A stretch of 64,000 bases of DNA, taken from a bacterium SCSIO 12643 (lineage in GTDB: Bacteria; Bacteroidota; Bacteroidia; Flavobacteriales_G; Salibacteraceae). Within the stretch, counting starts at the first letter, position 1; the number at the start of each line of letters is the position of its first letter. Under the pieces are notes generated by a model, which saw only the letters and a program-made list of their open reading frames with translations, was not told where the DNA came from and ran no database searches. Shown one piece after another: positions 1 through 64,000 of the stretch. Position numbers and translations under genes: made by a program. The stretch covers positions 3,906,001-3,970,000 of the forward strand of contig CP073750.1 of the NCBI GenBank assembly GCA_024398135.1, given 5' to 3'.

Positions 1-147
1 GCCAATTCCTATGATTTTGATGATAAATGCGTCTACCAAATAGAGGTGCGCCAGTACATCAGAAAAAAGAATAAAAGTTGCACTGCTCATTCCGGTGAAT
101 ATGGAATTGGCAATTAAAATGTGTTTAAGAGACGTGTTGATTTTCAT
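1..147 (-). CDS. Partial membrane protein of unknown function (N-terminus only)
   Basis: The window cuts this gene; only its first 49 codons are visible, read leftwards from the ATG at 147. The residues alternate hydrophobic stretches (about 10-28 and 35-49) with few charges, which suggests membrane segments. The start codon overlaps the stop of the upstream SRPBCC gene by four bases (ATGA), so the two are probably translationally coupled and may work together. No family is recognisable from so short a piece. Confidence 0.6.
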   Translation of the reverse strand, partial: MKINTSLKHILIANSIFTGMSSATFILFSDVLAHLYLVDAFIIKIIGIG

Positions 148-581
148 GACATTCGTTTTAAAACCTCTTTATATAAAGCCTGGTTCATGGCTCTAAATCC
201 ATTTTGTGTATTCTTACCAATCAATTTAAACAAAAGACCTGACAGTATTCCGGTAAAGTGTTCTCCGTGAATAAATTGCGTTTGATTTCCATTAGGCTTA
301 AGAATGAAGTAATGTTCCCCATCAAAAATGCCCTGCATCCACAATTTACCTTTCCATCTGAATTCTTGATACGCGTTGTTTTTCAGCACAATAGGAGAGA
401 AGTTCATGGATTTATCCTCTTCAGGATGAATCGTGACTTCGAGCGTGCTCCCTGGATGAACCAATCCCGAAATGTTAGAAATAAAAGGATTCCAATTCTG
501 ATAACTGGTGTGGTCCATCAATACCGACCAAACTTGAGCGATTGATGCGGGAATCGTGATTTGCGTTTCAATAGTTTTCAT
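144..581 (-). CDS. SRPBCC (polyketide cyclase/dehydrase-like) domain protein
   Basis: This 145-residue protein has the features of the START/Bet v1-like SRPBCC fold: an N-terminal strand followed by the helix segment IPASIAQVWSVLMDHTSYQNW and the hallmark W-N-P-F-I after it, then alternating strands and a long C-terminal helix that includes GFRAMNQALYKEVL. Such proteins bind hydrophobic ligands in a cavity, but no ligand can be inferred here. It is the upstream member of a two-gene unit with the truncated membrane protein (ATGA overlap) and diverges from the AraC regulator at 694, which is a plausible controller. Confidence 0.85.
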   Translation of the reverse strand: MKTIETQITIPASIAQVWSVLMDHTSYQNWNPFISNISGLVHPGSTLEVTIHPEEDKSMNFSPIVLKNNAYQEFRWKGKLWMQGIFDGEHYFILKPNGNQTQFIHGEHFTGILSGLLFKLIGKNTQNGFRAMNQALYKEVLKRMS

Positions 582-681
582 GATATAAATTTTGATAATG
601 CAAACCTATCTGGACTCAGCTGCTTATATGTTAGCAATACATGTCAACCGATTGTCATTTCGTGCCATTTGTAAATTGATG

Positions 682-689
682 TATTTTTG
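682..689 (+). promoter_or_regulatory. Candidate -7 promoter element (TAnnTTTG) of the AraC gene
   Basis: The octamer TATTTTTG matches the Bacteroidota -7 consensus TAnnTTTG and lies four bases before the AraC start codon. No well-spaced -33 TTTG was found, so this is a weak call. If true, transcription starts at or next to the ATG. Confidence 0.35.
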
Positions 690-693
690 AGTC

Positions 694-1713
694 ATGGCAT
701 TTACAGGTAGGTTTGTTTTAGATCTGATTCAATTCGCATCTGAATCCGGAGTCAATAAAGAGAATATACTTCACCTTACAGGGTATTCAGAAAGTGAATT
801 ATGCAATGAAAACACAACTTTAGATAATGACACGTATAATGCTGTAATTGAAAACATAGTAAATCATAGTAGAGATCCATTTTTTGGTTTACATGCGGGT
901 GAACATTTAAACTTATCTGCAGCGGGATTGATAGGGCAAATTACCCAGACCAGTGAGACGATAAAACAAGCTTTGGAATACTGTTGTGAATTCGCCAATT
1001 TAGGTTGTAGTGCCTTACCGAGTCAATTACAACAAGGAAAAACGAATTATAAAGTTACATACACCCCAAGTCGCGAATGGAAATCACCAATCGCAATTCA
1101 ACATACAACGGATGGAGTTTTGGCTTTTACCATTAAAGAATTTCAATCATTAACACATCACAAACACAGCCCTTTAGAAATTAGATTACCCTGGAAAAAG
1201 CCCGACAACACCTCAGAATACCAAAGAGTTTTTCAATGCCCGGTAAAATTTGAACAATCGGAAATCGCTATTTTATTAGATGCCAGACATGTAGATGAGA
1301 AGATCATTACTTCAGATTATAATTTGTTGCGAATTCTGGTCGCACATGCCCAACAAAAATCTCAACAAATGGCGCATGAAGCACAATATTCTGCTATTGT
1401 GAAAAGAGCCGTGATTCAATTGATGCAACCCCAGTTTCCTGGAATTACAGAAGTTTCAGGACATCTAAATATGAGTAGTCGTACTTTACAGCGTAAACTA
1501 AGCAGAGAAGGCGTTACATATTCAGAATTAATGGATCAATTAAGACGCGAATTCGCCATGGATTATCTGCACAAACCGGAACTCCATATTAACGAAGTTG
1601 CAGATTTATTGGGTTATGCAGACGCCAGTGCTTTTATCCGTTCATTTAAACGTTGGGAAGGACAAACACCAAATCAATATCGAAATCAAGCATTAACGCC
1701 ATTTAATTCATAA
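694..1713 (+). CDS. AraC-family transcriptional regulator (arabinose-binding-domain type)
   Basis: The 339-residue protein has a long N-terminal sensing region (about 1-220) of the type found in OruR/ArgR-like AraC regulators, and a C-terminal double helix-turn-helix (about 235-335). The second HTH carries the family signature around HINEVADLLGYADASAFIR and ends with GQTPNQYR. A TAnnTTTG-like -7 element (682-689) stands only four bases before the ATG, so the message may be leaderless. It diverges from the SRPBCC gene, its likely target. Its 3' end overlaps the convergent mechanosensitive channel gene by 28 bp. Confidence 0.93.
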   Translation: MAFTGRFVLDLIQFASESGVNKENILHLTGYSESELCNENTTLDNDTYNAVIENIVNHSRDPFFGLHAGEHLNLSAAGLIGQITQTSETIKQALEYCCEFANLGCSALPSQLQQGKTNYKVTYTPSREWKSPIAIQHTTDGVLAFTIKEFQSLTHHKHSPLEIRLPWKKPDNTSEYQRVFQCPVKFEQSEIAILLDARHVDEKIITSDYNLLRILVAHAQQKSQQMAHEAQYSAIVKRAVIQLMQPQFPGITEVSGHLNMSSRTLQRKLSREGVTYSELMDQLRREFAMDYLHKPELHINEVADLLGYADASAFIRSFKRWEGQTPNQYRNQALTPFNS

Positions 1714-2933
1714 ATCTCCAGCCCAAAAGAAGAAGCACTGGCCAGAATATGATCCATGATATCAGATTGAATTCCTTCATAGGCAACCCATTCGGTAGTA
1801 TTCGCAAAGCAATAAATTTCTAATGGAATTCCATATTGATCCGGTTGTAATTGACGAATCATTAAAGTTAGATCTTGTTTGACTTCCTTATGATTTCTTA
1901 GGTATAGCTCAATATATTTCCTAAAAACTCCAATATTCGTCAGGTTACGTCCATTTACGGATTTAGATTTATCCGCCTGAATGTGCGCATTATGTAATTC
2001 AATTTCTTTTTGACGACTTTCAATATAGGGTGCTAATAATTGAAATTGCTTGTATTCGTTTAACAATGTATCATCTACAAACCGAACTGATTTTGGTCGG
2101 ATATATACAAAACGCTTGATCCGTCTCGCCCCAGTATCTTGCATATTTCGCCAGTTCTTAAAAGAATCTGAAACCAGCGCATAAGTTGGAATAGTTGTTA
2201 TGGTATGATCCCAGTTTTGAACTTTAACAGTGGCTAGAGTGATGGATATAACATTGCCATCCGCGCCATACTTTTTCATTTCCAGCCAATCATTTACACG
2301 CAGCATATCATTCGCTGAAATCTGGATACTCGCTACTAAACCTAAAATGGTATCTTTAAATACCAATAAAGCCACAGCTGTCATTGCTCCAAAAGCACTT
2401 AACAAATAGAGTGGAGATTTGCCAATGATCACCGAGATTACAAAGATTCCGGAAATGAAATAAGTGATCAATTTAGCCAACTGAATGTACGATTCAATAG
2501 GTTTATCCTTATAAGTAGATAATGTCACCATATAGTGTTCCACAGCGGTAAAAAATGCCAGTAGTACTTTGGTGATAATCCAAATCACGTAAATCTCGAG
2601 CGCATCGTATAAAACCGGAATGATCTTAGGGAAATCTACAAATACAAAATCCAGTGTCCAGTTGATAATCAGGGCAGGGAAGACCTGTGACAGTTTATCA
2701 AAAACACGCTCATTGACTAAGATATCGTCCCATTTGTTTTTACTTAAAGTAAAAGCACGATTGGCTGCACGTAGAATAAATCGTTTTGCAATAAAATCAA
2801 CCAGGGCAATAACAATGCTCAAAATAACCAGTAAGGTCAACAAACGGATATATTCTACAATATCCGGATGAATACCTTCATCAATCAACCATTGCGAAAA
2901 GTCTTTAACCAAATGTAGCGGTTCGTCCAACAT
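1686..2933 (-). CDS. MscS-family mechanosensitive ion channel (YbdG/MscM-like)
   Basis: This 415-residue membrane protein has about five N-terminal hydrophobic segments (20-185), followed by the MscS pore/beta region with the stretch VALLVFKDTILGLVASIQIS near 190, and then N-D-M-L-R-V-N-D-W and a cytoplasmic domain. The length and layout match YbdG-like channels, which open under hypo-osmotic stress and release solutes. It starts one base after the stop of the 81-residue gene upstream, so the two are cotranscribed. Its 3' end runs 28 bp into the convergent AraC gene. Confidence 0.9.
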   Translation of the reverse strand: MLDEPLHLVKDFSQWLIDEGIHPDIVEYIRLLTLLVILSIVIALVDFIAKRFILRAANRAFTLSKNKWDDILVNERVFDKLSQVFPALIINWTLDFVFVDFPKIIPVLYDALEIYVIWIITKVLLAFFTAVEHYMVTLSTYKDKPIESYIQLAKLITYFISGIFVISVIIGKSPLYLLSAFGAMTAVALLVFKDTILGLVASIQISANDMLRVNDWLEMKKYGADGNVISITLATVKVQNWDHTITTIPTYALVSDSFKNWRNMQDTGARRIKRFVYIRPKSVRFVDDTLLNEYKQFQLLAPYIESRQKEIELHNAHIQADKSKSVNGRNLTNIGVFRKYIELYLRNHKEVKQDLTLMIRQLQPDQYGIPLEIYCFANTTEWVAYEGIQSDIMDHILASASSFGLEIYELNGVNA

Positions 2934-2934
2934 A

Positions 2935-3180
2935 TTATTCTTCCAATGTAATCAATTCACCTCTATGGGGTTTCAAAGCATCTCTCACTAACAACATTTG
3001 GGCTTCTGAAACCATCATATATGCAATGGAATACATATCTGAGATTTTATGAATTCCGGTCTCCTGAAGGTCAAGTTTTTCTTTTTGAATGAATTCATCT
3101 AAATGAATTCTATGATGTTCTGCAATAGGAAACGATTCCGCACCTCGAAAATCCCAAATAAGTTTAATTTTTTTCTGCAT
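2935..3180 (-). CDS. Small conserved-type hypothetical protein upstream of MscS channel
   Basis: An 81-residue, charged, soluble protein without a signal peptide or a domain I can name. It lies one base upstream of the mechanosensitive channel gene on the same strand, which makes a two-gene unit very likely. Codon usage resembles its neighbours. Its function is unknown; an accessory role to the channel is only an inference from position. Confidence 0.7.
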   Translation of the reverse strand: MQKKIKLIWDFRGAESFPIAEHHRIHLDEFIQKEKLDLQETGIHKISDMYSIAYMMVSEAQMLLVRDALKPHRGELITLEE

Positions 3181-3264
3181 ACCAGTTAAATAATCCGTTG
3201 CAAAAGTATCAAACTCATAAAAGATAGAGATATGGAAATGGCAATATCTAAATGCGTTTCCATC

Positions 3265-3918
3265 TTAGATTTCCCATTGTAGAATCACGCCAAATATGTT
3301 TTCTCTGAAAGCGTGTTTTACATTGATTTCCTGATCAATTTGATAGAAAGCATTAATGTTCATTTGTTTAGAAATACGATACTTCGCGCCTAGTGTATAA
3401 CGATTTCCACGGAATTCATTTTTTTGGTTGAATTTAAAAAAGCTCTCATATTCCACATAAGTCTGCCATTTTTTAGAGATTTTATATTGCATTGTAAAAC
3501 GATTTCTCAAATAGGTAATGTTTTGTCCCGTATATTCTACCACAGAATTTTGAAATCGCAAACGATACTTAAATGTCAGCTTTGCCGGTTTGTACTTCCA
3601 TTTTGTCGATAAATCTAAGGATAATCTCTCCGTATTTTTTGAGTTATTTCGGATGGTATACCGATATTGTCCCTTAACTGCAAAGTGTTTGGACAATTCG
3701 TATTTCATACCTAGCTCCAAAAAGTTTGCACGAATCCCTTCCAGATTATCCATGGTGCGCGTTTGCTGATCTAAACTTAAAGTCACGCGATCTGAAACTT
3801 GCTTTTTAAGGGTAAACCCCACCCAAACTTCATTATCGGCTGATCTGGTTCTTCTTTCCTGACCATAACCGGAAAGAAAAAGCATCCATGCCATTGATAT
3901 GAGGAGTAACTTTTTCAT
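3265..3918 (-). CDS. DUF2490-like secreted outer-membrane beta-barrel protein
   Basis: Starting at the ATG of MKKLLLIS gives a clear signal peptide ending near G-Y-G-Q. An upstream in-frame start at 3933 would overlap the previous gene and blur that signal. The mature ~200 residues alternate strands of about ten residues with many aromatic and basic positions (the R-x-R-F-x-x-Q and Y-x-Y-x-x-R patterns) and end in a hydrophobic strand finishing W-E-I, as in DUF2490 barrels. It starts two bases after the stop of the Pycsar-effector-like gene and is the last gene of that operon. Its function is unknown. Confidence 0.8.
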   Translation of the reverse strand: MKKLLLISMAWMLFLSGYGQERRTRSADNEVWVGFTLKKQVSDRVTLSLDQQTRTMDNLEGIRANFLELGMKYELSKHFAVKGQYRYTIRNNSKNTERLSLDLSTKWKYKPAKLTFKYRLRFQNSVVEYTGQNITYLRNRFTMQYKISKKWQTYVEYESFFKFNQKNEFRGNRYTLGAKYRISKQMNINAFYQIDQEINVKHAFRENIFGVILQWEI

Positions 3919-3920
3919 AA

Positions 3921-5162
3921 TTAAGCCATACAACTGTTAACGAAAAAGAATAAGAACGAAAGCGTTAATCCTACAATAAACGTTACCAGAGAAATACGAA
4001 TCAATTTATACTTGCGATCCAAAGTTTGTCCCAGAAAGTAAATATCCTTGATCATTGAACTATACAGGTAATCGCTGTCATTCAATTTTTGAAGCATTCC
4101 CCACTCATAATCTTTAAACGTCATATCATGGAAATTTCCAAAGTAGAGCAGGTTTCCTTGTTTGTTTTTGATCTCTTCCATAGTAAAACGTCCTTGCGTT
4201 TTATTCGGTGCAATTGCGATTACTGCAAAAACCACTGAAAGAAAACTGGCCAAAGACAATAGAGCTACGGACATATTAAAGTTGGCCGCATCAGTTCCAG
4301 GAAGTTGAATCACACCACCAATAATCACTGTTAAAATAATAGAGTTTACAGTAATCATAATATTGGCCTTACGATCCACCATTTCATTCAACGTATAGTG
4401 GTTTTTAGAGGTTGTTCTGAAAAGAGTTTGGATTCCACGCGAATCACGTCCTTTAATAGATTTCAAGTTCTTACGGAGCTCTTTTAGCTCGTTATCATTG
4501 ATTCCAAGCTCTTTTTTAAGAACAATTTCCTTTTTACGATAAATCTTATTTTGCGCTTTTTCTAAACTTAAGATCAAAGTAGCAATCTTCGGTTGAATAT
4601 TTAATTGTGCAAACTCACTATGCGGCTTGTACTGGGATAAATATTCAATAACATAGTCATAGTACTTTTTAATACTAATCGGCACATCCTTAAGGAGAGA
4701 TTCTTTATAGTGTAGTTCTAATCGTTCCTTACCATGTTTTCCAATAAAGTCCATGATCAGCGCATCCTTTAACGTAATGCTCAATCGATCATCGTCTTCA
4801 AAATCCCGGTCAAAAACCTTTGATAGAATATGCAAAACTGACTTAGATTCCGCATCTGTATATCCGGCTTTTTCCAGTAAAGATGGGCCTACTTGTTTTA
4901 AAACGTCTCTAAATTCAATTTGCAATGCATTCTTAGATGCTTTTGTCAACTTGAGTTCGTTAAACGTATAAGTGTATAATAGGAGAGAGGTCTCCAAAAT
5001 CATACAGTCATGTTCGGTGAAACTTTCATGTTTACAAATCTTTTCAAGATTCTCTGTTACACGATCTACAAAATTCAGATTATGATACAAGATCAAATCT
5101 GAGTTTTCCATGTATTGATCAATTACATGTAGTTTTATTTTTTTTGGTTTATGATTTTCCAT
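3921..5162 (-). CDS. Pycsar-effector-like membrane protein (DUF5706) with degenerate HD-like N-terminus
   Basis: The C-terminal third of this 413-residue protein carries the PycTM/DUF5706 signature: DRKANIMITVNSIIL (about 265-280) leading into a first membrane helix, a second helix near 298-320, and a last one near 388-410. The N-terminal half resembles the HD phosphohydrolase domain that often precedes this module. The first histidine remains (L-Y-H-N) but the catalytic His-Asp pair is replaced (L-L-Y-T-Y), so it is probably inactive. PycTM effectors respond to cyclic pyrimidine nucleotides, yet no nucleotide cyclase gene lies nearby. It sits between the CotH-like and DUF2490 genes in one operon, so a non-defence role is possible. 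Confidence 0.8.
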   Translation of the reverse strand: MENHKPKKIKLHVIDQYMENSDLILYHNLNFVDRVTENLEKICKHESFTEHDCMILETSLLLYTYTFNELKLTKASKNALQIEFRDVLKQVGPSLLEKAGYTDAESKSVLHILSKVFDRDFEDDDRLSITLKDALIMDFIGKHGKERLELHYKESLLKDVPISIKKYYDYVIEYLSQYKPHSEFAQLNIQPKIATLILSLEKAQNKIYRKKEIVLKKELGINDNELKELRKNLKSIKGRDSRGIQTLFRTTSKNHYTLNEMVDRKANIMITVNSIILTVIIGGVIQLPGTDAANFNMSVALLSLASFLSVVFAVIAIAPNKTQGRFTMEEIKNKQGNLLYFGNFHDMTFKDYEWGMLQKLNDSDYLYSSMIKDIYFLGQTLDRKYKLIRISLVTFIVGLTLSFLFFFVNSCMA

Positions 5163-5172
5163 GTCTAAGTTC

Positions 5173-6381
5173 TTAATTCAATTTGTACTTCTTGCGATTA
5201 AAGTGGTCGGTACGTTCAAAATCTCGTTTCAACTGTTCGAGATTTAATCTCCACTGTAATGTACTTTGAGGAAATCCTCTTCTTGCTATTAAATATTCTA
5301 TATCTGTATCAATTTTATCTGCGAGTTCATCTACTACTGAGTTAAATAGTTCAGGAGAAAAAGCCTGATACCACATTTCCTGACGTTCATGCAATCTGGC
5401 TTCAAATTCAGGATTATCTTCCAAAAGGATTTGAAGAATTTCCGATATATGATCCTCTTTGTATTCCATTTCTGGTAAAATCGGATTTTTCGTTCTAAAA
5501 GCGGCTAAGTCCAAATCGTATAATAAGAACCTAAATTTACTTCCGTTTACGCTATATGCACGTGCATTATTATGCGGCCAGTCAATATTACCCACATAGT
5601 CTTCAAATATGATGTAATCTAAAAAGTTATCAATATCCAGGAGTTGCTCTAAAGCATAAGCATCTTCGTTTTTGATCGCACGGATCAGAGATTCCGCCAA
5701 AGCCAGATCTCCTTCACGGTACTCCAGGTTTTTATTGGAGTCATCCATCTTAATCCTAGTGATCGAACTGGTATCTGTTTGGAGTAGATGAGATATGGCC
5801 ACTCTGTCGTTTTCGGTTCTGATATTGTGCAAACCGTAGTATTTACCATTGATAAAAACATGTAGTGGTTTGCCGTATTTTAGCTCTAAATCCATTCCTG
5901 CGCGAAGTGCAAATTCAGAATAAGCCAGATCCTTCAACATTGTAATACCAAAATCTTGCCCGGAATTTCTTAACCGAACATTTTGGATCAACTCTAAATG
6001 ATCAGAAGGGGCAACAGCCTGCGGAGTAATCACTTTTAAAGAACCATTATTAAATGGGGTGTCAAATGTGATTCCCAAAGGTTTCATATCCGCAGCAGCT
6101 GAACCCGCTCCTTTAATCTCAATATTTCCTGTCTTTTCAAATAGTAATTCACCCTTATAGTTATAGTATACCACATCGGTAGACACTTCAATGTCCTGAT
6201 TAAATCTCCGCATCATATCATCCAATCTGGTTGGGTCAGCAATAATATGTATGCGATCAAGTGACGTTTCCATGGTTTGCGGTTGTAAAGTTTCCCAACT
6301 CGGAAGGTCTTCATCCACATCTATTTTAGTACAGCTGGCTATAACCAACATTAAACTTGATATAAGTATCCAATGTCTCAT
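5173..6381 (-). CDS. CotH-kinase-family lipoprotein
   Basis: The 402-residue product starts with a lipoprotein signal (L-V-I-A-S-C, Cys near 16), so it is probably anchored in a membrane facing the periplasm or the surface. The CotH protein-kinase fold is supported by G-K-Y-Y-G-L-H-N-I-R-T-E near 185, the asparagine-rich motif N-I-D-W-P-H-N-N-A-R near 265, and the metal-binding-like L-L-Y-D-L-D-L. CotH proteins are atypical kinases known from spore coats and are also common in Bacteroidota. Its start overlaps the stop of the upstream barrel gene (ATGA) and the Pycsar-effector-like gene follows ten bases downstream. Confidence 0.85.
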   Translation of the reverse strand: MRHWILISSLMLVIASCTKIDVDEDLPSWETLQPQTMETSLDRIHIIADPTRLDDMMRRFNQDIEVSTDVVYYNYKGELLFEKTGNIEIKGAGSAAADMKPLGITFDTPFNNGSLKVITPQAVAPSDHLELIQNVRLRNSGQDFGITMLKDLAYSEFALRAGMDLELKYGKPLHVFINGKYYGLHNIRTENDRVAISHLLQTDTSSITRIKMDDSNKNLEYREGDLALAESLIRAIKNEDAYALEQLLDIDNFLDYIIFEDYVGNIDWPHNNARAYSVNGSKFRFLLYDLDLAAFRTKNPILPEMEYKEDHISEILQILLEDNPEFEARLHERQEMWYQAFSPELFNSVVDELADKIDTDIEYLIARRGFPQSTLQWRLNLEQLKRDFERTDHFNRKKYKLN

Positions 6382-6977
6382 AGTATCTTATATATAATCC
6401 CAACTCTCATTTGATGTTGTGGATTGGTAAACAAATAGTGATCACGGGTCGGGTAGAAGGTATAGTCATATGTAAAAGTCGATGCCCAATGTTTAGTGAG
6501 CTGATATTGAAACTCAGCTTGAGTAGAATATCTGAATAAATCGGATGTTTGGGTTCTGAAATAATCAAAATCCAAATTGTTTTCAATACCTAACAATACA
6601 CCCACAGAAATTTTAGGAGACACGTAATATCTTGAACCGATTCCTATGACCAGTTTATAGGTATCCGAGTCATACTTTAAATGTGTCATTTCTCCTGAAG
6701 TATGTAAATATTTAAAGCCTATCTTAATCAATGGTTCAAATGAACTCTCCTTAATTCGGTAACTATTAATTACTAAAAACTGATACCCATGTGAAGAATT
6801 GGCATCTACATGTGCGTGGTGAAGACTTATATCTCTCGCATTAAACCCAAATACATAATCGAGTTCAGTCGATAAATGATACTGGGCTTGAGAGGATAAA
6901 CTAAACAAGGTCAACAAACTGATTATAAGCGCGGATAAGTGTGCCGTAGGTAGCCTTTTTTCACTTAAACTTTCCAT
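6378..6977 (-). CDS. Hypothetical outer-membrane beta-barrel protein
   Basis: This 199-residue protein has an N-terminal signal sequence (a hydrophobic stretch at about 14-30 ending A-Q-A-Q or close by). The rest is made of amphipathic strands rich in Tyr and Phe, ending in a strand with the form M-R-V-G-I-I-Y-K-I-L. That pattern suggests an outer-membrane barrel of about eight strands. It is the first gene of the operon barrel, CotH, Pycsar-effector-like, DUF2490. Its promoter would lie in the palindrome-rich region shared with the divergent TetR gene. The exact family is not recognised. Confidence 0.7.
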   Translation of the reverse strand: MESLSEKRLPTAHLSALIISLLTLFSLSSQAQYHLSTELDYVFGFNARDISLHHAHVDANSSHGYQFLVINSYRIKESSFEPLIKIGFKYLHTSGEMTHLKYDSDTYKLVIGIGSRYYVSPKISVGVLLGIENNLDFDYFRTQTSDLFRYSTQAEFQYQLTKHWASTFTYDYTFYPTRDHYLFTNPQHQMRVGIIYKIL

Positions 6978-7020
6978 TTGTTCGTTGATTTAATTCTTAT
7001 AAAATGCAAAAATAATCAGT

Positions 7021-7080
7021 TTTTAATCATTTGATTAATACATTTGAATAATATTTTTGTTTAATACGTTTGATTAATGT
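7021..7080. promoter_or_regulatory. Candidate TetR operator and divergent promoter
   Basis: The perfect palindrome TTAATCATTTGATTAA (7023-7038; 7+2+7) is followed by two imperfect relatives, 7035-7051 and 7061-7077, all built on the half-site TGATTAA. A Bacteroidota-type promoter for the TetR gene can be drawn with a TTGA at 7031 and TATTTTTG at 7052-7059, so a repressor bound here would cover it. The divergent barrel/CotH operon starts at 6977, making shared control likely. Confidence 0.5.
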
Positions 7081-7131
7081 TAAAAAATCATAACGAATCA
7101 TTAAGTTTGTACGGATCAATAAGTAAGGATC

Positions 7132-7749
7132 ATGGATGAATTAAAAGAAAATCAAATAATTTCAACCGAGGAGAGTATTAAGGAAGCGGCTAAAGTGGTA
7201 TTCTTAAAAAAAGGGTTTGCAGGCACAAAAACACGTGATATTGCTGAGCAAGCTGGTGAAAATTTGGCTTTAATTAATTATTATTTCAGAAGTAAAAAGA
7301 ATCTGTTTCGCATTATCATGAATGAAATTGCCGGGGAGTTTATGGATTCTATGATTCCTGTATTTAATGATCCTGATACTTCAATTGTCGAGAAGGTTGA
7401 AAAGATCGTAGAGAATTACATCAATTTATTCATGAAACAACCGGATATTCCACTGTTTATCATGAACGAACTGGGCGAAGGATCTGGATGTTTAGCGAGC
7501 AGTGAGTTAAAAATCGAGAGAATTTTACATTCTCAATTTCATGACCAAATTGGAAAAGAATATCCGAACATTAATCCCGAACATATCATTATGAATATTG
7601 TAGGGATGACCATTTTCCCTTTTATTGGTAAAGCCATGATGAATGGCATGCAGGGAATAGATGATGAAATGTTTGATCAACTTATGGAAGAACGTAGGAA
7701 AATGATTCCTATGTGGGTCGAACTAATGCTAAAAGAATCTCAGAAATAA
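7132..7749 (+). CDS. TetR/AcrR-family transcriptional regulator
   Basis: The 205-residue protein has the standard TetR N-terminal HTH (about 14-62: A-A-K-V-V-F-L-K-K-G-F-A-G-T-K-T-R-D-I-A, then I-N-Y-Y-F-R-S-K-K-N-L). A helical ligand domain with many methionines fills the rest. It diverges from the barrel/CotH operon, and the intergenic region contains a palindromic repeat cluster that fits a TetR dimer, so autoregulation and control of that operon are likely. The inducer cannot be guessed. A strong hairpin terminator follows the stop codon. Confidence 0.92.
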   Translation: MDELKENQIISTEESIKEAAKVVFLKKGFAGTKTRDIAEQAGENLALINYYFRSKKNLFRIIMNEIAGEFMDSMIPVFNDPDTSIVEKVEKIVENYINLFMKQPDIPLFIMNELGEGSGCLASSELKIERILHSQFHDQIGKEYPNINPEHIIMNIVGMTIFPFIGKAMMNGMQGIDDEMFDQLMEERRKMIPMWVELMLKESQK

Positions 7750-7752
7750 ATG

Positions 7753-7783
7753 AAAGGCGTATCTAACCAGATACGCCTTTTTT
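7753..7783 (+). terminator. Rho-independent terminator after the TetR gene
   Basis: A perfect 12-bp stem (AAAGGCGTATCT pairing with AGATACGCCTTT, 7753-7764 and 7769-7780) with a four-base loop is followed by further T residues. The A-rich 5' side may also let it work for the convergent VOC gene, which ends at 7793. Confidence 0.9.
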
Positions 7784-7792
7784 GATCACTCA

Positions 7793-8173
7793 CTATTCTA
7801 TAGAATGGACACCAACTCTGTTACCCTCAGTATCCATTATAAAAGCCATAAATCCATGATTTCCAATATCTGTTTTAGGCAATAAAATCTGGCCTCCTGC
7901 AGCTTCTACACGTGCCAACACCGGATCCATAGCGGGATTTGCATTTAAGTATACCATAGTTCCATCCATACTTGGGGTATGATTAGGACTTTGACCTACT
8001 GCACCAGTTGCTTTTCCTGATCCTGGAGTCCAGGGGAAAAATGCCATGACGGTATCATCCATCTCATGTACTTCCATTTCAATTTCGAAGATGGTTTCAT
8101 AAAACTTTTGTGCTCTGTTAATGTCTGTTGCTGGTATTTCAAACCAGTTCAATGAGTTGGTTGTATTGTCCAT
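7793..8173 (-). CDS. VOC-superfamily (glyoxalase/bleomycin-resistance-like) protein
   Basis: The 126-residue protein shows the VOC fold signature: N-W-F-E-I-P-A-T-D-I-N-R-A-Q-K-F-Y near the start, a central A-T-G-A-V-G, and the second half-motif ending G-F-M-A-F-I-M-D-T-E-G-N-R-V-G. The E-near-C-terminus position usual for metal binding reads as D-T-E-G-N. Such proteins range from lyases to dioxygenases and binding proteins, so no reaction is assigned. It follows the ABM-like gene by 26 bp on the same strand and is probably cotranscribed with it. Confidence 0.88.
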   Translation of the reverse strand: MDNTTNSLNWFEIPATDINRAQKFYETIFEIEMEVHEMDDTVMAFFPWTPGSGKATGAVGQSPNHTPSMDGTMVYLNANPAMDPVLARVEAAGGQILLPKTDIGNHGFMAFIMDTEGNRVGVHSIE

Positions 8174-8199
8174 AATACGATGTTTTAGATTTATATGAA

Positions 8200-8511
8200 T
8201 TAATTAAAAATGTCAAATGCTGATCCAACGAGAGATAAATTTACTGCTTTAGGAGGGGATACAGGCTCACTCGCCTTGAGTTCTTTTCTAAAATGCGCAA
8301 ACGAATCCAATGTATTAATTAACTGAGCCGTTTCTTTGTCCGGGTATTGCGCAAAATGCATAAAAGTCACGCCATCTTCCTCCAAATACGAAGCATATTT
8401 AGCATAGGGCTGATTTAATGCCCTTAAATCTTTCATGACCTGTTGAATATTCGCTTGATTTTGGGCTACGAATTCTGGTTTAACGGTATATGTGACTCTT
8501 ATTATTTTCAT
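8200..8511 (-). CDS. Small dimeric alpha/beta-barrel-like (ABM-type) protein
   Basis: This 103-residue protein starts with a typical ferredoxin-like strand (M-K-I-I-R-V-T-Y-T-V-K-P), then a helix, and then the strands V-T-F-M-H-F-A-Q-Y and a histidine-containing helix F-A-H-F-R-K-E-L. This is the pattern of antibiotic-biosynthesis-monooxygenase-like dimeric barrels. It is upstream of the VOC gene in a short unit. Its substrate is unknown, and the family call is from fold pattern only. Confidence 0.65.
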   Translation of the reverse strand: MKIIRVTYTVKPEFVAQNQANIQQVMKDLRALNQPYAKYASYLEEDGVTFMHFAQYPDKETAQLINTLDSFAHFRKELKASEPVSPPKAVNLSLVGSAFDIFN

Positions 8512-8662
8512 TATTGGTAAACTTGATTGTTAATGACATTACAATATTACGTACCAAATCCATCTCTGTCAGGTGGTAATTCCGACATCTTAACGGGTAA
8601 TTTGAGACATGATGCTTTTCTCTTTTTATTCCCATCTGGTTTCATTTCTTTGTCAGTAGATT

Positions 8663-9634
8663 ATGACCACAATGGATAAACGATTTGAAAAATATATTCT
8701 GGAGCAAACACAAGCTAAAGCTTTAGGGTCACAAGAAATTATTCAAGAATTATGGAGTGGTTATGGGCAAATTGTTCGATTAAAATTAATTGAAGCCCCT
8801 ATAAACTCTATCGTTTTAAAACATATTGATTTAAAGTCTGCCAATCAACACCCCAGAGGCTGGAATACGGACCTATCGCATTTACGCAAGGTAAAGTCAT
8901 ATGAAGTAGAGTTGGAGTGGTATCAGAATTGGAATCATACTGAAAACTTCAAAATCCCCAAATGTCTGGGAATCTCATCTATTGAAAATCACCACTTGAT
9001 TTTATTGGAAGATTTAAACACCAGTGGTTTTCCTAAAAGAATGTCCTACTTGAGTTTGGAACACTTAAAAGTCTGTGTGAAATGGCTGGCGAATTTTCAT
9101 GGATATTATTTGCAGACAGAACCCAATAGACTTTGGCCAATAGGAACTTACTGGCATTTAGACACAAGACCTGATGAATTGGTGGCCATGATGGAAGGAG
9201 ATTTAAAAGATGCTGCTAAAAAACTGGATAAACAATTGAATCAAGCGCAATATCAAACCATTGTACATGGCGATGCGAAAGTGGCTAACTTTTGTTTCTC
9301 TTCTGATTTAAAGGAGGTTGCCGCTGTAGATTTTCAATATGTTGGTGGAGGATGCGGCATGAAGGATCTGGCTTATTTATTGGGAAGTTGTTTAACCGAA
9401 GAAGAATGTGAAATCTATGAATCACAGATTCTGGAATACTATTTCAAACATTTAAAAGCTACCATAGCACAATTTCACCCATCCATTAATGGAGAAGAAG
9501 TAGAAGCAGAGTGGCGGTTGTTATATCCAATAGCCTGGGCTGACTTTATGCGCTTTTTATTAGGTTGGATGCCTACACATCAAAAGATTAATGGATATAG
9601 CCTAAAAATGGTTCAGAAAGCGTTGAAAAAATAG
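8663..9634 (+). CDS. Aminoglycoside-phosphotransferase/ecdysteroid-kinase-like protein
   Basis: The 323-residue protein has the small-molecule kinase core: a lysine-bearing N-lobe strand (S-I-V-L-K-H-I), an acidic partner region (L-I-L-L-E-D-L-N), the catalytic loop I-V-H-G-D-A-K-V-A-N-F with Asp near 205, and the metal site V-A-A-V-D-F-Q-Y followed by G-G-G-C-G-M-K-D-L-A-Y. The C-M-K-D-L-A-Y block is typical of the EcKinase/CHK branch. The substrate is not known. The gene stands alone, with an alternative start three codons in (MDKRFEKY). Confidence 0.85.
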   Translation: MTTMDKRFEKYILEQTQAKALGSQEIIQELWSGYGQIVRLKLIEAPINSIVLKHIDLKSANQHPRGWNTDLSHLRKVKSYEVELEWYQNWNHTENFKIPKCLGISSIENHHLILLEDLNTSGFPKRMSYLSLEHLKVCVKWLANFHGYYLQTEPNRLWPIGTYWHLDTRPDELVAMMEGDLKDAAKKLDKQLNQAQYQTIVHGDAKVANFCFSSDLKEVAAVDFQYVGGGCGMKDLAYLLGSCLTEEECEIYESQILEYYFKHLKATIAQFHPSINGEEVEAEWRLLYPIAWADFMRFLLGWMPTHQKINGYSLKMVQKALKK

Positions 9635-9835
9635 CGGACCATGTTACATAAACCCATCATCATGGCCCGCTCTGGTTTTTAGGTTATCAGAGTGATCTTT
9701 ACCGAGCTAAAGAAACCCAATATGTGTCTAATAGTATAGACAAGTACAAACCCCTAAAGGGTTGGTGAAAAGTGATTTTTTTTCAAAATACTTTTATTGA
9801 ATCATAAACTCTACTTTTGAGACAAACGAAACACA

Positions 9836-10612
9836 TTGAAACATCAAATAGGTTTAGCCTTATCTGGCGGAGGAGTTAAAGGCGTTGTACATGCCGGAAT
9901 GATTCATTTTTTCGATGAAATCGGATTTAAACCTTCCATAATATCCGGCACAAGTGCCGGTGCAGTAGTAGGACTACTATATGCCACAGGACATTCCGGG
10001 GAAGAAATTCTACATTTCTTTTTAACCGAGAAGCCTTTTTCCACATCATTCTGGAAAGGAGATCGAGGACTTATTGAAACCCGAAAAATCAGACAAATCT
10101 TTTCCAAGTATATCGTCTATGATGATTTTGGACGTTTAAAATGTGATTTTAAGCCTGTAGCAACCAATATGCTGAATGGCACTTCTAAAGTATTTGAATC
10201 GGGTTCGGTCATTGATGCAGTACTGGCATCTGCTGCGTTTCCGGGAATCTTCCAACCTATGGAGATTAATGATGTATTGTATAGTGATGGTGGTATCTTA
10301 AATCATTTCCCTGCAGACATCATCCGTGATGAATGCAACTATCTGGTGGGTATGCATTTGAGTCCAAATAAGATTCTTAAAAACGAAGATTTAGATTCTA
10401 CCAGAGATATTTTAGCACGTACTGTAGATATTCAAGGCTCAGAGGCCGAAGTCAAAAAATTAGAAATATGTGATGTCGCATTATTCCCGGAACAACTTAG
10501 AAATTACGCGACATTTGACACCAAAGAAGAAAAGATCATGGAGATGTTTAAACTGGGTTATGCTTATGCAGAAAAACATGAAGCCCAACTCACACAAATG
10601 TTGTCGCGATGA
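9836..10612 (+). CDS. Patatin-like phospholipase family protein (TTG start)
   Basis: This 258-residue protein contains the complete patatin catalytic set: the oxyanion motif L-S-G-G-G-V-K-G (about 7-14), the nucleophile elbow G-T-S-A-G (Ser near 41), and the aspartate motif D-G-G-I-L-N-H near 154. These enzymes hydrolyse acyl chains of lipids with a Ser-Asp dyad. No ATG precedes the glycine motif; an in-frame stop sits at 9818-9820, so translation must begin at the TTG at 9836 or another unusual codon. It lacks a signal peptide. Its last four bases overlap the YchJ gene (ATGA). Confidence 0.92.
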   Translation: MKHQIGLALSGGGVKGVVHAGMIHFFDEIGFKPSIISGTSAGAVVGLLYATGHSGEEILHFFLTEKPFSTSFWKGDRGLIETRKIRQIFSKYIVYDDFGRLKCDFKPVATNMLNGTSKVFESGSVIDAVLASAAFPGIFQPMEINDVLYSDGGILNHFPADIIRDECNYLVGMHLSPNKILKNEDLDSTRDILARTVDIQGSEAEVKKLEICDVALFPEQLRNYATFDTKEEKIMEMFKLGYAYAEKHEAQLTQMLSR

Positions 10613-11004
10613 AAAAGGCAAAAGCGTGTCCATGTGGCAGCCATATCCATTATTCGAAATGTTGTGGCCCAATACATCAAGATATTAACCTGGCCGTTAC
10701 CGCAGAACAATTAATGCGTTCCAGATACACGGCATATACACTGGCGGATGGAGATTATTTAATGAAAAGTCATTATTCTAAAACCCGACCTGTTCAGGAT
10801 AAGGCAGAAATTGTGAGTTGGTCAAAATCCGTACTCTGGATACGTCTCGTAATTTTAAATTCGACCAAAGGACAGGAAAATGATACATCCGGAACTGTAG
10901 AATTTAAAGCCTATTTTATGAGTCAGGGTGAAGTGGATGTGATCCATGAAAACTCTGAATTCATTAAAGAAAATGGACACTGGGTATACGTGGATATGGT
11001 TTAG
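10609..11004 (+). CDS. YchJ-family protein with SEC-C zinc motif
   Basis: The 131-residue protein opens with the SEC-C-like metal motif C-P-C-G-S-x8-C-C-G and then the YchJ core, with the M-R-S-R-Y-T-A-Y block and the closing strand D-V-I-H-E-N-S-E-F-I-K-E-N-G-H-W-V-Y. YchJ-like proteins are small NTF2-fold proteins of unknown role. It overlaps the patatin gene by four bases, so translation is coupled. Confidence 0.92.
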   Translation: MKKAKACPCGSHIHYSKCCGPIHQDINLAVTAEQLMRSRYTAYTLADGDYLMKSHYSKTRPVQDKAEIVSWSKSVLWIRLVILNSTKGQENDTSGTVEFKAYFMSQGEVDVIHENSEFIKENGHWVYVDMV

Positions 11005-11123
11005 ATTTTGAAAATACTTCGTTTATCGGAAAATTAAACCGGTTCATCGGATTTCCATATGTAAACATGTAATATGAATGTTGATTTGTAGATGTAAATC
11101 ATCAATCACATAAACACCAAAAC

Positions 11124-12488
11124 ATGTCTATATTTTACTTTTTTCGCAATCTCTTACTACTAGTTTTATTTCCAATAGTATTCTCTAATTCCTCAAATGC
11201 CCAAATGAATGTACTATTTGCAGATACGTTGGAACAAGCCCTTCAACAATTTGCCAATCAAAACAATATGGAAGGTGTCGCAAGTGCCGTGGTTTTCCCT
11301 GATGGGACCACATGGTCGGGAGCAACCGGAAGTTATGGGGCCAAAACACTTCATACCAATTTATTATTTGATATTGGAAGTAATACCAAAACAATGATTT
11401 CCACCATAATCATGATGATGGAAGAAGAAGGTAAACTATCCATTAATGATACACTTTACAAATACATCAGCCCGATACCACATGTGCCAAATTCGATTAG
11501 TTTAAAGCTTTTACTTAATCATCGTAGTGGGATAGCCAATTATACAGAACATCCGGATTTTATTGATACGCTGTTTGCTGATCCCAACTTTTTTTGGCAT
11601 CCTGATACGATCTTAAAGCACTTCACATTTACACCCAAATTTCCAGCTGGAACATCATATGATTACTCCAATACCAATTACATTTTATTGGGCAAAGTCA
11701 TTGAAGCTGTAGAGGGATTACCATTGAATCAGGTTATACATAACAGAATATTCATTCCACTTCAAATGAATCAATCCTATCTCGAATCGTACGATACGTA
11801 CACATTGGAAAAAACCGGAGCTTATATGAGCCCTGGTAATTACTGGGACTCAAAGTTTAATGCGTTATTTAGCTCTGCCTGGGCGGCAGGAGCGGTTGTT
11901 TCTACCCCTGATGATTTTGCATGGTGGTGTTATAAACTGTTTAGAGGAGATATTTTAACTCCATTGTCATTGAATAGAATGAAAATTGGGACACAGTTAG
12001 GTGGATATACATACGGCTTAGGAATAGAAAGCACCATCTATAAAGGGAGAGAATATTACCTACATGGTGGCACTACTATGCAAAATAGTGAAATGCATTA
12101 TAGCGTGGAAAGTGATTTTAGTGTCGTGGTTATGAATTTGGATCAAGGATTTATCACACAAACCGTAAATCTTCAACACACTTTAATTGATTTATTAGAA
12201 TATATTGCAGATCAACCTCTTTCCATCGAAGAAAAAAAAACGACTTACACATTAAGGGCATTTCCAAACCCTGGTAATTCAGTGGTTACAATAGAATTTC
12301 CCGATGAAATACAACAGGAGCAAATTACAATAGAAGTATATGATTTGATGGGGAAATTGATATTTCAAAAAGAGACCAGAGACCAAAAAGTAATTTTAAA
12401 TAAGGTAGATTTTGGAGCCGGAGTATTCTTGATAAAAACCTTTAGCGAAAGCACATTGTTTGAAACCAAGACAGTAGTTTTTAATTAA
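11124..12488 (+). CDS. Secreted serine hydrolase (beta-lactamase/D-Ala-D-Ala peptidase fold) with T9SS sorting domain
   Basis: The 454-residue protein has a signal peptide (1-27), a class C beta-lactamase-like domain with the S-N-T-K nucleophile motif near 91, Y-S-N near 180 and H-G-G-T near 315, and a C-terminal T9SS type A domain (about 375-454, starting F-P-N-P-G). It is therefore probably exported by the type IX system and attached to or released from the surface. Members of this family are esterases, peptidases or beta-lactamases; the substrate is unknown. The LytS-like sensor kinase follows 26 bp downstream. Confidence 0.9.
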   Translation: MSIFYFFRNLLLLVLFPIVFSNSSNAQMNVLFADTLEQALQQFANQNNMEGVASAVVFPDGTTWSGATGSYGAKTLHTNLLFDIGSNTKTMISTIIMMMEEEGKLSINDTLYKYISPIPHVPNSISLKLLLNHRSGIANYTEHPDFIDTLFADPNFFWHPDTILKHFTFTPKFPAGTSYDYSNTNYILLGKVIEAVEGLPLNQVIHNRIFIPLQMNQSYLESYDTYTLEKTGAYMSPGNYWDSKFNALFSSAWAAGAVVSTPDDFAWWCYKLFRGDILTPLSLNRMKIGTQLGGYTYGLGIESTIYKGREYYLHGGTTMQNSEMHYSVESDFSVVVMNLDQGFITQTVNLQHTLIDLLEYIADQPLSIEEKKTTYTLRAFPNPGNSVVTIEFPDEIQQEQITIEVYDLMGKLIFQKETRDQKVILNKVDFGAGVFLIKTFSESTLFETKTVVFN

Positions 12489-12514
12489 ATTTCGGCCCTT
12501 ATACATTTCATTTA

Positions 12515-13618
12515 ATGAAACCGCAATATCAAATAGACCGTACCTGGAAAGAAGAGAATAAATCCTATATCAATTGGATTTTAGGAGTCTTTATACTCTT
12601 TAGTTTATTTGATATTGTCGTTTACTTCTTAAACGATTTGAGTATTGGCGAAGCATTTGATTTAAATGCTTTTATCATGGGCTTAAATCTACTGATCATT
12701 CCTTTAGCTGCCGTAAATTTCATCTATATATTCAAAAAGAAGTTATATCCATATTGTCGCACACCCATCCAATTGATTCTGGTACAAACTATAGGTTTGA
12801 TTATTGGTGTCATTGTAGGTACAGCGATCGTAGAATATACCAGTCATTTAGTTGGAGTAGTGGATGATGATTATATTGGTTTAGGTTCGTATCAAATGTC
12901 TGTTGTCATGTCCAACTTCGTTACAAATATCTTATTTGGGTTGATGTTAGGACTCCCATTATTCTTTAAACAATCGCATGAACACATGTTAAAACAAACA
13001 TTGATTCAAAAGGAGAACGAACTCAACAAAGCTTATCAACTTAAAATTCAGTCTGAATTAGAAGCCATCCAGGCCAAAATCAATCCTCACTTTCTGTACA
13101 ATTCATTGAATTCCATCGTGAGCTTGATCCATATCAATCCTGATAAAGCCGAAAAAATGGTTTTATCGCTCTCTGATTTATTCAGATATAGCATCAATTC
13201 GGGAGGAGGTAATTTTTCCACCATAAAAAGGGAAATTGAATTGGTACGCGCATATTTAGAGATTGAATATGTACGTTTTCAAGATCAATTGCGGTTTGAG
13301 ATTATCGTAGACCCACTAATCCAACAGATTCAGATTCCTAAGTTTTTAATTCAACCATTAATTGAAAATGCCATTAAACACGGTACTTCGAAGATTGAAA
13401 ATGGACAAATCAAATTAGAAATTAAGCAATTGGATCAGGATTTACATATTTCGGTATTTGACAATGGGCCTGCATTCCCAGAGTTTCCTGAATCAGGATA
13501 TGGATTAAAGAGTACGGTTGATAAACTGGAACTTTTATATGCAAATGCGTATAGTTTTCAAATCTTGAATCAACCTGAAAAGAAAATTCACATTCAACTA
13601 AAAAACATATTTAACTAG
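12515..13618 (+). CDS. LytS-type membrane sensor histidine kinase
   Basis: The 367-residue protein has four predicted membrane helices (about 18-38, 50-72, 85-108, 128-150). The His_kinase/LytS module follows: the phospho-acceptor region A-K-I-N-P-H-F-L-Y-N-S-L-N near 187, the N-box L-I-E-N-A-I-K-H-G near 280, and the ATP-lid glycine motif near 325 (G-Y-G-L-K-S). It is followed after three bases by its LytTR response regulator. The signal is unknown. Confidence 0.93.
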   Translation: MKPQYQIDRTWKEENKSYINWILGVFILFSLFDIVVYFLNDLSIGEAFDLNAFIMGLNLLIIPLAAVNFIYIFKKKLYPYCRTPIQLILVQTIGLIIGVIVGTAIVEYTSHLVGVVDDDYIGLGSYQMSVVMSNFVTNILFGLMLGLPLFFKQSHEHMLKQTLIQKENELNKAYQLKIQSELEAIQAKINPHFLYNSLNSIVSLIHINPDKAEKMVLSLSDLFRYSINSGGGNFSTIKREIELVRAYLEIEYVRFQDQLRFEIIVDPLIQQIQIPKFLIQPLIENAIKHGTSKIENGQIKLEIKQLDQDLHISVFDNGPAFPEFPESGYGLKSTVDKLELLYANAYSFQILNQPEKKIHIQLKNIFN

Positions 13619-13621
13619 CAG

Positions 13622-14377
13622 ATGATCAAAGCGATTATTATAGAAGACGAATCACTAGCAAGACAAAGGCTATATAAGCTTCTCCAACCATATTCCAATC
13701 AAATTGAGATCATTGATGAAGCGGTGAATGGGGGTGAGGGTTTGCAAAAAGTAGAGGCTCTTCAACCTGATTTGATTTTCCTGGACATTCAAATGCCCGT
13801 CTTAAACGGATTTGAAATGCTGATGAAGCTTTCGGTCAAACCATATATTGTATTTACCACCGCATATGATGAATATGCCATTCAGGCTTTTGAAGAAAAC
13901 TCCATTGATTACCTATTGAAACCCATTCGACCTGAAAGATTGGAAGTTACTATGAGTAAGATCTCCAGATTAAAACCAGAATCACAAACATTTGATCATC
14001 AAAGTATTCAAACGCTTCTTCAACATTTACACCCGCCCAAAGTGATGCGATCTATCACGGTCTCATTAGGTGATAAAATTACCATCGTGAATTTGAACGA
14101 TATCGTTTTATTTCAAGCGGAAGATAAATTGACTACAGTATATACCGTGGATCAAAAGAAACATCTGATTTCTCAATCATTGAGTCAATTGGAAAAGAAA
14201 CTTCCCGAGCATTTTATGAGACTGAATAGATCAAGTATCATTAACGAACACGAAATCCATGAGATCCGTAAAGGATTCAATGGCAAACTCGTTTTTGAAA
14301 TGAAACACATTAACCAAATGAAAATCACCACGGGTTCCAGTTATACTGCTGCAATTAAAGAACGCTTGAAGTTTTAA
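13622..14377 (+). CDS. LytTR-family response regulator
   Basis: The 251-residue protein has an N-terminal receiver domain (acidic pair E-D-E at 8-10, phospho-Asp in F-L-D-I-Q-M-P near 56, K-P near 102) and a C-terminal LytTR DNA-binding domain (about 145-250, with the F-M-R-L-N-R-S and K-I-T-T-G-S-S segments). It is the output partner of the LytS-like kinase just upstream. The 3' end overlaps the convergent RDD gene by four bases. Confidence 0.95.
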   Translation: MIKAIIIEDESLARQRLYKLLQPYSNQIEIIDEAVNGGEGLQKVEALQPDLIFLDIQMPVLNGFEMLMKLSVKPYIVFTTAYDEYAIQAFEENSIDYLLKPIRPERLEVTMSKISRLKPESQTFDHQSIQTLLQHLHPPKVMRSITVSLGDKITIVNLNDIVLFQAEDKLTTVYTVDQKKHLISQSLSQLEKKLPEHFMRLNRSSIINEHEIHEIRKGFNGKLVFEMKHINQMKITTGSSYTAAIKERLKF

Positions 14378-14805
14378 TCAATCTCTACCACACGTGTTTT
14401 TGACCATCTGTCGTGCCATCCGGTATCTTCTGATCCTAAAAACGAAAACGCGTCAAATGGAACAAAACGACTTAATGATCGTGTGATTAATAAATGAGGA
14501 GTAGGAGTTAATCCATCCTCAGTAACCACCTTTGTTTTTGTAATAAGTTTCCCCAGTGTCCTTTGTGTTGAAACCTCAAAAATGAAATAATACACAAATC
14601 CTATGGCGCTACCAAACAAATAGTTGGATATCTGATTATCAGGTATAACTACGTTTATATATTCGAGACCTATATAAGCTACCACACCTACAGCAAATAA
14701 TATTATTCTATCGATTAGATAATTTAAAAATCGCTTTGTTTTAGTGGCATTTCTGTATTCTACTGGTCTTTCTTCTTCAATATCCAGTACATCTTCGTAA
14801 ATCAT
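14374..14805 (-). CDS. RDD-family membrane protein
   Basis: This 143-residue protein has the RDD layout: an arginine-bearing first helix (F-L-N-Y-L-I-D-R-I-I-L-F), a second and third helix around 50-90, the Q-R-T-L-G-K-L-I-T-K-T-K-V block, and a final R-S-L-S-R-F-V-P-F-D with a charged tail. RDD proteins are small membrane proteins of mostly unknown function, some linked to ion transport. The gene is monocistronic and convergent with the LytTR regulator. Confidence 0.88.
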   Translation of the reverse strand: MIYEDVLDIEEERPVEYRNATKTKRFLNYLIDRIILFAVGVVAYIGLEYINVVIPDNQISNYLFGSAIGFVYYFIFEVSTQRTLGKLITKTKVVTEDGLTPTPHLLITRSLSRFVPFDAFSFLGSEDTGWHDRWSKTRVVEID

Positions 14806-14851
14806 TGTTTAGAGTTTTAAAAAGTTAATGTCACAAACATAAACTTTTTAA

Positions 14852-16075
14852 TCATTTCCTATTCACACCTAATGGAGTAGTGGGTTCAGAATGCCTAACC
14901 ACAATAGCAGATTGAAAATATTCGGTCGTAAACCAATCCGTTCCATAATTTAGTAATAGCCAGGGCTCTTGTTTATAAGGTGATTCTGAACGATCAAGGT
15001 CAAAAACAGTAATAGACTTTTTAGCTGTAGCTTTCTTTAAATCTTTAACGCCTTCTTTTTTACCACCTGCCCAATGGTCATCATTTTGCACATCCATGTT
15101 ATAATACAGTTTAACCGGAGAGCGGTAAAACTTAATCACACCCGGGACCCAGCTAGCGGGTAGCATACATTGACTATTGAAATAAAAGATACGATAGGAA
15201 TAAATCCGTTTATTTAAATCCTTGTTTAAACGCGAAGCAAACCATTTGATGCGTTCAGATTCCTTTTGAAACGTATGCACATACCCCCAGATCCCTAGCA
15301 TCTTTTCATTTTCTAATCCATAATACCGTTCCAGTTGCTTGTAGTTTTCAAATTGACAGGAATCACGTACACGATCCCAATCATTCTGAGTAGCAGTATT
15401 GGCTGCTTCCCAATATCCAAGGATGTTTTGCACATGATAATTATGTTCAAAAAGATCGTTTTCAGTGTATCCTGTAGTGGGTATTGGAAGCTTTAATTGC
15501 CCAATTAGCGCGATAATACTATCGTTTACTTTTGTTTGTCCGAGTATTACATCCAAAGTATCTGTAGAAGCATGATAGGCCTTTCTGATGGCTTGAATAC
15601 GTTGCAGTGATAGTTTGATTCCTCCAGAGGGCACATCTACACCAATATACTGGATTTTCACCTCAGACTCCTGATTTAAACGCATGATCTTTTTATACAA
15701 TTCGTAACGTTCCTTACACCAGGCTGGGGAACCTTTAGATTTTTTCATATAGTCTATTAAAGCCATCGTATCTTGTTGTAACAAAGCCTGATTCAGCTTC
15801 TGACTTGAAGCCCAATCCATTTCGGCCAACATGTATTTAAAATTGGTTTTACTTTTAAATTCCTGGATCATTTTCCAGGCAATTCGATAGTTATCATTAA
15901 ACCCATGTGTTTCACCCACAAAAAAGAGATCATGATTTTGTAAAATACTATCCGGTATCAAATCGGGTTCATTAAAATCTACCGCAACTTTGGTTAGATA
16001 TTCGCTAGTGCTTTGTTGGGCCATTAGTAGGGTTGAGAGGCTAAAAAGTGCAATAAATAAGAAGGATTTACACAT
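14852..16075 (-). CDS. Secreted erythromycin-esterase/Tiki-superfamily-like protein
   Basis: The 407-residue protein has a signal peptide ending near L-L-M-A-Q. The mature part starts with the superfamily hallmark L-F-F-V-G-E-T-H-G-F near 50 and then has M-L-A-E-M-D near 82 and I-Q-Y-I-G-V-D near 142, the pattern of EreA-type esterases and related ChaN/Tiki folds. The Glu-His of G-E-T-H is the catalytic region in EreA. Macrolide activity should not be assumed: chromosomal members in Bacteroidota mostly lack known substrates. It starts 12 bases downstream of the sensor kinase and may be cotranscribed with it. Confidence 0.7.
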   Translation of the reverse strand: MCKSFLFIALFSLSTLLMAQQSTSEYLTKVAVDFNEPDLIPDSILQNHDLFFVGETHGFNDNYRIAWKMIQEFKSKTNFKYMLAEMDWASSQKLNQALLQQDTMALIDYMKKSKGSPAWCKERYELYKKIMRLNQESEVKIQYIGVDVPSGGIKLSLQRIQAIRKAYHASTDTLDVILGQTKVNDSIIALIGQLKLPIPTTGYTENDLFEHNYHVQNILGYWEAANTATQNDWDRVRDSCQFENYKQLERYYGLENEKMLGIWGYVHTFQKESERIKWFASRLNKDLNKRIYSYRIFYFNSQCMLPASWVPGVIKFYRSPVKLYYNMDVQNDDHWAGGKKEGVKDLKKATAKKSITVFDLDRSESPYKQEPWLLLNYGTDWFTTEYFQSAIVVRHSEPTTPLGVNRK

Positions 16076-16087
16076 AGAAATTTGTGT

Positions 16088-17428
16088 TTATAAATGATAT
16101 GAATGCATAAACACCAAAACAAAAGAAGTGTCTGATGTGTCACGTTTTAAATGAATTCCGCCACCATGCGCTTCCATGATGCTTTTCGTCAAGGTTAAAC
16201 CAATGCCAGAACCGGTTTTGCGTGTTGTAAAGTACGGAATGAATATTTTATCTTGAAGATCCTTCGGAATTCCGCTGCCATTATCAGATATGGTGACCTG
16301 TGTGCGATGTTTATCTTGTTGCACCTCTATTTTAATCTGAGGTTGCGCAGTGTTTTCAAGCGCATGTAAACTATTCGAAAACAAGTTAATAAACACCTGT
16401 TCAATTTGATGCTGATCAATAAATAACATCTGAGATTCTGAATCATCAAACTGAATTTCAACACTTAATTCGTTGAATTTAGATTGAAACAAAGTCAAAG
16501 TTTGTGAAATCAGCGTGGTGAGGTCTGTACGTTCCTTTTCCGGGAGTGGTAATTCTGTGAGTTTCCGATAAGTGTCTACAAAATCAGTCAAATGGGCAGA
16601 ACGTTTGTTGATAATGCTTAAACCTGTTTCCAGTTCCTGTAGCGTCTCAGCATCATTTGGTTCATCCTTTAAAAGTGTTTCCAGATTTCCTGCCAAACTA
16701 CTAATAGGAGTGATGGTATTGATGATTTCATGCGACATCACATTCATTAATTTAAACCACGATTCTTTTTCTTTTTTGTTGATGAGTTGTTGAACCGTTT
16801 CCAGCGTTAAAATCATATAATCACAACCATAAGTGCTGGTGACAGATGTTTTCAGAAAAAAGGACTCCATTTCATCATTTACCGCAAGAGAAATCACATG
16901 TTTGATCGATTGCCAGTCTTTCATGTCAATTACTTCAGTTAATGCGGTGATTTTACCTTGGAGTAAATCCCATTGATAATACTTGGGTATCTTGAGGAAA
17001 TCGGTAAATGCTTTATTGATTTTAAACACCTGAATCTGTTGGTTTTGATCTCTTTTTAAAATCAGAATACCAATACTTAGACTTTCAATAATATTATCAA
17101 ATATCAGTTGTTCGGACGATTGCTCCAGATGCTGATCACGATACTTTTCATAGAGTAGTGCGGTCTTATCATGCAATACATTTTTCCTTTTTTCAGCAGA
17201 AAGCACATTGCTGTAATCATCATGCAATAAGCAATCTACAGACTTTTCAATGTCTGCAAACTGGCTTTTCATTTGTTCCATCAGCAAGTAAATCTGAAAA
17301 ACAACCAAGAGTGCAAATCCCACAGCCGTAATCACAAATTGATTCTGAACACTATAGAAAATGATCATTCCGCTCACCATAAGGAGAAGTATCCGGATGA
17401 CTAATATCATATATTGCTTTCGGCTCAT
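16088..17428 (-). CDS. Sensor histidine kinase, partner of the sigma-54 response regulator (locus 1)
   Basis: The 446-residue protein has two N-terminal membrane helices (about 8-48), a PAS-like region, a HisKA domain with H-E-I-I-N-T-I-T-P near 232, and an HATPase domain (N-box N-L-F-S-N-S-L-H-A-L near 340, D-N-G-S-G-I, G-S-G-I-G-L-T-L). The NtrY-like layout fits a kinase for an NtrC-type regulator. Its start codon overlaps the stop of that regulator (TAATG). A close paralogue with the same order lies at 51807. Confidence 0.94.
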   Translation of the reverse strand: MSRKQYMILVIRILLLMVSGMIIFYSVQNQFVITAVGFALLVVFQIYLLMEQMKSQFADIEKSVDCLLHDDYSNVLSAEKRKNVLHDKTALLYEKYRDQHLEQSSEQLIFDNIIESLSIGILILKRDQNQQIQVFKINKAFTDFLKIPKYYQWDLLQGKITALTEVIDMKDWQSIKHVISLAVNDEMESFFLKTSVTSTYGCDYMILTLETVQQLINKKEKESWFKLMNVMSHEIINTITPISSLAGNLETLLKDEPNDAETLQELETGLSIINKRSAHLTDFVDTYRKLTELPLPEKERTDLTTLISQTLTLFQSKFNELSVEIQFDDSESQMLFIDQHQIEQVFINLFSNSLHALENTAQPQIKIEVQQDKHRTQVTISDNGSGIPKDLQDKIFIPYFTTRKTGSGIGLTLTKSIMEAHGGGIHLKRDTSDTSFVLVFMHSYHL

Positions 17429-18798
17429 TAGATGTCGTGTTTTTCTAAACGTCTGTATAATGCAGCACGTGTCAAACCTAGATCTTTAGCTGCTTTAGAA
17501 ATATTTCCCTGATGTTTCTCCATAGCTTTGGAAATCAGCTTTTTCTCAGTGTCTTCCAGATTTAGACTTCCTGAGACATCCACATCAAAACGCTGTGACG
17601 AAAAATGAAGGTCATCTGGTTGAATGGTCGATTCATCACATATAATCACCGCACGTTCAATAATATGTTCCAATTCACGAATATTTCCGGGCCATTGATA
17701 TTCTTTAAGTTTGGTAATGGTCGGAGCAGCCACATCAAAATTTTGTTTATGATATTTCTGGCTCATTTTAGATACAAAATGATGTGTCAATAATTCAATG
17801 TCTTCTACGCGTTCACGTAAGGGTGGAAGTTTCAATTCTATCGCATTGATTCGGTACAATAAGTCCTGTCTAAAAGTCTGTTCTTCCACCATCTGATATA
17901 TTGGTGCATTGGTCGCGCAAATAATTCTTACATCTATAGGGCGTTCGGTAGCTTCTCCTAAACGGACTACTTTACGATTTTGAATTACCGTCAATAACTT
18001 GGATTGTAAGTGGAGGGGAAGGTTCCCAATTTCATCCAGGAAGATCGTCCCGCCTTCTGCCAGTTCAAAACGCCCTAGCGTATCTTTTTTCGCATCTGTA
18101 AAGGCACCTTTGGCATATCCAAACAATTCACTTTCAAACAAGTTCTCATTTAATGCGCCCAAATCCACATGAATGAATGGTGCATTATTCCGCTGTGATT
18201 GTAAATGAATCTCCTTTGCAAATACGTATTTTCCCGTACCATTTTCTCCCAGAATCAAGATGTTGGCATCTGTAGGCGCCACTTTACGTAAAAGGTTAAC
18301 AGCCTCATTCATAGACCTGGAATGCCCCACAATATGCTCGGTCTTTTGATGAAACTCTTTGTTTTTATGATCCTGAATGTTCTGAAGTTGTTTGTTTTTA
18401 CGTTTAGATCGTGCCAATTCCACACCCGCATTGATCACACCGTAAAGCTTTTCTGTATTCCAGGGCTTTAATATAAAGTCAGATGCACCTTGTTTTATGG
18501 CATCTACTGCCAAATGCACGCTACCATAAGCTGTCATTAATACCACGGTAGTTTCCGGATGTGTTTCTTTGATCTGATTCAGCCAATACAAACCTTCTTT
18601 GCCATCATCAAAACCAATCCGGTAGTTCATATCCAATAACACCACATCCACGGTCTCATGCGTCAAATAAGATAGAATCTCTTTGGGTTCTGTAGTGGTA
18701 ATGATTTTAGAGAAAAATTTCTTTAAACTAATGCGTGCTGAAAACAGCACATCTGCATCATCATCTACCAGTAAAATTGTCGCTTCTTTTTTCCGCAT
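17428..18798 (-). CDS. NtrC-type sigma-54-activating response regulator (locus 1)
   Basis: Starting at the ATG of M-R-K-K-E-A-T gives 456 residues beginning directly with the receiver domain; an upstream in-frame start at 18882 would add an unlikely hydrophobic tail. Domains are: receiver (D-D-D-A-D, phospho-Asp in V-L-L-D-M-N near 57), AAA+ with G-E-N-G-T-G-K, the sigma-54 contact loop G-A-F-T-D-A (a variant of GAFTGA), Walker B I-F-L-D-E-I-G, and a Fis-type HTH at the end. Divergently placed sigma-54-like promoters in front of the exporter operon make that operon its likely target. Confidence 0.94.
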   Translation of the reverse strand: MRKKEATILLVDDDADVLFSARISLKKFFSKIITTTEPKEILSYLTHETVDVVLLDMNYRIGFDDGKEGLYWLNQIKETHPETTVVLMTAYGSVHLAVDAIKQGASDFILKPWNTEKLYGVINAGVELARSKRKNKQLQNIQDHKNKEFHQKTEHIVGHSRSMNEAVNLLRKVAPTDANILILGENGTGKYVFAKEIHLQSQRNNAPFIHVDLGALNENLFESELFGYAKGAFTDAKKDTLGRFELAEGGTIFLDEIGNLPLHLQSKLLTVIQNRKVVRLGEATERPIDVRIICATNAPIYQMVEEQTFRQDLLYRINAIELKLPPLRERVEDIELLTHHFVSKMSQKYHKQNFDVAAPTITKLKEYQWPGNIRELEHIIERAVIICDESTIQPDDLHFSSQRFDVDVSGSLNLEDTEKKLISKAMEKHQGNISKAAKDLGLTRAALYRRLEKHDI

Positions 18799-18916
18799 GG
18801 TGTAAGAGTAGTAAGATGTTTGGAATTGAACAAATATATGTCCGATAATGAACACTATAAAAATACACCGGAATAAATTCAACCCTGTAAAACAGCGATT
18901 TACAAATCATTTCCTG

Positions 18917-18933
18917 TTGGCACATTTGTGGAA
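18917..18933 (+). promoter_or_regulatory. Weak sigma-54-like promoter
   Basis: TTGGCAC followed after five bases by TGGAA resembles the -24/-12 pattern, but the -12 GC is GA here. It lies 24 bases before the doubtful 82-codon reading frame at 18957. Confidence 0.3.
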
Positions 18934-18956
18934 TTTATGGAAATAAACTTTACATA

Positions 18957-19205
18957 ATGAAATCCATTTCAGATATATACAGTAAGTCATTCACCTCATT
19001 TGGTCTATTGGTCATTGTGCTTATTCTTTTAGTAACAGGGCAAACCACGTACTTTCAAGAAAAGGTTAGATCGGTACAACAGTCCGATATTCTCCCATTT
19101 TGGGTATGGAACCTTGATCGAAGTGTTTCAAAATCGCACACCGACTGTTCGATTTCGAACAAAGAAGAAGTTTTACTAAATCATAAAGTCTTTATTTTTA
19201 ATTGA
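18957..19205 (+). CDS. Doubtful small membrane protein ORF
   Basis: This 82-codon frame has one hydrophobic helix (about 14-30) and no recognisable family. It sits in the regulatory region between the response regulator and the adaptor gene, and its 3' part contains the palindrome that looks like an activator site. It could be a real small membrane protein expressed from the weak sigma-54-like site upstream, or noise in a long regulatory region. Confidence 0.3.
   Translation: MKSISDIYSKSFTSFGLLVIVLILLVTGQTTYFQEKVRSVQQSDILPFWVWNLDRSVSKSHTDCSISNKEEVLLNHKVFIFN
19146..19161. promoter_or_regulatory. Candidate enhancer site for the sigma-54 activator
   Basis: TGTTCGATTTCGAACA is a perfect 7+2+7 palindrome. 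It ends 62 bases upstream of the -24/-12 promoter at 19224, a normal place for an upstream activating sequence bound by an NtrC-type dimer. The regulator encoded divergently has a Fis-type HTH that would read such a site. Confidence 0.5.
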
Positions 19206-19223
19206 TTGTAAAACATTAATCCT

Positions 19224-19240
19224 CTGGCACATCCTTGGCA
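19224..19240 (+). promoter_or_regulatory. Sigma-54 (-24/-12) promoter of exporter operon 1
   Basis: CTGGCAC, five bases, then TGGCA fits the sigma-54 consensus (TGGCAC-N5-TTGCW) with one mismatch, and the GG and GC dinucleotides are at the correct spacing. It lies 23 bases before the adaptor ATG at 19264. Confidence 0.65.
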
Positions 19241-19263
19241 AACCTCTTTTCAGAACATTATTT

Positions 19264-20508
19264 ATGGACAAACAAATACAACCAAAAAACAAAAAGTTAA
19301 AACGAATCGCCTTTATTTCGATTCCAGTTTTACTGGTTATTGGATTGATCTCATTGAATTTAACGCACAAGAAACAGGTGCATTTAAATCGTGAAAAATT
19401 ATCCATTAAAAAAGTGGTTTCTGGTGATTTCGAAGATGTGGTATTACTTCAAAGTACTATCGTTCCTAAAACTACCGTGCTGGTTAATGTACTACAAGGT
19501 GGAGCTGTAGCAGAGATTTTTGCTGAATCCGGACAGTATGTAGAAAAGGGAGATGTCTTGTTACGAATTTTCAATCCCAATGCGGAGTTGAACTATTTAA
19601 CACAAGAAACCGCCATCACCGAACAAATCAACAACCTACAGAATATTCGTGTGAATATTAAAAATCAACAATTGACTCTCCAAGAGCAATTTTTAAGCAT
19701 TGAAAATGCATTTAAAAAGGCACAACGTCAATACATTACCGATACGACCTTATATAACGATGGTGTGATTGCTAAAAACGTATACGAAGCTTCCGTTCAG
19801 GAATATCAATATCAAAGCAAAAGAAATGCTGCCATTCGTAAAAGTATTTCGCAAGAAGAACGAGACAGAGCCATTCAATTGGAACGAATCAATCTTTCGA
19901 TTCACAATATGGAATTGAGTTTAAAAATGCTGAGAGAAAACAAAGGAAACTTTTTGGTAAAAGCGCCTGTAAGTGGGCTGTTATCGTCTTTTAATCCACT
20001 TCTTGGGGAAAACTATCCACAAGGCAAAAACATTGCTAAAATCGATGTATTAGACGGTTTTAAACTAGAAGCGAAAGCTGATGAATATTATATCTCCAAG
20101 TTATATGAAGGATTGGACGGTATGGTCACATTAAATCAAGTAACCTATCCGGTAAAACTTTCAAAAATTCATCCTGAGGTAGTGGATGGACAATTTCAAA
20201 TGGAATTGAGCTTTGACAAAGATTCTATTCCGGAAGCTAAACGCGGAATGACCTTAAAAACCAAGGTATTTATGTCAGGGAATAGTGCTGCATTGCTTTT
20301 ACCAAAAGGAATGTTTTACCAAAGCACACATGGAAATTGGGTGTTTGTATTAAATACTGAACAGCAAGCCGTGAAAAGAAATATCAGAATTGGTCGCGAG
20401 AATCCTTTTTATTATGAAGTTTTAGATGGATTAAAAGCAGGAGATCAGGTGATCACTTCTGACTATAAAGGATTTGAAGATGTGGCAGAGATTCAAATTG
20501 AAACATAA
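19264..20508 (+). CDS. HlyD/MacA-type periplasmic adaptor (exporter 1)
   Basis: The 414-residue protein has one N-terminal membrane helix (about 17-36), a biotinyl-lipoyl-like half (V-E-K-G-D-V-L-L-R-I near 93), a long coiled-coil hairpin (about 110-235), the second lipoyl half (F-L-V-K-A-P-V-S-G-L-L), and barrel domains to the end. It is the membrane-fusion partner of the ABC exporter encoded directly downstream. No outer-membrane TolC-like gene is present in the cluster. Confidence 0.92.
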   Translation: MDKQIQPKNKKLKRIAFISIPVLLVIGLISLNLTHKKQVHLNREKLSIKKVVSGDFEDVVLLQSTIVPKTTVLVNVLQGGAVAEIFAESGQYVEKGDVLLRIFNPNAELNYLTQETAITEQINNLQNIRVNIKNQQLTLQEQFLSIENAFKKAQRQYITDTTLYNDGVIAKNVYEASVQEYQYQSKRNAAIRKSISQEERDRAIQLERINLSIHNMELSLKMLRENKGNFLVKAPVSGLLSSFNPLLGENYPQGKNIAKIDVLDGFKLEAKADEYYISKLYEGLDGMVTLNQVTYPVKLSKIHPEVVDGQFQMELSFDKDSIPEAKRGMTLKTKVFMSGNSAALLLPKGMFYQSTHGNWVFVLNTEQQAVKRNIRIGRENPFYYEVLDGLKAGDQVITSDYKGFEDVAEIQIET

Positions 20509-20572
20509 CTACATAATCAACTGAATTAAAACAATTAACAAAGCATCAACTAAACTAAATATTCAATATAAA

Positions 20573-21274
20573 ATGATCAAAATTTCTAACTTAACAAAGA
20601 CGTATCGCACGGAGGAAGTGGAAACCACTGCGATCAATCAATTGGGATTGGAAGTACAACAAGGAGAGTTCGTATCCATCATGGGAGCTTCCGGTTGCGG
20701 AAAATCCACTTTACTAAACATTATCGGACTGCTGGATGCTCCTGATGATGGAAGTTATCTGTTTGATGGGGAAGAAGTCTCCAAACACACTGAAAAACAA
20801 CGTGCTGAAATCCGTAAAGCCAATATTGGTTTTGTATTTCAAAACTTTAACCTGATTGATGAACTGTCTGTATACGAAAACGTGGAACTCCCATTGATTT
20901 ACAACGGAGTAAAATCTGCAGAGCGTAAAAAGCGTGTCACTGAAATTCTGGAACGTGTAGGCATTTCGCATCGCGCCAAACATTTTCCACTGCAACTCTC
21001 TGGTGGGCAACAGCAAAGGGTAGCCGTAGCACGTGCTTTGGTGACACAACCTAAATTGATTCTGGCAGATGAGCCTACCGGAAATCTGGATAGTGTGAAT
21101 GGGAATGATGTGATGGAGCTATTGACTGAGTTACATCAGCAAGGGGCCACCATCATTATGGTTACTCATGCCGCGTATGATGCGCAATTTTCCAGTCGTA
21201 TTGTAACGATGAAAGACGGGATGATCATCTCGGAAAAAAACAATGTGCACAAAATGGACGTATTGGTTCAATAA
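20573..21274 (+). CDS. MacB/LolD-type ABC transporter ATPase (exporter 1)
   Basis: The 233-residue protein shows Walker [10 protein letters not shown] near 36, the Q-loop F-V-F-Q-N-F-N, the signature L-S-G-G-Q-Q-Q-R near 142, and Walker [13 protein letters not shown]. The D-E-P-T-G-N-L-D sequence is typical of the MacB/LolD/FtsE group, which works with FtsX-like permeases to extrude substrates mechanically. The adaptor precedes and two permeases follow. Confidence 0.95.
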
Positions 21275-21286
21275 TCTTCACAACTC

Positions 21287-23680
21287 ATGGTCAAAACCTG
21301 GTTTAAAATATTCTTTAGAAACAGTCAGAAAAACTGGCTCAACGTATCCGTAAATATCCTGGGACTTACCCTGGGAATTGCAGGGCTCATTTTTGTGTTG
21401 TTATACATGAACGATGAAATGAGTTATAATGCCTGGAATCCTTATAAAGGACGGATTTATCGCCTGGCCAATCAATTGCAAAACGGTGAAATATGGCACG
21501 TGGGAACTACAGCCGAAAAAGAACTGTTTCTGGAAGAAATCCCTGAAGTAGAAGAAGCATTAATGGTCTCTCCATTTTACTACGATCGAATGGTTGAAAC
21601 CACTTCCCAAAGTCAGTTTATGGGGAAGATCAGTCAGGCAGAGAAAAACTTCTTTGACTTTTTCCCATTTGAAATTGTTCAGGGCTCTGTGGAGGAATTT
21701 GTCAAGGCGCCACACCACATGGCGATAAGCGAAGAAATGATTCCGATCTTTTTTAAAGATGTGAATCCTATCGGGAAAAGCATCAAGATTGGAACCGAAG
21801 AATATTTAGTTACAGCGGTGTATCAAAAGCCTCCGCATTCTCATTTTGAACCTCAGTTTTTGATTCAATTCGAAGAAGATTTGCCTTATAGCCATGGAAA
21901 CTACAACTACGAATTGTTTTGTAAAATCACACCTGAAGCGGATATTGATGTAGTGAAGCAAAAAATGGATGATGTCATCTTAAACAAATTAACTGATCAG
22001 GAAGATGTGGAGTTGATGCGCATCGAAGAAGCCATTGGACAAATCCGAATTGCGCCAGAATTACTCCAGGATATCAGGCTTCACCATAAAGCGGAAAACA
22101 GTGGTCCTGAAGGTCTGGGAGACTATCAACTCATGATGGTTTTACTCGGATTATCCATTCTGCTCATTACTATTTCCGCAGTCAATTTTATTAACCTGTC
22201 TACTGCATCTGCTGCACAAAGAGCTAAGGAAGTTGGAATCAAAAAGACCCTGGGTTTACCTAAAAACAAATTGATGTGGCAATACGTTCTTGAGATTGTC
22301 TTTCAAGGCATTATCTCACTATTACTCGCTTTGATCCTGGTTGAAGTTTTATTACCGTATTACAATGACTTCATAGATAAATCCATGTCACTCAATGATG
22401 GCTGGTTGTTATTTAAAATATTAGTCCTCACCATAGCGATTACATTAGTCGCAGGGATTCTTCCAGCCATTTACTTAGCCAATTTTAAAGCGGTTGAAGT
22501 ACTTAAGGGCAATTTCTCCAGAAGCAAGAAAGGAGTAGTGGTACGTCATCTGATGCTGGCACTACAGTTTATCATCTCAGGATTCTTTTTAATTGGTGTG
22601 ATGGTGATCTATTCTCAGGTATCCTATATGATGACCAAAGATCCTGGATTTGATCAGGAGCAGATTATCATCGTAAATCTGAATGAAAATGTAGATCAAT
22701 ATGACAAGTACTTATTGGCCAAACAAGTGTTAAAACAAAATGCAAATATTGAAGATATTTCCAGTTGTTTGATTGTACCGGGGTTTGGGTATATCTCAGG
22801 AACCAACTTTGTATATGGAGAACATTCCTTTAATGCCAGTAGTAACGCTATGGATGCCAATTATCTGGAATTTGCCGGAGTAGAATTGTTGAAAGGACGT
22901 TATTTCTCATCCGATCGGGCTTCTGACTCTTCAAATAACATCATCATCAATGAAACTACTGCACGATTGGCTGGCATTTATGATAATCCTATTGGAAAAG
23001 CAGTGAATTTAGGTTGGTCTGAAGCGGGAGACTTAACCGTGATTGGCATGGTCAAAGACCACCATATCAATGGATTTGATCAGGATGTATATCCAATGTT
23101 TATGGTCAATTGGGAATATTACGACTTTGTAAAAGATTGGGTAGGATTTGTGCAATTTAAAGTAAAACCGGGTCGTACAGAAGAAGCGCTCTCAGCAATT
23201 GAAACTTTTTGGTTAAATGAATTGGAGCCGAATTATCCTTTTACCTATCATTTTCTGGATGAGTCGTTTGCTTTGAATTATGAATCCTATCAACAGCAAA
23301 AATCCATGTTTATGATTCTATCCATTGTAGTCATTATCACTTCATTGTTAGGCTTATTTGCCTTGGCAACGCTTACCATTCAACAGAGATTCAAGGAAGT
23401 AGCGATTCGTAAAACATTAGGAGCGCCAGTGAGCGAAATTATCTTTCAATTGGTCAAAAGCTTCCTGAAAATTACTTTGATGGCCTCGGTGATCCTTTTG
23501 CCTTTAGCATATTATGCCATGCATAAATGGCTCGATAACTTTGTATATCGCATAGAGATGCCGATTTGGCCCTATATCGTAGCGCCAATTGTTTTGCTGC
23601 TGCTTGTATTTACTGTAGTGGGGAGCAAAGCCTATAATGCCACGCGAGTAAACCTCATTCAATATTTAAAATTCGAATAA
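21287..23680 (+). CDS. FtsX/MacB-like ABC permease 1 (exporter 1)
   Basis: The 797-residue permease has the double FtsX architecture: a helix at about 18-42, a MacB periplasmic domain (about 45-270), three helices (285-390), a second helix plus periplasmic domain (about 420-660), and three more helices to the end. Each FtsX block ends with a conserved R-A-K-E-V-G-I-K-K-T-L-G or K-E-V-A-I-R-K-T-L-G-A coupling segment. It is closely related to the next gene, from which it is separated by three bases, showing a tandem duplication. Confidence 0.94.
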   Translation: MVKTWFKIFFRNSQKNWLNVSVNILGLTLGIAGLIFVLLYMNDEMSYNAWNPYKGRIYRLANQLQNGEIWHVGTTAEKELFLEEIPEVEEALMVSPFYYDRMVETTSQSQFMGKISQAEKNFFDFFPFEIVQGSVEEFVKAPHHMAISEEMIPIFFKDVNPIGKSIKIGTEEYLVTAVYQKPPHSHFEPQFLIQFEEDLPYSHGNYNYELFCKITPEADIDVVKQKMDDVILNKLTDQEDVELMRIEEAIGQIRIAPELLQDIRLHHKAENSGPEGLGDYQLMMVLLGLSILLITISAVNFINLSTASAAQRAKEVGIKKTLGLPKNKLMWQYVLEIVFQGIISLLLALILVEVLLPYYNDFIDKSMSLNDGWLLFKILVLTIAITLVAGILPAIYLANFKAVEVLKGNFSRSKKGVVVRHLMLALQFIISGFFLIGVMVIYSQVSYMMTKDPGFDQEQIIIVNLNENVDQYDKYLLAKQVLKQNANIEDISSCLIVPGFGYISGTNFVYGEHSFNASSNAMDANYLEFAGVELLKGRYFSSDRASDSSNNIIINETTARLAGIYDNPIGKAVNLGWSEAGDLTVIGMVKDHHINGFDQDVYPMFMVNWEYYDFVKDWVGFVQFKVKPGRTEEALSAIETFWLNELEPNYPFTYHFLDESFALNYESYQQQKSMFMILSIVVIITSLLGLFALATLTIQQRFKEVAIRKTLGAPVSEIIFQLVKSFLKITLMASVILLPLAYYAMHKWLDNFVYRIEMPIWPYIVAPIVLLLLVFTVVGSKAYNATRVNLIQYLKFE

Positions 23681-23683
23681 CCT

Positions 23684-26080
23684 ATGTTCAAGATCTGGAT
23701 TAAAATACTATTCCGTAACAGTAAGAAAAACTGGCTCAATTTGATGGTCAATATCCTGGGTTTAACACTGGGATTAGCTGGATTGATCATTGTTTTGCTC
23801 TATATCAATGATGAAAAGAGTCACAATGCCTGGAATCCTTATAAAGAAGACATTTACAATGTGATTCACTTAATGCCCGATGGCGAAGTATGGGCCAATA
23901 GTACTACTGTTGAAGGTCCTACATATTTGGAAGAAATTCCAGAGGTGGAAGACTTTTACCTGAGTCAATCGTGGTATCATGCTTTTCTGGTAAAAGCAGG
24001 AGGGAAGTCTATTTATACGGAAGACATTCTGGAGGGTTACGACAATTTCTTTTCGTTTTTTCCTTTTCCTATCCTGGAAGGTGATCCGGATGAATTGGCC
24101 AAGTCTAAAACCCATATTGCCATTTCCCAAAAGCTGGCCAAAACCTATTTTGGGAATGAATCTGCATTAGGTAAAACCATTGAAATCAGAAAACAACCAC
24201 TCACGATTGTAGCTGTTTATCAATTGACCGGACGCTCTTATTTTGAACCCTCTATGGTGACCCAATATCAAAATGAGTTGCGTCAGGAATGGGGGAGTTA
24301 TTATAGTAATTTGTTTGTGAAGCTCAAAAAGGGTTCTGATATACAGGCCGTAGAGAAAAAAATGGACGACATTTTTGATAAATACTCTATGATTCCGGGA
24401 GCTGAAGAAGCCAGTATGCCTTTAGAAACCTTCAAAGAAAAATACGGGACAAATGTGTGGCTGGATCAATTGGCCGAAATCAGACTTCATTCACGCGGAG
24501 ATGATGGAGGCCCTGAGGGGATGGGAAATTACCAACTGATGATGACCATGTTAGCATTATCCGTTTTACTCATCATTATTTCCAGTGTGAATTTCATCAA
24601 TTTGTCTACCGCATCCGCATTTCAACGGGCCAAAGAAGTAGGAATCAAAAAGACCCTGGGAATGTCCAAAAGTTTTATCACGATTCATTTTGTACTTGAA
24701 GTGTTGATCCAGGCATTTATCGCACTCATCCTGGCATTAATCAGTGTAGAACTCATCTTACCATATTTCAATACCTATCTGAATGTAGAACTCTCATTAT
24801 TCAATTCGGATGTATTGTTCCAAATGATCAGTATCACTGTAGCGATTGCAATTTTAGTTGGAATTGTTCCATCTGTATACGCGGCCAATTACAAAGCCAT
24901 AGACGTTTTAAAAGGGAATTTCTCCAGAAGCAAGAAGGGTATTTTAGTCCGTCAATCCATGTTAGGCGTCCAATTTTTGATTTCCGGATTTTTCCTGATT
25001 GGTGCGATGGTGATGTTTGAACAGGTTTCATTTATGATTCATCAGGATTTAGGCTTTAAGGGAGACCAAATTGTGGTGATTTATCTGAACGATCGTGAAA
25101 ATGCTTTTCAGAAATACGAATTGGCTAAAAAAGAACTGCTCAAGCACCCGAATATATTAGATATCTCCAGTAATTCTTATGTACCAGGAGGAGGAAGTTC
25201 CAGTACCACTAATGTGGATTACGAGGATATTAATCTGAATGCCAATGCCAATACAATAGACTTTAATTATTTGGATTTTGCAGGTATTAAACTCTTAAAG
25301 GGGAGAGCACTATCTCCTGAATATGCTTCGGATACGATAGATAACGTATTGATTAATGAAATCACTGCCAGGAGTTTGGGCATTTTTGATGATCCGATTA
25401 ACAAACGTATCAATCTAGGCTATGAAAAAAACATGAATGTGGTTGGAGTAGTGGCGGATTATTATGTGGATGGTGTAGATGTCAAAATCAATCATATGTT
25501 TATGTACCACTGGAAAACATTCCCATGGGGTCCTAATAGTTTAAGCAATATTCAATTTAAAATTGCGCCAAATGATGTACCTGAAACCATGGCGACCATT
25601 GAGGAATTCTGGAAAGAAAATGTAGAGCAAGGCTATCCGTTTTCATATCGTTTTTTAAATGATCAGTTTGCACGTACCTATAGGAAATATCAAAAACAAC
25701 GGGTGGTGTTTGGCGTATTAACTGGTATTGTGATTCTGGTGGCATTAATGGGATTATTTGCGTTAGCCACATTAACTATTCAGCAACGACTGAAGGAAGT
25801 CGCGATTCGTAAAACATTAGGCGCTTCGGTTAAGGAGATTGTATATCAACTGGTTAAAACATTTATCAAAGTTACCGGAATGGCGGCAATTGTCTTAATT
25901 CCAATAGCTTATTATTTGATGCAAAACTGGTTAGACGAATTTATTTATAGAATTGACATGCCAATTTGGCCATATTTCATTACACCCATATTACTGATCA
26001 TTCTGGTGGTTACCATTGTAGGCATTAAAGCCATCAATGCCACCAAAGTCAATTTGATTCAGTATTTGAAGTTTGAGTAA
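23684..26080 (+). CDS. FtsX/MacB-like ABC permease 2 (exporter 1)
   Basis: The 798-residue permease is a tandem paralogue of the previous gene with the same domain order. The coupling segments R-A-K-E-V-G-I-K-K-T-L-G and K-E-V-A-I-R-K-T-L-G-A, and the stretch N-F-S-R-S-K-K-G, are conserved almost word for word, while the periplasmic domains diverge more. The pair could form a heterodimer with the single ATPase, giving an asymmetric pump. An 8-bp hairpin followed by Ts closes the operon. Confidence 0.94.
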   Translation: MFKIWIKILFRNSKKNWLNLMVNILGLTLGLAGLIIVLLYINDEKSHNAWNPYKEDIYNVIHLMPDGEVWANSTTVEGPTYLEEIPEVEDFYLSQSWYHAFLVKAGGKSIYTEDILEGYDNFFSFFPFPILEGDPDELAKSKTHIAISQKLAKTYFGNESALGKTIEIRKQPLTIVAVYQLTGRSYFEPSMVTQYQNELRQEWGSYYSNLFVKLKKGSDIQAVEKKMDDIFDKYSMIPGAEEASMPLETFKEKYGTNVWLDQLAEIRLHSRGDDGGPEGMGNYQLMMTMLALSVLLIIISSVNFINLSTASAFQRAKEVGIKKTLGMSKSFITIHFVLEVLIQAFIALILALISVELILPYFNTYLNVELSLFNSDVLFQMISITVAIAILVGIVPSVYAANYKAIDVLKGNFSRSKKGILVRQSMLGVQFLISGFFLIGAMVMFEQVSFMIHQDLGFKGDQIVVIYLNDRENAFQKYELAKKELLKHPNILDISSNSYVPGGGSSSTTNVDYEDINLNANANTIDFNYLDFAGIKLLKGRALSPEYASDTIDNVLINEITARSLGIFDDPINKRINLGYEKNMNVVGVVADYYVDGVDVKINHMFMYHWKTFPWGPNSLSNIQFKIAPNDVPETMATIEEFWKENVEQGYPFSYRFLNDQFARTYRKYQKQRVVFGVLTGIVILVALMGLFALATLTIQQRLKEVAIRKTLGASVKEIVYQLVKTFIKVTGMAAIVLIPIAYYLMQNWLDEFIYRIDMPIWPYFITPILLIILVVTIVGIKAINATKVNLIQYLKFE

Positions 26081-26106
26081 ACGCTTCGTTTTTTATTTAG
26101 GACAGG

Positions 26107-26148
26107 AAGGATTCGGAATGCTTTTTTTAGCGTTTTGAATCCTTTTTT
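26107..26148 (+). terminator. Candidate terminator after exporter operon 1
   Basis: AAGGATTC (26107-26114) pairs with GAATCCTT (26137-26144), with a 22-base loop and a run of Ts at 26143-26148. It separates the permease gene from the EF-hand lipoprotein. Confidence 0.55.
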
Positions 26149-26194
26149 GTAGCGAAAGAGGTGTATTATTGCCGCTTTAAATCAATAAGCACAA

Positions 26195-26536
26195 ATGAAA
26201 AAAGTTATTTTATCGGCTGCAACCGTACTGATACTAGCAAGTTGTGGTTCAACCCAGGATGCATCAGGAGATGCAACAAAAACTACTGAAAAGAAATCTA
26301 AAAGCTCAAGTTTAACCAATATGGCTGCTACGCAATTGTTATCGAGTTTAACCAAAAACTCTAGCATGGACGATATCACCAAATTATTTGGGTTATTGGA
26401 TTTGAACAAAGACAAGTCAATTAGCAAAAACGAAGCTCAGGGACAAGTGGCTGATAACTTCGATACTTTGGACAAAGACAAAAACGGAGGATTAAACTTA
26501 ACAGAGCTTCAAGGTTTATTGGCTTTATTGAAATAA
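26195..26536 (+). CDS. Small EF-hand lipoprotein
   Basis: The 113-residue protein has a lipoprotein signal with the lipobox L-A-S-C (Cys near 17), a low-complexity linker, and two calcium-binding EF-hand loops, D-L-N-K-D-K-S-I-S-K-N-E (about 67-78) and D-K-D-K-N-G-G-L-N-L-T-E (about 93-104). It probably sits in the periplasm or outer membrane and binds calcium. The gene follows the exporter operon but a terminator-like hairpin lies between, so it may have its own promoter. Confidence 0.88.
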   Translation: MKKVILSAATVLILASCGSTQDASGDATKTTEKKSKSSSLTNMAATQLLSSLTKNSSMDDITKLFGLLDLNKDKSISKNEAQGQVADNFDTLDKDKNGGLNLTELQGLLALLK

Positions 26537-26561
26537 GCTATTTCACATAAAACAATTTTAA

Positions 26562-26592
26562 AACCATCTGTAGTGCACAGGTGGTTTTTTTA
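26562..26592 (+). terminator. Terminator after EF-hand lipoprotein
   Basis: AACCATCTGT (26562-26571) pairs with ACAGGTGGTT (one G-T pair), leaving a short loop, and a run of seven Ts follows. Confidence 0.85.
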
Positions 26593-27324
26593 TGTTTTAA
26601 AATGTGCACACACGAATTATGAGCTGTATAGATTTCCAATAAACCACATAAATGGAGTGGATTCAGAAAACACTATTTAACATAATATTAATTATAGGAA
26701 AAAAATATTGTAAATCGTGTATACGCAGTATTTAGCATAATATCAGTTCTCGGTGATTTATGAGGAACGATTAAATTTCCGAGAACGGCACGATATTATG
26801 TTAAAACGATTTACGGTTACTGGTTAATCAATTATGCTGTATTCTATAATCCCGGTTATGATAAAACGATTCACATACTAAATCCTTCCAAAAACTGATT
26901 TCAATTCAAATCAAAATTCAGTTCCCAAATTTCTCGTATTTAACCATTTGCCCGAAAACTTTTCAAATACGCAATTCTCACGCATTCAGAATTATCCAAA
27001 ATTTCGCATATTCGATAAATAGTCCAGGAATTTAAATTCTACGCGATTCTCAGTGATTTAATTATTTCTATGTGGAACTGCATTTCTCAGCCCGTTGATT
27101 CTTTCAGGCATTTCGTTATGGTTGTGATTTATATTAGAGTTCATCCCCAAGGCTTTGGGGACGAACCAAAAAATCAAGATTTCTGAACGGCATTCGCATT
27201 ATCCCGATTCCTATTGGGACGCATGCCTAAATACCAATTACTTCCTTGCAGTCAGTGAAAATGTTCACCCCAACATCGGCCCGCATTTCTTTCGGGCTAA
27301 CGCGCTTTTCTATTTAACATAATA
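26593..27324. other. Gene-free stretch with hairpins and 18-bp direct repeats
   Basis: No convincing gene is visible in these ~730 bases. The stretch holds the 18-mer CTATTTAACATAATATTA at 26673-26690, repeated exactly at 27310-27327. It also holds a long imperfect inverted repeat (26731-26753 with 26779-26805, built from a TTTArCATAATATC block and a TTCTCGG block), an 11-bp hairpin at 27140-27165, and a GCCCG/CGGGC hairpin at 27279-27297. It forms the left edge of the defence-like island and may be mobile-element debris. Confidence 0.6.
26731..26805. repeat. Imperfect inverted repeat
   Basis: The arms 26731-26753 and 26779-26805 share TTTArCATAATATC and TTCTCGG blocks in inverted order, with a 25-base loop; the right arm has four extra bases. 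The arms contain the same CATAATAT word as the direct repeats at 26673 and 27310. Confidence 0.6.
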
Positions 27325-27642
27325 TTATGCAGTCATATTTTGCCCAAATTCTATAGCAGACTTTAATCTTATATAGCACATTTCCGCCAATGGCTTGTAC
27401 GAATCGCTTCGTCCAGAAATTTCAAAGTGAACAACATCATTCATAAAGCTGATGTATATATCTGACCACCTTTCTTCAATATCATTCACTCTGGGTACTC
27501 CCATCAGATCAGATACGATTTCCAAAATTCCCAAATAGAAAACTTCATCTCCCTCTAGCCCTGCTTTTCTTAGTCTTGCAGTTAACTGATTGTGTTTTAA
27601 GTCTTGTTGAATCAGGCGAACGATTAAATCTTTGTTTGTCAT
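27325..27642 (-). CDS. Hypothetical protein of the island edge
   Basis: A 105-residue soluble, helix-rich protein with no signal peptide, cysteine motif or recognised domain. It is read away from the XRE regulator and its stop codon lies inside the second 18-bp direct repeat. It is isolated, with the repeat-rich gap downstream. It could be an accessory protein of the neighbouring regulator/nuclease pair, but nothing in the sequence proves this. Confidence 0.6.
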   Translation of the reverse strand: MTNKDLIVRLIQQDLKHNQLTARLRKAGLEGDEVFYLGILEIVSDLMGVPRVNDIEERWSDIYISFMNDVVHFEISGRSDSYKPLAEMCYIRLKSAIEFGQNMTA

Positions 27643-27824
27643 ATTGAATAATTGTTTACAACTGTTATTTCATTGATTATTCTTATGCAAATCTAGGTTT
27701 AACATATGACAATTCAAAATATTTTCATTGGTTTGTTTGATAGAATAACTGTTTTAACCAATATTATCATTGCATATACCTATATTTTAGATTCTAAAGA
27801 GTTGTCTCCCCTACTGCTTTTGTC

Positions 27825-27832
27825 TAATTTTG
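27825..27832 (+). promoter_or_regulatory. Candidate -7 promoter element (TAnnTTTG) of the XRE gene
   Basis: TAATTTTG matches the Bacteroidota -7 consensus and lies four bases before the regulator's ATG; a TTG at 27802 is near the -33 position. Transcription would begin at or next to the start codon, giving a leaderless message. Confidence 0.4.
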
Positions 27833-27836
27833 GAGC

Positions 27837-28040
27837 ATGTCTGAAAGAATTAATAGAATTAAGGAAGTCCTAGTTATTAAAGGAATGAGCCAAAAAGAAT
27901 TGGCTGCCAAATTGGAGAAGAATCCAAATACTGTTACTTCAATGTGCAACAACAAATCACAACCTCATTTAAAGGATTTAAAAAGGGTTGCAGAAATTTT
28001 AGATGTAGATATTCGCGAGTTGTTAGTTCCTACTAAATAG
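27837..28040 (+). CDS. XRE/Cro-type HTH regulator (controller-protein-like)
   Basis: This 67-residue protein is essentially one lambda-repressor-like HTH (about 6-62, with G-M-S-Q-K-E-L-A-A-K and N-T-V-T-S-M-C-N-N-K). Its size and its place 12 bases before a nuclease gene resemble the C proteins that time expression of restriction enzymes. A TAnnTTTG element four bases before the ATG would give a leaderless message, as is often seen for C genes. It may instead be a generic regulator. Confidence 0.85.
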   Translation: MSERINRIKEVLVIKGMSQKELAAKLEKNPNTVTSMCNNKSQPHLKDLKRVAEILDVDIRELLVPTK

Positions 28041-28052
28041 TTGACTTATTAA

Positions 28053-29228
28053 ATGAATCGTCTTTTTTCAAATAAATATGGAACGCATTTAAATTCAGTT
28101 GACAGATCAGAGAATGATTTACAAGTTTTCATAAAAGACAATTGGAGTTCTATATTTCCAGAATTAACTTTTATTAAGGTTGAGTATACCTTGTCAGGTA
28201 ATGTTAGAAAGAAAGACCGTGATGGAAGAATTGATATACTAGCTTTCAATAGAAAAAGTAGAAAATTTGTTGTAGTTGAATTAAAAAAGGACTTTGATCG
28301 GAATATAAGAAGTCAAGCAAACGATTACAGAGACTTTATTGAGGATAACTACTTAGAAATATATATTGATGTTAAAGAAGAATTAGGAGTTAATATTCCT
28401 CAAAGCTCTAAAATTATCAAAGATGATATTGAACTTATTCTTATAGCAAAGGATTTTGCTGAAAAGGATTTAAATCGAGCGAAAAAAACAAACAACATTA
28501 CATGCATTAAATACAATTGGTTTGAATCTAAAGACGATTTGATTCTCATGTATGAATTTCTAAATAACGTCCCTAGCACTAAGACAATTAGAAATAAACC
28601 TTCTCAGACTCCCAAAATATCAGATCACTATCCTCAGTATGTTATTGCCAATATTAAATCTTTAGGTCATCCGGAAAATATGATTACTAAAATGTTGGAC
28701 CATATTCAGAAAAAAGGACAATTAACCAGAGGAGAATTAAAGCAAGCATGTGTGAAGTTGTTTGGTTACCAGAATGAGAAGTCAGGTGCTATTACTGGAA
28801 ATTTAAACACTCTAAAATATATTGGAGCTATTACCCAAACTGGAAAAGGAGATTCAAGTATTATTAAGTTTGTTTCCAGAAAAAAACCTGAGGGTTTAAT
28901 TCTCCCTAATTCCAGCATCGAACAAAAAGCAAAATTATTATCTATTAAAGCTAACGGTCGATTAATTCAAGGTTCAACCGTTCCTGAATTTTATAAATCA
29001 GCCCTAGAGTATGTTGTAGATTGTAAATTACCAATTATGGATTTGGCGCCATATCATACGAGCAAAGAGCGGTATCTTTTTTCTTTCAAACCAATACACC
29101 CAAATGGCAAAAAGTTTTTTAAAGAATTAAGCATTAATGGAATATACATTGAGACTCATAAAAGTCGATCACAAGCAATGAGTGATATGCAGAAATTATT
29201 AAAGAAACTTGGGTGTAAGGTTTCTTAG
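28053..29228 (+). CDS. PD-(D/E)XK nuclease-like protein (NucS/DUF91-like) with winged-helix domain
   Basis: The N-terminal part of this 391-residue protein has a PD-(D/E)XK core: G-R-I-D-I-L-A-F, then F-V-V-V-E-L-K-K (catalytic D and E-x-K near 62-80), preceded by the helix S-E-N-D-L-Q-V-F-I-K-D-N-W as in NucS/DUF91 nucleases. A winged-helix region follows (about 195-275: G-Q-L-T-R-G-E-L-K, then L-K-Y-I-G-A-I-T-Q-T-G-K-G). The last ~100 residues form an unknown domain with conserved-looking H-T-S-K-E-R-Y. It is the second gene after the XRE regulator. It may be a restriction endonuclease partner or a solitary defence nuclease. Confidence 0.8.
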   Translation: MNRLFSNKYGTHLNSVDRSENDLQVFIKDNWSSIFPELTFIKVEYTLSGNVRKKDRDGRIDILAFNRKSRKFVVVELKKDFDRNIRSQANDYRDFIEDNYLEIYIDVKEELGVNIPQSSKIIKDDIELILIAKDFAEKDLNRAKKTNNITCIKYNWFESKDDLILMYEFLNNVPSTKTIRNKPSQTPKISDHYPQYVIANIKSLGHPENMITKMLDHIQKKGQLTRGELKQACVKLFGYQNEKSGAITGNLNTLKYIGAITQTGKGDSSIIKFVSRKKPEGLILPNSSIEQKAKLLSIKANGRLIQGSTVPEFYKSALEYVVDCKLPIMDLAPYHTSKERYLFSFKPIHPNGKKFFKELSINGIYIETHKSRSQAMSDMQKLLKKLGCKVS

Positions 29229-29517
29229 TTATTGATTCTTACCAAATGGCTCAAATTATCCTTGTACACTTTATTCCAGGGATTAGGACCAAATTTCTTT
29301 GTTGTAACAAGGTGGTAAAGATAATCTTGAATTTGTTGCTTGGTTATTAACTATGGGCTTCTTTGGTAATAACAGCAGAGATGATTCATCTCTTTGATAT
29401 AATTCCCGATTGTGTATTTACTGTGGTTACTATATGAAAGATATTTGTGCGTGCTTTCAATTGTATTGGCATCTTTCCCTAAATAGTTTTTTTGTTTTTT
29501 TCATAGATAATTATATA
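29229..29517. other. Gap between convergent genes, possible gene remnant
   Basis: No full gene is visible. On the minus strand an open frame of about 41 codons without a start ends at 29225 and contains a W-N-K-V-Y-K-D-N-L-S-H-L-like segment. It may be the tail of a decayed gene. The rest is A+T-rich with no clear terminator. Confidence 0.35.
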
Positions 29518-30498
29518 CTACTTGGACACTTTTGAAGTATCGCTTAAAATCGAATCTAACTTGCTTTCGTATTTATTCTGAATCTTTTGAATTTTTTCGG
29601 AATTCAAAGTATTGAGGGAATCTGCAACTTTGGAAAGCTGTTCAAAGTGATCAGATTTACTTTTCTCAATTTCAGCTTTCAAGGCTTCATTTTTCTTTTG
29701 AAGATCTTTATTCTCGCCAGAATTAATCCAACTATTCAATCCCCATCCTCCTCCAAAAATAGCAGCTACAATCCCTGATAATAAGATCCATGACTTTATA
29801 TTCAAATTCTTCAAAATATCAATGGGTCTTATTGTTTCAATATCTAGAGGACCTAGATAGGGTGATGATTGAGATGTCTGATTCCGTTCTGAATTTAGTA
29901 AGGTTACTAGAAAATCAACTTTACACAAAACAGACTCTCTAACCTTATTATAGGCTCCCTTTTCAAAAGACACTCCCTCTTCATCACAACTTAAAAAGCC
30001 AGTAGGTAATTTATTTTCATTGTACTTTTTTACAAATTTTTTAAGGCTTTTATCGCTATCATTAAATTGGAACAAATATGGTATACTTTTCCTTTTTGCT
30101 GTTGGAATTTCTTTAAATTTCTTTTTTGCATCTAGTTTATTCCGGGCCTCAAATATTCTTTTGAGTTCATCTAAAATCAAACCGAGCCCATCTTCTTCTC
30201 CATAGTATATAAAATGACACTTCGATTTTTCTTTTAGGAAGGAATTAAAGTCATCTAAAACTATTTCCTCTAGATCATCAAAAATATCATTAATGTCTTC
30301 CTTTGGAATATCATGATTAGCTGATATTTTATCAATGGAAAATTCCCGGCTGTCTGTTGAATTTAGATTCTTAGCGTAAACACTTATTATCTTTTTTGAG
30401 CTACCATTGGCATCATCTACCACCATGTATGCATAATGTATAACATACGTATCCTCGGGGTTACTAAATAAAGCCGTTATTTCTACATCGCTAATCAT
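29518..30498 (-). CDS. Membrane-anchored coiled-coil protein of the methyltransferase/helicase operon
   Basis: The 326-residue protein has an uncharacterised soluble N-terminal domain (about 1-230, mixed alpha/beta), a single membrane helix near 236-254 rich in Gly and Ile, and a C-terminal coiled coil (about 262-320: L-Q-K-K-N-E-A-L-K-A-E-I-E). I recognise no family. It starts one base after the helicase stop, so it belongs to the same operon. A membrane-tethered sensor or effector is a plausible role, by inference only. Confidence 0.75.
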   Translation of the reverse strand: MISDVEITALFSNPEDTYVIHYAYMVVDDANGSSKKIISVYAKNLNSTDSREFSIDKISANHDIPKEDINDIFDDLEEIVLDDFNSFLKEKSKCHFIYYGEEDGLGLILDELKRIFEARNKLDAKKKFKEIPTAKRKSIPYLFQFNDSDKSLKKFVKKYNENKLPTGFLSCDEEGVSFEKGAYNKVRESVLCKVDFLVTLLNSERNQTSQSSPYLGPLDIETIRPIDILKNLNIKSWILLSGIVAAIFGGGWGLNSWINSGENKDLQKKNEALKAEIEKSKSDHFEQLSKVADSLNTLNSEKIQKIQNKYESKLDSILSDTSKVSK

Positions 30499-30499
30499 A

Positions 30500-33373
30500 C
30501 TATTTATTAGCTTTTGAAATTATATAGCCACTACAGAGCAGCTTTTGATCACATTCTTTACAAATAGAATACTTACAGACCTTGTCAAATTTTTTATCAC
30601 GAATATCTGTTACTACATTCCGTATTTTCCCTTCAATTGCAGTTAGATGATCTTCACTTAATTTCTTGGGTATACCACGGTCACTAACAATAACCTTTTT
30701 CTCTTTAGATTCGTCTTTGTCCTGAAGTATATATATTCTTATATAGTCAGCCTTTTGACCTGTTAATTCTCTATGTCCTAAAGCATACAGATGTAATTGT
30801 TCTTCTGTTATTTTTTTATCTTGTGCTTCATCATTCGATTTAAACTCTATAATGGTTGTTTCCATTTTCCCTTTGAAGTCTTTCTTTTTTATTAAATCGA
30901 TTCGTCCCGAAACAAAAATTCCATCTCCAAGGTTTAACTGAATATCCTTTTCAACGAATTCAATCTCATTAAATTCGCTTTGATTTTCTTCTATGTATTT
31001 TGAAACAACATCACGAGCTGATTTCTTCATTTTCTTTTTCAACTCAGGAGGTGCATATGGAAAATTTTCGTGGTTTGAAACAATATTCTCTGTATTCTCC
31101 TTTGAAATATTCTCAGAAGCAAAGGCTCTTTTATGAATCTCAGATAGTGAATCATGAATAGTTTTGCCAAACCCCATTCTCGGACTTAATGGAGAAGCAA
31201 ATCCATAAATAGAAATTAATTTAAATCTATATGAGCAATCGAAGAAGTCTTTTAAAATTGAAAAATTCAAACTAATATTATTAGTTGAATCCTTTGCTTG
31301 TGGTGATAATTCCTCAAGGTTATCAAATTTTTCACTGCTAGAAGAAATTAAAAAATCCGAATTGGTTATTTCATTTATAAAAAGTGATGGTTTTTGATAC
31401 AATCTGTTATTCAGAGCTGGAGCTCTAGAAATAAATAAATATTTTTTTGCTCTAGTAACAGCTACATAGAACAATCTTCGTTCCGCTTCATTATTATCAT
31501 CAATTCCTCTATATTTATCTGAGTTTTCGATTATATCAGCATTCAAAAATTTCCATTCAGTTACACCACCTCTCCTTTTTGATGGAAAGTAGTTTCTATT
31601 CATTCCAGGTATGAACACAACAGGAAATTCCAACCCTTTTGATTGGTGAATAGTAATTATTTGAACAGCATTTGGAGTTTTATAGGTACTATTAATCCAA
31701 CCTTCTGGATAATAATCTTTAGCAGCATGTTTTATAAAGTTCAAAAAATTAAAAAGGTAAAAAGATGAACTACCCGTCTTGTAATTTATGGATTCAAAAT
31801 CATTAATAACCTGACTAAACTTACCCAGATTATACATTATAACCTCCCCAAAAGTATTATCGTGTTTGTCTTCTGTTTTTTCAAATGTTTCTTCAGAAAT
31901 TCCTGAATTCTCTAGGAACTTCCAAAATATCTCCTGTAAGCAAAATTCCCAATACATTACAGGGCGAGATACTCCATCTTTCTTTAATATTTCTCTATCG
32001 GGATTTTCTTCTTTTAATTTTTCAATTGCTTTCGATAGTCTTTCTTGCGTAATCCTACTCTTATCAACTTCTAACCAAAGCTTTTTTAACTCGGCTTCGT
32101 CTATTTCATTGTTGAGAAACTCAAAAATTCCTAAGGATGCCTTAACCTCTTTTGAATCAAATAGCTTATTTACACCACCTGTTACGTAAGGAATGTTTTG
32201 ACTGTCTAGAACTTTCGTAATCCCCTCAGCTTTACTCCATTTTCTAATCAGTATTACAAAATCAGAATAATCTAATCCCCTATTATCATTACCGGGTTTA
32301 TCTACGAAAGCTTTTCCTCTTAAATTTTTAATGGACTCAATAATGAAGTCATTCTCTTCTTCTTCGGTGTCAAAATCGTTGTATAATATATTGTCTCTCT
32401 CATACTCATGATGACTTGAAGAAACCATTTTTTTATCAAGTCTATTTTTGTTTTTTGCAATAATACTTTGTGCTATATCAACAACACCTTCAGAACTTCT
32501 GAAGTTTTGAATGAGCTTAACCTGCTGTATTTCGGATTGTTCACTATACCTTTCCTCAAAATTTATTATATAATCGATATCACTACCTCTCCATTGATAA
32601 ATATTCTGATCATCATCTCCTACAACACAGATATTAACCTCAGAATCATGAATTAATCTAATAACATCTTCCTGGATGGGGTTAATATCCTGATACTCAT
32701 CAACAGTTAAGTACTTTATTTTGTCACAAACTTTATGAAAAAAGTCTCCTTTTAACTGTAAATGTTTCTTCGCTTCACTCATTATCATTGAGAAGTCCAG
32801 ATATCCATTCTCTTTTAATGTTGAAACGTATTTCTCTCTAGCTTCTATGACATTTTTTGGAATCCCTTTACCTGGATTTACTCTCGCTTCGCTAACAATG
32901 TTCATAATTTGTATGTACTTATCCGTATCCACGAACATCTTCATTGGTAAATCAGGCTTATCTATTTGATAAATGTCTTTCATACCAATGGTTTTGTAGT
33001 TTTTATCTACAAATAGCTTTAAGCGTATTTCATCAAGCACTGAAAATTTTTGATACTCGAATTCATGTTCTTGCAAAATTTTAAAACACCAGCCATGTAT
33101 CGTACCTATATACATTTCTGCCATCCCTTTGAGGTTATTATCAAACTCAACCTCCACTAATTCATAAATTCGATTTTTTAGCTCTCCTGCTGCTTTTTCA
33201 GTATAGGTAAAAGCAATAATATTTTCAGGCACTGCTTTTCCTGTTTTAAGAAGATTGATTATCCTTCTTGATATTACTTCGGTTTTCCCGGAACCAGCAC
33301 AAGCTATAATTTGCAAATCACTATCAAGAGTATTAAAAGCTTTTTGTTGCTCATTTGTGTAATCGATACCCAT
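30500..33373 (-). CDS. UvrD-type SF1 helicase fused to AddB-like Fe-S nuclease
   Basis: The 957-residue protein begins with a complete SF1 helicase: Walker A A-C-A-G-S-G-K-T-E near 24-32, Walker B V-D-E-Y-Q-D, G-D-D-D-Q-N-I-Y-Q-W-R-G, T-I-H-Q-S-K-G-L-E-F, and V-A-V-T-R-A-K-K. After about residue 695 comes a PD-(D/E)XK domain (G-R-I-D-L near 840, I-I-E-F-K-S, and Q-L-H-L-Y-A-L) with an AddB-type cysteine cluster: one Cys before the core (F-D-C-S-Y-R-F) and C-x2-C-x5-C near the end. It should unwind and cut DNA. It starts two bases after the methyltransferase stop codon and is followed after one base by the coiled-coil gene. Confidence 0.92.
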   Translation of the reverse strand: MGIDYTNEQQKAFNTLDSDLQIIACAGSGKTEVISRRIINLLKTGKAVPENIIAFTYTEKAAGELKNRIYELVEVEFDNNLKGMAEMYIGTIHGWCFKILQEHEFEYQKFSVLDEIRLKLFVDKNYKTIGMKDIYQIDKPDLPMKMFVDTDKYIQIMNIVSEARVNPGKGIPKNVIEAREKYVSTLKENGYLDFSMIMSEAKKHLQLKGDFFHKVCDKIKYLTVDEYQDINPIQEDVIRLIHDSEVNICVVGDDDQNIYQWRGSDIDYIINFEERYSEQSEIQQVKLIQNFRSSEGVVDIAQSIIAKNKNRLDKKMVSSSHHEYERDNILYNDFDTEEEENDFIIESIKNLRGKAFVDKPGNDNRGLDYSDFVILIRKWSKAEGITKVLDSQNIPYVTGGVNKLFDSKEVKASLGIFEFLNNEIDEAELKKLWLEVDKSRITQERLSKAIEKLKEENPDREILKKDGVSRPVMYWEFCLQEIFWKFLENSGISEETFEKTEDKHDNTFGEVIMYNLGKFSQVINDFESINYKTGSSSFYLFNFLNFIKHAAKDYYPEGWINSTYKTPNAVQIITIHQSKGLEFPVVFIPGMNRNYFPSKRRGGVTEWKFLNADIIENSDKYRGIDDNNEAERRLFYVAVTRAKKYLFISRAPALNNRLYQKPSLFINEITNSDFLISSSSEKFDNLEELSPQAKDSTNNISLNFSILKDFFDCSYRFKLISIYGFASPLSPRMGFGKTIHDSLSEIHKRAFASENISKENTENIVSNHENFPYAPPELKKKMKKSARDVVSKYIEENQSEFNEIEFVEKDIQLNLGDGIFVSGRIDLIKKKDFKGKMETTIIEFKSNDEAQDKKITEEQLHLYALGHRELTGQKADYIRIYILQDKDESKEKKVIVSDRGIPKKLSEDHLTAIEGKIRNVVTDIRDKKFDKVCKYSICKECDQKLLCSGYIISKANK

Positions 33374-33375
33374 TG

Positions 33376-34605
33376 CTAATTCTTTTGCATTACTACTATA
33401 AACTCCTTGTTCATCAGACTTACTTTTTTACCAACATTGCCAGTAGGACTATTCTGTCGAGGCATTCTTTTACCTGAAATTTTTCGGGTAAACGTATCGA
33501 TATGTTCAAACCCATAATTTTCGAAGAAATCTTTAGTAATTTGATCTGTCAAAACTGTTGTCCCTCGAACATTACGATTACTGACAACATAACATGAGAT
33601 GCCACCTGGATTCACTAATTGAGATACGTTTTTTATCGACTTTTCATAATCACTGAAAAAAGAGACAACGTCAAGAACTCTTTTGGAATCTACTTTTGAA
33701 ATCTCACTAATGTTTTCATTTAAAGCCTCACTCTTGAATTTTTTTAATCGAACAGCTCTTTGTCCTCCCATTAAGTCTTTATCCAAAGTCCTCCCATTTT
33801 CCATGAAGCCTAACCATTGATTTGCCAGGGTAGAAAATTGTCCATAAGCAACTGTAGTCGCAGAATCACCATAAGGAGGTGAAGTTACAACCATATCTAC
33901 CCCAGTATTAAAAACTTTGTTTTTTCGAACACTTCTAATTGTATTAACATTTAAAACTTTAGATACGGAATCATTTTTTCGTCCTTCTATGAATTCTATT
34001 AAACTTTTAAAATTTCTTCCTAACACAAACTCCATTCTACCATAAGGATCAGGACTAAAGTTTTTAATTTGCTCACTACTCATTTTATAAAGCTTAAACT
34101 CATTATTTCTAGTCCAAGATGTGTCTCTAATAGTTTGACTTAGTGCTACTTTGAAAAAATCTGAAATATCATTGTTTTCAATTCTATCAACATATTTTTT
34201 AATAACCGCGAGCTTTTGCTTAACATCTTTTGAAAACCAAAAATCGATTCTAGGGAAACTAGGAGCTATAATTGAATCTGCTCCATCAAACCCAAAACGA
34301 AACCTAAATAGGTATTGATCAAAATCATGTAAATGAAATTTAAGTGTTTGTATTTCTATTGGTGTCGTTTTTACCTTTGCTAATAGTCTAGCTAATGGAT
34401 TTAAATCCGAACCGACTGCATTGATACCCGCCAAATTAGCCTCAACCAATGAAGTTCCCGTTCCACAATACGGATCAAAAAGCAATTGAGCGTTTGTTCC
34501 ATAGTCAGTGATTAACTTTTTAGCAATTTGGGGTATCATCATTGCAGGATAAGTATGAAATCCATGTGTATGAGTTTTTGTGTTTTCAGATTTAAAGTCC
34601 CACAT
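33376..34605 (-). CDS. TSPPY-type DNA methyltransferase (amino-methylating)
   Basis: The protein (about 409 residues from the ATG at 34605; a TTG two codons upstream is an alternative) has SAM motif I L-L-F-D-P-Y-C-G-T-G-T-S-L near 45 and the catalytic motif T-S-P-P-Y-G-D near 240. The motif I-before-IV order and the SPPY tetrad indicate N4-cytosine or N6-adenine methylation of DNA, or a related RNA methylase. It is the first gene of the operon with the helicase-nuclease and the coiled-coil protein, which suggests self/non-self marking. Confidence 0.88.
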   Translation of the reverse strand: MWDFKSENTKTHTHGFHTYPAMMIPQIAKKLITDYGTNAQLLFDPYCGTGTSLVEANLAGINAVGSDLNPLARLLAKVKTTPIEIQTLKFHLHDFDQYLFRFRFGFDGADSIIAPSFPRIDFWFSKDVKQKLAVIKKYVDRIENNDISDFFKVALSQTIRDTSWTRNNEFKLYKMSSEQIKNFSPDPYGRMEFVLGRNFKSLIEFIEGRKNDSVSKVLNVNTIRSVRKNKVFNTGVDMVVTSPPYGDSATTVAYGQFSTLANQWLGFMENGRTLDKDLMGGQRAVRLKKFKSEALNENISEISKVDSKRVLDVVSFFSDYEKSIKNVSQLVNPGGISCYVVSNRNVRGTTVLTDQITKDFFENYGFEHIDTFTRKISGKRMPRQNSPTGNVGKKVSLMNKEFIVVMQKN

Positions 34606-34611
34606 TATCAA

Positions 34612-35060
34612 TTTGTTTTTATAATCTCAAATGTAATAATAGATCTAGTTCAGTAATTATTGGAATCAATCTAAATATTCCTAAGTTATGATTAATTGGA
34701 ATTTTTATACTTAGTACTTTTTTGATTTTTCATTTTACTTCAATCACTCAACTGTATTATTTGTTTGAGTTTTTCCTTATATACACAGTTTAACAGATTA
34801 TTACAATGGTTCTATTATTTTATTACAGAACCTTTTAAATTGTGTTACTCATTTTGTTTTCGCAAGCTATGTTAACCATGTTTAAAATCACATCCGTATA
34901 AACCCGTATTTTACTAATGTGGTAACTACGTATAAAAACCTCGCAAATCACTAATAAACAATACAAAACATCACAGACTAAAAACTAGCAACAATTAACT
35001 CAATTGAGAATGAACGTCAATTTTCTTTAGGATTAGAAAAAATGTTATGCATGATGCTTA
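34612..35060. other. A+T-rich gene-free stretch upstream of the methyltransferase operon
   Basis: About 450 bases without a credible gene, very A+T-rich, with many short runs of T. It must hold the promoter of the methyltransferase operon (reading left). I see no repeat or tRNA in it. It is the right border of the low-G+C island. Confidence 0.5.
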
Positions 35061-35066
35061 AGATTT

Positions 35067-35084
35067 AAGACCTAGAAAGGTCTT
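35067..35084 (-). terminator. Hairpin downstream of the 272-residue membrane protein gene
   Basis: AAGACCT and AGGTCTT (7 bp) form a stem with a four-base loop, about 20 bases after the gene's stop. The T-tract is poor, so it is only a possible terminator. Confidence 0.45.
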
Positions 35085-35105
35085 CTATGACATCTTCACT
35101 CTGCT

Positions 35106-35924
35106 TCAACCCTTCCAATAATAAACCACCACCTCCAAAACCGTTAATAGAACCACCAACCCACTTACCAGATAAAACGGTAACCAGATACTGGTAATCA
35201 AAGGTTTGATTTGATCTACAATCTGGATCCGAATAAACGAATTGACATCTTGAGAGGTCTTCTCGTAATCGGAATGAATCCATTGGTTAAACGCATTTTC
35301 CAATTGGTCGGGTTCTACCAAATCTTCTTGCCCTATGTATTCGAGCGATTTGGATACCGAGATAAAAATGATTGCTTTTTCAATAGACTCTAATTGGGTG
35401 ACCATTTCGGATTTTGCTCCACCCAATAATCCATTGCCCATAAAACCTAATCCATATTTTTCACTAATGGCATCTACCATTCCCTGCGCAATGGCTTCGT
35501 TCATCTCCGATACTCCACCTCCTGCAGCATACACCGTTTGTGCTGCATCAAAAACTTCCTGAATCAACTCCTCATCTTCAAAATAAACCTCCCGGCAGTA
35601 CTTTAATCCATAATCCACCCCACGTTGCACTTCGTGATCTACAATTTTCACACTCCCCAAATGCAAACTCACCGTAACACTCATCGCTATGATGGAACCG
35701 TAAAACAAGACATGTAATATCTTCACGCCCACACGGGTCAGACTGGATTCAAAACTTCGCTGAAACCCACTATATTTCCGGATCATTCTCCAGATAATGA
35801 GCACGACTACGGTACCCAAAACAAATCCAACCAAGGCATGAAGCATTAGCGTCAACGTATGCGCCATCAAAACCTGCCCCAACAAAAGCATCATTTCTGT
35901 AGAGAATTCAAAATCAATTTCCAT
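35106..35924 (-). CDS. Hypothetical membrane protein
   Basis: The 272-residue protein has membrane helices near 10-45 and 68-88 and at the C-terminus (about 243-268). The soluble loop between is rich in acidic residues and glycines (A-A-G-G-G-V-S-E-M-N-E and G-N-G-L-L-G-G). I recognise no family. It is monocistronic and its G+C content looks higher than in the island to its left, so it probably belongs to the core genome. Confidence 0.75.
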   Translation of the reverse strand: MEIDFEFSTEMMLLLGQVLMAHTLTLMLHALVGFVLGTVVVLIIWRMIRKYSGFQRSFESSLTRVGVKILHVLFYGSIIAMSVTVSLHLGSVKIVDHEVQRGVDYGLKYCREVYFEDEELIQEVFDAAQTVYAAGGGVSEMNEAIAQGMVDAISEKYGLGFMGNGLLGGAKSEMVTQLESIEKAIIFISVSKSLEYIGQEDLVEPDQLENAFNQWIHSDYEKTSQDVNSFIRIQIVDQIKPLITSIWLPFYLVSGLVVLLTVLEVVVYYWKG

Positions 35925-36091
35925 AGAGTAAAAATAACATTTTGATGGGTATGAATTTATTTCAGGAATGTCAGCAATGAAACGTTACAAAACAATCATT
36001 TTGCGACATTTTAAAGCTTTATTCTGAAATGATTTGCTGAAATACTACTTTGGCCGCGTTTTAATTCAAAAAGACAACCAAAACACAAATC

Positions 36092-36856
36092 GTGATGAGA
36101 AAATTTAACTGGGTATTGATGTTATTAATGATGGTTGGAATGACAGCCATTCAAAGTTGTGAAAAAGAGGATCCGCAACCTCCTTCTACCAACCCTCCAA
36201 CAAATCCGAATCCAAACCCTGCGCCACTACCAGAAGCATGTTGGTCCGCTTATGCTAAAATTACTCCAACAGCCTTAAAGGTTGAATTCACAAACTGTTC
36301 TTTTAATGCAGAAAAATACATCTGGGATTTTGGAGATGGAAATACTTCAACCGAAGAGTCTCCAATTCATTATTATGAATATTATGGGTATTATACAGTG
36401 AAATTAACAGCTATAAACAGTGATGGTGTTAAAGATTTCTTTATTGCCACCATTGGAATCAATATTCATCCAACCAAAATGATCATTCAGGAAATCAAAG
36501 TTCTTAAATGGCCGGAGACCAATAACGGAACCTCCTGGGACCCACTTACCACTGCAGATATGTATCCTAAACTTATCAAAACGGTATCTCAAGATGAGGT
36601 TTATACCAGTTCTAAAGTTGTAGAAAATGTAGTTCAGGGTACACCAGCTATTTTCGGAACGGATTCAGGACTACCTACTGATACGATACCTCTTAATGAT
36701 GCATGCACATTGACTTTTTTCGATCAGGACAATAATACTCCAGATCAAAACATGGGATCTATTCAGTTTTTACCTAAAGACTACGATAAGGTAGCTACTG
36801 GTAAATTCACCCTTCAAAATGGTGACTGGGAAGTTGAGGTAAGTTTTACATTTTAA
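36092..36856 (+). CDS. PKD-domain lipoprotein
   Basis: The 254-residue protein has a lipoprotein signal (Cys in I-Q-S-C near 23), a Pro/Asn-rich linker, and a PKD domain (about 48-125) with the family core Y-I-W-D-F-G-D-G-N-T-S-T-E-E-S-P. A C-terminal region of about 120 residues looks like a C2-like or other beta-sandwich. It is probably an exported surface lipoprotein; the binding partner is unknown. A strong terminator lies 65 bases after the stop. Confidence 0.85.
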   Translation: MMRKFNWVLMLLMMVGMTAIQSCEKEDPQPPSTNPPTNPNPNPAPLPEACWSAYAKITPTALKVEFTNCSFNAEKYIWDFGDGNTSTEESPIHYYEYYGYYTVKLTAINSDGVKDFFIATIGINIHPTKMIIQEIKVLKWPETNNGTSWDPLTTADMYPKLIKTVSQDEVYTSSKVVENVVQGTPAIFGTDSGLPTDTIPLNDACTLTFFDQDNNTPDQNMGSIQFLPKDYDKVATGKFTLQNGDWEVEVSFTF

Positions 36857-36920
36857 CACACAAATATTATAGAGATTTCGCACAATAGTTCATGTTAACC
36901 CGAGCATGAATCAAAATAGA

Positions 36921-36947
36921 AACCGCATCGTTTGATGCGGTTTTTTT
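36921..36947 (+). terminator. Terminator after PKD lipoprotein
   Basis: AACCGCATC and GATGCGGTT form a 9-bp perfect stem with a four-base loop, followed by a T run. Confidence 0.9.
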
Positions 36948-36999
36948 GTTCTTTTAACCTTGTACTTCGACCGATTCAGAATTCTCAAAATATCTAAAT

Positions 37000-37066
37000 A
37001 CGATTGATTATATATTACCGAATGCTAAACCTGTCGAAGTAACAAAAGAAAACAAACAAGAAATCA
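37000..37066. repeat. Degenerate copy of dispersed repeat R3
   Basis: This segment shares a CGATTrATnATATaTT stretch and a gCTrArCCTGTCGAAGTAACA stretch with the much better conserved copies at 49695 and 50283. It is intergenic, between the PKD lipoprotein and rtcB. Confidence 0.5.
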
Positions 37067-37112
37067 AGGTTTAACCCTCATACCACAGTAGTATTCAGAT
37101 TAAACCTTAAAC

Positions 37113-38519
<1,407 letters not shown>

Positions 38520-38535
38520 CTAATTTTAAAGGTGA

Positions 38536-39180
38536 CTAGCGCTTAAATTTGAAAGCGCTAAATAATTCGGTCCACCATGATTTCTTTGATGTGGCCTCTG
38601 TCGTAAGTTGTGTCAGCGTTTCACCGATTTCATTGCCATCCGACTTTAAAGCATCATATAATGAGGGTCTTTTGGGAAAAGATAACTCTTCCAGTCGAAC
38701 GTGATCCTTATCCATACCTTGCTGTATTACATTTAGCAAAACTGTTGCTTCTTCCCTGATGTATTGCTGTGTATCATCAGGAACCGGCATATGATACGAT
38801 TCACATTCTTCAACCATAAAATAACAATGCGATAAGTGCTCCAGAAAACTATAATCGTTGTAGGTCCACAAATTATACAATTGATCCAATATCCTAAGTA
38901 AATCGGTAGATTCTAACTGTAAACTTTCAAGCAACATCTTGATCTTATACATCTGAAAATGATCTTGACCCAAAGTATCAGTAAGTAATTTCTCCAACGC
39001 ATATTTCACACCTTTCTTAGAATAATTGATAGCATATAATTCTAGTACAAATGCATCTTTTGTAATTTGATCGGATAATTCTTCATTTTCATATAACCAT
39101 GATTCAAAAGCCTTAACTGACAGCGAACCGTGGGTTACCGCTACTATTTTTTCTATCAGGTATTTTGGTATTGTTTTCAT
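38536..39180 (-). CDS. Hypothetical protein cotranscribed with rtcB
   Basis: The 214-residue protein is helical, soluble and acidic, without a signal peptide or a family I know. It starts the rtcB operon. A perfect 6-7-6 palindrome sits 36 bases upstream of its ATG, identical but for one spacer base to one in front of the WYL-dioxygenase gene. A partner in RNA repair or in sensing is an inference from this position. Confidence 0.75.
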   Translation of the reverse strand: MKTIPKYLIEKIVAVTHGSLSVKAFESWLYENEELSDQITKDAFVLELYAINYSKKGVKYALEKLLTDTLGQDHFQMYKIKMLLESLQLESTDLLRILDQLYNLWTYNDYSFLEHLSHCYFMVEECESYHMPVPDDTQQYIREEATVLLNVIQQGMDKDHVRLEELSFPKRPSLYDALKSDGNEIGETLTQLTTEATSKKSWWTELFSAFKFKR

Positions 39181-39215
39181 GATTTCTCATTTACAAGACA
39201 AATGTCTATCTGCTC

Positions 39216-39234
39216 TACGCAATCTTTTTGCGTA
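39216..39234. promoter_or_regulatory. Palindrome shared by the rtcB operon and the WYL gene (copy 1)
   Basis: TACGCA, seven bases, TGCGTA: a perfect 6-7-6 palindrome 36 bases before the start of the rtcB operon. Copy 2 at 40038 has the same arms and differs by one spacer base, in front of the WYL gene. The pair fits a dimeric regulator controlling both units. Confidence 0.6.
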
Positions 39235-39260
39235 ATAAAAAAGATTTATAACTATTCCTC

Positions 39261-39424
39261 CTTTCCTTTTTTGGTTGCACAAAAAACGAAACCAAAAAAG
39301 TGCACTCTTCCCAAGACATTTTTAGCTTCACTGCGCTACGCTAAAACCGAAGCTTAATGGCTAAAATAGCTCCAAGGCTTCGCTATTTCTTAACGCCATT
39401 AACTTCTATGATGCGGGAAGAGCA
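39261..39424. repeat. Dispersed repeat R1, copy 1
   Basis: A ~164-base intergenic repeat found again at 49812-49974 with the same order of words (CTTTTTT run, ACGAAACCAAAAAAG, TTTTTAGCTTCACT, ACCGAAGCTTAATG, CTCCAAGGCTTCGC). A fragment is also seen at 51516-51544. It carries no gene. Confidence 0.8.
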
Positions 39425-39542
39425 TCTTTATCCTATTTAGAATTACTTTGTAAAAATGGCTTTCAATTGATCCATAACCTGTGAACCACCGGACTGCTTT
39501 GCACTATTTTCATTAGATCATTTTTACAAGTGATCAACTTTT

Positions 39543-39614
39543 GATGGAATGGATTTTAAGTCCAACCGCTGGATTAAAAGTCCAGTGCTCTACCCACTGA
39601 GCTACATACGCATC
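39543..39614 (-). pseudogene. tRNA-like sequence with Lys(TTT) anticodon arm, decayed T arm
   Basis: The 72-base sequence has a normal D arm (AGCTCAGTGGGTAGAGC) and a perfect anticodon arm CTGGA-CTTTTAA-TCCAG that would read anticodon TTT. The T arm lacks the TTCRA consensus and shows a second anticodon-like loop instead, and the acceptor ends pair for only about four bases. It could be a decayed tRNA-Lys or a tRNA-like decoy. Confidence 0.55.
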
Positions 39615-39616
39615 AT

Positions 39617-39679
39617 GTATGGCGGGAATCGAACCCACGACACCTGTCTTGCTGCTTTATCCACTGAGCTATCTCATAC
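39617..39679 (-). pseudogene. tRNA-like sequence lacking a normal anticodon arm
   Basis: A D arm of the usual kind (TAGCTCAGTGGATAAAGC) and a perfect T arm (GTGGG-TTCGATT-CCCGC) flank only about 15 bases where anticodon arm and variable loop should be. The terminal GTATG/CATAC pair gives a five-base acceptor-like stem. It cannot decode codons. Confidence 0.5.
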
Positions 39680-39785
39680 TGAGAGAGGGATTCGAACCCT
39701 CGTAAACAAGAAATGGTAGTTAACATTGAAGTCATATAGAAGCATATCGCAAAACATTGCTCTACGACACTACTGCGCTATTCAG
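39679..39785 (-). pseudogene. tRNA-like sequence with enlarged middle part
   Basis: A tRNA T arm (GAGGG-TTCGAAT-CCCTC) and a D-arm-like start (TAGCGCAGTAG...AGAGC) are separated by about 55 bases with no clear anticodon arm; the ends pair CTGA/TCAG. The long middle may be an insertion in a former tRNA or a separate structure. Confidence 0.45.
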
Positions 39786-39865
39786 AAACGCTAGTCTGGT
39801 CTACATCAAATCAACCATCAACTGTCTTTAGTGCTTAAACACCATATTTTAAAGAACATTTGTTG

Positions 39866-39938
39866 TGGAACAGAAAGGATTCGAACCTTTATCTCTGGAT
39901 TTTCAATCCAGCGCATTGACCAACTTTGCTACTCTTCC
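39866..39938 (-). tRNA. tRNA-Phe(GAA), slightly unusual
   Basis: The 73-base minus-strand sequence folds into a tRNA: a 7-bp acceptor (GGAAGAG/CTGTTCC, one G-G mismatch), an anticodon arm CTGGA-TTGAAAA-TCCAG with anticodon GAA, and a T arm AAGGT-TCGAATC-CTT type. The D arm (GCAAAGTTGGTCAATGC) is atypical and CCA is not encoded. It may be functional, or the least decayed of the four tRNA-like sequences here. Confidence 0.65.
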
Positions 39939-39949
39939 GTTTTACTTTG

Positions 39950-39981
39950 CCCCACCATCTTTCCGCTTTCAGATAGTGGGG
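39950..39981. other. 11-bp hairpin upstream of tRNA-Phe
   Basis: CCCCACCATCT (39950-39960) and AGATAGTGGGG (39971-39981) pair with one mismatch around a ten-base loop. It sits between the tRNA-Phe and the WYL promoter region and has no T-tract on the plus strand. It could be part of a processed array transcript or a terminator. Confidence 0.5.
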
Positions 39982-40037
39982 ATTTTACGCTCGATAACTG
40001 CTTTATCAATTAATCTGCGACAAAGGTTCAGCACTAC

Positions 40038-40056
40038 TACGCAGTCTTTTTGCGTA
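40038..40056. promoter_or_regulatory. Palindrome shared by the rtcB operon and the WYL gene (copy 2)
   Basis: TACGCA, seven bases, TGCGTA: the same palindrome as at 39216, differing by one spacer base, here ending 39 bases before the start codon of the WYL-dioxygenase gene. Confidence 0.6.
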
Positions 40057-40095
40057 ATGAAAAATTAATTCTACTTTTATCAAAATTTCTTTAAA

Positions 40096-41817
40096 ATGCC
40101 TGCAAATAGAAACGCCCTAGTTCGATACAAAACCATTGACAAATGCCTCCAAAACCGCTATAGACAATGGACTTTAGACGATTTAATTGATGCCTGCTCG
40201 GATGCTTTATATGATCATGAAGGAATTTTAAAAGGTGTAAGTAAAAGAACCATTCAGGCCGACATTCAATTAATGCGCAGTGATAAATTGGGTTACAATG
40301 CCCCCATCATTGTTATTGATAAGAAATATTACACATACGAAGACAAGGATTATAGTATTACCAATATTCCGATCACGGATCAAGATCTAAACCAGCTTAA
40401 CGAAACCATAGAATTTTTAAGACAATTCAAGGGATTCTCTCACTTCAAGGAATTGGACGGAATGGTGCAAAAACTGGAGGATCATGTTTATGCACAAAAA
40501 ACCAATCAAAAACCGGTTATTGATTTTGAAAAGAATGACAACCTTAAAGGACTCGAGTTTTTAGATGAACTGTATCAGTCTATTATCAAAAAGAAGGTGA
40601 TTAAGGTAACTTATCAATCTTTTAAAGCCAGAAATGCCAGCTCATTCGACTTCCACCCTTACCTATTGAAAGAATTCCGCAACAGATGGTTCTTATTTGG
40701 CTCTAAAAACGGGAGAACAGACTTATTGAGTTTAGCATTAGATCGGATGATTCAGATTGAAAAAAGTGAATCCAGATATCGAGAACATCCTCCCGAATTT
40801 GATCCCAGCACTTATTTTAAAGATTCTATTGGGGTTTCAGTTTCTCCGAATCTTCAACCGGAAAGGGTTATGCTGTATATCACCAGGAAACACGCGCCTT
40901 ATGTTCTCACCAAACCTTTTCATTCTTCGCAAAAACTTATAGAACAAGATGATTATGGAATTACCATTTCATTAGATGTGCAGCATAATTTTGAATTGGA
41001 AAAAGACATTTTGGGTTTAGGTGATGGAGCGAAAGTTATTGCTCCAAGAAAACTAAGACGAAACATTCAGGATAGATTGCAAGGCGGATTAGACCTATAT
41101 CATACGGAAATTAGTAAATCCGGATTAGACAAACTCATCAATAAACTAAGGCATAAAGGCTTCGATACTTTGAATTATGTTTACTCCAAAAGAGAACTCA
41201 GACATATTTCAAGACAAATTGATAAGTACTTCGCACAAACAGATGAACCTAAATTTGGAAAAAGAACACTGTTAAAAGACATCCCAAACCTTAAACCTTT
41301 ACTGATCAATAAAAACTTACTCAGAATTGTACGTTCTATTGATCCTGATGCATTTATCACCAAAGCCATTTACTTTGACAAGCCTGCAGATGCAAACTGG
41401 TATGTCACCTGGCATCAGGATGTGCCCATAAATGTGAATCAAAAAATGGATCTTGAAGGCTATTCCGGTTGGACCTACAAAAAAGACATCCATAGCGTGT
41501 GTCCTCCCGAAGAGATCTTAAAAAATACATTTACCATCCGAATTCATTTGGATGATACAGACAGTCGGAATGGCGCCTTAAAAATTGTCCCGGGATCGCA
41601 AAACAAACGACTTTCAGATACGGAGATCAAAACTATTACTGAAAATAGTGTTCCTTATCTGTGCGAAGTACTTGCCGGTGGAATTCAATTGATGAAACCA
41701 CTGTTATTACATTCATCTTCTAAATCCGAAAAACAAAAGAGACGTGTCATTCATTTAGAATTTTCTTCATCTGAACTTCCAGACGGTCTGGAATGGCTGG
41801 AACGAGAGCGTATTTAA
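40096..41817 (+). CDS. WYL-domain regulator fused to a phytanoyl-CoA-dioxygenase-like domain
   Basis: The first ~350 residues form a transcriptional regulator: an N-terminal HTH-like part (1-95) and a WYL domain (about 170-245, with Y-L-L-K-E-F-R-N-R-W-F-L-F-G and A-L-D-R-M-I-Q). The last ~200 residues resemble a PhyH-type 2-oxoglutarate/Fe(II) dioxygenase: W-H-Q-D near 440 (the HxD pair), R-I-H-L-D-D-T-D-S-R-N-G-A-L-K-I-V-P-G-S near 490, a distal L-L-L-H-S, and the R-R-V-I-H-L-E-F arginine. WYL domains bind nucleic acids or nucleotide ligands. It is divergent from the rtcB operon across the tRNA-like array, and one palindrome lies before each unit. Confidence 0.85.
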   Translation: MPANRNALVRYKTIDKCLQNRYRQWTLDDLIDACSDALYDHEGILKGVSKRTIQADIQLMRSDKLGYNAPIIVIDKKYYTYEDKDYSITNIPITDQDLNQLNETIEFLRQFKGFSHFKELDGMVQKLEDHVYAQKTNQKPVIDFEKNDNLKGLEFLDELYQSIIKKKVIKVTYQSFKARNASSFDFHPYLLKEFRNRWFLFGSKNGRTDLLSLALDRMIQIEKSESRYREHPPEFDPSTYFKDSIGVSVSPNLQPERVMLYITRKHAPYVLTKPFHSSQKLIEQDDYGITISLDVQHNFELEKDILGLGDGAKVIAPRKLRRNIQDRLQGGLDLYHTEISKSGLDKLINKLRHKGFDTLNYVYSKRELRHISRQIDKYFAQTDEPKFGKRTLLKDIPNLKPLLINKNLLRIVRSIDPDAFITKAIYFDKPADANWYVTWHQDVPINVNQKMDLEGYSGWTYKKDIHSVCPPEEILKNTFTIRIHLDDTDSRNGALKIVPGSQNKRLSDTEIKTITENSVPYLCEVLAGGIQLMKPLLLHSSSKSEKQKRRVIHLEFSSSELPDGLEWLERERI

Positions 41818-41845
41818 AGTTTAGCCAGTAATGACCAAAACATTC

Positions 41846-44800
41846 TTAATTTTTCACAATATTAAAAAGTGATGTTACCCCATCCATCTCCACTTGAATA
41901 AAATACACTCCTCTTTCTCCGATTAATTCTAAACTTAATTTATCCGTATTATTTCTTTGTATCGGTCCCATCACTTGCTGACCAACACCGTCAAACACAT
42001 TTATTTCAATATTTTGATAAACTCTCCCTAGATCTATGGTCACATCCCCTCCAGTCGGATTAGGATACACATTAAAGTTAGGATTAAATACAAAGTCCTT
42101 GATCCCTACATTTGTTAAAGTAACACAAGATGATGTGTCTGTACAACCATTCATTGTTATTTCTACAGCATAATTGCCACTTTGCGTTGCCGTATAACTA
42201 AAATTAGTTTGATCAGGAATCATTGTATAATTTGAAGAACAATCTAACCATTGATAGCTTGCGCCAGTATGATTCGCACTAATCGTATTTCCGTTTATAG
42301 TTAAAGATGTATCAATTGTAGTAATCGTTAAGCTTAATGTTACGATACTATCACACCCTAAAGTATTTGTTAAAGTATCTTGATATACACCTGATATAGT
42401 CCAGGTTTTACCACTTACTGAGGTATAACTATTACATGCCGTTTTCGTATCCGATCCTGTGGTTGATTGATTTATTGTGAGCGTCAGAGTCACAATGCTA
42501 TCACATCCCATAGTATTCGTTAAAGTATCCTGATATACACCAGATGTCGTCCAGGTTTTACCACTCACAGAGGTATAACTATCACAAGCTGTTTGAATAT
42601 CCACTCCAGACGTTGACTGATTTATCGTTAGATTAAGGGTTATAATACTATCGCAGCCATTCGCATTCGTCAAGGTATCCATTGCAGTATTATTATTCAT
42701 AGAATAGGTCACACCATTGATCCACGTATAAGCATCACATGCGATTTGAGTATCTACTCCGAATGTTGAATTATTGATCGTTAGATTCAACGTAACTATA
42801 CTATCGCAACCATTGGAGTTAGTTAGGGTGTCCTTTGCCGTGTTATTATTAGCTGTATAAGTAATACCATCTATCCATGTATAGGAACCACAAGCATATT
42901 GAACATCAACACCAGTTGTTAAATGATTTATGATAAGTGTTAAAGTCACTATACTATCGCATCCCAAAGCATTTGTTAAAGTATCTTGATATACACCTGA
43001 TGTAGTCCAAGTTTTTCCACTTACTGAGGTATAACTATCACATGCAATTTGATTATCAAACCCTGTTGTTGAATTATTTATCGTGAGTATCAAAGTCACA
43101 ATACTATCGCAACCATTCGCATTCGTTAAAGTATCCTGGTAAACACCTGATGTAGTCCAGGTTTTACCGCTCACTGAGGTATAACTATCACAAGCCGTTT
43201 GAATATCGACTCCGGTCGTTGATTGATTTATCGTTAGATTAAGTGTTATAATACTATCACAGCCATTCGCATTCGTCAAGGTATCCATTGCAGTATTATT
43301 ATTCATCGTATAAGTTACACCATTGATCCATGTATAAGCATCACAGGCTATTTGAGTATCTACTCCGAATGTTGGACTATAGATCGTTAGATTCAATGTA
43401 ACTATACTATCGCAACCATTGGAATTAATTAGCGTATCCTTTGCAGTATTATTACTAGTCGTATATGTCACCCCATCTATCCAGGTATAAGAACCACAAG
43501 CGGATTGAACATCCACTCCTGTTGTCAGATGATTAATCATTAAGCTTAATGTTACGATACTATCACATCCCAAAGCATTTGTTAAAGTATCCTGATATAC
43601 ACCTGATGTAGTCCAGGTTTTACCACTTACTGAGGTATAACTATCACATGCCGTTTGATTATCTATACCAAATGTAGATTGATTTATCGTGAGTGTTAAG
43701 GTTACAATACTATCACATCCCAAAGCATTTGTTAAAGTATCTTGATAAATACCTGATGTAGTCCAGGTTTTACCGCTCACTGAGGTATAACTATCACAAG
43801 CTGTTTGAACTTCAACTCCGGTCGTTGACTGATTTATCGTTAGATTAAGTGTTATAATACTATCGCAACCATTCGCATTCGTCAAAGTATCCATTGCAGT
43901 ATTATTATTCATGGTATAGGTCACTCCATTGATCCACGTATAAGCATCACATGCGATTTGAGTATCTACTCCGAATGTTGGATTATTGATTGTTAGATTC
44001 AATATAACTATACTATCGCAACCATTGGAATTAATTAGTGTATCCTTTGCTGTATTATTACTTGTCGTATATGTCACCCCATCTATCCATGTATAACTAT
44101 CACATGCAATGATATCATCAACAACCAGATCGGAGTTAATTGTTAAATTCAACATAACCACACTATCGCAACCATTGGAATTAATTAATGTATCCTTAGC
44201 AGTAAAATTACTGGAAGTATAGGTAATTCCATTAATCCAGGTATAACTATCACAAGCCACATGCGTATCCGTAGCAGTATTGGAATTAACTATAGTGAGA
44301 TTAAGAGTTACTACACTATCGCACCCCAGTACGTTGGTTAAGGTATCTAATGTAGTGAAATTATTGGAGGTATAGGTTACTCCATTTATCCAGGTATAGC
44401 TATCACATGCTGTGATGACATCCACCCCTGTATTCGCATTAATGGTTAGATTTAACGTGATCACACTATCACACCCAGAAGTATTGGTCATAACATATGT
44501 TGCCGTATTATTTGAAGCGTAATAAGTAACCCCATTAATCCAGGTATAACTACTGGAACAAGAATATTGCGTATCTATAACGGAATCAACACATAAAACT
44601 TTGACCAAAAAACCATCATTAAGACCGCCATGAATATTCTGATGTCCATTTATAGCCATACTGGAAGTAGACGATGTTATTCCAGTCATATATAAACTTC
44701 CATAGTCTCCAATGGCACAATACGGATATCCCTCATCACCAATTCCTCCATAATAGGAGCCCCACAATCTTCCCCCTATAGAATTAAATTTAACTAAAAA

Positions 44801-46729
44801 AATATCATCAAAACCGCCAGAACTTAAAGTATCCTGAAAACCTGCATGAGCAATATTGGTATCTGATCTGGTCATCCCAGCCATGTATACATTCCCGGAA
44901 TTATCAACTGCACAAGAATAACCATGATCCGCATGATTCCCTCCATAATAAGTCCCCCATTTTCGAACTCCAGATGAACTAAATTTAACTAAGTATCCCT
45001 CTGAATATCCCATTCCTCCCATAAACTGATTTTGGAAACCTCCATACGCTATATTGTTTCCCGAATATGTAGATCCTGTTAAATAAACGTTTCCAGAATC
45101 ATCCGAGGCACAAAAGGTTCCATAATCAATTCCTGTCCCACCATAATAAGTAGCCCAAACTCGTCCACCTAAACTATTAAATTTCACCAAAAAAGCATCA
45201 CTCAGGCCTCCTCCATGTGTATTTTGCATCCCTCCTGATGCAATGTTGGTAGTTGACCTTGTAGTTCCTACCAAATACACATTCCCAGAATCATCTACTG
45301 AACAAAGTCCTCTATCTTCCTCATCTGTTCCACCATAATAAGTACTCCATATACGGGTTCCTGAAGAACTAAATTTAGCCAAAAAAGCATCTCCAAACAA
45401 TGGTCCACCATTAAATGAATTATCATAACCACCACTAGCTATATTGGATGTGGACTGAGTAATACCAGATATATATACATTCCCTTGATTGTCAACACTA
45501 CTAGAGTTTATCACATCTATGGTATTTCCTCCATAATACGTTCCCCACTGTCGCACTCCTTGTGTATTAAACTTTACTAAAAAAGCATCAATATAACCAC
45601 CACCATAAGTGTTTTGGTGTCCTCCAATAGCTATACTTGAGTTCGAGTTAGCATACGATCTGGTGGAACCTGCCAAATACACATTCCCAGAATCATCTAC
45701 TGAACAGGTGTATCCAACTTCTCCTAAATTACCTCCATAATACGTTCCCCACAATCGCACTCCTTGTGCATTAAACTTCACTAAAAAAGCATCACCACCA
45801 TTTAAATATACATTTTGATGTCCACCAGCCGCTATATTGTTTGTAGAAGTAGTATTTCCTGCCATATATACATTCCCAGAATCATCTACAGCACAAGCAT
45901 AACCTCGTTCTCCTATAAGTCCGCCATAATAAGTAGCCCAACCAATTACAGGATCTATTATTAACAATTCCGTTTTGTTATACTCTGGAATTTTAAAACT
46001 AATCTCATCCTTATCTAATTCAAAATAAGTTAACAACTTTCTATCTCCCTGGTAACTTATTGGGTGGTCTTCATAAACTTTACCCATACGATTGATCATC
46101 GTTAATGAACCTGTATCATCTAATTTAATTTGTTCGGCATCAATTACTTTTATCTTGATCTGATTTGGATTACCTCCGGGATGAACAATAAAGTCATACT
46201 TAATTACCCCATTCTTACAATAAATAACCCAATCAATATCTGGATAAATGTCATGATAGGTGATTTCAGCATAGGAATGTACATTTAACGCATTAAGCTT
46301 GTAATATTGATTATAATCTTTACTTTTTCCTTCCATGGTAATGATCGCATTAGGGTTGGCACCTACTAACTTAAAGTCCATTCGGTAAGTTTCCAAACTT
46401 ATTTCATCAGTCAAGTCTTCCATTAACTCAGGTAGTATACCCTTTTGGAATTTATCCAATGATTCCGTGTTATCCGAATATTGAATTTTATTAAATTGAT
46501 AGGCAATTCCTGTGGATAATAGAAAAACAGACAGGTCACCGCTTTGATATATAAACTTCACTCTGGAAGCATCCTCCCCTGTTACCTGTCCTTTGTTTTC
46601 TTCAAAACCGAAATGTTGGTTATCAATATATTGTTGTATTTCCTCTAACTTAGAAGGTGCATTCTCATTATCTACGGCTAAGAGAGTAATGGAATATAAA
46701 AAGAGTATCAGTATACCTAGGGATTTCAT
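41846..46729 (-). CDS. Giant T9SS-exported protein: DUF7948, SBBP repeats, 15 Cys-Asp repeats
   Basis: The 1627-residue protein has a signal peptide (1-17), a DUF7948-like N-terminal domain (about 35-265), seven SBBP-type beta-propeller repeats (about 266-715, each with Y-Y-G-G and D-D-S-G-N-V-Y), fifteen ~50-residue repeats of the A-C-D-S-Y-T-W / G-C-D-S-I-V-T-L type (about 720-1469), an Ig-like segment, and a T9SS type A sorting domain (about 1550-1627). It is probably a large cell-surface or secreted adhesin-like protein. Its repeats are arranged in a higher-order pattern (AABB three times). The gene is monocistronic. Confidence 0.92.
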   Translation of the reverse strand: MKSLGILILFLYSITLLAVDNENAPSKLEEIQQYIDNQHFGFEENKGQVTGEDASRVKFIYQSGDLSVFLLSTGIAYQFNKIQYSDNTESLDKFQKGILPELMEDLTDEISLETYRMDFKLVGANPNAIITMEGKSKDYNQYYKLNALNVHSYAEITYHDIYPDIDWVIYCKNGVIKYDFIVHPGGNPNQIKIKVIDAEQIKLDDTGSLTMINRMGKVYEDHPISYQGDRKLLTYFELDKDEISFKIPEYNKTELLIIDPVIGWATYYGGLIGERGYACAVDDSGNVYMAGNTTSTNNIAAGGHQNVYLNGGDAFLVKFNAQGVRLWGTYYGGNLGEVGYTCSVDDSGNVYLAGSTRSYANSNSSIAIGGHQNTYGGGYIDAFLVKFNTQGVRQWGTYYGGNTIDVINSSSVDNQGNVYISGITQSTSNIASGGYDNSFNGGPLFGDAFLAKFSSSGTRIWSTYYGGTDEEDRGLCSVDDSGNVYLVGTTRSTTNIASGGMQNTHGGGLSDAFLVKFNSLGGRVWATYYGGTGIDYGTFCASDDSGNVYLTGSTYSGNNIAYGGFQNQFMGGMGYSEGYLVKFSSSGVRKWGTYYGGNHADHGYSCAVDNSGNVYMAGMTRSDTNIAHAGFQDTLSSGGFDDIFLVKFNSIGGRLWGSYYGGIGDEGYPYCAIGDYGSLYMTGITSSTSSMAINGHQNIHGGLNDGFLVKVLCVDSVIDTQYSCSSSYTWINGVTYYASNNTATYVMTNTSGCDSVITLNLTINANTGVDVITACDSYTWINGVTYTSNNFTTLDTLTNVLGCDSVVTLNLTIVNSNTATDTHVACDSYTWINGITYTSSNFTAKDTLINSNGCDSVVMLNLTINSDLVVDDIIACDSYTWIDGVTYTTSNNTAKDTLINSNGCDSIVILNLTINNPTFGVDTQIACDAYTWINGVTYTMNNNTAMDTLTNANGCDSIITLNLTINQSTTGVEVQTACDSYTSVSGKTWTTSGIYQDTLTNALGCDSIVTLTLTINQSTFGIDNQTACDSYTSVSGKTWTTSGVYQDTLTNALGCDSIVTLSLMINHLTTGVDVQSACGSYTWIDGVTYTTSNNTAKDTLINSNGCDSIVTLNLTIYSPTFGVDTQIACDAYTWINGVTYTMNNNTAMDTLTNANGCDSIITLNLTINQSTTGVDIQTACDSYTSVSGKTWTTSGVYQDTLTNANGCDSIVTLILTINNSTTGFDNQIACDSYTSVSGKTWTTSGVYQDTLTNALGCDSIVTLTLIINHLTTGVDVQYACGSYTWIDGITYTANNNTAKDTLTNSNGCDSIVTLNLTINNSTFGVDTQIACDAYTWINGVTYSMNNNTAMDTLTNANGCDSIITLNLTINQSTSGVDIQTACDSYTSVSGKTWTTSGVYQDTLTNTMGCDSIVTLTLTINQSTTGSDTKTACNSYTSVSGKTWTISGVYQDTLTNTLGCDSIVTLSLTITTIDTSLTINGNTISANHTGASYQWLDCSSNYTMIPDQTNFSYTATQSGNYAVEITMNGCTDTSSCVTLTNVGIKDFVFNPNFNVYPNPTGGDVTIDLGRVYQNIEINVFDGVGQQVMGPIQRNNTDKLSLELIGERGVYFIQVEMDGVTSLFNIVKN
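42323..44572 (-). repeat. Coding tandem repeats in the giant surface protein
   Basis: Fifteen imperfect ~150-base units lie in tandem. Units 1-5 are of type A (T-W-I-N-G-V-T-Y) and 6-7 of type B (S-V-S-G-K-T-W); then the A-A-B-B block recurs, making three blocks of about 600 bases each (units 4-15). The blocks are more alike than adjacent units, which points to recent duplication of whole blocks. Confidence 0.88.
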
Positions 46730-46841
46730 AAAATGAATTGTTTAATTCGAGTCGCAAATATAGACACTTAACATGGAAGAACTTGAGAAACTATTATATT
46801 AACCTCAAAAAATAAAAACAAATAGGATTACACCAAAAACT

Positions 46842-47867
46842 CTAACTCAACTTAAAAACTATAGGCAAATTATATTTCACACGCGTCTTTCTGTTCTCGC
46901 TAATCCCAGGTAGCCAATTAGGCATTGATTTAATCACTCTTATGGCTTCATGATCTATGGAAGGACATAAACCTCTTAGAATTTTAATGTCGATAATTTC
47001 ACCATTTTCATCTATAATAAATGAAGCATATAACCTACCCTGAATATCACTATCTCGAGCATCAGGTGGGTAACGTAGGTTTTTACCCAGGAACGCATAC
47101 ATTTCTGATTCTCCACCGGGAAATACAGGCTCTTGATTGACTACCTGTTTTTTAGGATTGACTTCTTTACCATCTTCATTCCAATAAGTAGCGCTTACAG
47201 CTTCCCCTTGTTCATAAACAACTACACCACTAGGTTTCCCGGAATTAAAATAGTACTTCCACTCTCCTATTTTATCTCCATTTTCATATGCACCTGTATC
47301 ATAAACTAATTTTTCAGATCCATAAAACACGTAGGTACCATGGAGTTTCCCCTCCTCATTATAATGTTTGGTATATTCTTTATCTCCATCATCAAAAAAA
47401 CCAATCCACTCTCCCAAACGATTACCATTTAAATATTGGCCAGTACTTTTGACTTTACCGTTTTGATGTAAGCTGATCCAAATCGAGTCTTTTTCGCCTT
47501 CAGCATTGTAATTACCATAGGACTTCTTTTCTCCTGTAGGATAATAAATCGTCCAAAGTCCAACCTGAATATTATTTAAATATTTGCCAGTTTGATGCAA
47601 ACTCCCATCCGAATAAAACGTTTCAAATTGTCCATCTCTAATTTTACTATCCTTGTTTTGATAATATCCTTTTTGATACATCACCCCTTTCATCGTATAG
47701 ATTTCAGAGTATGATACCTCCTTATTTACTTTCACCTTTTTTTGGTAGTAAAAAGCTTTCTTTTGGCTGGTCTTTGAGAAATCATGTTTCAAGTAAACGG
47801 TTGTTGTATCCTGTGCTGATAGACCAACACTTAAACTTATCAGTATGAAGGCAACTAAGTATTTCAT
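46842..47867 (-). CDS. MORN-repeat protein with TonB C-terminal domain
   Basis: From the ATG at 47867 (M-K-Y-L-V-A-F), which yields a clean signal peptide, the protein has about 341 residues. The upstream in-frame ATG at 47939 would hide the signal. The middle (about 55-225) is MORN/toxin-immunity-like antitoxin-repeat sequence (G-x-W-x-x-Y-Y-x-x-G-x-K), and the C-terminal ~85 residues form a TonB energy-transducer domain (G-G-E-S-E-M-Y-A-F-L-G-K-N-L-R-Y-P near 255). It is probably periplasmic. The function is unknown. Confidence 0.85.
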   Translation of the reverse strand: MKYLVAFILISLSVGLSAQDTTTVYLKHDFSKTSQKKAFYYQKKVKVNKEVSYSEIYTMKGVMYQKGYYQNKDSKIRDGQFETFYSDGSLHQTGKYLNNIQVGLWTIYYPTGEKKSYGNYNAEGEKDSIWISLHQNGKVKSTGQYLNGNRLGEWIGFFDDGDKEYTKHYNEEGKLHGTYVFYGSEKLVYDTGAYENGDKIGEWKYYFNSGKPSGVVVYEQGEAVSATYWNEDGKEVNPKKQVVNQEPVFPGGESEMYAFLGKNLRYPPDARDSDIQGRLYASFIIDENGEIIDIKILRGLCPSIDHEAIRVIKSMPNWLPGISENRKTRVKYNLPIVFKLS

Positions 47868-47976
47868 GGTTTGTTTTTGTATCATTAATCTTATTGGAAA
47901 CGAGGTGTAAATGTAGACTTTTTCATTTATCGTAAGCAACAGAAATGAGCATTAAATGATCTCCTAAGAAACCCGA

Positions 47977-48753
47977 CTATAAAAACATTAAATCACGAAT
48001 AGGGCGTTCCGGAATTTGAGAATAACGATGCATAAATTGTTTTGGCGTAACCCCAGAATAACCTTTAAACTTTCTAATAAAGTGGGATTGATCATAATAT
48101 CCTAAATCCAACCCAATGGTGGTTAAATCACTTTGATCACTTCTTTCCAGAGCTATAAGCGCCTTTTCAAATCGAGAGAGTCCCAGATATTTCCCCATAG
48201 AAACTCCGGTATGGGTTACAAATTTCTGCTCTATCCTTCTTCTACTCAGTCCAATTTTTGAAAAGTCGAATTGATCTAGCGTTAGATCTGTATTGTTTTT
48301 AATGAGATGGGCAATCCATAACGAAATAGGATCAGTTTGATAACGCTCTATTTTTTGAAACAAACTCTTTTCTAAAACATCTATTATTTCTTCTTCATTC
48401 TGTGCCGTATGAAGCATATCCGATACATCACGATATTCACTTATATCAGATATATCAGTGGTTTTAGATGAAAAATCAACCATGGGAATCTGCATTAAAA
48501 AATCTGCTGACCACGCATTCAAACTAACACCAACAGCTTTAAAAGGCTCGGTATACACAATGCTTACCGTATTTTTTAAATGACCAGAAAAGAAGACCTT
48601 ATGTTCTCCATTCAATTCAAAAAACAATTCAAAACGACCAAATGGAAAAAGAGTCTGCTGAAAAGGTAAATCGGATTTCTCCACCTGAAAAAACCAAAAA
48701 TGATCTACGACAGAATTTAACGCCTGATTCGGTTGGATTTTTTTGTACTGCAT
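47977..48753 (-). CDS. AraC-family regulator with DUF6597-like N-terminal domain
   Basis: I choose the ATG at 48753 (M-Q-Y-K-K-I-Q-P) because DUF6597 domains begin this way and a TAnnTTTG element lies upstream of it. The in-frame ATG at 48801 would lie before that promoter. The 258-residue product ends with an AraC HTH (about 160-250; D-L-T-T-I-G-L-D-L-G-Y-Y-D-Q-S-H-F-I-R-K-F). It diverges from the methyltransferase gene at 48830, which may be its target. Confidence 0.85.
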   Translation of the reverse strand: MQYKKIQPNQALNSVVDHFWFFQVEKSDLPFQQTLFPFGRFELFFELNGEHKVFFSGHLKNTVSIVYTEPFKAVGVSLNAWSADFLMQIPMVDFSSKTTDISDISEYRDVSDMLHTAQNEEEIIDVLEKSLFQKIERYQTDPISLWIAHLIKNNTDLTLDQFDFSKIGLSRRRIEQKFVTHTGVSMGKYLGLSRFEKALIALERSDQSDLTTIGLDLGYYDQSHFIRKFKGYSGVTPKQFMHRYSQIPERPIRDLMFL

Positions 48754-48779
48754 TTCGTTTTTGTACAATTTATTGCTTC

Positions 48780-48787
48780 CAAATATA
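48780..48787 (-). promoter_or_regulatory. Candidate -7 element of the AraC-type gene
   Basis: On the minus strand the octamer TATATTTG matches TAnnTTTG and lies 26 bases before the chosen start codon. It supports that start over the longer one. Confidence 0.4.
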
Positions 48788-48829
48788 TGGTTATTTGCCA
48801 TGCATTTAGAAACAGCAATTAATTAAAGA

Positions 48830-49651
48830 ATGAACTTAAACATGGACTTAACAAATAATGTGGATTACATCAAACTGAATAAAGAATCCTGGGAATCTCG
48901 ACTACAAACACATTTAGATTCAGAATTTTATGCGGTAGCAAAATTTAAACAAGGAGCCAGTTCCTTAAACCAAATAGAATTGGATATGCTAGGTGATATT
49001 CAAGGTAAATCCATTTTGCATTTACAATGTCATTTCGGGCAAGACTCGATGTCTTTAAGCCGGATGGGAGCCCAGGTTACCGGAGTTGATTTTTCAGAAG
49101 ATTCAATAAAAAAGGCGCAAGAAATAGCCTTTGAGCTTGGGTTGGATACACAATTCGTATGTTGTGATATCTATGACTTAAAGAATCACTTAGACCAGAA
49201 ATTCGATATTGTATTTACAACATATGGTACAATCACCTGGCTTCCTGACCTGGATCGTTGGGCCGATATCATTCAACATTTTCTAAAACCAGGTGGCGAA
49301 TTTGTGTTTGCAGAATTTCATCCCTTTGTATGGATGTTTGATGATGATCTCAAAAAAGTCATTTACAACTACGATAACAAGGAGGCAATTGTTGAAGAGG
49401 AAGAAGGTACTTATGCCAATCCAGACTCCAAAATCACACAAACCAGTATGACCTGGAATCACGCCATGAGCGAAGTTCTGACCAGTTTAATTCAGCATAA
49501 ACTGATGATAACTGATATTATGGAATACGATTACGCACCATATCCATTTGTAAAAAACTGCGAGGAATTTGAAACAGGAAAATATAGGATCACACATTTT
49601 AAAAACAGAATTCCGCTGGTATACTCTATTAAGGCAATTAAAACTCAATAA
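48830..49651 (+). CDS. Class I SAM-dependent methyltransferase
   Basis: The 273-residue protein has SAM motif I S-I-L-H-L-Q-C-H-F-G-Q-D near 60, the acidic V-T-G-V-D-F-S end of strand 2, and a Y-G-T-I-T-W-L-P motif IV region near 135. The histidine-rich form of motif I (H-x-x-C-H-F-G) is typical of Bacteroidota small-molecule methyltransferases. The substrate is unknown. The start may be the first or the second ATG (M-N-L-N-M). It diverges from the AraC-type regulator. Confidence 0.88.
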   Translation: MNLNMDLTNNVDYIKLNKESWESRLQTHLDSEFYAVAKFKQGASSLNQIELDMLGDIQGKSILHLQCHFGQDSMSLSRMGAQVTGVDFSEDSIKKAQEIAFELGLDTQFVCCDIYDLKNHLDQKFDIVFTTYGTITWLPDLDRWADIIQHFLKPGGEFVFAEFHPFVWMFDDDLKKVIYNYDNKEAIVEEEEGTYANPDSKITQTSMTWNHAMSEVLTSLIQHKLMITDIMEYDYAPYPFVKNCEEFETGKYRITHFKNRIPLVYSIKAIKTQ

Positions 49652-49694
49652 TAACCTACAGCGAATTCACAATATTTGTTCTTGTTTTACCAAT

Positions 49695-49788
49695 ATGATT
49701 AATGATATATTTTGCCGGATGCTGAGCCTGTCGAAGTAACAAGGCAAATAAATCATCATCACATTAATTTCAAATTAACGCGATAAAC
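49695..49788. repeat. Dispersed repeat R3, copy 1
   Basis: About 94 bases, nearly identical to 50283-50374 (the shared words include TTTTGCCGGATGCTGAGCCT and CGAAGTAACAAGGCAAATAA). A degenerate relative lies at 37000. Intergenic and without a gene. Confidence 0.85.
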
Positions 49789-49811
49789 TAGTGCTTGCCA
49801 GCGAATACACT

Positions 49812-49974
49812 ATTTTCCTTTTTTGCTTGCTCAAAAAACGAAACCAAAAAAGAGCACTCTTCACAATGCATTTTTAGCTTCACTTGGTTACACTAAAACC
49901 GAAGCTTAATGACTAAAATAGCTCCAAGGCTTCGCTATTTCTTAACGTCATCAACTTCTATGCTGCATGAAGAG
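49812..49974. repeat. Dispersed repeat R1, copy 2
   Basis: Second copy of the repeat at 39261-39424, with the same order of conserved words. It is intergenic. Confidence 0.8.
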
Positions 49975-50070
49975 AATAAAAACCAGAATATTATTGAATT
50001 GATATTTATCCGATATAATCCTTAGTAAACAATCGTTATTTCCTTTAAATATTTAACAGCTCTAAATTAA

Positions 50071-50264
50071 AAAAGTGCGCTGGCCACAGAACAAATAGCG
50101 GGCAAGCGTTGGAGTGAATGCCAAATCTGTAGAAAATCATCAAAGGCGTTTACGTTTCCCCTATTTGGGGACTACTTTGATTGCTTTTCAAGGATTTGGC
50201 AGAGCGCGTGGATAGCATTATTTGTTCTTGATTTTTGCACCACTTTGTATCAGGACAAAGTGGT
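50071..50264. repeat. Nested inverted repeat R2, copy 1
   Basis: A 194-base element nearly identical to 51587-51780. It contains several nested inverted pairs: AACAAATA/TATTTGTT outermost, then TGCCAAATC/GATTTGGCA, then GAAAA-ATCAAAG with CTTTGAT-TTTTC, then CCCC/GGGG at the centre. A separate terminal hairpin follows (CCACTTTGT/ACAAAGTGG). Confidence 0.85.
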
Positions 50265-50282
50265 AAATCAAAATATCTAATA

Positions 50283-50374
50283 CGATTAATGATTTATTTT
50301 GCCGGATGCTGAGCCTCTCGAAGTAACAAGGCAAATAAATCATCATCACATTAATTTCAAATTAACGCGATAAA
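50283..50374. repeat. Dispersed repeat R3, copy 2
   Basis: Near-identical second copy of 49695-49788, differing mainly by one base in the GAGCCTsTCGAAG word. Confidence 0.85.
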
Positions 50375-50388
50375 CCATCACAAACCAA

Positions 50389-51063
50389 CTATGACTTACG
50401 CCATCTCCTCAAAATTGAAGTAATATCACTTTTTACTTCCGAACGAATCATCCTTTTCGTTTTGCCTTTATTGAATTGACTGTCGTAATCCGTTTCAGCA
50501 TGACGAATATGCGCTTCCACAGCCAAATCAATCATCTTGGCATCAAATTGCTTAGCGTCAGCGGTTCTACCCACTCTTCCACTATACTTCTCGCACGCAT
50601 GTTGCGCAATAGCTTCTTCTCTTCCTTTTGGACAATTGGGGTATCTATTTCGAATGGCTTTTGAAAATTCTGCCACATAGATTTTATCCTCTGCTGCTCT
50701 TTTCACAGCGGCTTTTGCATTGTTTTTCGCTCTTTTCTCCTGATCCGCTAAACACTCTTTTTTTGCCAACTCTATTGCTACTGCTTCTACATATTGACCT
50801 TTACGTTCAAAACGTCTACGTCTTTTATTCCAGACATATAATACACCACAATAACTCGAATGCTTTTTTGATCTTCTCGTCATCGCAGCATCACCAGGTT
50901 CCAAAAAAGCTGCATTTACATATGGCGAACATTTAAAACAAGTTCCACGATGTTCTTCTGATTCAGCTACAAACTTTTCTCCAAAACGCACCGACCTTTT
51001 ACACCTTTGACAACTAAGTGTTTCCTTTTTGGTTACATATACATTTCGTGTAAAAGTGTGCAT
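50389..51063 (-). CDS. DUF2293-domain protein with N-terminal zinc ribbon
   Basis: The 224-residue protein starts with a four-Cys zinc-ribbon-like motif (C-Q-R-C near 18-21 and C-F-K-C near 42-45). A basic helical stretch follows, and then a C-terminal DUF2293-like domain (about 130-205, with G-R-V-G-R-T-A-D-A-K, A-V-E-A-H-I-R-H, T-D-Y-D). The basic, cysteine-bearing make-up suggests a nucleic-acid-binding role. It sits alone between the R2 and R3 repeats. The function is not known. Confidence 0.75.
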   Translation of the reverse strand: MHTFTRNVYVTKKETLSCQRCKRSVRFGEKFVAESEEHRGTCFKCSPYVNAAFLEPGDAAMTRRSKKHSSYCGVLYVWNKRRRRFERKGQYVEAVAIELAKKECLADQEKRAKNNAKAAVKRAAEDKIYVAEFSKAIRNRYPNCPKGREEAIAQHACEKYSGRVGRTADAKQFDAKMIDLAVEAHIRHAETDYDSQFNKGKTKRMIRSEVKSDITSILRRWRKS

Positions 51064-51201
51064 TCGATTCCCTATTTAAAGAATCGCAAATAAAAGGATT
51101 TACAGGTATTACGGAGAAATCCCACTGACAATAATTATCAGGATCCTGGATATTATCCTGAGATTTCGAATTACTTTTGGCGATTCTTAAAATCTGATGT
51201 T

Positions 51202-51483
51202 ATGACAAAGAAGGAGAAAGTAGCTAATAATAGACGATTAGGTCAAATTTGGATGGAAATTAGAGCTTACAAAAATGCTTCAAAAACACGTTCATCAGGT
51301 TCGAGTTGGCCAGAGATTCAATCTAAATATCAAGAGTTTGTAAAGAATAACGAAGGTCTTTGTCTGGCTATTGAAAGCGCCTACCCTAAATCAGTGGATC
51401 AATTAAAGGAATTGAAATACCCGAATGATATTGATAAAACCATAGCCGCGTTAAATGCGGTTATTCCTTCGGATGAGGGCTAA
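51202..51483 (+). CDS. Hypothetical protein
   Basis: A 93-residue soluble protein with no recognised family, basic at the N-terminus and helical throughout. It is divergent from the DUF2293 gene (138-bp gap) and lies between copies of the dispersed repeats. Codon use looks normal. It may be a lineage-specific gene. Confidence 0.55.
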   Translation: MTKKEKVANNRRLGQIWMEIRAYKNASKTRSSGSSWPEIQSKYQEFVKNNEGLCLAIESAYPKSVDQLKELKYPNDIDKTIAALNAVIPSDEG

Positions 51484-51806
51484 GTATACAACATAATTAA
51501 AATACATAAACACGCTATTTTCCTTTTTTGCTTGCTCAAAAAAGTTATCTCCGTTAAATATTAAACTGATTTAGCACTAAAATCATAAAAGTGTGCTGGC
51601 AGCAGAACAAATAGCGGGCAAGCGTTGGAGTGAATGCCAAATCTGTAGAAAATCATCAAAGGCGTTTACGTTTCCCCTATTTGGGGACTACTTTGATTGC
51701 TTTTCAAGGATTTGGCAGAGTGCTTGGATAGCATTATTTGTTCTTGATTTTTGCGCCACTTTGTATCCAAACAAAGTGGTATAACAAAACATCTAAATAA
51801 GATTAA
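51484..51806. other. Repeat-containing gap
   Basis: The gap holds a fragment of repeat R1 (51516-51544) and the second copy of the nested inverted repeat R2 (51587-51780). No gene is supported. Confidence 0.75.
51587..51780. repeat. Nested inverted repeat R2, copy 2
   Basis: Second copy of the element at 50071-50264. In this copy the arms are 51606-51613/51735-51742, 51635-51643/51709-51717, 51648-51661/51691-51705 and 51674-51677/51683-51686, with a separate end hairpin at 51756-51764/51771-51779. A 63-codon open frame inside it (51593-51784) is a shadow of the repeat. Confidence 0.85.
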
Positions 51807-53147
51807 TCAAACCTCCAAAACAAACTCCGTTCTACCAGATTCCGAACTGGCAGAAATACTCCCCTTATGTTTCCGCATAATCTGCTTAGACAAACTCAAA
51901 CCAATTCCTGAACCATTTTCTTTGGACGTATAAAATGGCAAGAAGATTTTATCCTGTTCTTCAGGCAGAAATCCCTTTCCATTATCAATCACACGAAGTT
52001 TCAGCGCTCCATTTACTCCTTGTTCAGCAATCACTTCAATTTTCTTATCTGAGCTATTTTCCAGCGCTTGTACCGCATTCTGAAGTAAATTCAACACCAC
52101 ATGTGTTAAAAGTCTTTCATCACCATGAAATACCTCTTGCGGATACTGATTACTTACGTTTAGTTCAATCTCTAAATCCTCTGCTTGTCCTCTAAAAAGT
52201 AATACTACAGAATCTAACCAGTTTTGCAGATGAATCACTCCAAATTCCGGTTCCGGAATCTTAGTCAATTTACGGTAATTATCCACAAAACCACGGAGTC
52301 CACTCGCCCGCTCTCCTATCACCTGCAGTCCTTTCACGGTATTATCAATATCCGTTTGTTGCAATTGAGCTAACTGTACCGGAGTGTCATTTTGAATAAA
52401 ATAACCACTCAAAGTTTGACTTAAAGAAGTAATCGGTGCAATAGAATTCATGATCTCATGTGCCATGATGCGCATCAACTTCTGCCAGGTATCCAACTCG
52501 TGGGCTTCAACCTCGGTTTTGATGTCATACAAAGAGAAAATGCGATACGTTTTATCTGAGAACCGAATCTGTGCTACTTTCACCGCCACAAGCTTTAATT
52601 GATTTCCATCCAAAATCTTTAAATGCTCACTTTGATCCGGTTTTAAATTTTGCATTAAAGCAAACAATGTAGGTTGATGTTGCTCCAACCTACGCATATG
52701 AGTTAAATTCGGTAAGCCAATGATTTGAAGCGCAGTATCGTTTACAATCTCAACAAATTGTTCATCATCCACAGCAATCAATCCGCTAGCTGATCGCTTC
52801 ATAAATTCTTTAAAAAATCGTTCGCTATTGGCTTCACGAATTCTAATATCTGTGATGACCTCATTCATCTCGTTTAGCTTCTGATACAATTCGTTGAGAT
52901 GCGGGTCATTCTGATCTGTAGAAAATCGCAAACTCCCATCTTCATACTTCACCCCTTCAAAAAACAAATGCACTTTGCTATGCATTTGAAACATCCACTG
53001 CAAAGTGCTCCACACAACCACAAACATGAGCAATACAGCCAATGCTCCCAATTCCCAATATTGATACACAAAAGCCAGCGTTCCTCCGGAGACCAAAAGA
53101 ATCAATAAGACCAGACGCCATAAAACCGAGGTATATCTAGAGCGCAT
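51807..53147 (-). CDS. Sensor histidine kinase, partner of the sigma-54 response regulator (locus 2)
   Basis: The 446-residue kinase parallels the one at 16088: two membrane helices (about 8-48), a PAS-like region, a HisKA H-E-I-M-N-S-I-A-P near 212, and HATPase motifs N-L-L-Q-N-A-V-Q-A-L and G-S-G-I-G-L-S-L. Its start overlaps the regulator's 3' end by 11 bases. It is followed on the left by the R2 repeat. Confidence 0.94.
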   Translation of the reverse strand: MRSRYTSVLWRLVLLILLVSGGTLAFVYQYWELGALAVLLMFVVVWSTLQWMFQMHSKVHLFFEGVKYEDGSLRFSTDQNDPHLNELYQKLNEMNEVITDIRIREANSERFFKEFMKRSASGLIAVDDEQFVEIVNDTALQIIGLPNLTHMRRLEQHQPTLFALMQNLKPDQSEHLKILDGNQLKLVAVKVAQIRFSDKTYRIFSLYDIKTEVEAHELDTWQKLMRIMAHEIMNSIAPITSLSQTLSGYFIQNDTPVQLAQLQQTDIDNTVKGLQVIGERASGLRGFVDNYRKLTKIPEPEFGVIHLQNWLDSVVLLFRGQAEDLEIELNVSNQYPQEVFHGDERLLTHVVLNLLQNAVQALENSSDKKIEVIAEQGVNGALKLRVIDNGKGFLPEEQDKIFLPFYTSKENGSGIGLSLSKQIMRKHKGSISASSESGRTEFVLEV

Positions 53148-54495
53148 AACGTTTGATTTTGTTGTACAATGTCTGACGTGTCACGCCCAGTTTCTCTGCC
53201 ACCAAAGACAAATTCCCCTGATAACGATCCATCGCGTTAATAATCAAGTCTTTTTCCATTTCCGAAAGTGATGGTAATTCTTTGGGCATAGATGAATTTA
53301 CTGCTTTTAAATCAAAATCTGCCGGCATCAATACATCTCCTTCCGATAAAATCACCGCTTTTTCAATGGTATGTTGCAATTCCCGAACATTCCCAGGCCA
53401 ATGGTAATTATTAAGTTTACGTAAAGCCTGGGTTCCCAGTCTTAGATGTGGTTTCTGATACTTTTTCTGATATACCTTCAAAAAATGAGTTGCTAATAAT
53501 TCAATATCTTCTCCCCGTTCTCTTAATGGCGGCAACTCAATCTGAATGGTATTAATCCGATACAATAAATCTTGTCTAAAACTTCCCTCTTGTACCATTT
53601 GGTCCAAATTGGCATTTGATGCAGCAATCAATCGGATATCTACAGGAACCGCTTTACTCGTTCCTAAAGGAAACACCGTTCGACTTTCCAACGCTACCAG
53701 AATCTTAGATTGCAATGGCATGGTTAAATTTCCAATCTCATCTAAAAACAAAGTGCCTTTATCTGCCAATTGAAATTTACCCGGTTTATCGGATTTCGCA
53801 TCGGTAAACGCGCCTTTTTTATATCCAAACAACTCACTTTCAAATAAGTTTTCCGGAATGGCACCCATATCTACATTCATCAACAAACCTTGATGACGGG
53901 CAGATAACCTATGGATTTGTTCCGCAATTACGGCTTTCCCGGTTCCATTCTCTCCTGTAATCAAAACATTGGCATCGGTAGCTGCCACCTTTTCCGCCAT
54001 CCGCAATACTTTTTGCATGGCTTCAGATTGCCCTATCAGTTCATTCCGGGACTGTAGCGCATCTTTGAGATAAGATTCACGCTGTTTCATCTCCGATAAC
54101 TTCTGATGCGATTGACGCAACTTTAAAGCGGATTGCAAGGTCGCACGTAGCTTTTCATTATCCCAGGGTTTAAGCACAAAATCTACCGCACCTAATTTCA
54201 GTGCTTTTACAGCCAATTCCACATCTCCATATGCAGTGATCATGATCACTTCGATCTGCGGACTCCATTTTTTAATCTCCTGTAACCAGTACAATCCTTC
54301 ATTGCCAGTATTTAATCCGGCAGAAAAGTTCATATCCAACAAAGCCACATCAAAGTCATTACGATCCAGCTGTTCTTTGATCAAATTCGGGTTGGCCAAA
54401 CACTCGATTTCTTCAAAGTCACTCTGCAACATCAATCGCAAAGCACTCAAAGCGCTTTGGTTGTCATCTACGATTAAAATTCGTCCGGTTTTCAT
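53137..54495 (-). CDS. NtrC-type sigma-54-activating response regulator (locus 2)
   Basis: From the ATG at 54495 (M-K-T-G-R-I-L-I-V-D-D) the product is 452 residues: receiver (D-D-N, phospho-Asp in V-A-L-L-D-M-N), AAA+ (G-E-N-G-T-G-K, G-A-F-T-D-A, L-F-L-D-E-I-G), Fis-type HTH. The GAFTDA loop is the same variant as in locus 1. The likely target is the divergent exporter, before which a TGGCAT / TTTGGCA site stands. Confidence 0.94.
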   Translation of the reverse strand: MKTGRILIVDDNQSALSALRLMLQSDFEEIECLANPNLIKEQLDRNDFDVALLDMNFSAGLNTGNEGLYWLQEIKKWSPQIEVIMITAYGDVELAVKALKLGAVDFVLKPWDNEKLRATLQSALKLRQSHQKLSEMKQRESYLKDALQSRNELIGQSEAMQKVLRMAEKVAATDANVLITGENGTGKAVIAEQIHRLSARHQGLLMNVDMGAIPENLFESELFGYKKGAFTDAKSDKPGKFQLADKGTLFLDEIGNLTMPLQSKILVALESRTVFPLGTSKAVPVDIRLIAASNANLDQMVQEGSFRQDLLYRINTIQIELPPLRERGEDIELLATHFLKVYQKKYQKPHLRLGTQALRKLNNYHWPGNVRELQHTIEKAVILSEGDVLMPADFDLKAVNSSMPKELPSLSEMEKDLIINAMDRYQGNLSLVAEKLGVTRQTLYNKIKRYAL

Positions 54496-54550
54496 ATCGA
54501 AATCAAATGTACAAAATGCAAACACGCGATAGCAAAGTGTAAAAATATTA

Positions 54551-54566
54551 GACAGTGGATTGTCCA
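54551..54566. promoter_or_regulatory. Short inverted repeats between regulator and exporter 2
   Basis: GACA-N6-TGTC (54551-54564) and TGGA-N3-TCCA (54556-54566) overlap each other about 65 bases before the sigma-54-like site. They could be an activator site, but do not match the perfect palindrome of locus 1. Confidence 0.25.
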
Positions 54567-54629
54567 TTTCTTTGACACTCCCCTATACTCCTAAAAACTC
54601 AAACCATTACTAAACAACACTTTAACCTT

Positions 54630-54647
54630 ATGGCATTTCGTTTGGCA
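54630..54647 (+). promoter_or_regulatory. Sigma-54-like promoter of exporter operon 2
   Basis: TGGCAT, then TTTGGC at about the spacing of a -24/-12 element, ten bases before the ATG at 54658. The -12 GC is either one base off or replaced by GG, so the match is imperfect, and the very short leader is unusual. Confidence 0.4.
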
Positions 54648-54657
54648 TAGGCACGGC

Positions 54658-55908
54658 ATGGATCGCACCATTGAAAATAAAAATTGGCTCCGCATCAAAC
54701 ACCGCGGAATTTGGATTTTGGGTATTCTGGGCATTGGACTCACTTCTATTGCTTTGATTTGGGACGACAGTTCCGCATTAAGAGTTTCACGAGATCAATT
54801 GACCATTACCACGGTACTGGACTCTCCTTTTCAGGAATACATCAACGTACGTGGACGTGTAGAACCTAAATACATGAGCTATGTAGATGCCGTAGAAGGC
54901 GGAATTGTAGAAAAGATCTACCTGGAAGAAGGCGCGATGGTCCGTAAAGGCGATACACTTTTGATTTTAAGCAATCTTAATCTCAGCTTAAACATTCTCA
55001 ATAGTGAAGCACAATTGGCAGAGAAAGCCAACTTCTTACGCGAAACGCAAATCAGTATGGAGCAACAAAAGCTTTCTTTAGAACGTGAACTACTCCGTTT
55101 AGAATTCGACCTCAAACAAACTGAACGTAAATATCAGCAAAATCAGGCTTTCTATAAAGAACAATTGATTTCAAAAGAAGACTTTTTAGCCTCTGAAGAA
55201 GCTTATCATTTGGCTATCAAACTCAAAAACTTAAGTATAGAACGTCAAAAGCAGGATGCTGTATTTCGCAAAACCCAAATTCAGAAAATTGAACAAAACC
55301 TGCAAAACATGGAACGTAATCTGGCTTTGATCTACCAACGTCAGGAGCATTTGATTGTTCGCGCTTCTGTGGATGGACAATTGGCAGCGCTAAACGCAGT
55401 TCCGGGCCAATCTGTAATTCCCGGATATCGTCTGGGACAGATCAACGTTTTGGGTAATTATAAACTACAAGCCAGCATTGATGAACACTACATTGATCGC
55501 ATTCATAAAGATTTAGCCGCTCAATTGGAACGCCAAAATGAAAACTATGCTTTACATGTAGATAAAATCTACCCGGAAGTTCGCGAGGGTCGTTTTCTGG
55601 TGGATCTGGTTTTTGATGATGCCATGCCCGAAAATATTCGCAGCGGTCAAAACTATCATCTCAATATTCAGTTGGATGACCCACGCCCTGCACTACTCGT
55701 GCAACGTGGAGCTTTCTTCCAATCTACCGGAGGACGCTGGATTTACGTACTCGACAAAGACGGACAAACCGCCAGTCGTCAAACCATTCAAGTGGGAAAA
55801 CAAAATCCTAAATACTATGAAATCCTGGATGGACTCCATGCCGGAGATCAGGTCGTGGTTTCGTCTTATGACCTGTTAGGAAACAACGATAAATTAGAAA
55901 TAGAATAA
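54658..55908 (+). CDS. HlyD/MacA-type periplasmic adaptor (exporter 2)
   Basis: The 416-residue adaptor has an N-terminal membrane helix (about 18-38), a lipoyl half near 90 (V-R-K-G-D-T-L-L-I-L), a long coiled-coil hairpin (about 110-230), a second lipoyl half (L-I-V-R-A-S-V-D-G-Q-L), and C-terminal barrel domains. It is paralogous to the adaptor at 19264. Confidence 0.93.
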   Translation: MDRTIENKNWLRIKHRGIWILGILGIGLTSIALIWDDSSALRVSRDQLTITTVLDSPFQEYINVRGRVEPKYMSYVDAVEGGIVEKIYLEEGAMVRKGDTLLILSNLNLSLNILNSEAQLAEKANFLRETQISMEQQKLSLERELLRLEFDLKQTERKYQQNQAFYKEQLISKEDFLASEEAYHLAIKLKNLSIERQKQDAVFRKTQIQKIEQNLQNMERNLALIYQRQEHLIVRASVDGQLAALNAVPGQSVIPGYRLGQINVLGNYKLQASIDEHYIDRIHKDLAAQLERQNENYALHVDKIYPEVREGRFLVDLVFDDAMPENIRSGQNYHLNIQLDDPRPALLVQRGAFFQSTGGRWIYVLDKDGQTASRQTIQVGKQNPKYYEILDGLHAGDQVVVSSYDLLGNNDKLEIE

Positions 55909-55942
55909 CACGATTCAATACATTAGCAAAGAAATTAAGCGT

Positions 55943-56650
55943 ATGGAAAACATGATCAACTTACAGAACGTTACCAAAGCATTCCGCACCGAAGAAGTCG
56001 AAACTCTGGCTTTAAACGAAGTGAATTTACAAGTCAAAAAAGGCGAATTCACTGCCATTATGGGCCCATCAGGATGCGGCAAGTCTACCCTGCTCAATAT
56101 GATTGGCTTATTGGACAATCCTACTTCAGGAACTTATACTTTAGATGGTCAGGATGTTTCCGGTTTACGCGAAAAACAACGCACGGCTTTACGTAAAGGA
56201 AATGTAGGTTTCGTTTTCCAGAGCTTTAACCTGATTGATGAACTCAATGTATATGAAAATGTAGAAATGCCCTTAAAATATCTGGGATACAGCGCTGCAG
56301 AGCGTAAAGTCAAGATTGAAGCAGTATTAGACCGTATGAAAATCGGGCATCGTAAAAAGCATTTCCCCCAACAACTTTCCGGTGGCCAACAACAGCGTGT
56401 GGCTTTATGTCGTGCAGTTGTTGCAGAACCTAAGCTATTACTGGCCGATGAGCCTACCGGGAATCTGGATTCTCAAAATGGTCAGGAAGTTATGAAACTA
56501 CTTCTGGAACTCAACCGTGAAGGTACCACGATTGTTATGGTGACTCACTCTGATTACGATGCAGGTTTTGCCCATCGGGTGATTCACCTGTTTGATGGTC
56601 AGATCATCACCGAAGAAGAGAAAAGAAAATTAACCGCTGAATTGATTTAA
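55943..56650 (+). CDS. MacB/LolD-type ABC transporter ATPase (exporter 2)
   Basis: The 235-residue protein has Walker [10 protein letters not shown], signature L-S-G-G-Q-Q-Q-R, Walker [13 protein letters not shown]. It is closely similar to the ATPase at 20573 over its whole length. Confidence 0.95.
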
Positions 56651-56660
56651 ACCGATCGCC

Positions 56661-59078
56661 ATGCAACTATTACGTAAAATCAGCCGCAATTGGCAATGGA
56701 TATTTATCAATATTTTAGGACTCACGCTAGCATACGCCTGTGTCGCACTTGTATTTTCATATACCACACAAGAATTGAGTTACGATCGAATGCATTCCAA
56801 AGCAGATCGTATTTATCGGGTCACCACCAGCTCTGGAAACTTCAGTACCATGCACCCTGCTCGCGTTTGGGGACAATGGGTACCGCAATTACCACAAGAA
56901 TATCCTGAGATTGAAAACTTTGTGCGCATGGTGCCTTTTAAAAAAGGTGTTGTGGAAATTGAAAGTAATCGCTTTTACTCCAATAACCTATTCAAAGTGG
57001 ACAGCTCATTTTTTGAGATTTACGACTTTCCTTTATTAAGTGGAGATCGAGAAACTGTACTCACCCAGCCCTATGAGGCTGTGATTTCCCAAAGCTTAGC
57101 CCTAAAATATTTCGGTCATCTGGATGTATTGGGTAAAACCATGGATATCACCCATCAGCAAACCGATACTGCCGATAATTACACCATTGTAGGTGTGATG
57201 GAAGATGTGCCTCCCAATGCACATTTCCATATAGATGTGCTTACGACTATCCCAGATATGGCTGTAAATCAATCCTGGGGTTACACCTATTATTTGGTAC
57301 AACCCCAAACGGATATGGAAGCGCTCCGTCAGGATATTCAAGCCAAATGGGACATTGAGGCTCAAGAAAATGGACATCCTAAAAACATTCACTTTCAAAA
57401 ACTCACAGACATTCACCTCCATAGTCATAAAACCCGCGAGATTGAACCTAATGGAGATTTTAAAGCTTTGATCTTACTAGCAAGCGGTGGTATCATCATC
57501 TTATTTATTGCTTTGATCAACTTCTTAAACCTAAGCCGTGTTCAATTTATCAATGAGGTTAAGTCCATTAAAATAAGATTGATACATGGCGCAACCAAAA
57601 GTATTGTGGCACGTGAAATGGCACGTGAATCTTTATTTATTTCAGGTGCTACTATTCTACTGGGACTCATGGCATCTTATCGCTTAAGCAACTATTTGGG
57701 AATTGATGTTTTTGCATCCTTGCTTCCACTATTCATAATCTCCGTTATATTCATTTTGGGAATTGCAGCCATTTCGGTCTTTCCTTTATTGACCTCTAAA
57801 ATTACGTCTGATACCAAAGTAACGGCTTCACGAGATAAACTGTATACATTTCCGCTGATCCTGCAATTTACATTGGCTGTAGTGGCCATTACCGGAACCA
57901 TAGTGCTCAACAAACAGATGCATTTTTTAAATGCGCAACATCCGCAAGCGCAAAATGAAGATATCATCGTGCTTGAAAGAAATTCCTGGGCTGCTGTTCA
58001 ACGTTACGATCAACTAAAGGAAGAATTACTCAAAAACCCTTCAATTGTGAATATGACTGGTTGTATGGAAGAACCTGGTGGAGATATTTTAGATAATTTT
58101 CAATTCACTATGGAAGGCGTAACTCCTGATGATCAACAGTCTATGTATATCCTCACTACTGATGCCAATTTTTTTTCTATGTTGGGCATACAACCTTTAG
58201 CCGGTTCTGTGAGTCTAGCTTATACACCTGATCAAAAATGGGAACATCAGGCGATCGAATTAAGCACCCTTGAAAACAGAGGCCAAAATGATCACCCGCG
58301 TGTTGCCGAGCTTAAAGAAAGCTTAGGTCAGTATAAAGAACAGTATATTCTGAATGAAAGCGCGCTCAACATGCTGGGAATAACGGATCCGGCTGCTGTC
58401 ATTGGGCGCGCTTTTCGTTTAAAGTTTCAACTACCCTATTTGTTCCCGGAAGGAGAAATTGTAGCAGTTGTTCCTGATTTTCATTATACAAATTTACACA
58501 ATGCAGAGCGACCAATGGTTATTGCGCCTCGCAAAGTATTCAGTTACAACTTTCTGATTCAAATAGATTCCAATCGTAAAGAGGAAGCTTTAGCGGCTAT
58601 TAATACGGCCTGGGAACAAATTAATCCGGAGTTTCCTTTTGTATATGGCTACATCAACGACAGTTATCATAAAGTTTATGCCACTGAATATGCGCAAACC
58701 AAAGTACTTTCCTTGTTTGCCATGATTTCAGTATTGCTTTCTGCGCTAGGCATCTATGCTTTAGCAGCATTTACCATGCAAAGACGTGTCAAAGAAATTG
58801 GCGTTCGAAAAGTAAATGGCGCTTCGATTTCCGAGATCATGTTGATGCTCAATCGAAAGTTCGTCATCCTGATCGGTATCGCCTTTCTTATTGCTATTCC
58901 CCTCGCCTGGTACGCTATGAGACGTTGGCTAGAGAGTTTTGCTTATAAAACTGAGCTCAGCTGGTGGATCTTTGCTTTAGCTGGTCTGATTACCATGTTA
59001 ATTGCCCTAATCACAGTTTCTATTCAATCTTATCGTGCGGCTACACGAAATCCTGTAGAGAGTTTGAGGTATGAGTAG
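56661..59078 (+). CDS. FtsX/MacB-like ABC permease (exporter 2)
   Basis: The 805-residue permease has two FtsX blocks with MacB periplasmic domains, like the pair in locus 1, and ends with the same R-V-K-E-I-G-V-R-K-V-N-G-A coupling segment. Locus 2 has only one permease, which would act as a homodimer. It is the last gene; a short degenerate tandem repeat starts at its 3' end. Confidence 0.94.
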   Translation: MQLLRKISRNWQWIFINILGLTLAYACVALVFSYTTQELSYDRMHSKADRIYRVTTSSGNFSTMHPARVWGQWVPQLPQEYPEIENFVRMVPFKKGVVEIESNRFYSNNLFKVDSSFFEIYDFPLLSGDRETVLTQPYEAVISQSLALKYFGHLDVLGKTMDITHQQTDTADNYTIVGVMEDVPPNAHFHIDVLTTIPDMAVNQSWGYTYYLVQPQTDMEALRQDIQAKWDIEAQENGHPKNIHFQKLTDIHLHSHKTREIEPNGDFKALILLASGGIIILFIALINFLNLSRVQFINEVKSIKIRLIHGATKSIVAREMARESLFISGATILLGLMASYRLSNYLGIDVFASLLPLFIISVIFILGIAAISVFPLLTSKITSDTKVTASRDKLYTFPLILQFTLAVVAITGTIVLNKQMHFLNAQHPQAQNEDIIVLERNSWAAVQRYDQLKEELLKNPSIVNMTGCMEEPGGDILDNFQFTMEGVTPDDQQSMYILTTDANFFSMLGIQPLAGSVSLAYTPDQKWEHQAIELSTLENRGQNDHPRVAELKESLGQYKEQYILNESALNMLGITDPAAVIGRAFRLKFQLPYLFPEGEIVAVVPDFHYTNLHNAERPMVIAPRKVFSYNFLIQIDSNRKEEALAAINTAWEQINPEFPFVYGYINDSYHKVYATEYAQTKVLSLFAMISVLLSALGIYALAAFTMQRRVKEIGVRKVNGASISEIMLMLNRKFVILIGIAFLIAIPLAWYAMRRWLESFAYKTELSWWIFALAGLITMLIALITVSIQSYRAATRNPVESLRYE

Positions 59079-59135
59079 TGAGGTTTGAGTATGGAGGGAA
59101 GAGTTTTGAGGTACGAGGACTGAGTAAGGAGTTTT
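59063..59135. repeat. Degenerate short tandem repeat
   Basis: Variations of GAGTTTTGAGGTATGAGTA-like words follow each other from the last codons of the permease into the gap. The unit is about 14 bases and quite imperfect. It could be slippage-born sequence; no function is visible. Confidence 0.5.
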
Positions 59136-59276
59136 AGTGCTGGGGACCGAGCAAACAGTATTTCTTATTAGTTTTTTATTCAACAGTATTGAGTCTTAAG
59201 GAGGTTTCTTTCTCATTCCTCCTTTGGCTTGGTGCTTGGTGGTAAATACTCATATACCAAGATAACAAGTATTTAG

Positions 59277-60572
59277 TTAAATTATCTGAGTTATACCTAA
59301 TCTGCTAGAATAGCTACTATATTCCACTTGCATTTCAGATAATAATTCTTTGTTGAAAATCTTAATGTTGTTGAACTTCTCAACGAAAATTTTCTCAGGT
59401 ACTGAGAATACATATCTAAAGTCAAAAACTAATGCAATATCATTGTCCGTATTGTCAAAGTGTAGATGATCAAAAAACTTTGTAGAATCTGGAAGTGTGC
59501 CATTAAAATCGATATTTCCTTTTTTCTTGCCACTTGAAATTCTAAATGGATTTTTAATCAATACGCCACTTATTAATTTAATGTTTTTTCCAAATTTCCC
59601 TTGAGCAATATCACATGGTCTTGTTAATACCAAAGTAATATCTTTTATGTTTACTCCTTCACTTAATTGTTTTTCGAAACGTTTAGCCAATTTTGTATCG
59701 TCAGTGATGGAATATATGTTTCTAAATAGTGAATGATTGTTTTCACAAATTAGCCCTGGTAATATTGAATTTTCAGGAATGCTTTCTTGTAATTTAAAGT
59801 GAAACCAACTATTTAGTTCTTTGTCCATTTCAGCTGAGTTGAAAGAGCCCAATGAATATAGTTGCTCTTTATTTAATTGATCAATATTTTCAATTGGAAT
59901 AGAATTCCTAGTATTGGATATTAATACTTGATCAAGAGCATCAAATAAAGTTCTTCTTTTGTATTCACTATCTTCATTATCTAGTAGTGATGTACCACCA
60001 TGTCCAACTATTATTTTTTGCAGTTTAGCATTAAAAAGAGAAGGGTCACTATTTTTTGACAGGTTACCTATCACAATATTACTTGCTCCTTTGATGCTCT
60101 TTTTCCAAATGCCGATTTCTGCTAAGGAAGGAATGTTTTCTACTTCTTTGTCAATTTCAGAGAATAACTTTGAGTAATCATATTTTGTATTATCATCTAT
60201 TGGAAAATCAGTTTTGTTTTTCACAATAAATGTAAAAGGTAGACGATTTACTTTACTCAACTCTTTAATTACATCATCTGCATGAGCTGGGTCTTTTGAC
60301 CAAATAATCAAGATGTAAAATAACTTTTCAGGGATAAGTGATTGTACCCAGTTTGCACATAGTTCTGCATCAAACTTGGTTTCGGAAAAGAATAAGTCAA
60401 GAAAGATTAAGTTAACATCAGAATATGGATTATCAGGCATTGTATCTCCTTCATAGAGGTCAGCATTGAAAAATTTGCAGCCAACACCTTGTTCCCTGTA
60501 TTGGTCAAGGATTCCTTGAATCTCGTCTTGTTTATCGTCAATTACGACTATGTTTGGTTCAAATGAAAGCAT
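59277..60572 (-). CDS. Receiver-domain protein with unknown C-terminal domain (Dcm/GHKL operon)
   Basis: The first ~130 residues of this 431-residue protein form a response-regulator receiver: acidic pair D-D at 12-13, phospho-acceptor D59 in I-F-L-D-L, an I-I-W-S-K strand, and F-I-V-K-N-K as the lysine strand. The remaining ~300 residues have no HTH or known output domain that I recognise. The gene starts one base after the stop of the double-GHKL ATPase, so the two likely form a phosphorelay-like pair. Its C-terminal part may be the effector or a cofactor of the system. Confidence 0.8.
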   Translation of the reverse strand: MLSFEPNIVVIDDKQDEIQGILDQYREQGVGCKFFNADLYEGDTMPDNPYSDVNLIFLDLFFSETKFDAELCANWVQSLIPEKLFYILIIWSKDPAHADDVIKELSKVNRLPFTFIVKNKTDFPIDDNTKYDYSKLFSEIDKEVENIPSLAEIGIWKKSIKGASNIVIGNLSKNSDPSLFNAKLQKIIVGHGGTSLLDNEDSEYKRRTLFDALDQVLISNTRNSIPIENIDQLNKEQLYSLGSFNSAEMDKELNSWFHFKLQESIPENSILPGLICENNHSLFRNIYSITDDTKLAKRFEKQLSEGVNIKDITLVLTRPCDIAQGKFGKNIKLISGVLIKNPFRISSGKKKGNIDFNGTLPDSTKFFDHLHFDNTDNDIALVFDFRYVFSVPEKIFVEKFNNIKIFNKELLSEMQVEYSSYSSRLGITQII

Positions 60573-60573
60573 C

Positions 60574-62793
60574 TTATTCCTGATTTTTATTAAATACTAA
60601 TTCTACAACTGCCCCAGTATAAATCTCAGGAATACCTTTTTCTTTTAGTTCTTCCTTGTCTGTAATAATGTCAAACTTCCCATATTTCATCATAATAGTA
60701 TCTATCAAATACATTCCAATCCCAATCCCATCATCTTTTCTAGAGAAAAAAGGTCTAATTAAATCGGAAATATCATCTTTAAATCCAGGACCATTATCCG
60801 CCAATATGATATGAACGGAAGAGCCTTTCTTAAAAGCTCTTACAAAAATTTGTTTATTATTCCTATAGACTGTGTTTAGCCAATAAATACTATTATCTAT
60901 TATGTTCATGATCATGGTTATGAAGTACCTTTTGTCACATTTTATAGTACTTAAACCATCTTCAATATCAATGGTATGTTCTATTTTTCTATTAGATAAT
61001 TTTAGTTTGTAATTGGAAAAAGACCTAGTAATAGATTCTTTTAAATCTAATGGTTTATTACCTCCTTTTCTTAATACAGAAATAATCCCCTCTGTGTATT
61101 GTTTTAATTCATCAACTTGATCTGTGATTGTGGCAGTTTTAATTGGTCTTGACTTTACAGTCTCTTCCATTCTTGGTACAAGCTTTTCTATTTCATGAAG
61201 AGCAACAGATGCTGTCATACCAACTCCTGCTGGGATTAGAAGTGTATTTTTGTCTTCTTCATATTTATCTTCAAGTTTCTTCGCTTCAGTTAATAAAAGG
61301 ATCTTTCGTTCATCTTCGTTAAGAGTTACATCTTCAACAATAGCTTTGAAAGAATCAATTTTACTGTCAAACAGGTTACTTGATTCTTTTTTGCTAAACT
61401 TGAGCCATTTAGTTCTGTCTGATGATCTAGTTGCTTTAAACTCAGTAAGTATTTTTTCTAATACAATTGTGAATAGGGATGAGGCCTCATTATTAATGAA
61501 CCCTTCTCGGTTTGTTTTCTCGATTAAAGCTCCAGATGTTTCAGGGTCTAAAAATACGTATCCAATATTTTGATTGTTTGAAAACCATTCTTTGTTTTGA
61601 ATACGTTTTAAATCCAAACCAAGCCAGTCTATTCCAGGTTCTCCATAATCATATACTCGCATATCACCTTTAAAAACTTTGATCCCAGAATGTTCTTTGA
61701 GAATATTTTTTAATGCATTAGAATTATCAGTGTAATCTCTCATTGAAGCAGCATCAAGATCAAAAGAGTAAAACTCGAAAATTAAATTTCCAAAAGGCAG
61801 TTCTTTTGTGTCAAATTCAATCAATAATTTTTCAATCGATTCTTTTTCAAATTCTTTTCTTTCTAAATCGATTTGATATTTACTTCGGATATCTCCCTTT
61901 ATGTTTCTATTATAGTCGGAATCATTGATAATTTTTCGACTTCCGATTTCTGAATTGTTTTTTAGCGAAAAGTCATATTCAAAATCCAAATTATAATCAC
62001 TATCAATAAAAGCCGTGATTTTATATGGAGCATCATCCAATATTTTATCAGCTGTAGGAAAATCAATCAGCCATTGATTGTCAAAGTTTAGGTTAATTCT
62101 AAAGGATTCTTCATTTACTTTAGGCGATAACATTGATAAAGTTTGACCTTTTAATTGTCTTGCCATCCCTTTAGTCCAAGACTCTTTAAGTCCACTCAAA
62201 TGTATGTAGGTTCCACTACTTTCTTTGAACCTAAATTCGTTTAGATCTTTTTTAACTTTCCATTGAATTGGGATATCTGAAAGATGTTTTGATTGACTAA
62301 AATCTTTCCAATTTATATAAAGTTGAATTTCATAGTCTGCAAGGGTCTGTTTTTTAATATCATTAGTGTCTTCATCTAATTCAATAATTAGAGGTCTTGT
62401 TATTAGAAGTATTTTGCTACTAAGCTTATGCACGGCAAATCGTCCAACTCCTTTTTCTCCCATTGGTACTCGACCAAAAAGCGGTGACTTAGTAATCTCT
62501 CTTAATCCAGTTTCGGAATTAACTGGTTTTCTATAATCTGACCCAGGTTCTAACCATACATCTTCAATTATTTCATTGGTCATTCCTGTGCCATCATCTT
62601 CAATTATTATAGCGGCATCCTCCACATTCTCAATGTCTCTGAAATAAACGTTTACCTTTTTTGAATCCGCATCATAACTATTTTTTACTAGCTCATAAAT
62701 TGCCATAACAGGACTTTTTATGAGTTCCTCTCCAAGAAGCGTCAGGATATGAGCTTTTGGATTAAAATGTTTTTCTTTTAATTCTTCGCTCAT
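60574..62793 (-). CDS. Double-GHKL ATPase: Hsp90/MutL/MORC-like N-terminus plus histidine-kinase-like C-terminus
   Basis: The 739-residue protein has an N-terminal GHKL ATPase (about 10-190: E-L-V-K-N-S-Y-D-A-D, E-D-D-G-T-G-M, G-E-K-G-V-G-R-F-A) like those of MORC and Hsp90-type proteins. At the C-terminus there is a second, histidine-kinase-like HATPase (about 575-735: N-box N-I-I-D-N-S-I-Y-W near 630, D-N-G-P-G-F, G-I-G-I-G-M-Y-L). A possible phospho-acceptor His at about 533 (V-A-L-H-E-I-E-K-L) precedes it. It sits between a cytosine-5 DNA methyltransferase and a receiver-domain gene with no gap. It probably belongs to a defence or regulatory module. Confidence 0.88.
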   Translation of the reverse strand: MSEELKEKHFNPKAHILTLLGEELIKSPVMAIYELVKNSYDADSKKVNVYFRDIENVEDAAIIIEDDGTGMTNEIIEDVWLEPGSDYRKPVNSETGLREITKSPLFGRVPMGEKGVGRFAVHKLSSKILLITRPLIIELDEDTNDIKKQTLADYEIQLYINWKDFSQSKHLSDIPIQWKVKKDLNEFRFKESSGTYIHLSGLKESWTKGMARQLKGQTLSMLSPKVNEESFRINLNFDNQWLIDFPTADKILDDAPYKITAFIDSDYNLDFEYDFSLKNNSEIGSRKIINDSDYNRNIKGDIRSKYQIDLERKEFEKESIEKLLIEFDTKELPFGNLIFEFYSFDLDAASMRDYTDNSNALKNILKEHSGIKVFKGDMRVYDYGEPGIDWLGLDLKRIQNKEWFSNNQNIGYVFLDPETSGALIEKTNREGFINNEASSLFTIVLEKILTEFKATRSSDRTKWLKFSKKESSNLFDSKIDSFKAIVEDVTLNEDERKILLLTEAKKLEDKYEEDKNTLLIPAGVGMTASVALHEIEKLVPRMEETVKSRPIKTATITDQVDELKQYTEGIISVLRKGGNKPLDLKESITRSFSNYKLKLSNRKIEHTIDIEDGLSTIKCDKRYFITMIMNIIDNSIYWLNTVYRNNKQIFVRAFKKGSSVHIILADNGPGFKDDISDLIRPFFSRKDDGIGIGMYLIDTIMMKYGKFDIITDKEELKEKGIPEIYTGAVVELVFNKNQE

Positions 62794-64000
62794 TTATTTT
62801 AAAGTTTGTTTAATAACTTTAGCTATCTCATAAGCCATCAAAGGAGGTACAGCATTTCCTATTTGCTTAAAAGCTGGTGTTCTATTAACATTCTCCCGAA
62901 CACCTTCAAAATAATAATCATCAGGAAATGATTGAAGTCTTGCAGCTTCTCGAATTGAGAGAGAACGATTTTGTTTCAAATCTGGATGAATATAATAATG
63001 ACCATCTTTTGCAATATGAGCAACAATCGTTTGGGAATATGGCTTATCAGAGGCAACAACTTTAAACCTATCAAAAAAAGAAGATCTATTTTTATGTGTT
63101 TTTAATTTCTCAGGAAGATCATTATAATCCAGTCTTTCTTTTTCAATATTCCACTTTTCCACAGCGATTCTGTAGATTTCTTTATCTTGCTCAGAATGTG
63201 GTCTTGTCTTATGTTGTGCCAAAATATCCACACCATTCCGAATACAATTTGAATTTAAATATTCATTTGTATCAGATCTGTAATGAGTATATTTATTCTG
63301 CCCTTCACCAGCTTGGAGTTTTGGTAAATCATCTAATACATCATTAACAGAATATTTGTCATTCGCTAAATTTATTGACTCTAAATCTGGAATTTCAAAA
63401 TCATATTGTTTATCCCAACCAATGATTATAATCCTTCTCCTATTTTGTAATACGCCAAAACTGCTAGCCTTAATCGTAAAAAGCTTCATATTATATCCTT
63501 TTTTATCAAAAAGCTTTTTCATATTCTTTAAATAAATGCCTTTGTTGGCAGATTTCAGACCTATAACATTTTCAAAAACAAACATTTTTGGTTTATACTC
63601 TTCCAAGTACTTTGCATACTGAACATATAGATAATTCCTAGAGTCACCTTTCATTCCATTTTCTGATCTAGCCCTCCCTACAAGTGAATAGGCTTGACAT
63701 GGTGGCCCTCCGATTATTAAGTCTACTTTTTTACGTTTTTTATTTTTATGAATCCTCTTTTGTATTTCATCATTATATTCCTTAGAAATTGGAAGATTAA
63801 TAACAGAATTTAATAATTCATCGGGAATAAGCGAATATAAATCGGCTCTAGAAATCTCACCTTTTAAGTATTTCACATAAACATCATATAAACCTTTAGA
63901 TTTCAAATAGTGATACGCAGCCCTAGTTTTCAATGTATTACAAGCAGCTAAATCCATTTCTACATGAGCAATTGGTTCAAATCCATTCCGTATAAAACCT
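62794..64000 (-). CDS. DNA (cytosine-5) methyltransferase, 5' end cut by window
   Basis: The reading frame continues past the internal Met at 63957 to the window edge, adding the classical motif I-II stretch G-F-E-P-I-A-H-V-E-M-D and A-A-C-N-T-L-K-T-R. So the true start lies outside. Seen in order are the catalytic P-C-Q loop (G-G-P-P-C-Q-A-Y-S, motif IV), E-N-V (motif VI), Q-N-R-R-R (motif VIII), the R-E-A-A-R-L-Q motif IX, and G-N-A-V-P-P (motif X). It methylates C5 of cytosine in DNA. It is the upstream gene of the operon with the double-GHKL ATPase (no gap). Confidence 0.93.
   Translation of the reverse strand, partial: GFIRNGFEPIAHVEMDLAACNTLKTRAAYHYLKSKGLYDVYVKYLKGEISRADLYSLIPDELLNSVINLPISKEYNDEIQKRIHKNKKRKKVDLIIGGPPCQAYSLVGRARSENGMKGDSRNYLYVQYAKYLEEYKPKMFVFENVIGLKSANKGIYLKNMKKLFDKKGYNMKLFTIKASSFGVLQNRRRIIIIGWDKQYDFEIPDLESINLANDKYSVNDVLDDLPKLQAGEGQNKYTHYRSDTNEYLNSNCIRNGVDILAQHKTRPHSEQDKEIYRIAVEKWNIEKERLDYNDLPEKLKTHKNRSSFFDRFKVVASDKPYSQTIVAHIAKDGHYYIHPDLKQNRSLSIREAARLQSFPDDYYFEGVRENVNRTPAFKQIGNAVPPLMAYEIAKVIKQTLK

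Follow-up and report, generated by a model that had tools for sequence, protein, structure and literature searches.

An intergenic locus of bacterium SCSIO 12643 is, we propose, part of a WYL-controlled tRNA-damage regulon which would repair tRNA, replace tRNA and make a tRNA mimic resembling the bacterial Y RNAs; we put the probability of this reading at roughly 0.6. The RNA, the repair enzymes and a set of spare tRNAs apparently answer to one common regulator. The window, that is, the whole stretch of DNA analysed, comprises 64,000 nt of contig CP073750.1 (GCA_024398135.1; positions 3,906,001-3,970,000 of the forward strand). In it rtcB and a gene for a 214-aa protein face a gene for a WYL-WCX regulator, with one normal tRNA-Phe and tRNA-like stretches lying between. 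This divergent arrangement, described in an earlier sequence-only reading, was confirmed from the coordinates; of the interval which that reading assigned to the locus (38536-41817), the WYL and 214-aa genes fall inside but rtcB lies outside. The genes and control sites are:

37113-38513, minus strand: rtcB, RNA ligase RtcB, 466 aa (Pfam RtcB PF01139, 1.1e-34)
38536-39180, minus strand: open reading frame for a 214-aa protein of no known family, between operator and rtcB
39199-39202, minus strand: TTTG box serving the rtcB operon, 13 nt beyond operator copy 1 (spacing scan)
39216-39234, no strand assigned: operator copy 1 (TACGCA-N7-TGCGTA), preceding the rtcB operon (genome pattern scan)
39865-39938, minus strand: additional, divergent tRNA-Phe(GAA), 65% identical to the housekeeping copy (tRNA scan)
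40021-40024, minus strand: TTTG box serving the array, 13 nt beyond operator copy 2 (spacing scan)
40038-40056, no strand assigned: operator copy 2, between the array and the WYL gene (genome pattern scan)
40096-41817, plus strand: 573-aa regulator, WYL-WCX with a fused PhyH-type dioxygenase domain (Pfam WYL 4.2e-12, WCX 1.7e-9, PhyH 2.2e-6)

The locus thereby carries the ligase gene of an Rtc repair operon; neither the RtcA cyclase nor the RtcR regulator was among the five window proteins scanned. The 214-aa protein had no match in Pfam or NCBIfam, is absent from the two genus mates, and in a search of 60 genomes returned itself and one weak match only (E 2.8e-5). Four residues of the fused domain, H440 (78/78), D442 (75/78), H539 (72/78) and R549 (77/78), are kept among 78 aligned fusions, and we take them to be the catalytic HxD...H...R residues of a PhyH-type domain. 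This domain has no role in our regulon proposal.

Proteins of this WYL clade are often, not always, fused to PhyH. The genes adjoining them, and adjoining several lone operators, encode RtcB, RlaP, slipin, Ro60, Hen1 and a T4-type RNA ligase. RtcB, slipin, TROVE or RlaP occurred in the flanks examined at 23 of 25 clade loci and at none of 13 loci of distant WYL proteins, these controls including some with short flanks (L064, L065, L070); the clade counts exclude L055, where the WYL gene is truncated by the contig end, and L049 and L127, being the same place, were counted once. The same families were found at 58 of 71 named WYL-PhyH fusion loci with at least 5 kb upstream, the other 13 having none of the sought repair genes. 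Several of the RtcB matches are remote, at 25-31% identity, and Ro60/Rsr (TROVE) is present in 6/22 genomes of the clade and in none of G000, G001 and G002. The layout of WYL gene, palindrome and RtcB or other repair genes, accompanied in some cases by tRNA or tRNA-like genes, is thus conserved in many Bacteroidota, as the sequence-only reading had anticipated. A phage origin was rejected, since viral contigs scanned with the WYL-PhyH protein, the only query used, contained no relative.

The 4.12-Mb genome contains two exact copies of the palindrome TACGCA-N7-TGCGTA, both at this locus, and none of its reversed control pattern. The palindrome had been described as standing before each unit; it proved real, but three units have two exact copies among them. 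The TTTG (-7-like) boxes, fixed in their spacing, indicate the array and the rtcB operon as the units served, each on the minus strand, and the WYL gene shares the divergent operator. Among 58 operators the offset to TTTG was +13 in 31, with 15 occurrences at +14 and more than six at no other distance. With up to one mismatch, TRCGCA-N7-TGCGYA was found at 25/25 loci of this clade, in 22 of them no more than 200 bp from the WYL start, and at 0/13 distant-WYL loci. Across 23 loci (436 kb) there were 36 exact and nine one-mismatch sites, against none and one in a single shuffle, and 22 whole genomes held 52 exact sites against four of the reversed pattern. Operators away from the WYL gene precede RtcB (three genomes), RlaP, Hen1 and the T4-type RNA ligase by 34-95 bp. 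The neighbours of five other lone operators (L128, L131, L134, L135 and L118:16627) gave no RNA-repair family, in a survey which left out five G015 sites. Among 76 WYL-PhyH fusion loci, 21 had no operator within 320 bp and six no exact operator at all. Since it tracks this WYL clade as an operator should, the palindrome is, on this comparative evidence, a real operator of the clade and its putative binding site.

The tRNA-like stretches had been read as three decayed tRNAs. We found instead that minus-strand positions 39567-39701 specify one structured RNA, composed of two circularly permuted tRNA "elbow" modules, each in the order T-arm, capped acceptor hairpin, D-arm, with an anticodon-type hairpin; module A lacks an anticodon arm. 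Its parts, all on the minus strand, are:

39516-39535, minus: 3' hairpin GATC...GATC (by eye, no tool count)
39567-39701, minus: twin permuted tRNA-like RNA, core (model R1, 130.7 bits; a training member)
39569-39585, minus: anticodon-type stem-loop, loop CTTTTAA (loop letters unconserved in relatives)
39587-39602, minus: D-arm, module B (alignment of relatives)
39605-39621, minus: capped acceptor hairpin, module B (two-sided change in 6/6 pairs among relatives)
39622-39638, minus: T-arm, module B (T-arm pair search and alignment of relatives)
39654-39669, minus: D-arm, module A (alignment of relatives)
39672-39684, minus: capped acceptor hairpin, module A (alignment of relatives)
39685-39701, minus: T-arm, module A (T-arm pair search and alignment of relatives)
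39744-39797, minus: two hairpins upstream of the RNA, the loop of the first, GTTTCTGAATAGC, being common to relatives (first by eye; motif scan)
39845-39857, minus: GTTCTTTAAAATA, boxA-like (motif scan)

GTTCTTT also lies upstream of the RNA in 9/16 other members. By eye, the stem letters of the 3' hairpin differ in relatives (GGTCA/TGACC, CATC/GATG), and the modules look like various tRNAs, some with Leu-like D-arms. The Rfam tRNA model matched the array region at 39544-39607 (38 bits) and 39616-39679 (20.3 bits). Single-sequence folding was uninformative, giving the window RNA no stability beyond that of its shuffles (z -0.62); support for its structure is comparative.

Covariance model R1 was built from the RNAs of seven genomes; an eighth T-arm pair (L053) was of a different type and was kept out of the alignment. 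Among the training RNAs 94.9% of cells were paired (74.8% when shuffled) and both sides had changed in 24/34 pairs. R1 also matches in further Bacteroidota. With 17 RNAs the paired cells rose to 97.7% against 72.2%, with 161 two-sided cells against 47 and change on both sides in 28/34 pairs, and 32 RNAs of named loci gave 97.0% against 70.1%. In 500 shuffles neither the paired cells nor the two-sided changes nor the covariation score ever came up to the observed value. Covariation peaks in the capped acceptor hairpins, and the same module order is kept across several families. The stretches therefore look like one conserved RNA imitating the tRNA elbow, rather than broken tRNAs. That old spare-array tRNA genes are decaying in place is very improbable: ordinary tRNA arrays do stand at sister loci (L034, L052, L110, L125) and the modules have the tRNA resemblance noted above, but the covariation contradicts decay, and we rejected it on that ground.

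Two strong R1 matches were false, a tandem tRNA-Ala (L116, 88 bits) and a tandem tRNA-Lys (L120, 81.5 and 53 bits in two runs), and were excluded before slipin genes were counted. Five places inspected among matches of at most 72 bits in one scan (L121-L125) all coincide with ordinary tRNAs. Since real members scoring 69.7-73 bits exist (L222, L236, L257, L258), RNA counts at 80 bits are lower bounds. No Rfam 15 model exceeded its threshold for this RNA; YrlA was nearest, below its cut-off.

A slipin gene lies downstream of the RNA in all non-training strong matches of two genome scans (10/10 and 10/10) and in 29/32 matches among named loci. Two of these 32 belong to the training set (L181 = G001, L183 = G002), and in the named set L241 and L251 correspond to contigs of G012 and G124. 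At L213, L223, L233 and L248 a slipin gene is present but the RNA does not reach the threshold. In the stretch examined at ten non-training RNA loci, WYL was present in three, the operator in five and RtcB in six; five (L110, L112, L113, L117, L119) had neither WYL nor operator.

A role in cis, as a leader of slipin mRNA, agrees with the data as well as a role in trans does. In such a cis-acting 5' leader of a slipin(-rtcB) mRNA the RNA would gauge how much free tRNA is present: as intact tRNA falls, slipin expression would be turned off or on by a protein that binds the elbow. We consider this possible, though unlikely. In 26 of 27 RNAs (seven training, six of these with slipin, and 20 others) the core and slipin share a strand, the core preceding by about 250-545 nt, and a simple scan found no intrinsic terminator between them in 15/16. 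Yet the window genome, which has the RNA at 130.7 bits, has no slipin match anywhere, and three members (L222, L257, L258; 69.8-73 bits) have none in the flank examined. Still more doubtful is the specific version in which tandem permuted elbows in a slipin/RtcB leader compete with cellular tRNA for that protein and thereby give a direct reading of intact-tRNA loss; if true, such a sensor would couple membrane-bound slipin, RNA repair and release of spare tRNA.

That the RNA is bait, cut by anticodon nucleases instead of tRNA and reporting damage to the WYL protein, was the earlier proposal. A repair locus bearing anticodon-type hairpins invites it; we now think it improbable, since the anticodon loops vary (window TTT, L044 CTT, L048 GAT, L110 GTT, L112 TCG) whereas the T/D elbow and capped acceptor are kept. 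U33 is absent from some of the loops, module A lacks an anticodon arm, and YrlA fragments went undetected in Salmonella. We give little credence either to true permuted tRNA genes, whose transcript RtcB would, after cleavage, ligate into a circle or a mature tRNA. RtcB joins 2',3'-cyclic phosphate to 5'-OH ends, a chemistry that fits, as does the order T-arm, acceptor, D-arm, anticodon arm; against this, the anticodon letters are unstable, module A has no anticodon arm, and short caps, in many cases 3-4 nt, seal the acceptors, so that a CCA end has nowhere to fit.

The regulon we favour would also supply spare tRNAs. The window genome has 38 housekeeping tRNAs with tRNA arrays apart from them, a second array lying at L034, and nine array tRNAs duplicate a complete housekeeping set at 48-73% identity. 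The operator precedes tRNA arrays as well, and those of the window genome are redundant and divergent. Arrays reach about 20 tRNAs at some loci. The WYL protein would activate the operator promoters, or cease repressing them; its ligand and the partner of the RNA we infer, and it possibly senses cleaved RNA.

The closest known counterpart is YrlA (bacterial Y RNAs, RF02553), in which a permuted T-arm, capped acceptor and D-arm module likewise mimics tRNA and RtcB adjoins. Salmonella YrlA sits in the tRNA-damage operon rsr-yrlBA-rtcBA, induced by damaged tRNAs (PMC7790460). YrlA has one module, the window-type RNA two, and three in L118. The YrlA model scored 42.9 bits in the window (39559-39667), below its 69-bit gathering cut-off, as were the best scores at related loci (31.9-51.5 bits; 13 of the 14 loci had a match at E<=0.01). 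Unlike YrlA, the window-type RNA usually lies upstream of slipin, the window genome has no Ro/TROVE partner, and the candidate regulator is WYL, not RtcR. The RtcR-controlled RtcBA of Proteobacteria shares induction of RtcB on tRNA breakage through a ligand-sensing regulator (here a candidate); RtcR itself is an activator of the CARF-domain type (PMC7790460), and the protein here is WYL-WCX with or without PhyH. In Anabaena, TrcR governs a 26-tRNA trn operon, rtcB and a slipin gene, which translation stress induces (PMC10272220). A spare tRNA array (silent in Anabaena) kept apart from a complete housekeeping set, rtcB and slipin under one regulator are common to both; TrcR belongs to the RHH proteins and binds a different motif, whereas here a WYL-WCX regulator adjoins the array, and the text consulted has no mention of a permuted tRNA-like RNA. 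GOLLD, a large noncoding RNA of mycobacterial tRNA arrays (named in a title cited by PMC9569102), is alike in its setting, but even with E values up to 10 Rfam gave no match to it in the array region.

RtcB repair in Bacteroidota thus gains a candidate regulator with a readable operator, and the repair enzymes are linked to a set of spare tRNAs that appears inducible. Added to these is a conserved RNA, built on two or three permuted tRNA elbows, below every Rfam 15 threshold. The trio of tRNA array, rtcB and slipin recurs with regulators that are unrelated, WYL in this regulon and TrcR in Anabaena, which suggests a general tRNA-crisis programme. The RNA and the WYL-PhyH gene occur together in culturable genera such as Lacinutrix, Winogradskyella and Chryseolinea, in which the role of Y-RNA-like tRNA mimics is testable, offering a new handle on how bacteria survive tRNA attack.

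The genome from which the window is taken (4.12 Mb in one contig; the window spans positions 3906001–3970000) encodes a WYL-PhyH protein whose closest named relatives are from uncultured Flavobacteriales. Gene calls, a tRNA search and a genome-wide palindrome count bore out the layout described in the sequence-only reading: an rtcB operon, a tRNA-Phe, tRNA-like stretches, a repeated palindrome and a divergent WYL-PhyH gene. rtcB and a gene for a 214 amino acid protein are directed leftward and the WYL-WCX-PhyH gene rightward, and the approximately 900 bases separating them contain the normal tRNA-Phe and the tRNA-like stretches. The genome has exactly two copies of the palindrome, TACGCA-N7-TGCGTA, and both are at this locus.

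37113–38513, minus strand: rtcB
38536–39180, minus strand: gene for the 214 amino acid protein
39216–39234 and 40038–40056: copies of the palindrome (operator)
39567–39701, minus strand: core of the tRNA-like RNA
40096–41817, plus strand: WYL-WCX-PhyH gene
41846–46729, minus strand: 1627 amino acid ORF with many tandem repeats, adjoining the WYL gene

Matches to the WYL-PhyH protein were found in 71 of 149 genomes searched. The loci nearest to it in the WYL part (identity approximately 45% or more) were taken as the WYL clade, giving 25 loci that include the WYL start (L055 was dropped). When no more than one mismatch is allowed, all 25 contain the relaxed operator TRCGCA-N7-TGCGYA, and the 13 more distant WYL loci have none. 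In the clade it lies less than 200 bp from the WYL start in 22 loci, and at 0.76–0.88 kb in L053, L054 and L059. Twenty-three clade loci (436 kb) contained 36 exact and nine one-mismatch sites, compared with 0 and 1 after a single shuffle, and whole-genome scanning revealed one to six exact sites in 21/22 clade genomes (52 in total versus 4 for a reversed control pattern), some of them distant from the WYL gene. Among the sites examined away from the WYL gene, copies are located 34–95 bp before genes for RtcB (three genomes), RlaP, a Hen1-type methyltransferase and a T4-type RNA ligase; the last two are found together at L129:3339–5758, with an exact copy 37–38 bp before each. No RNA-repair family was recognized among the nearest ORFs of the operators in L128, L131, L134, L135 and L118:16627. 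A bpX4 protein of MoxR-vWA-beta-propeller ternary systems is encoded 71 bp after another copy (L126:8279–9007). At named WYL-PhyH loci the operator lies within 320 bp in 55 of the 76 with enough sequence, and 70 of these carry an exact copy somewhere in the locus.

TTTG, which fits the -7 box of Bacteroidota promoters, stands downstream of the operator at exactly +13 in 31/58 sites and is seen 15 times at +14, no other offset having more than six; an A precedes it by 3 nucleotides in 27 of the 31. The fixed spacing suggests that the operator is an activator site, though it may instead bind a repressor that covers the -33 region. Both boxes in the window are directed leftward, one to the array and the other to the rtcB operon.

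RtcB (17), slipin (10), TROVE/Ro60 (5) or RlaP (3) was found in the flanks of 23 of the 25 clade loci, several of the RtcB matches being distant (25–31% identity), and in none of the 13 distant-WYL loci, three of which have short flanks. Among 80 named WYL-PhyH loci, 58 of the 71 with at least 5 kb upstream have such a gene (RtcB 52, slipin 32, RlaP 17, TROVE 8), and among the 13 others three carry 8–11 tRNAs and three the tRNA-like RNA. TROVE, present in 6/22 clade genomes and adjoining the WYL gene in five of them, is absent from the window genome and its two genus mates. It is by sequence comparison that the operator, the WYL clade, its gene company and the RNA structure are established. 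tRNA-Arg(acg) stands head to head with more distant WYL regulators (34–38% identity) in L066–L069 and L072, and a Flavo-1 RNA (Rfam, 63.4 bits) immediately precedes the WYL gene at L053:8351–8441.

Related loci repeat T-arms at a spacing of 61–71 nucleotides, too close for two tRNAs. Eight such pairs were noted, and seven were aligned, L053 being of a different type. The order is T-arm A, capped acceptor A, D-arm A, T-arm B, capped acceptor B, D-arm B and an anticodon-type hairpin. In this alignment, made independently of the covariance model R1, 94.9% of cells are paired versus 74.8% when shuffled (32–50% in slid registers), with two-sided change in 24/34 pairs. Alignments fitted to the model, and so biased towards it, gave 97.7% versus 72.2% for 17 RNAs (two-sided cells 161 versus 47) and 97.0% versus 70.1% for 32 RNAs from named loci (303 versus 91); none of 500 shuffles reached either observed value. 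The proposal of decayed tRNAs fails on this retention of pairing through two-sided changes, and that of a bait with a fixed anticodon on the loop letters, which differ between relatives.

Across the 17 RNAs a parser returned 38 T-arm-like matches, three being chance or extra. Of 34 modules expected, a capped acceptor is present in 33, and 32 of them have a D-arm with GG as well; L118 has an additional third full module. GTTCTTT lies upstream in 10/17, a GTTTC...AT[AG][GA]C hairpin loop is found in 13/17, and GATACCG or GATATCG follows within 300 nucleotides in 9/17; these shared flanks indicate that the RNA extends beyond the core in many members. Another unusual type of RNA occurs near the operator (L058:5165–5323; L053:5385–5509 and 5692–5806, by Rfam; L034:12101–12400, by eye only). 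It is tRNA-like, with closed acceptor, D-arm and T-arm, and a long insert (very roughly 50–120 nucleotides) replaces the anticodon arm, giving a tmRNA-like outline.

R1 scored at least 80 bits in 17/395 genomes of the class, two matches being tandem tRNAs; ten of the remaining 15 lie outside the training set. From a phylum draw 16/395 passed E 1e-24, ten of them new, so the RNA is present in a few percent of genomes sampled. A slipin gene lies just downstream on the same strand in 10/10 non-training matches of each scan. In the stretches examined, the first ten such loci have RtcB in six, the operator in five and WYL in three, which makes the link to slipin tighter than that to WYL. At E 1e-20, 32/80 named loci match, with slipin 288–543 nucleotides downstream in 29. 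The RNA may act either in cis on slipin or in trans. Action in trans is favoured by the window genome, where the RNA is retained although no gene matches slipin, and three weaker cases join it; however, this genome is a single case and its loss of slipin may be recent.

A second WYL locus of the window genome (L034) contains two RlaP genes and eight tRNAs (ARAGORN), and other WYL loci have up to 20 of various isotypes (L052). In the stretches examined, without WYL or operator, L110 has 20 tRNAs with the tRNA-like RNA and slipin, and L125 has 23 adjoining TROVE. The 38 housekeeping tRNAs of the window genome form a full set even without the arrays. Its nine array tRNAs, which share 48–73% identity with housekeeping tRNAs of matching isotype and mostly keep the anticodon loop, look like redundant replacements in this genome. 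The array tRNA-Phe at L034:11925–11998 has anticodon AAA, not GAA.

Identity with YrlA is rejected by Rfam's rule, scores of 42.9 bits in the window and 31.9–51.5 in relatives being below the 69-bit cut-off; unlike YrlA, the RNA is built of two or three modules, and Ro is absent from the window genome. Titles and opening lines of abstracts in open-licence PMC yielded no description of an RtcB and tRNA-array regulon under WYL control or of a slipin-linked permuted tRNA-like RNA; the RNA repair survey of Burroughs and Aravind (2016) may cover some neighbourhoods.

In Salmonella the rsr-yrlBA-rtcBA operon is induced by damaged tRNAs; its authors point out that no fragments of YrlA were detected and that the tRNA-like domain of YrlA might inhibit the nuclease (PMC7790460). 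DusA and TruB modify YrlA, which binds PNPase through this domain (PMC8394870). A 26-tRNA operon and rtcB are repressed by TrcR in Anabaena, translation stress relieving the repression, and the genes raised in the deletion mutant include one for a slipin (PMC10272220); cyclic nucleotides are described as ligands of WYL domains (PMC7824862). The signal, the sign of control and the partner of the RNA we infer. The most likely reading of the locus is that the WYL protein would control a tRNA-crisis regulon, in which the RNA would be a Y-RNA-like mimic of the tRNA elbow.
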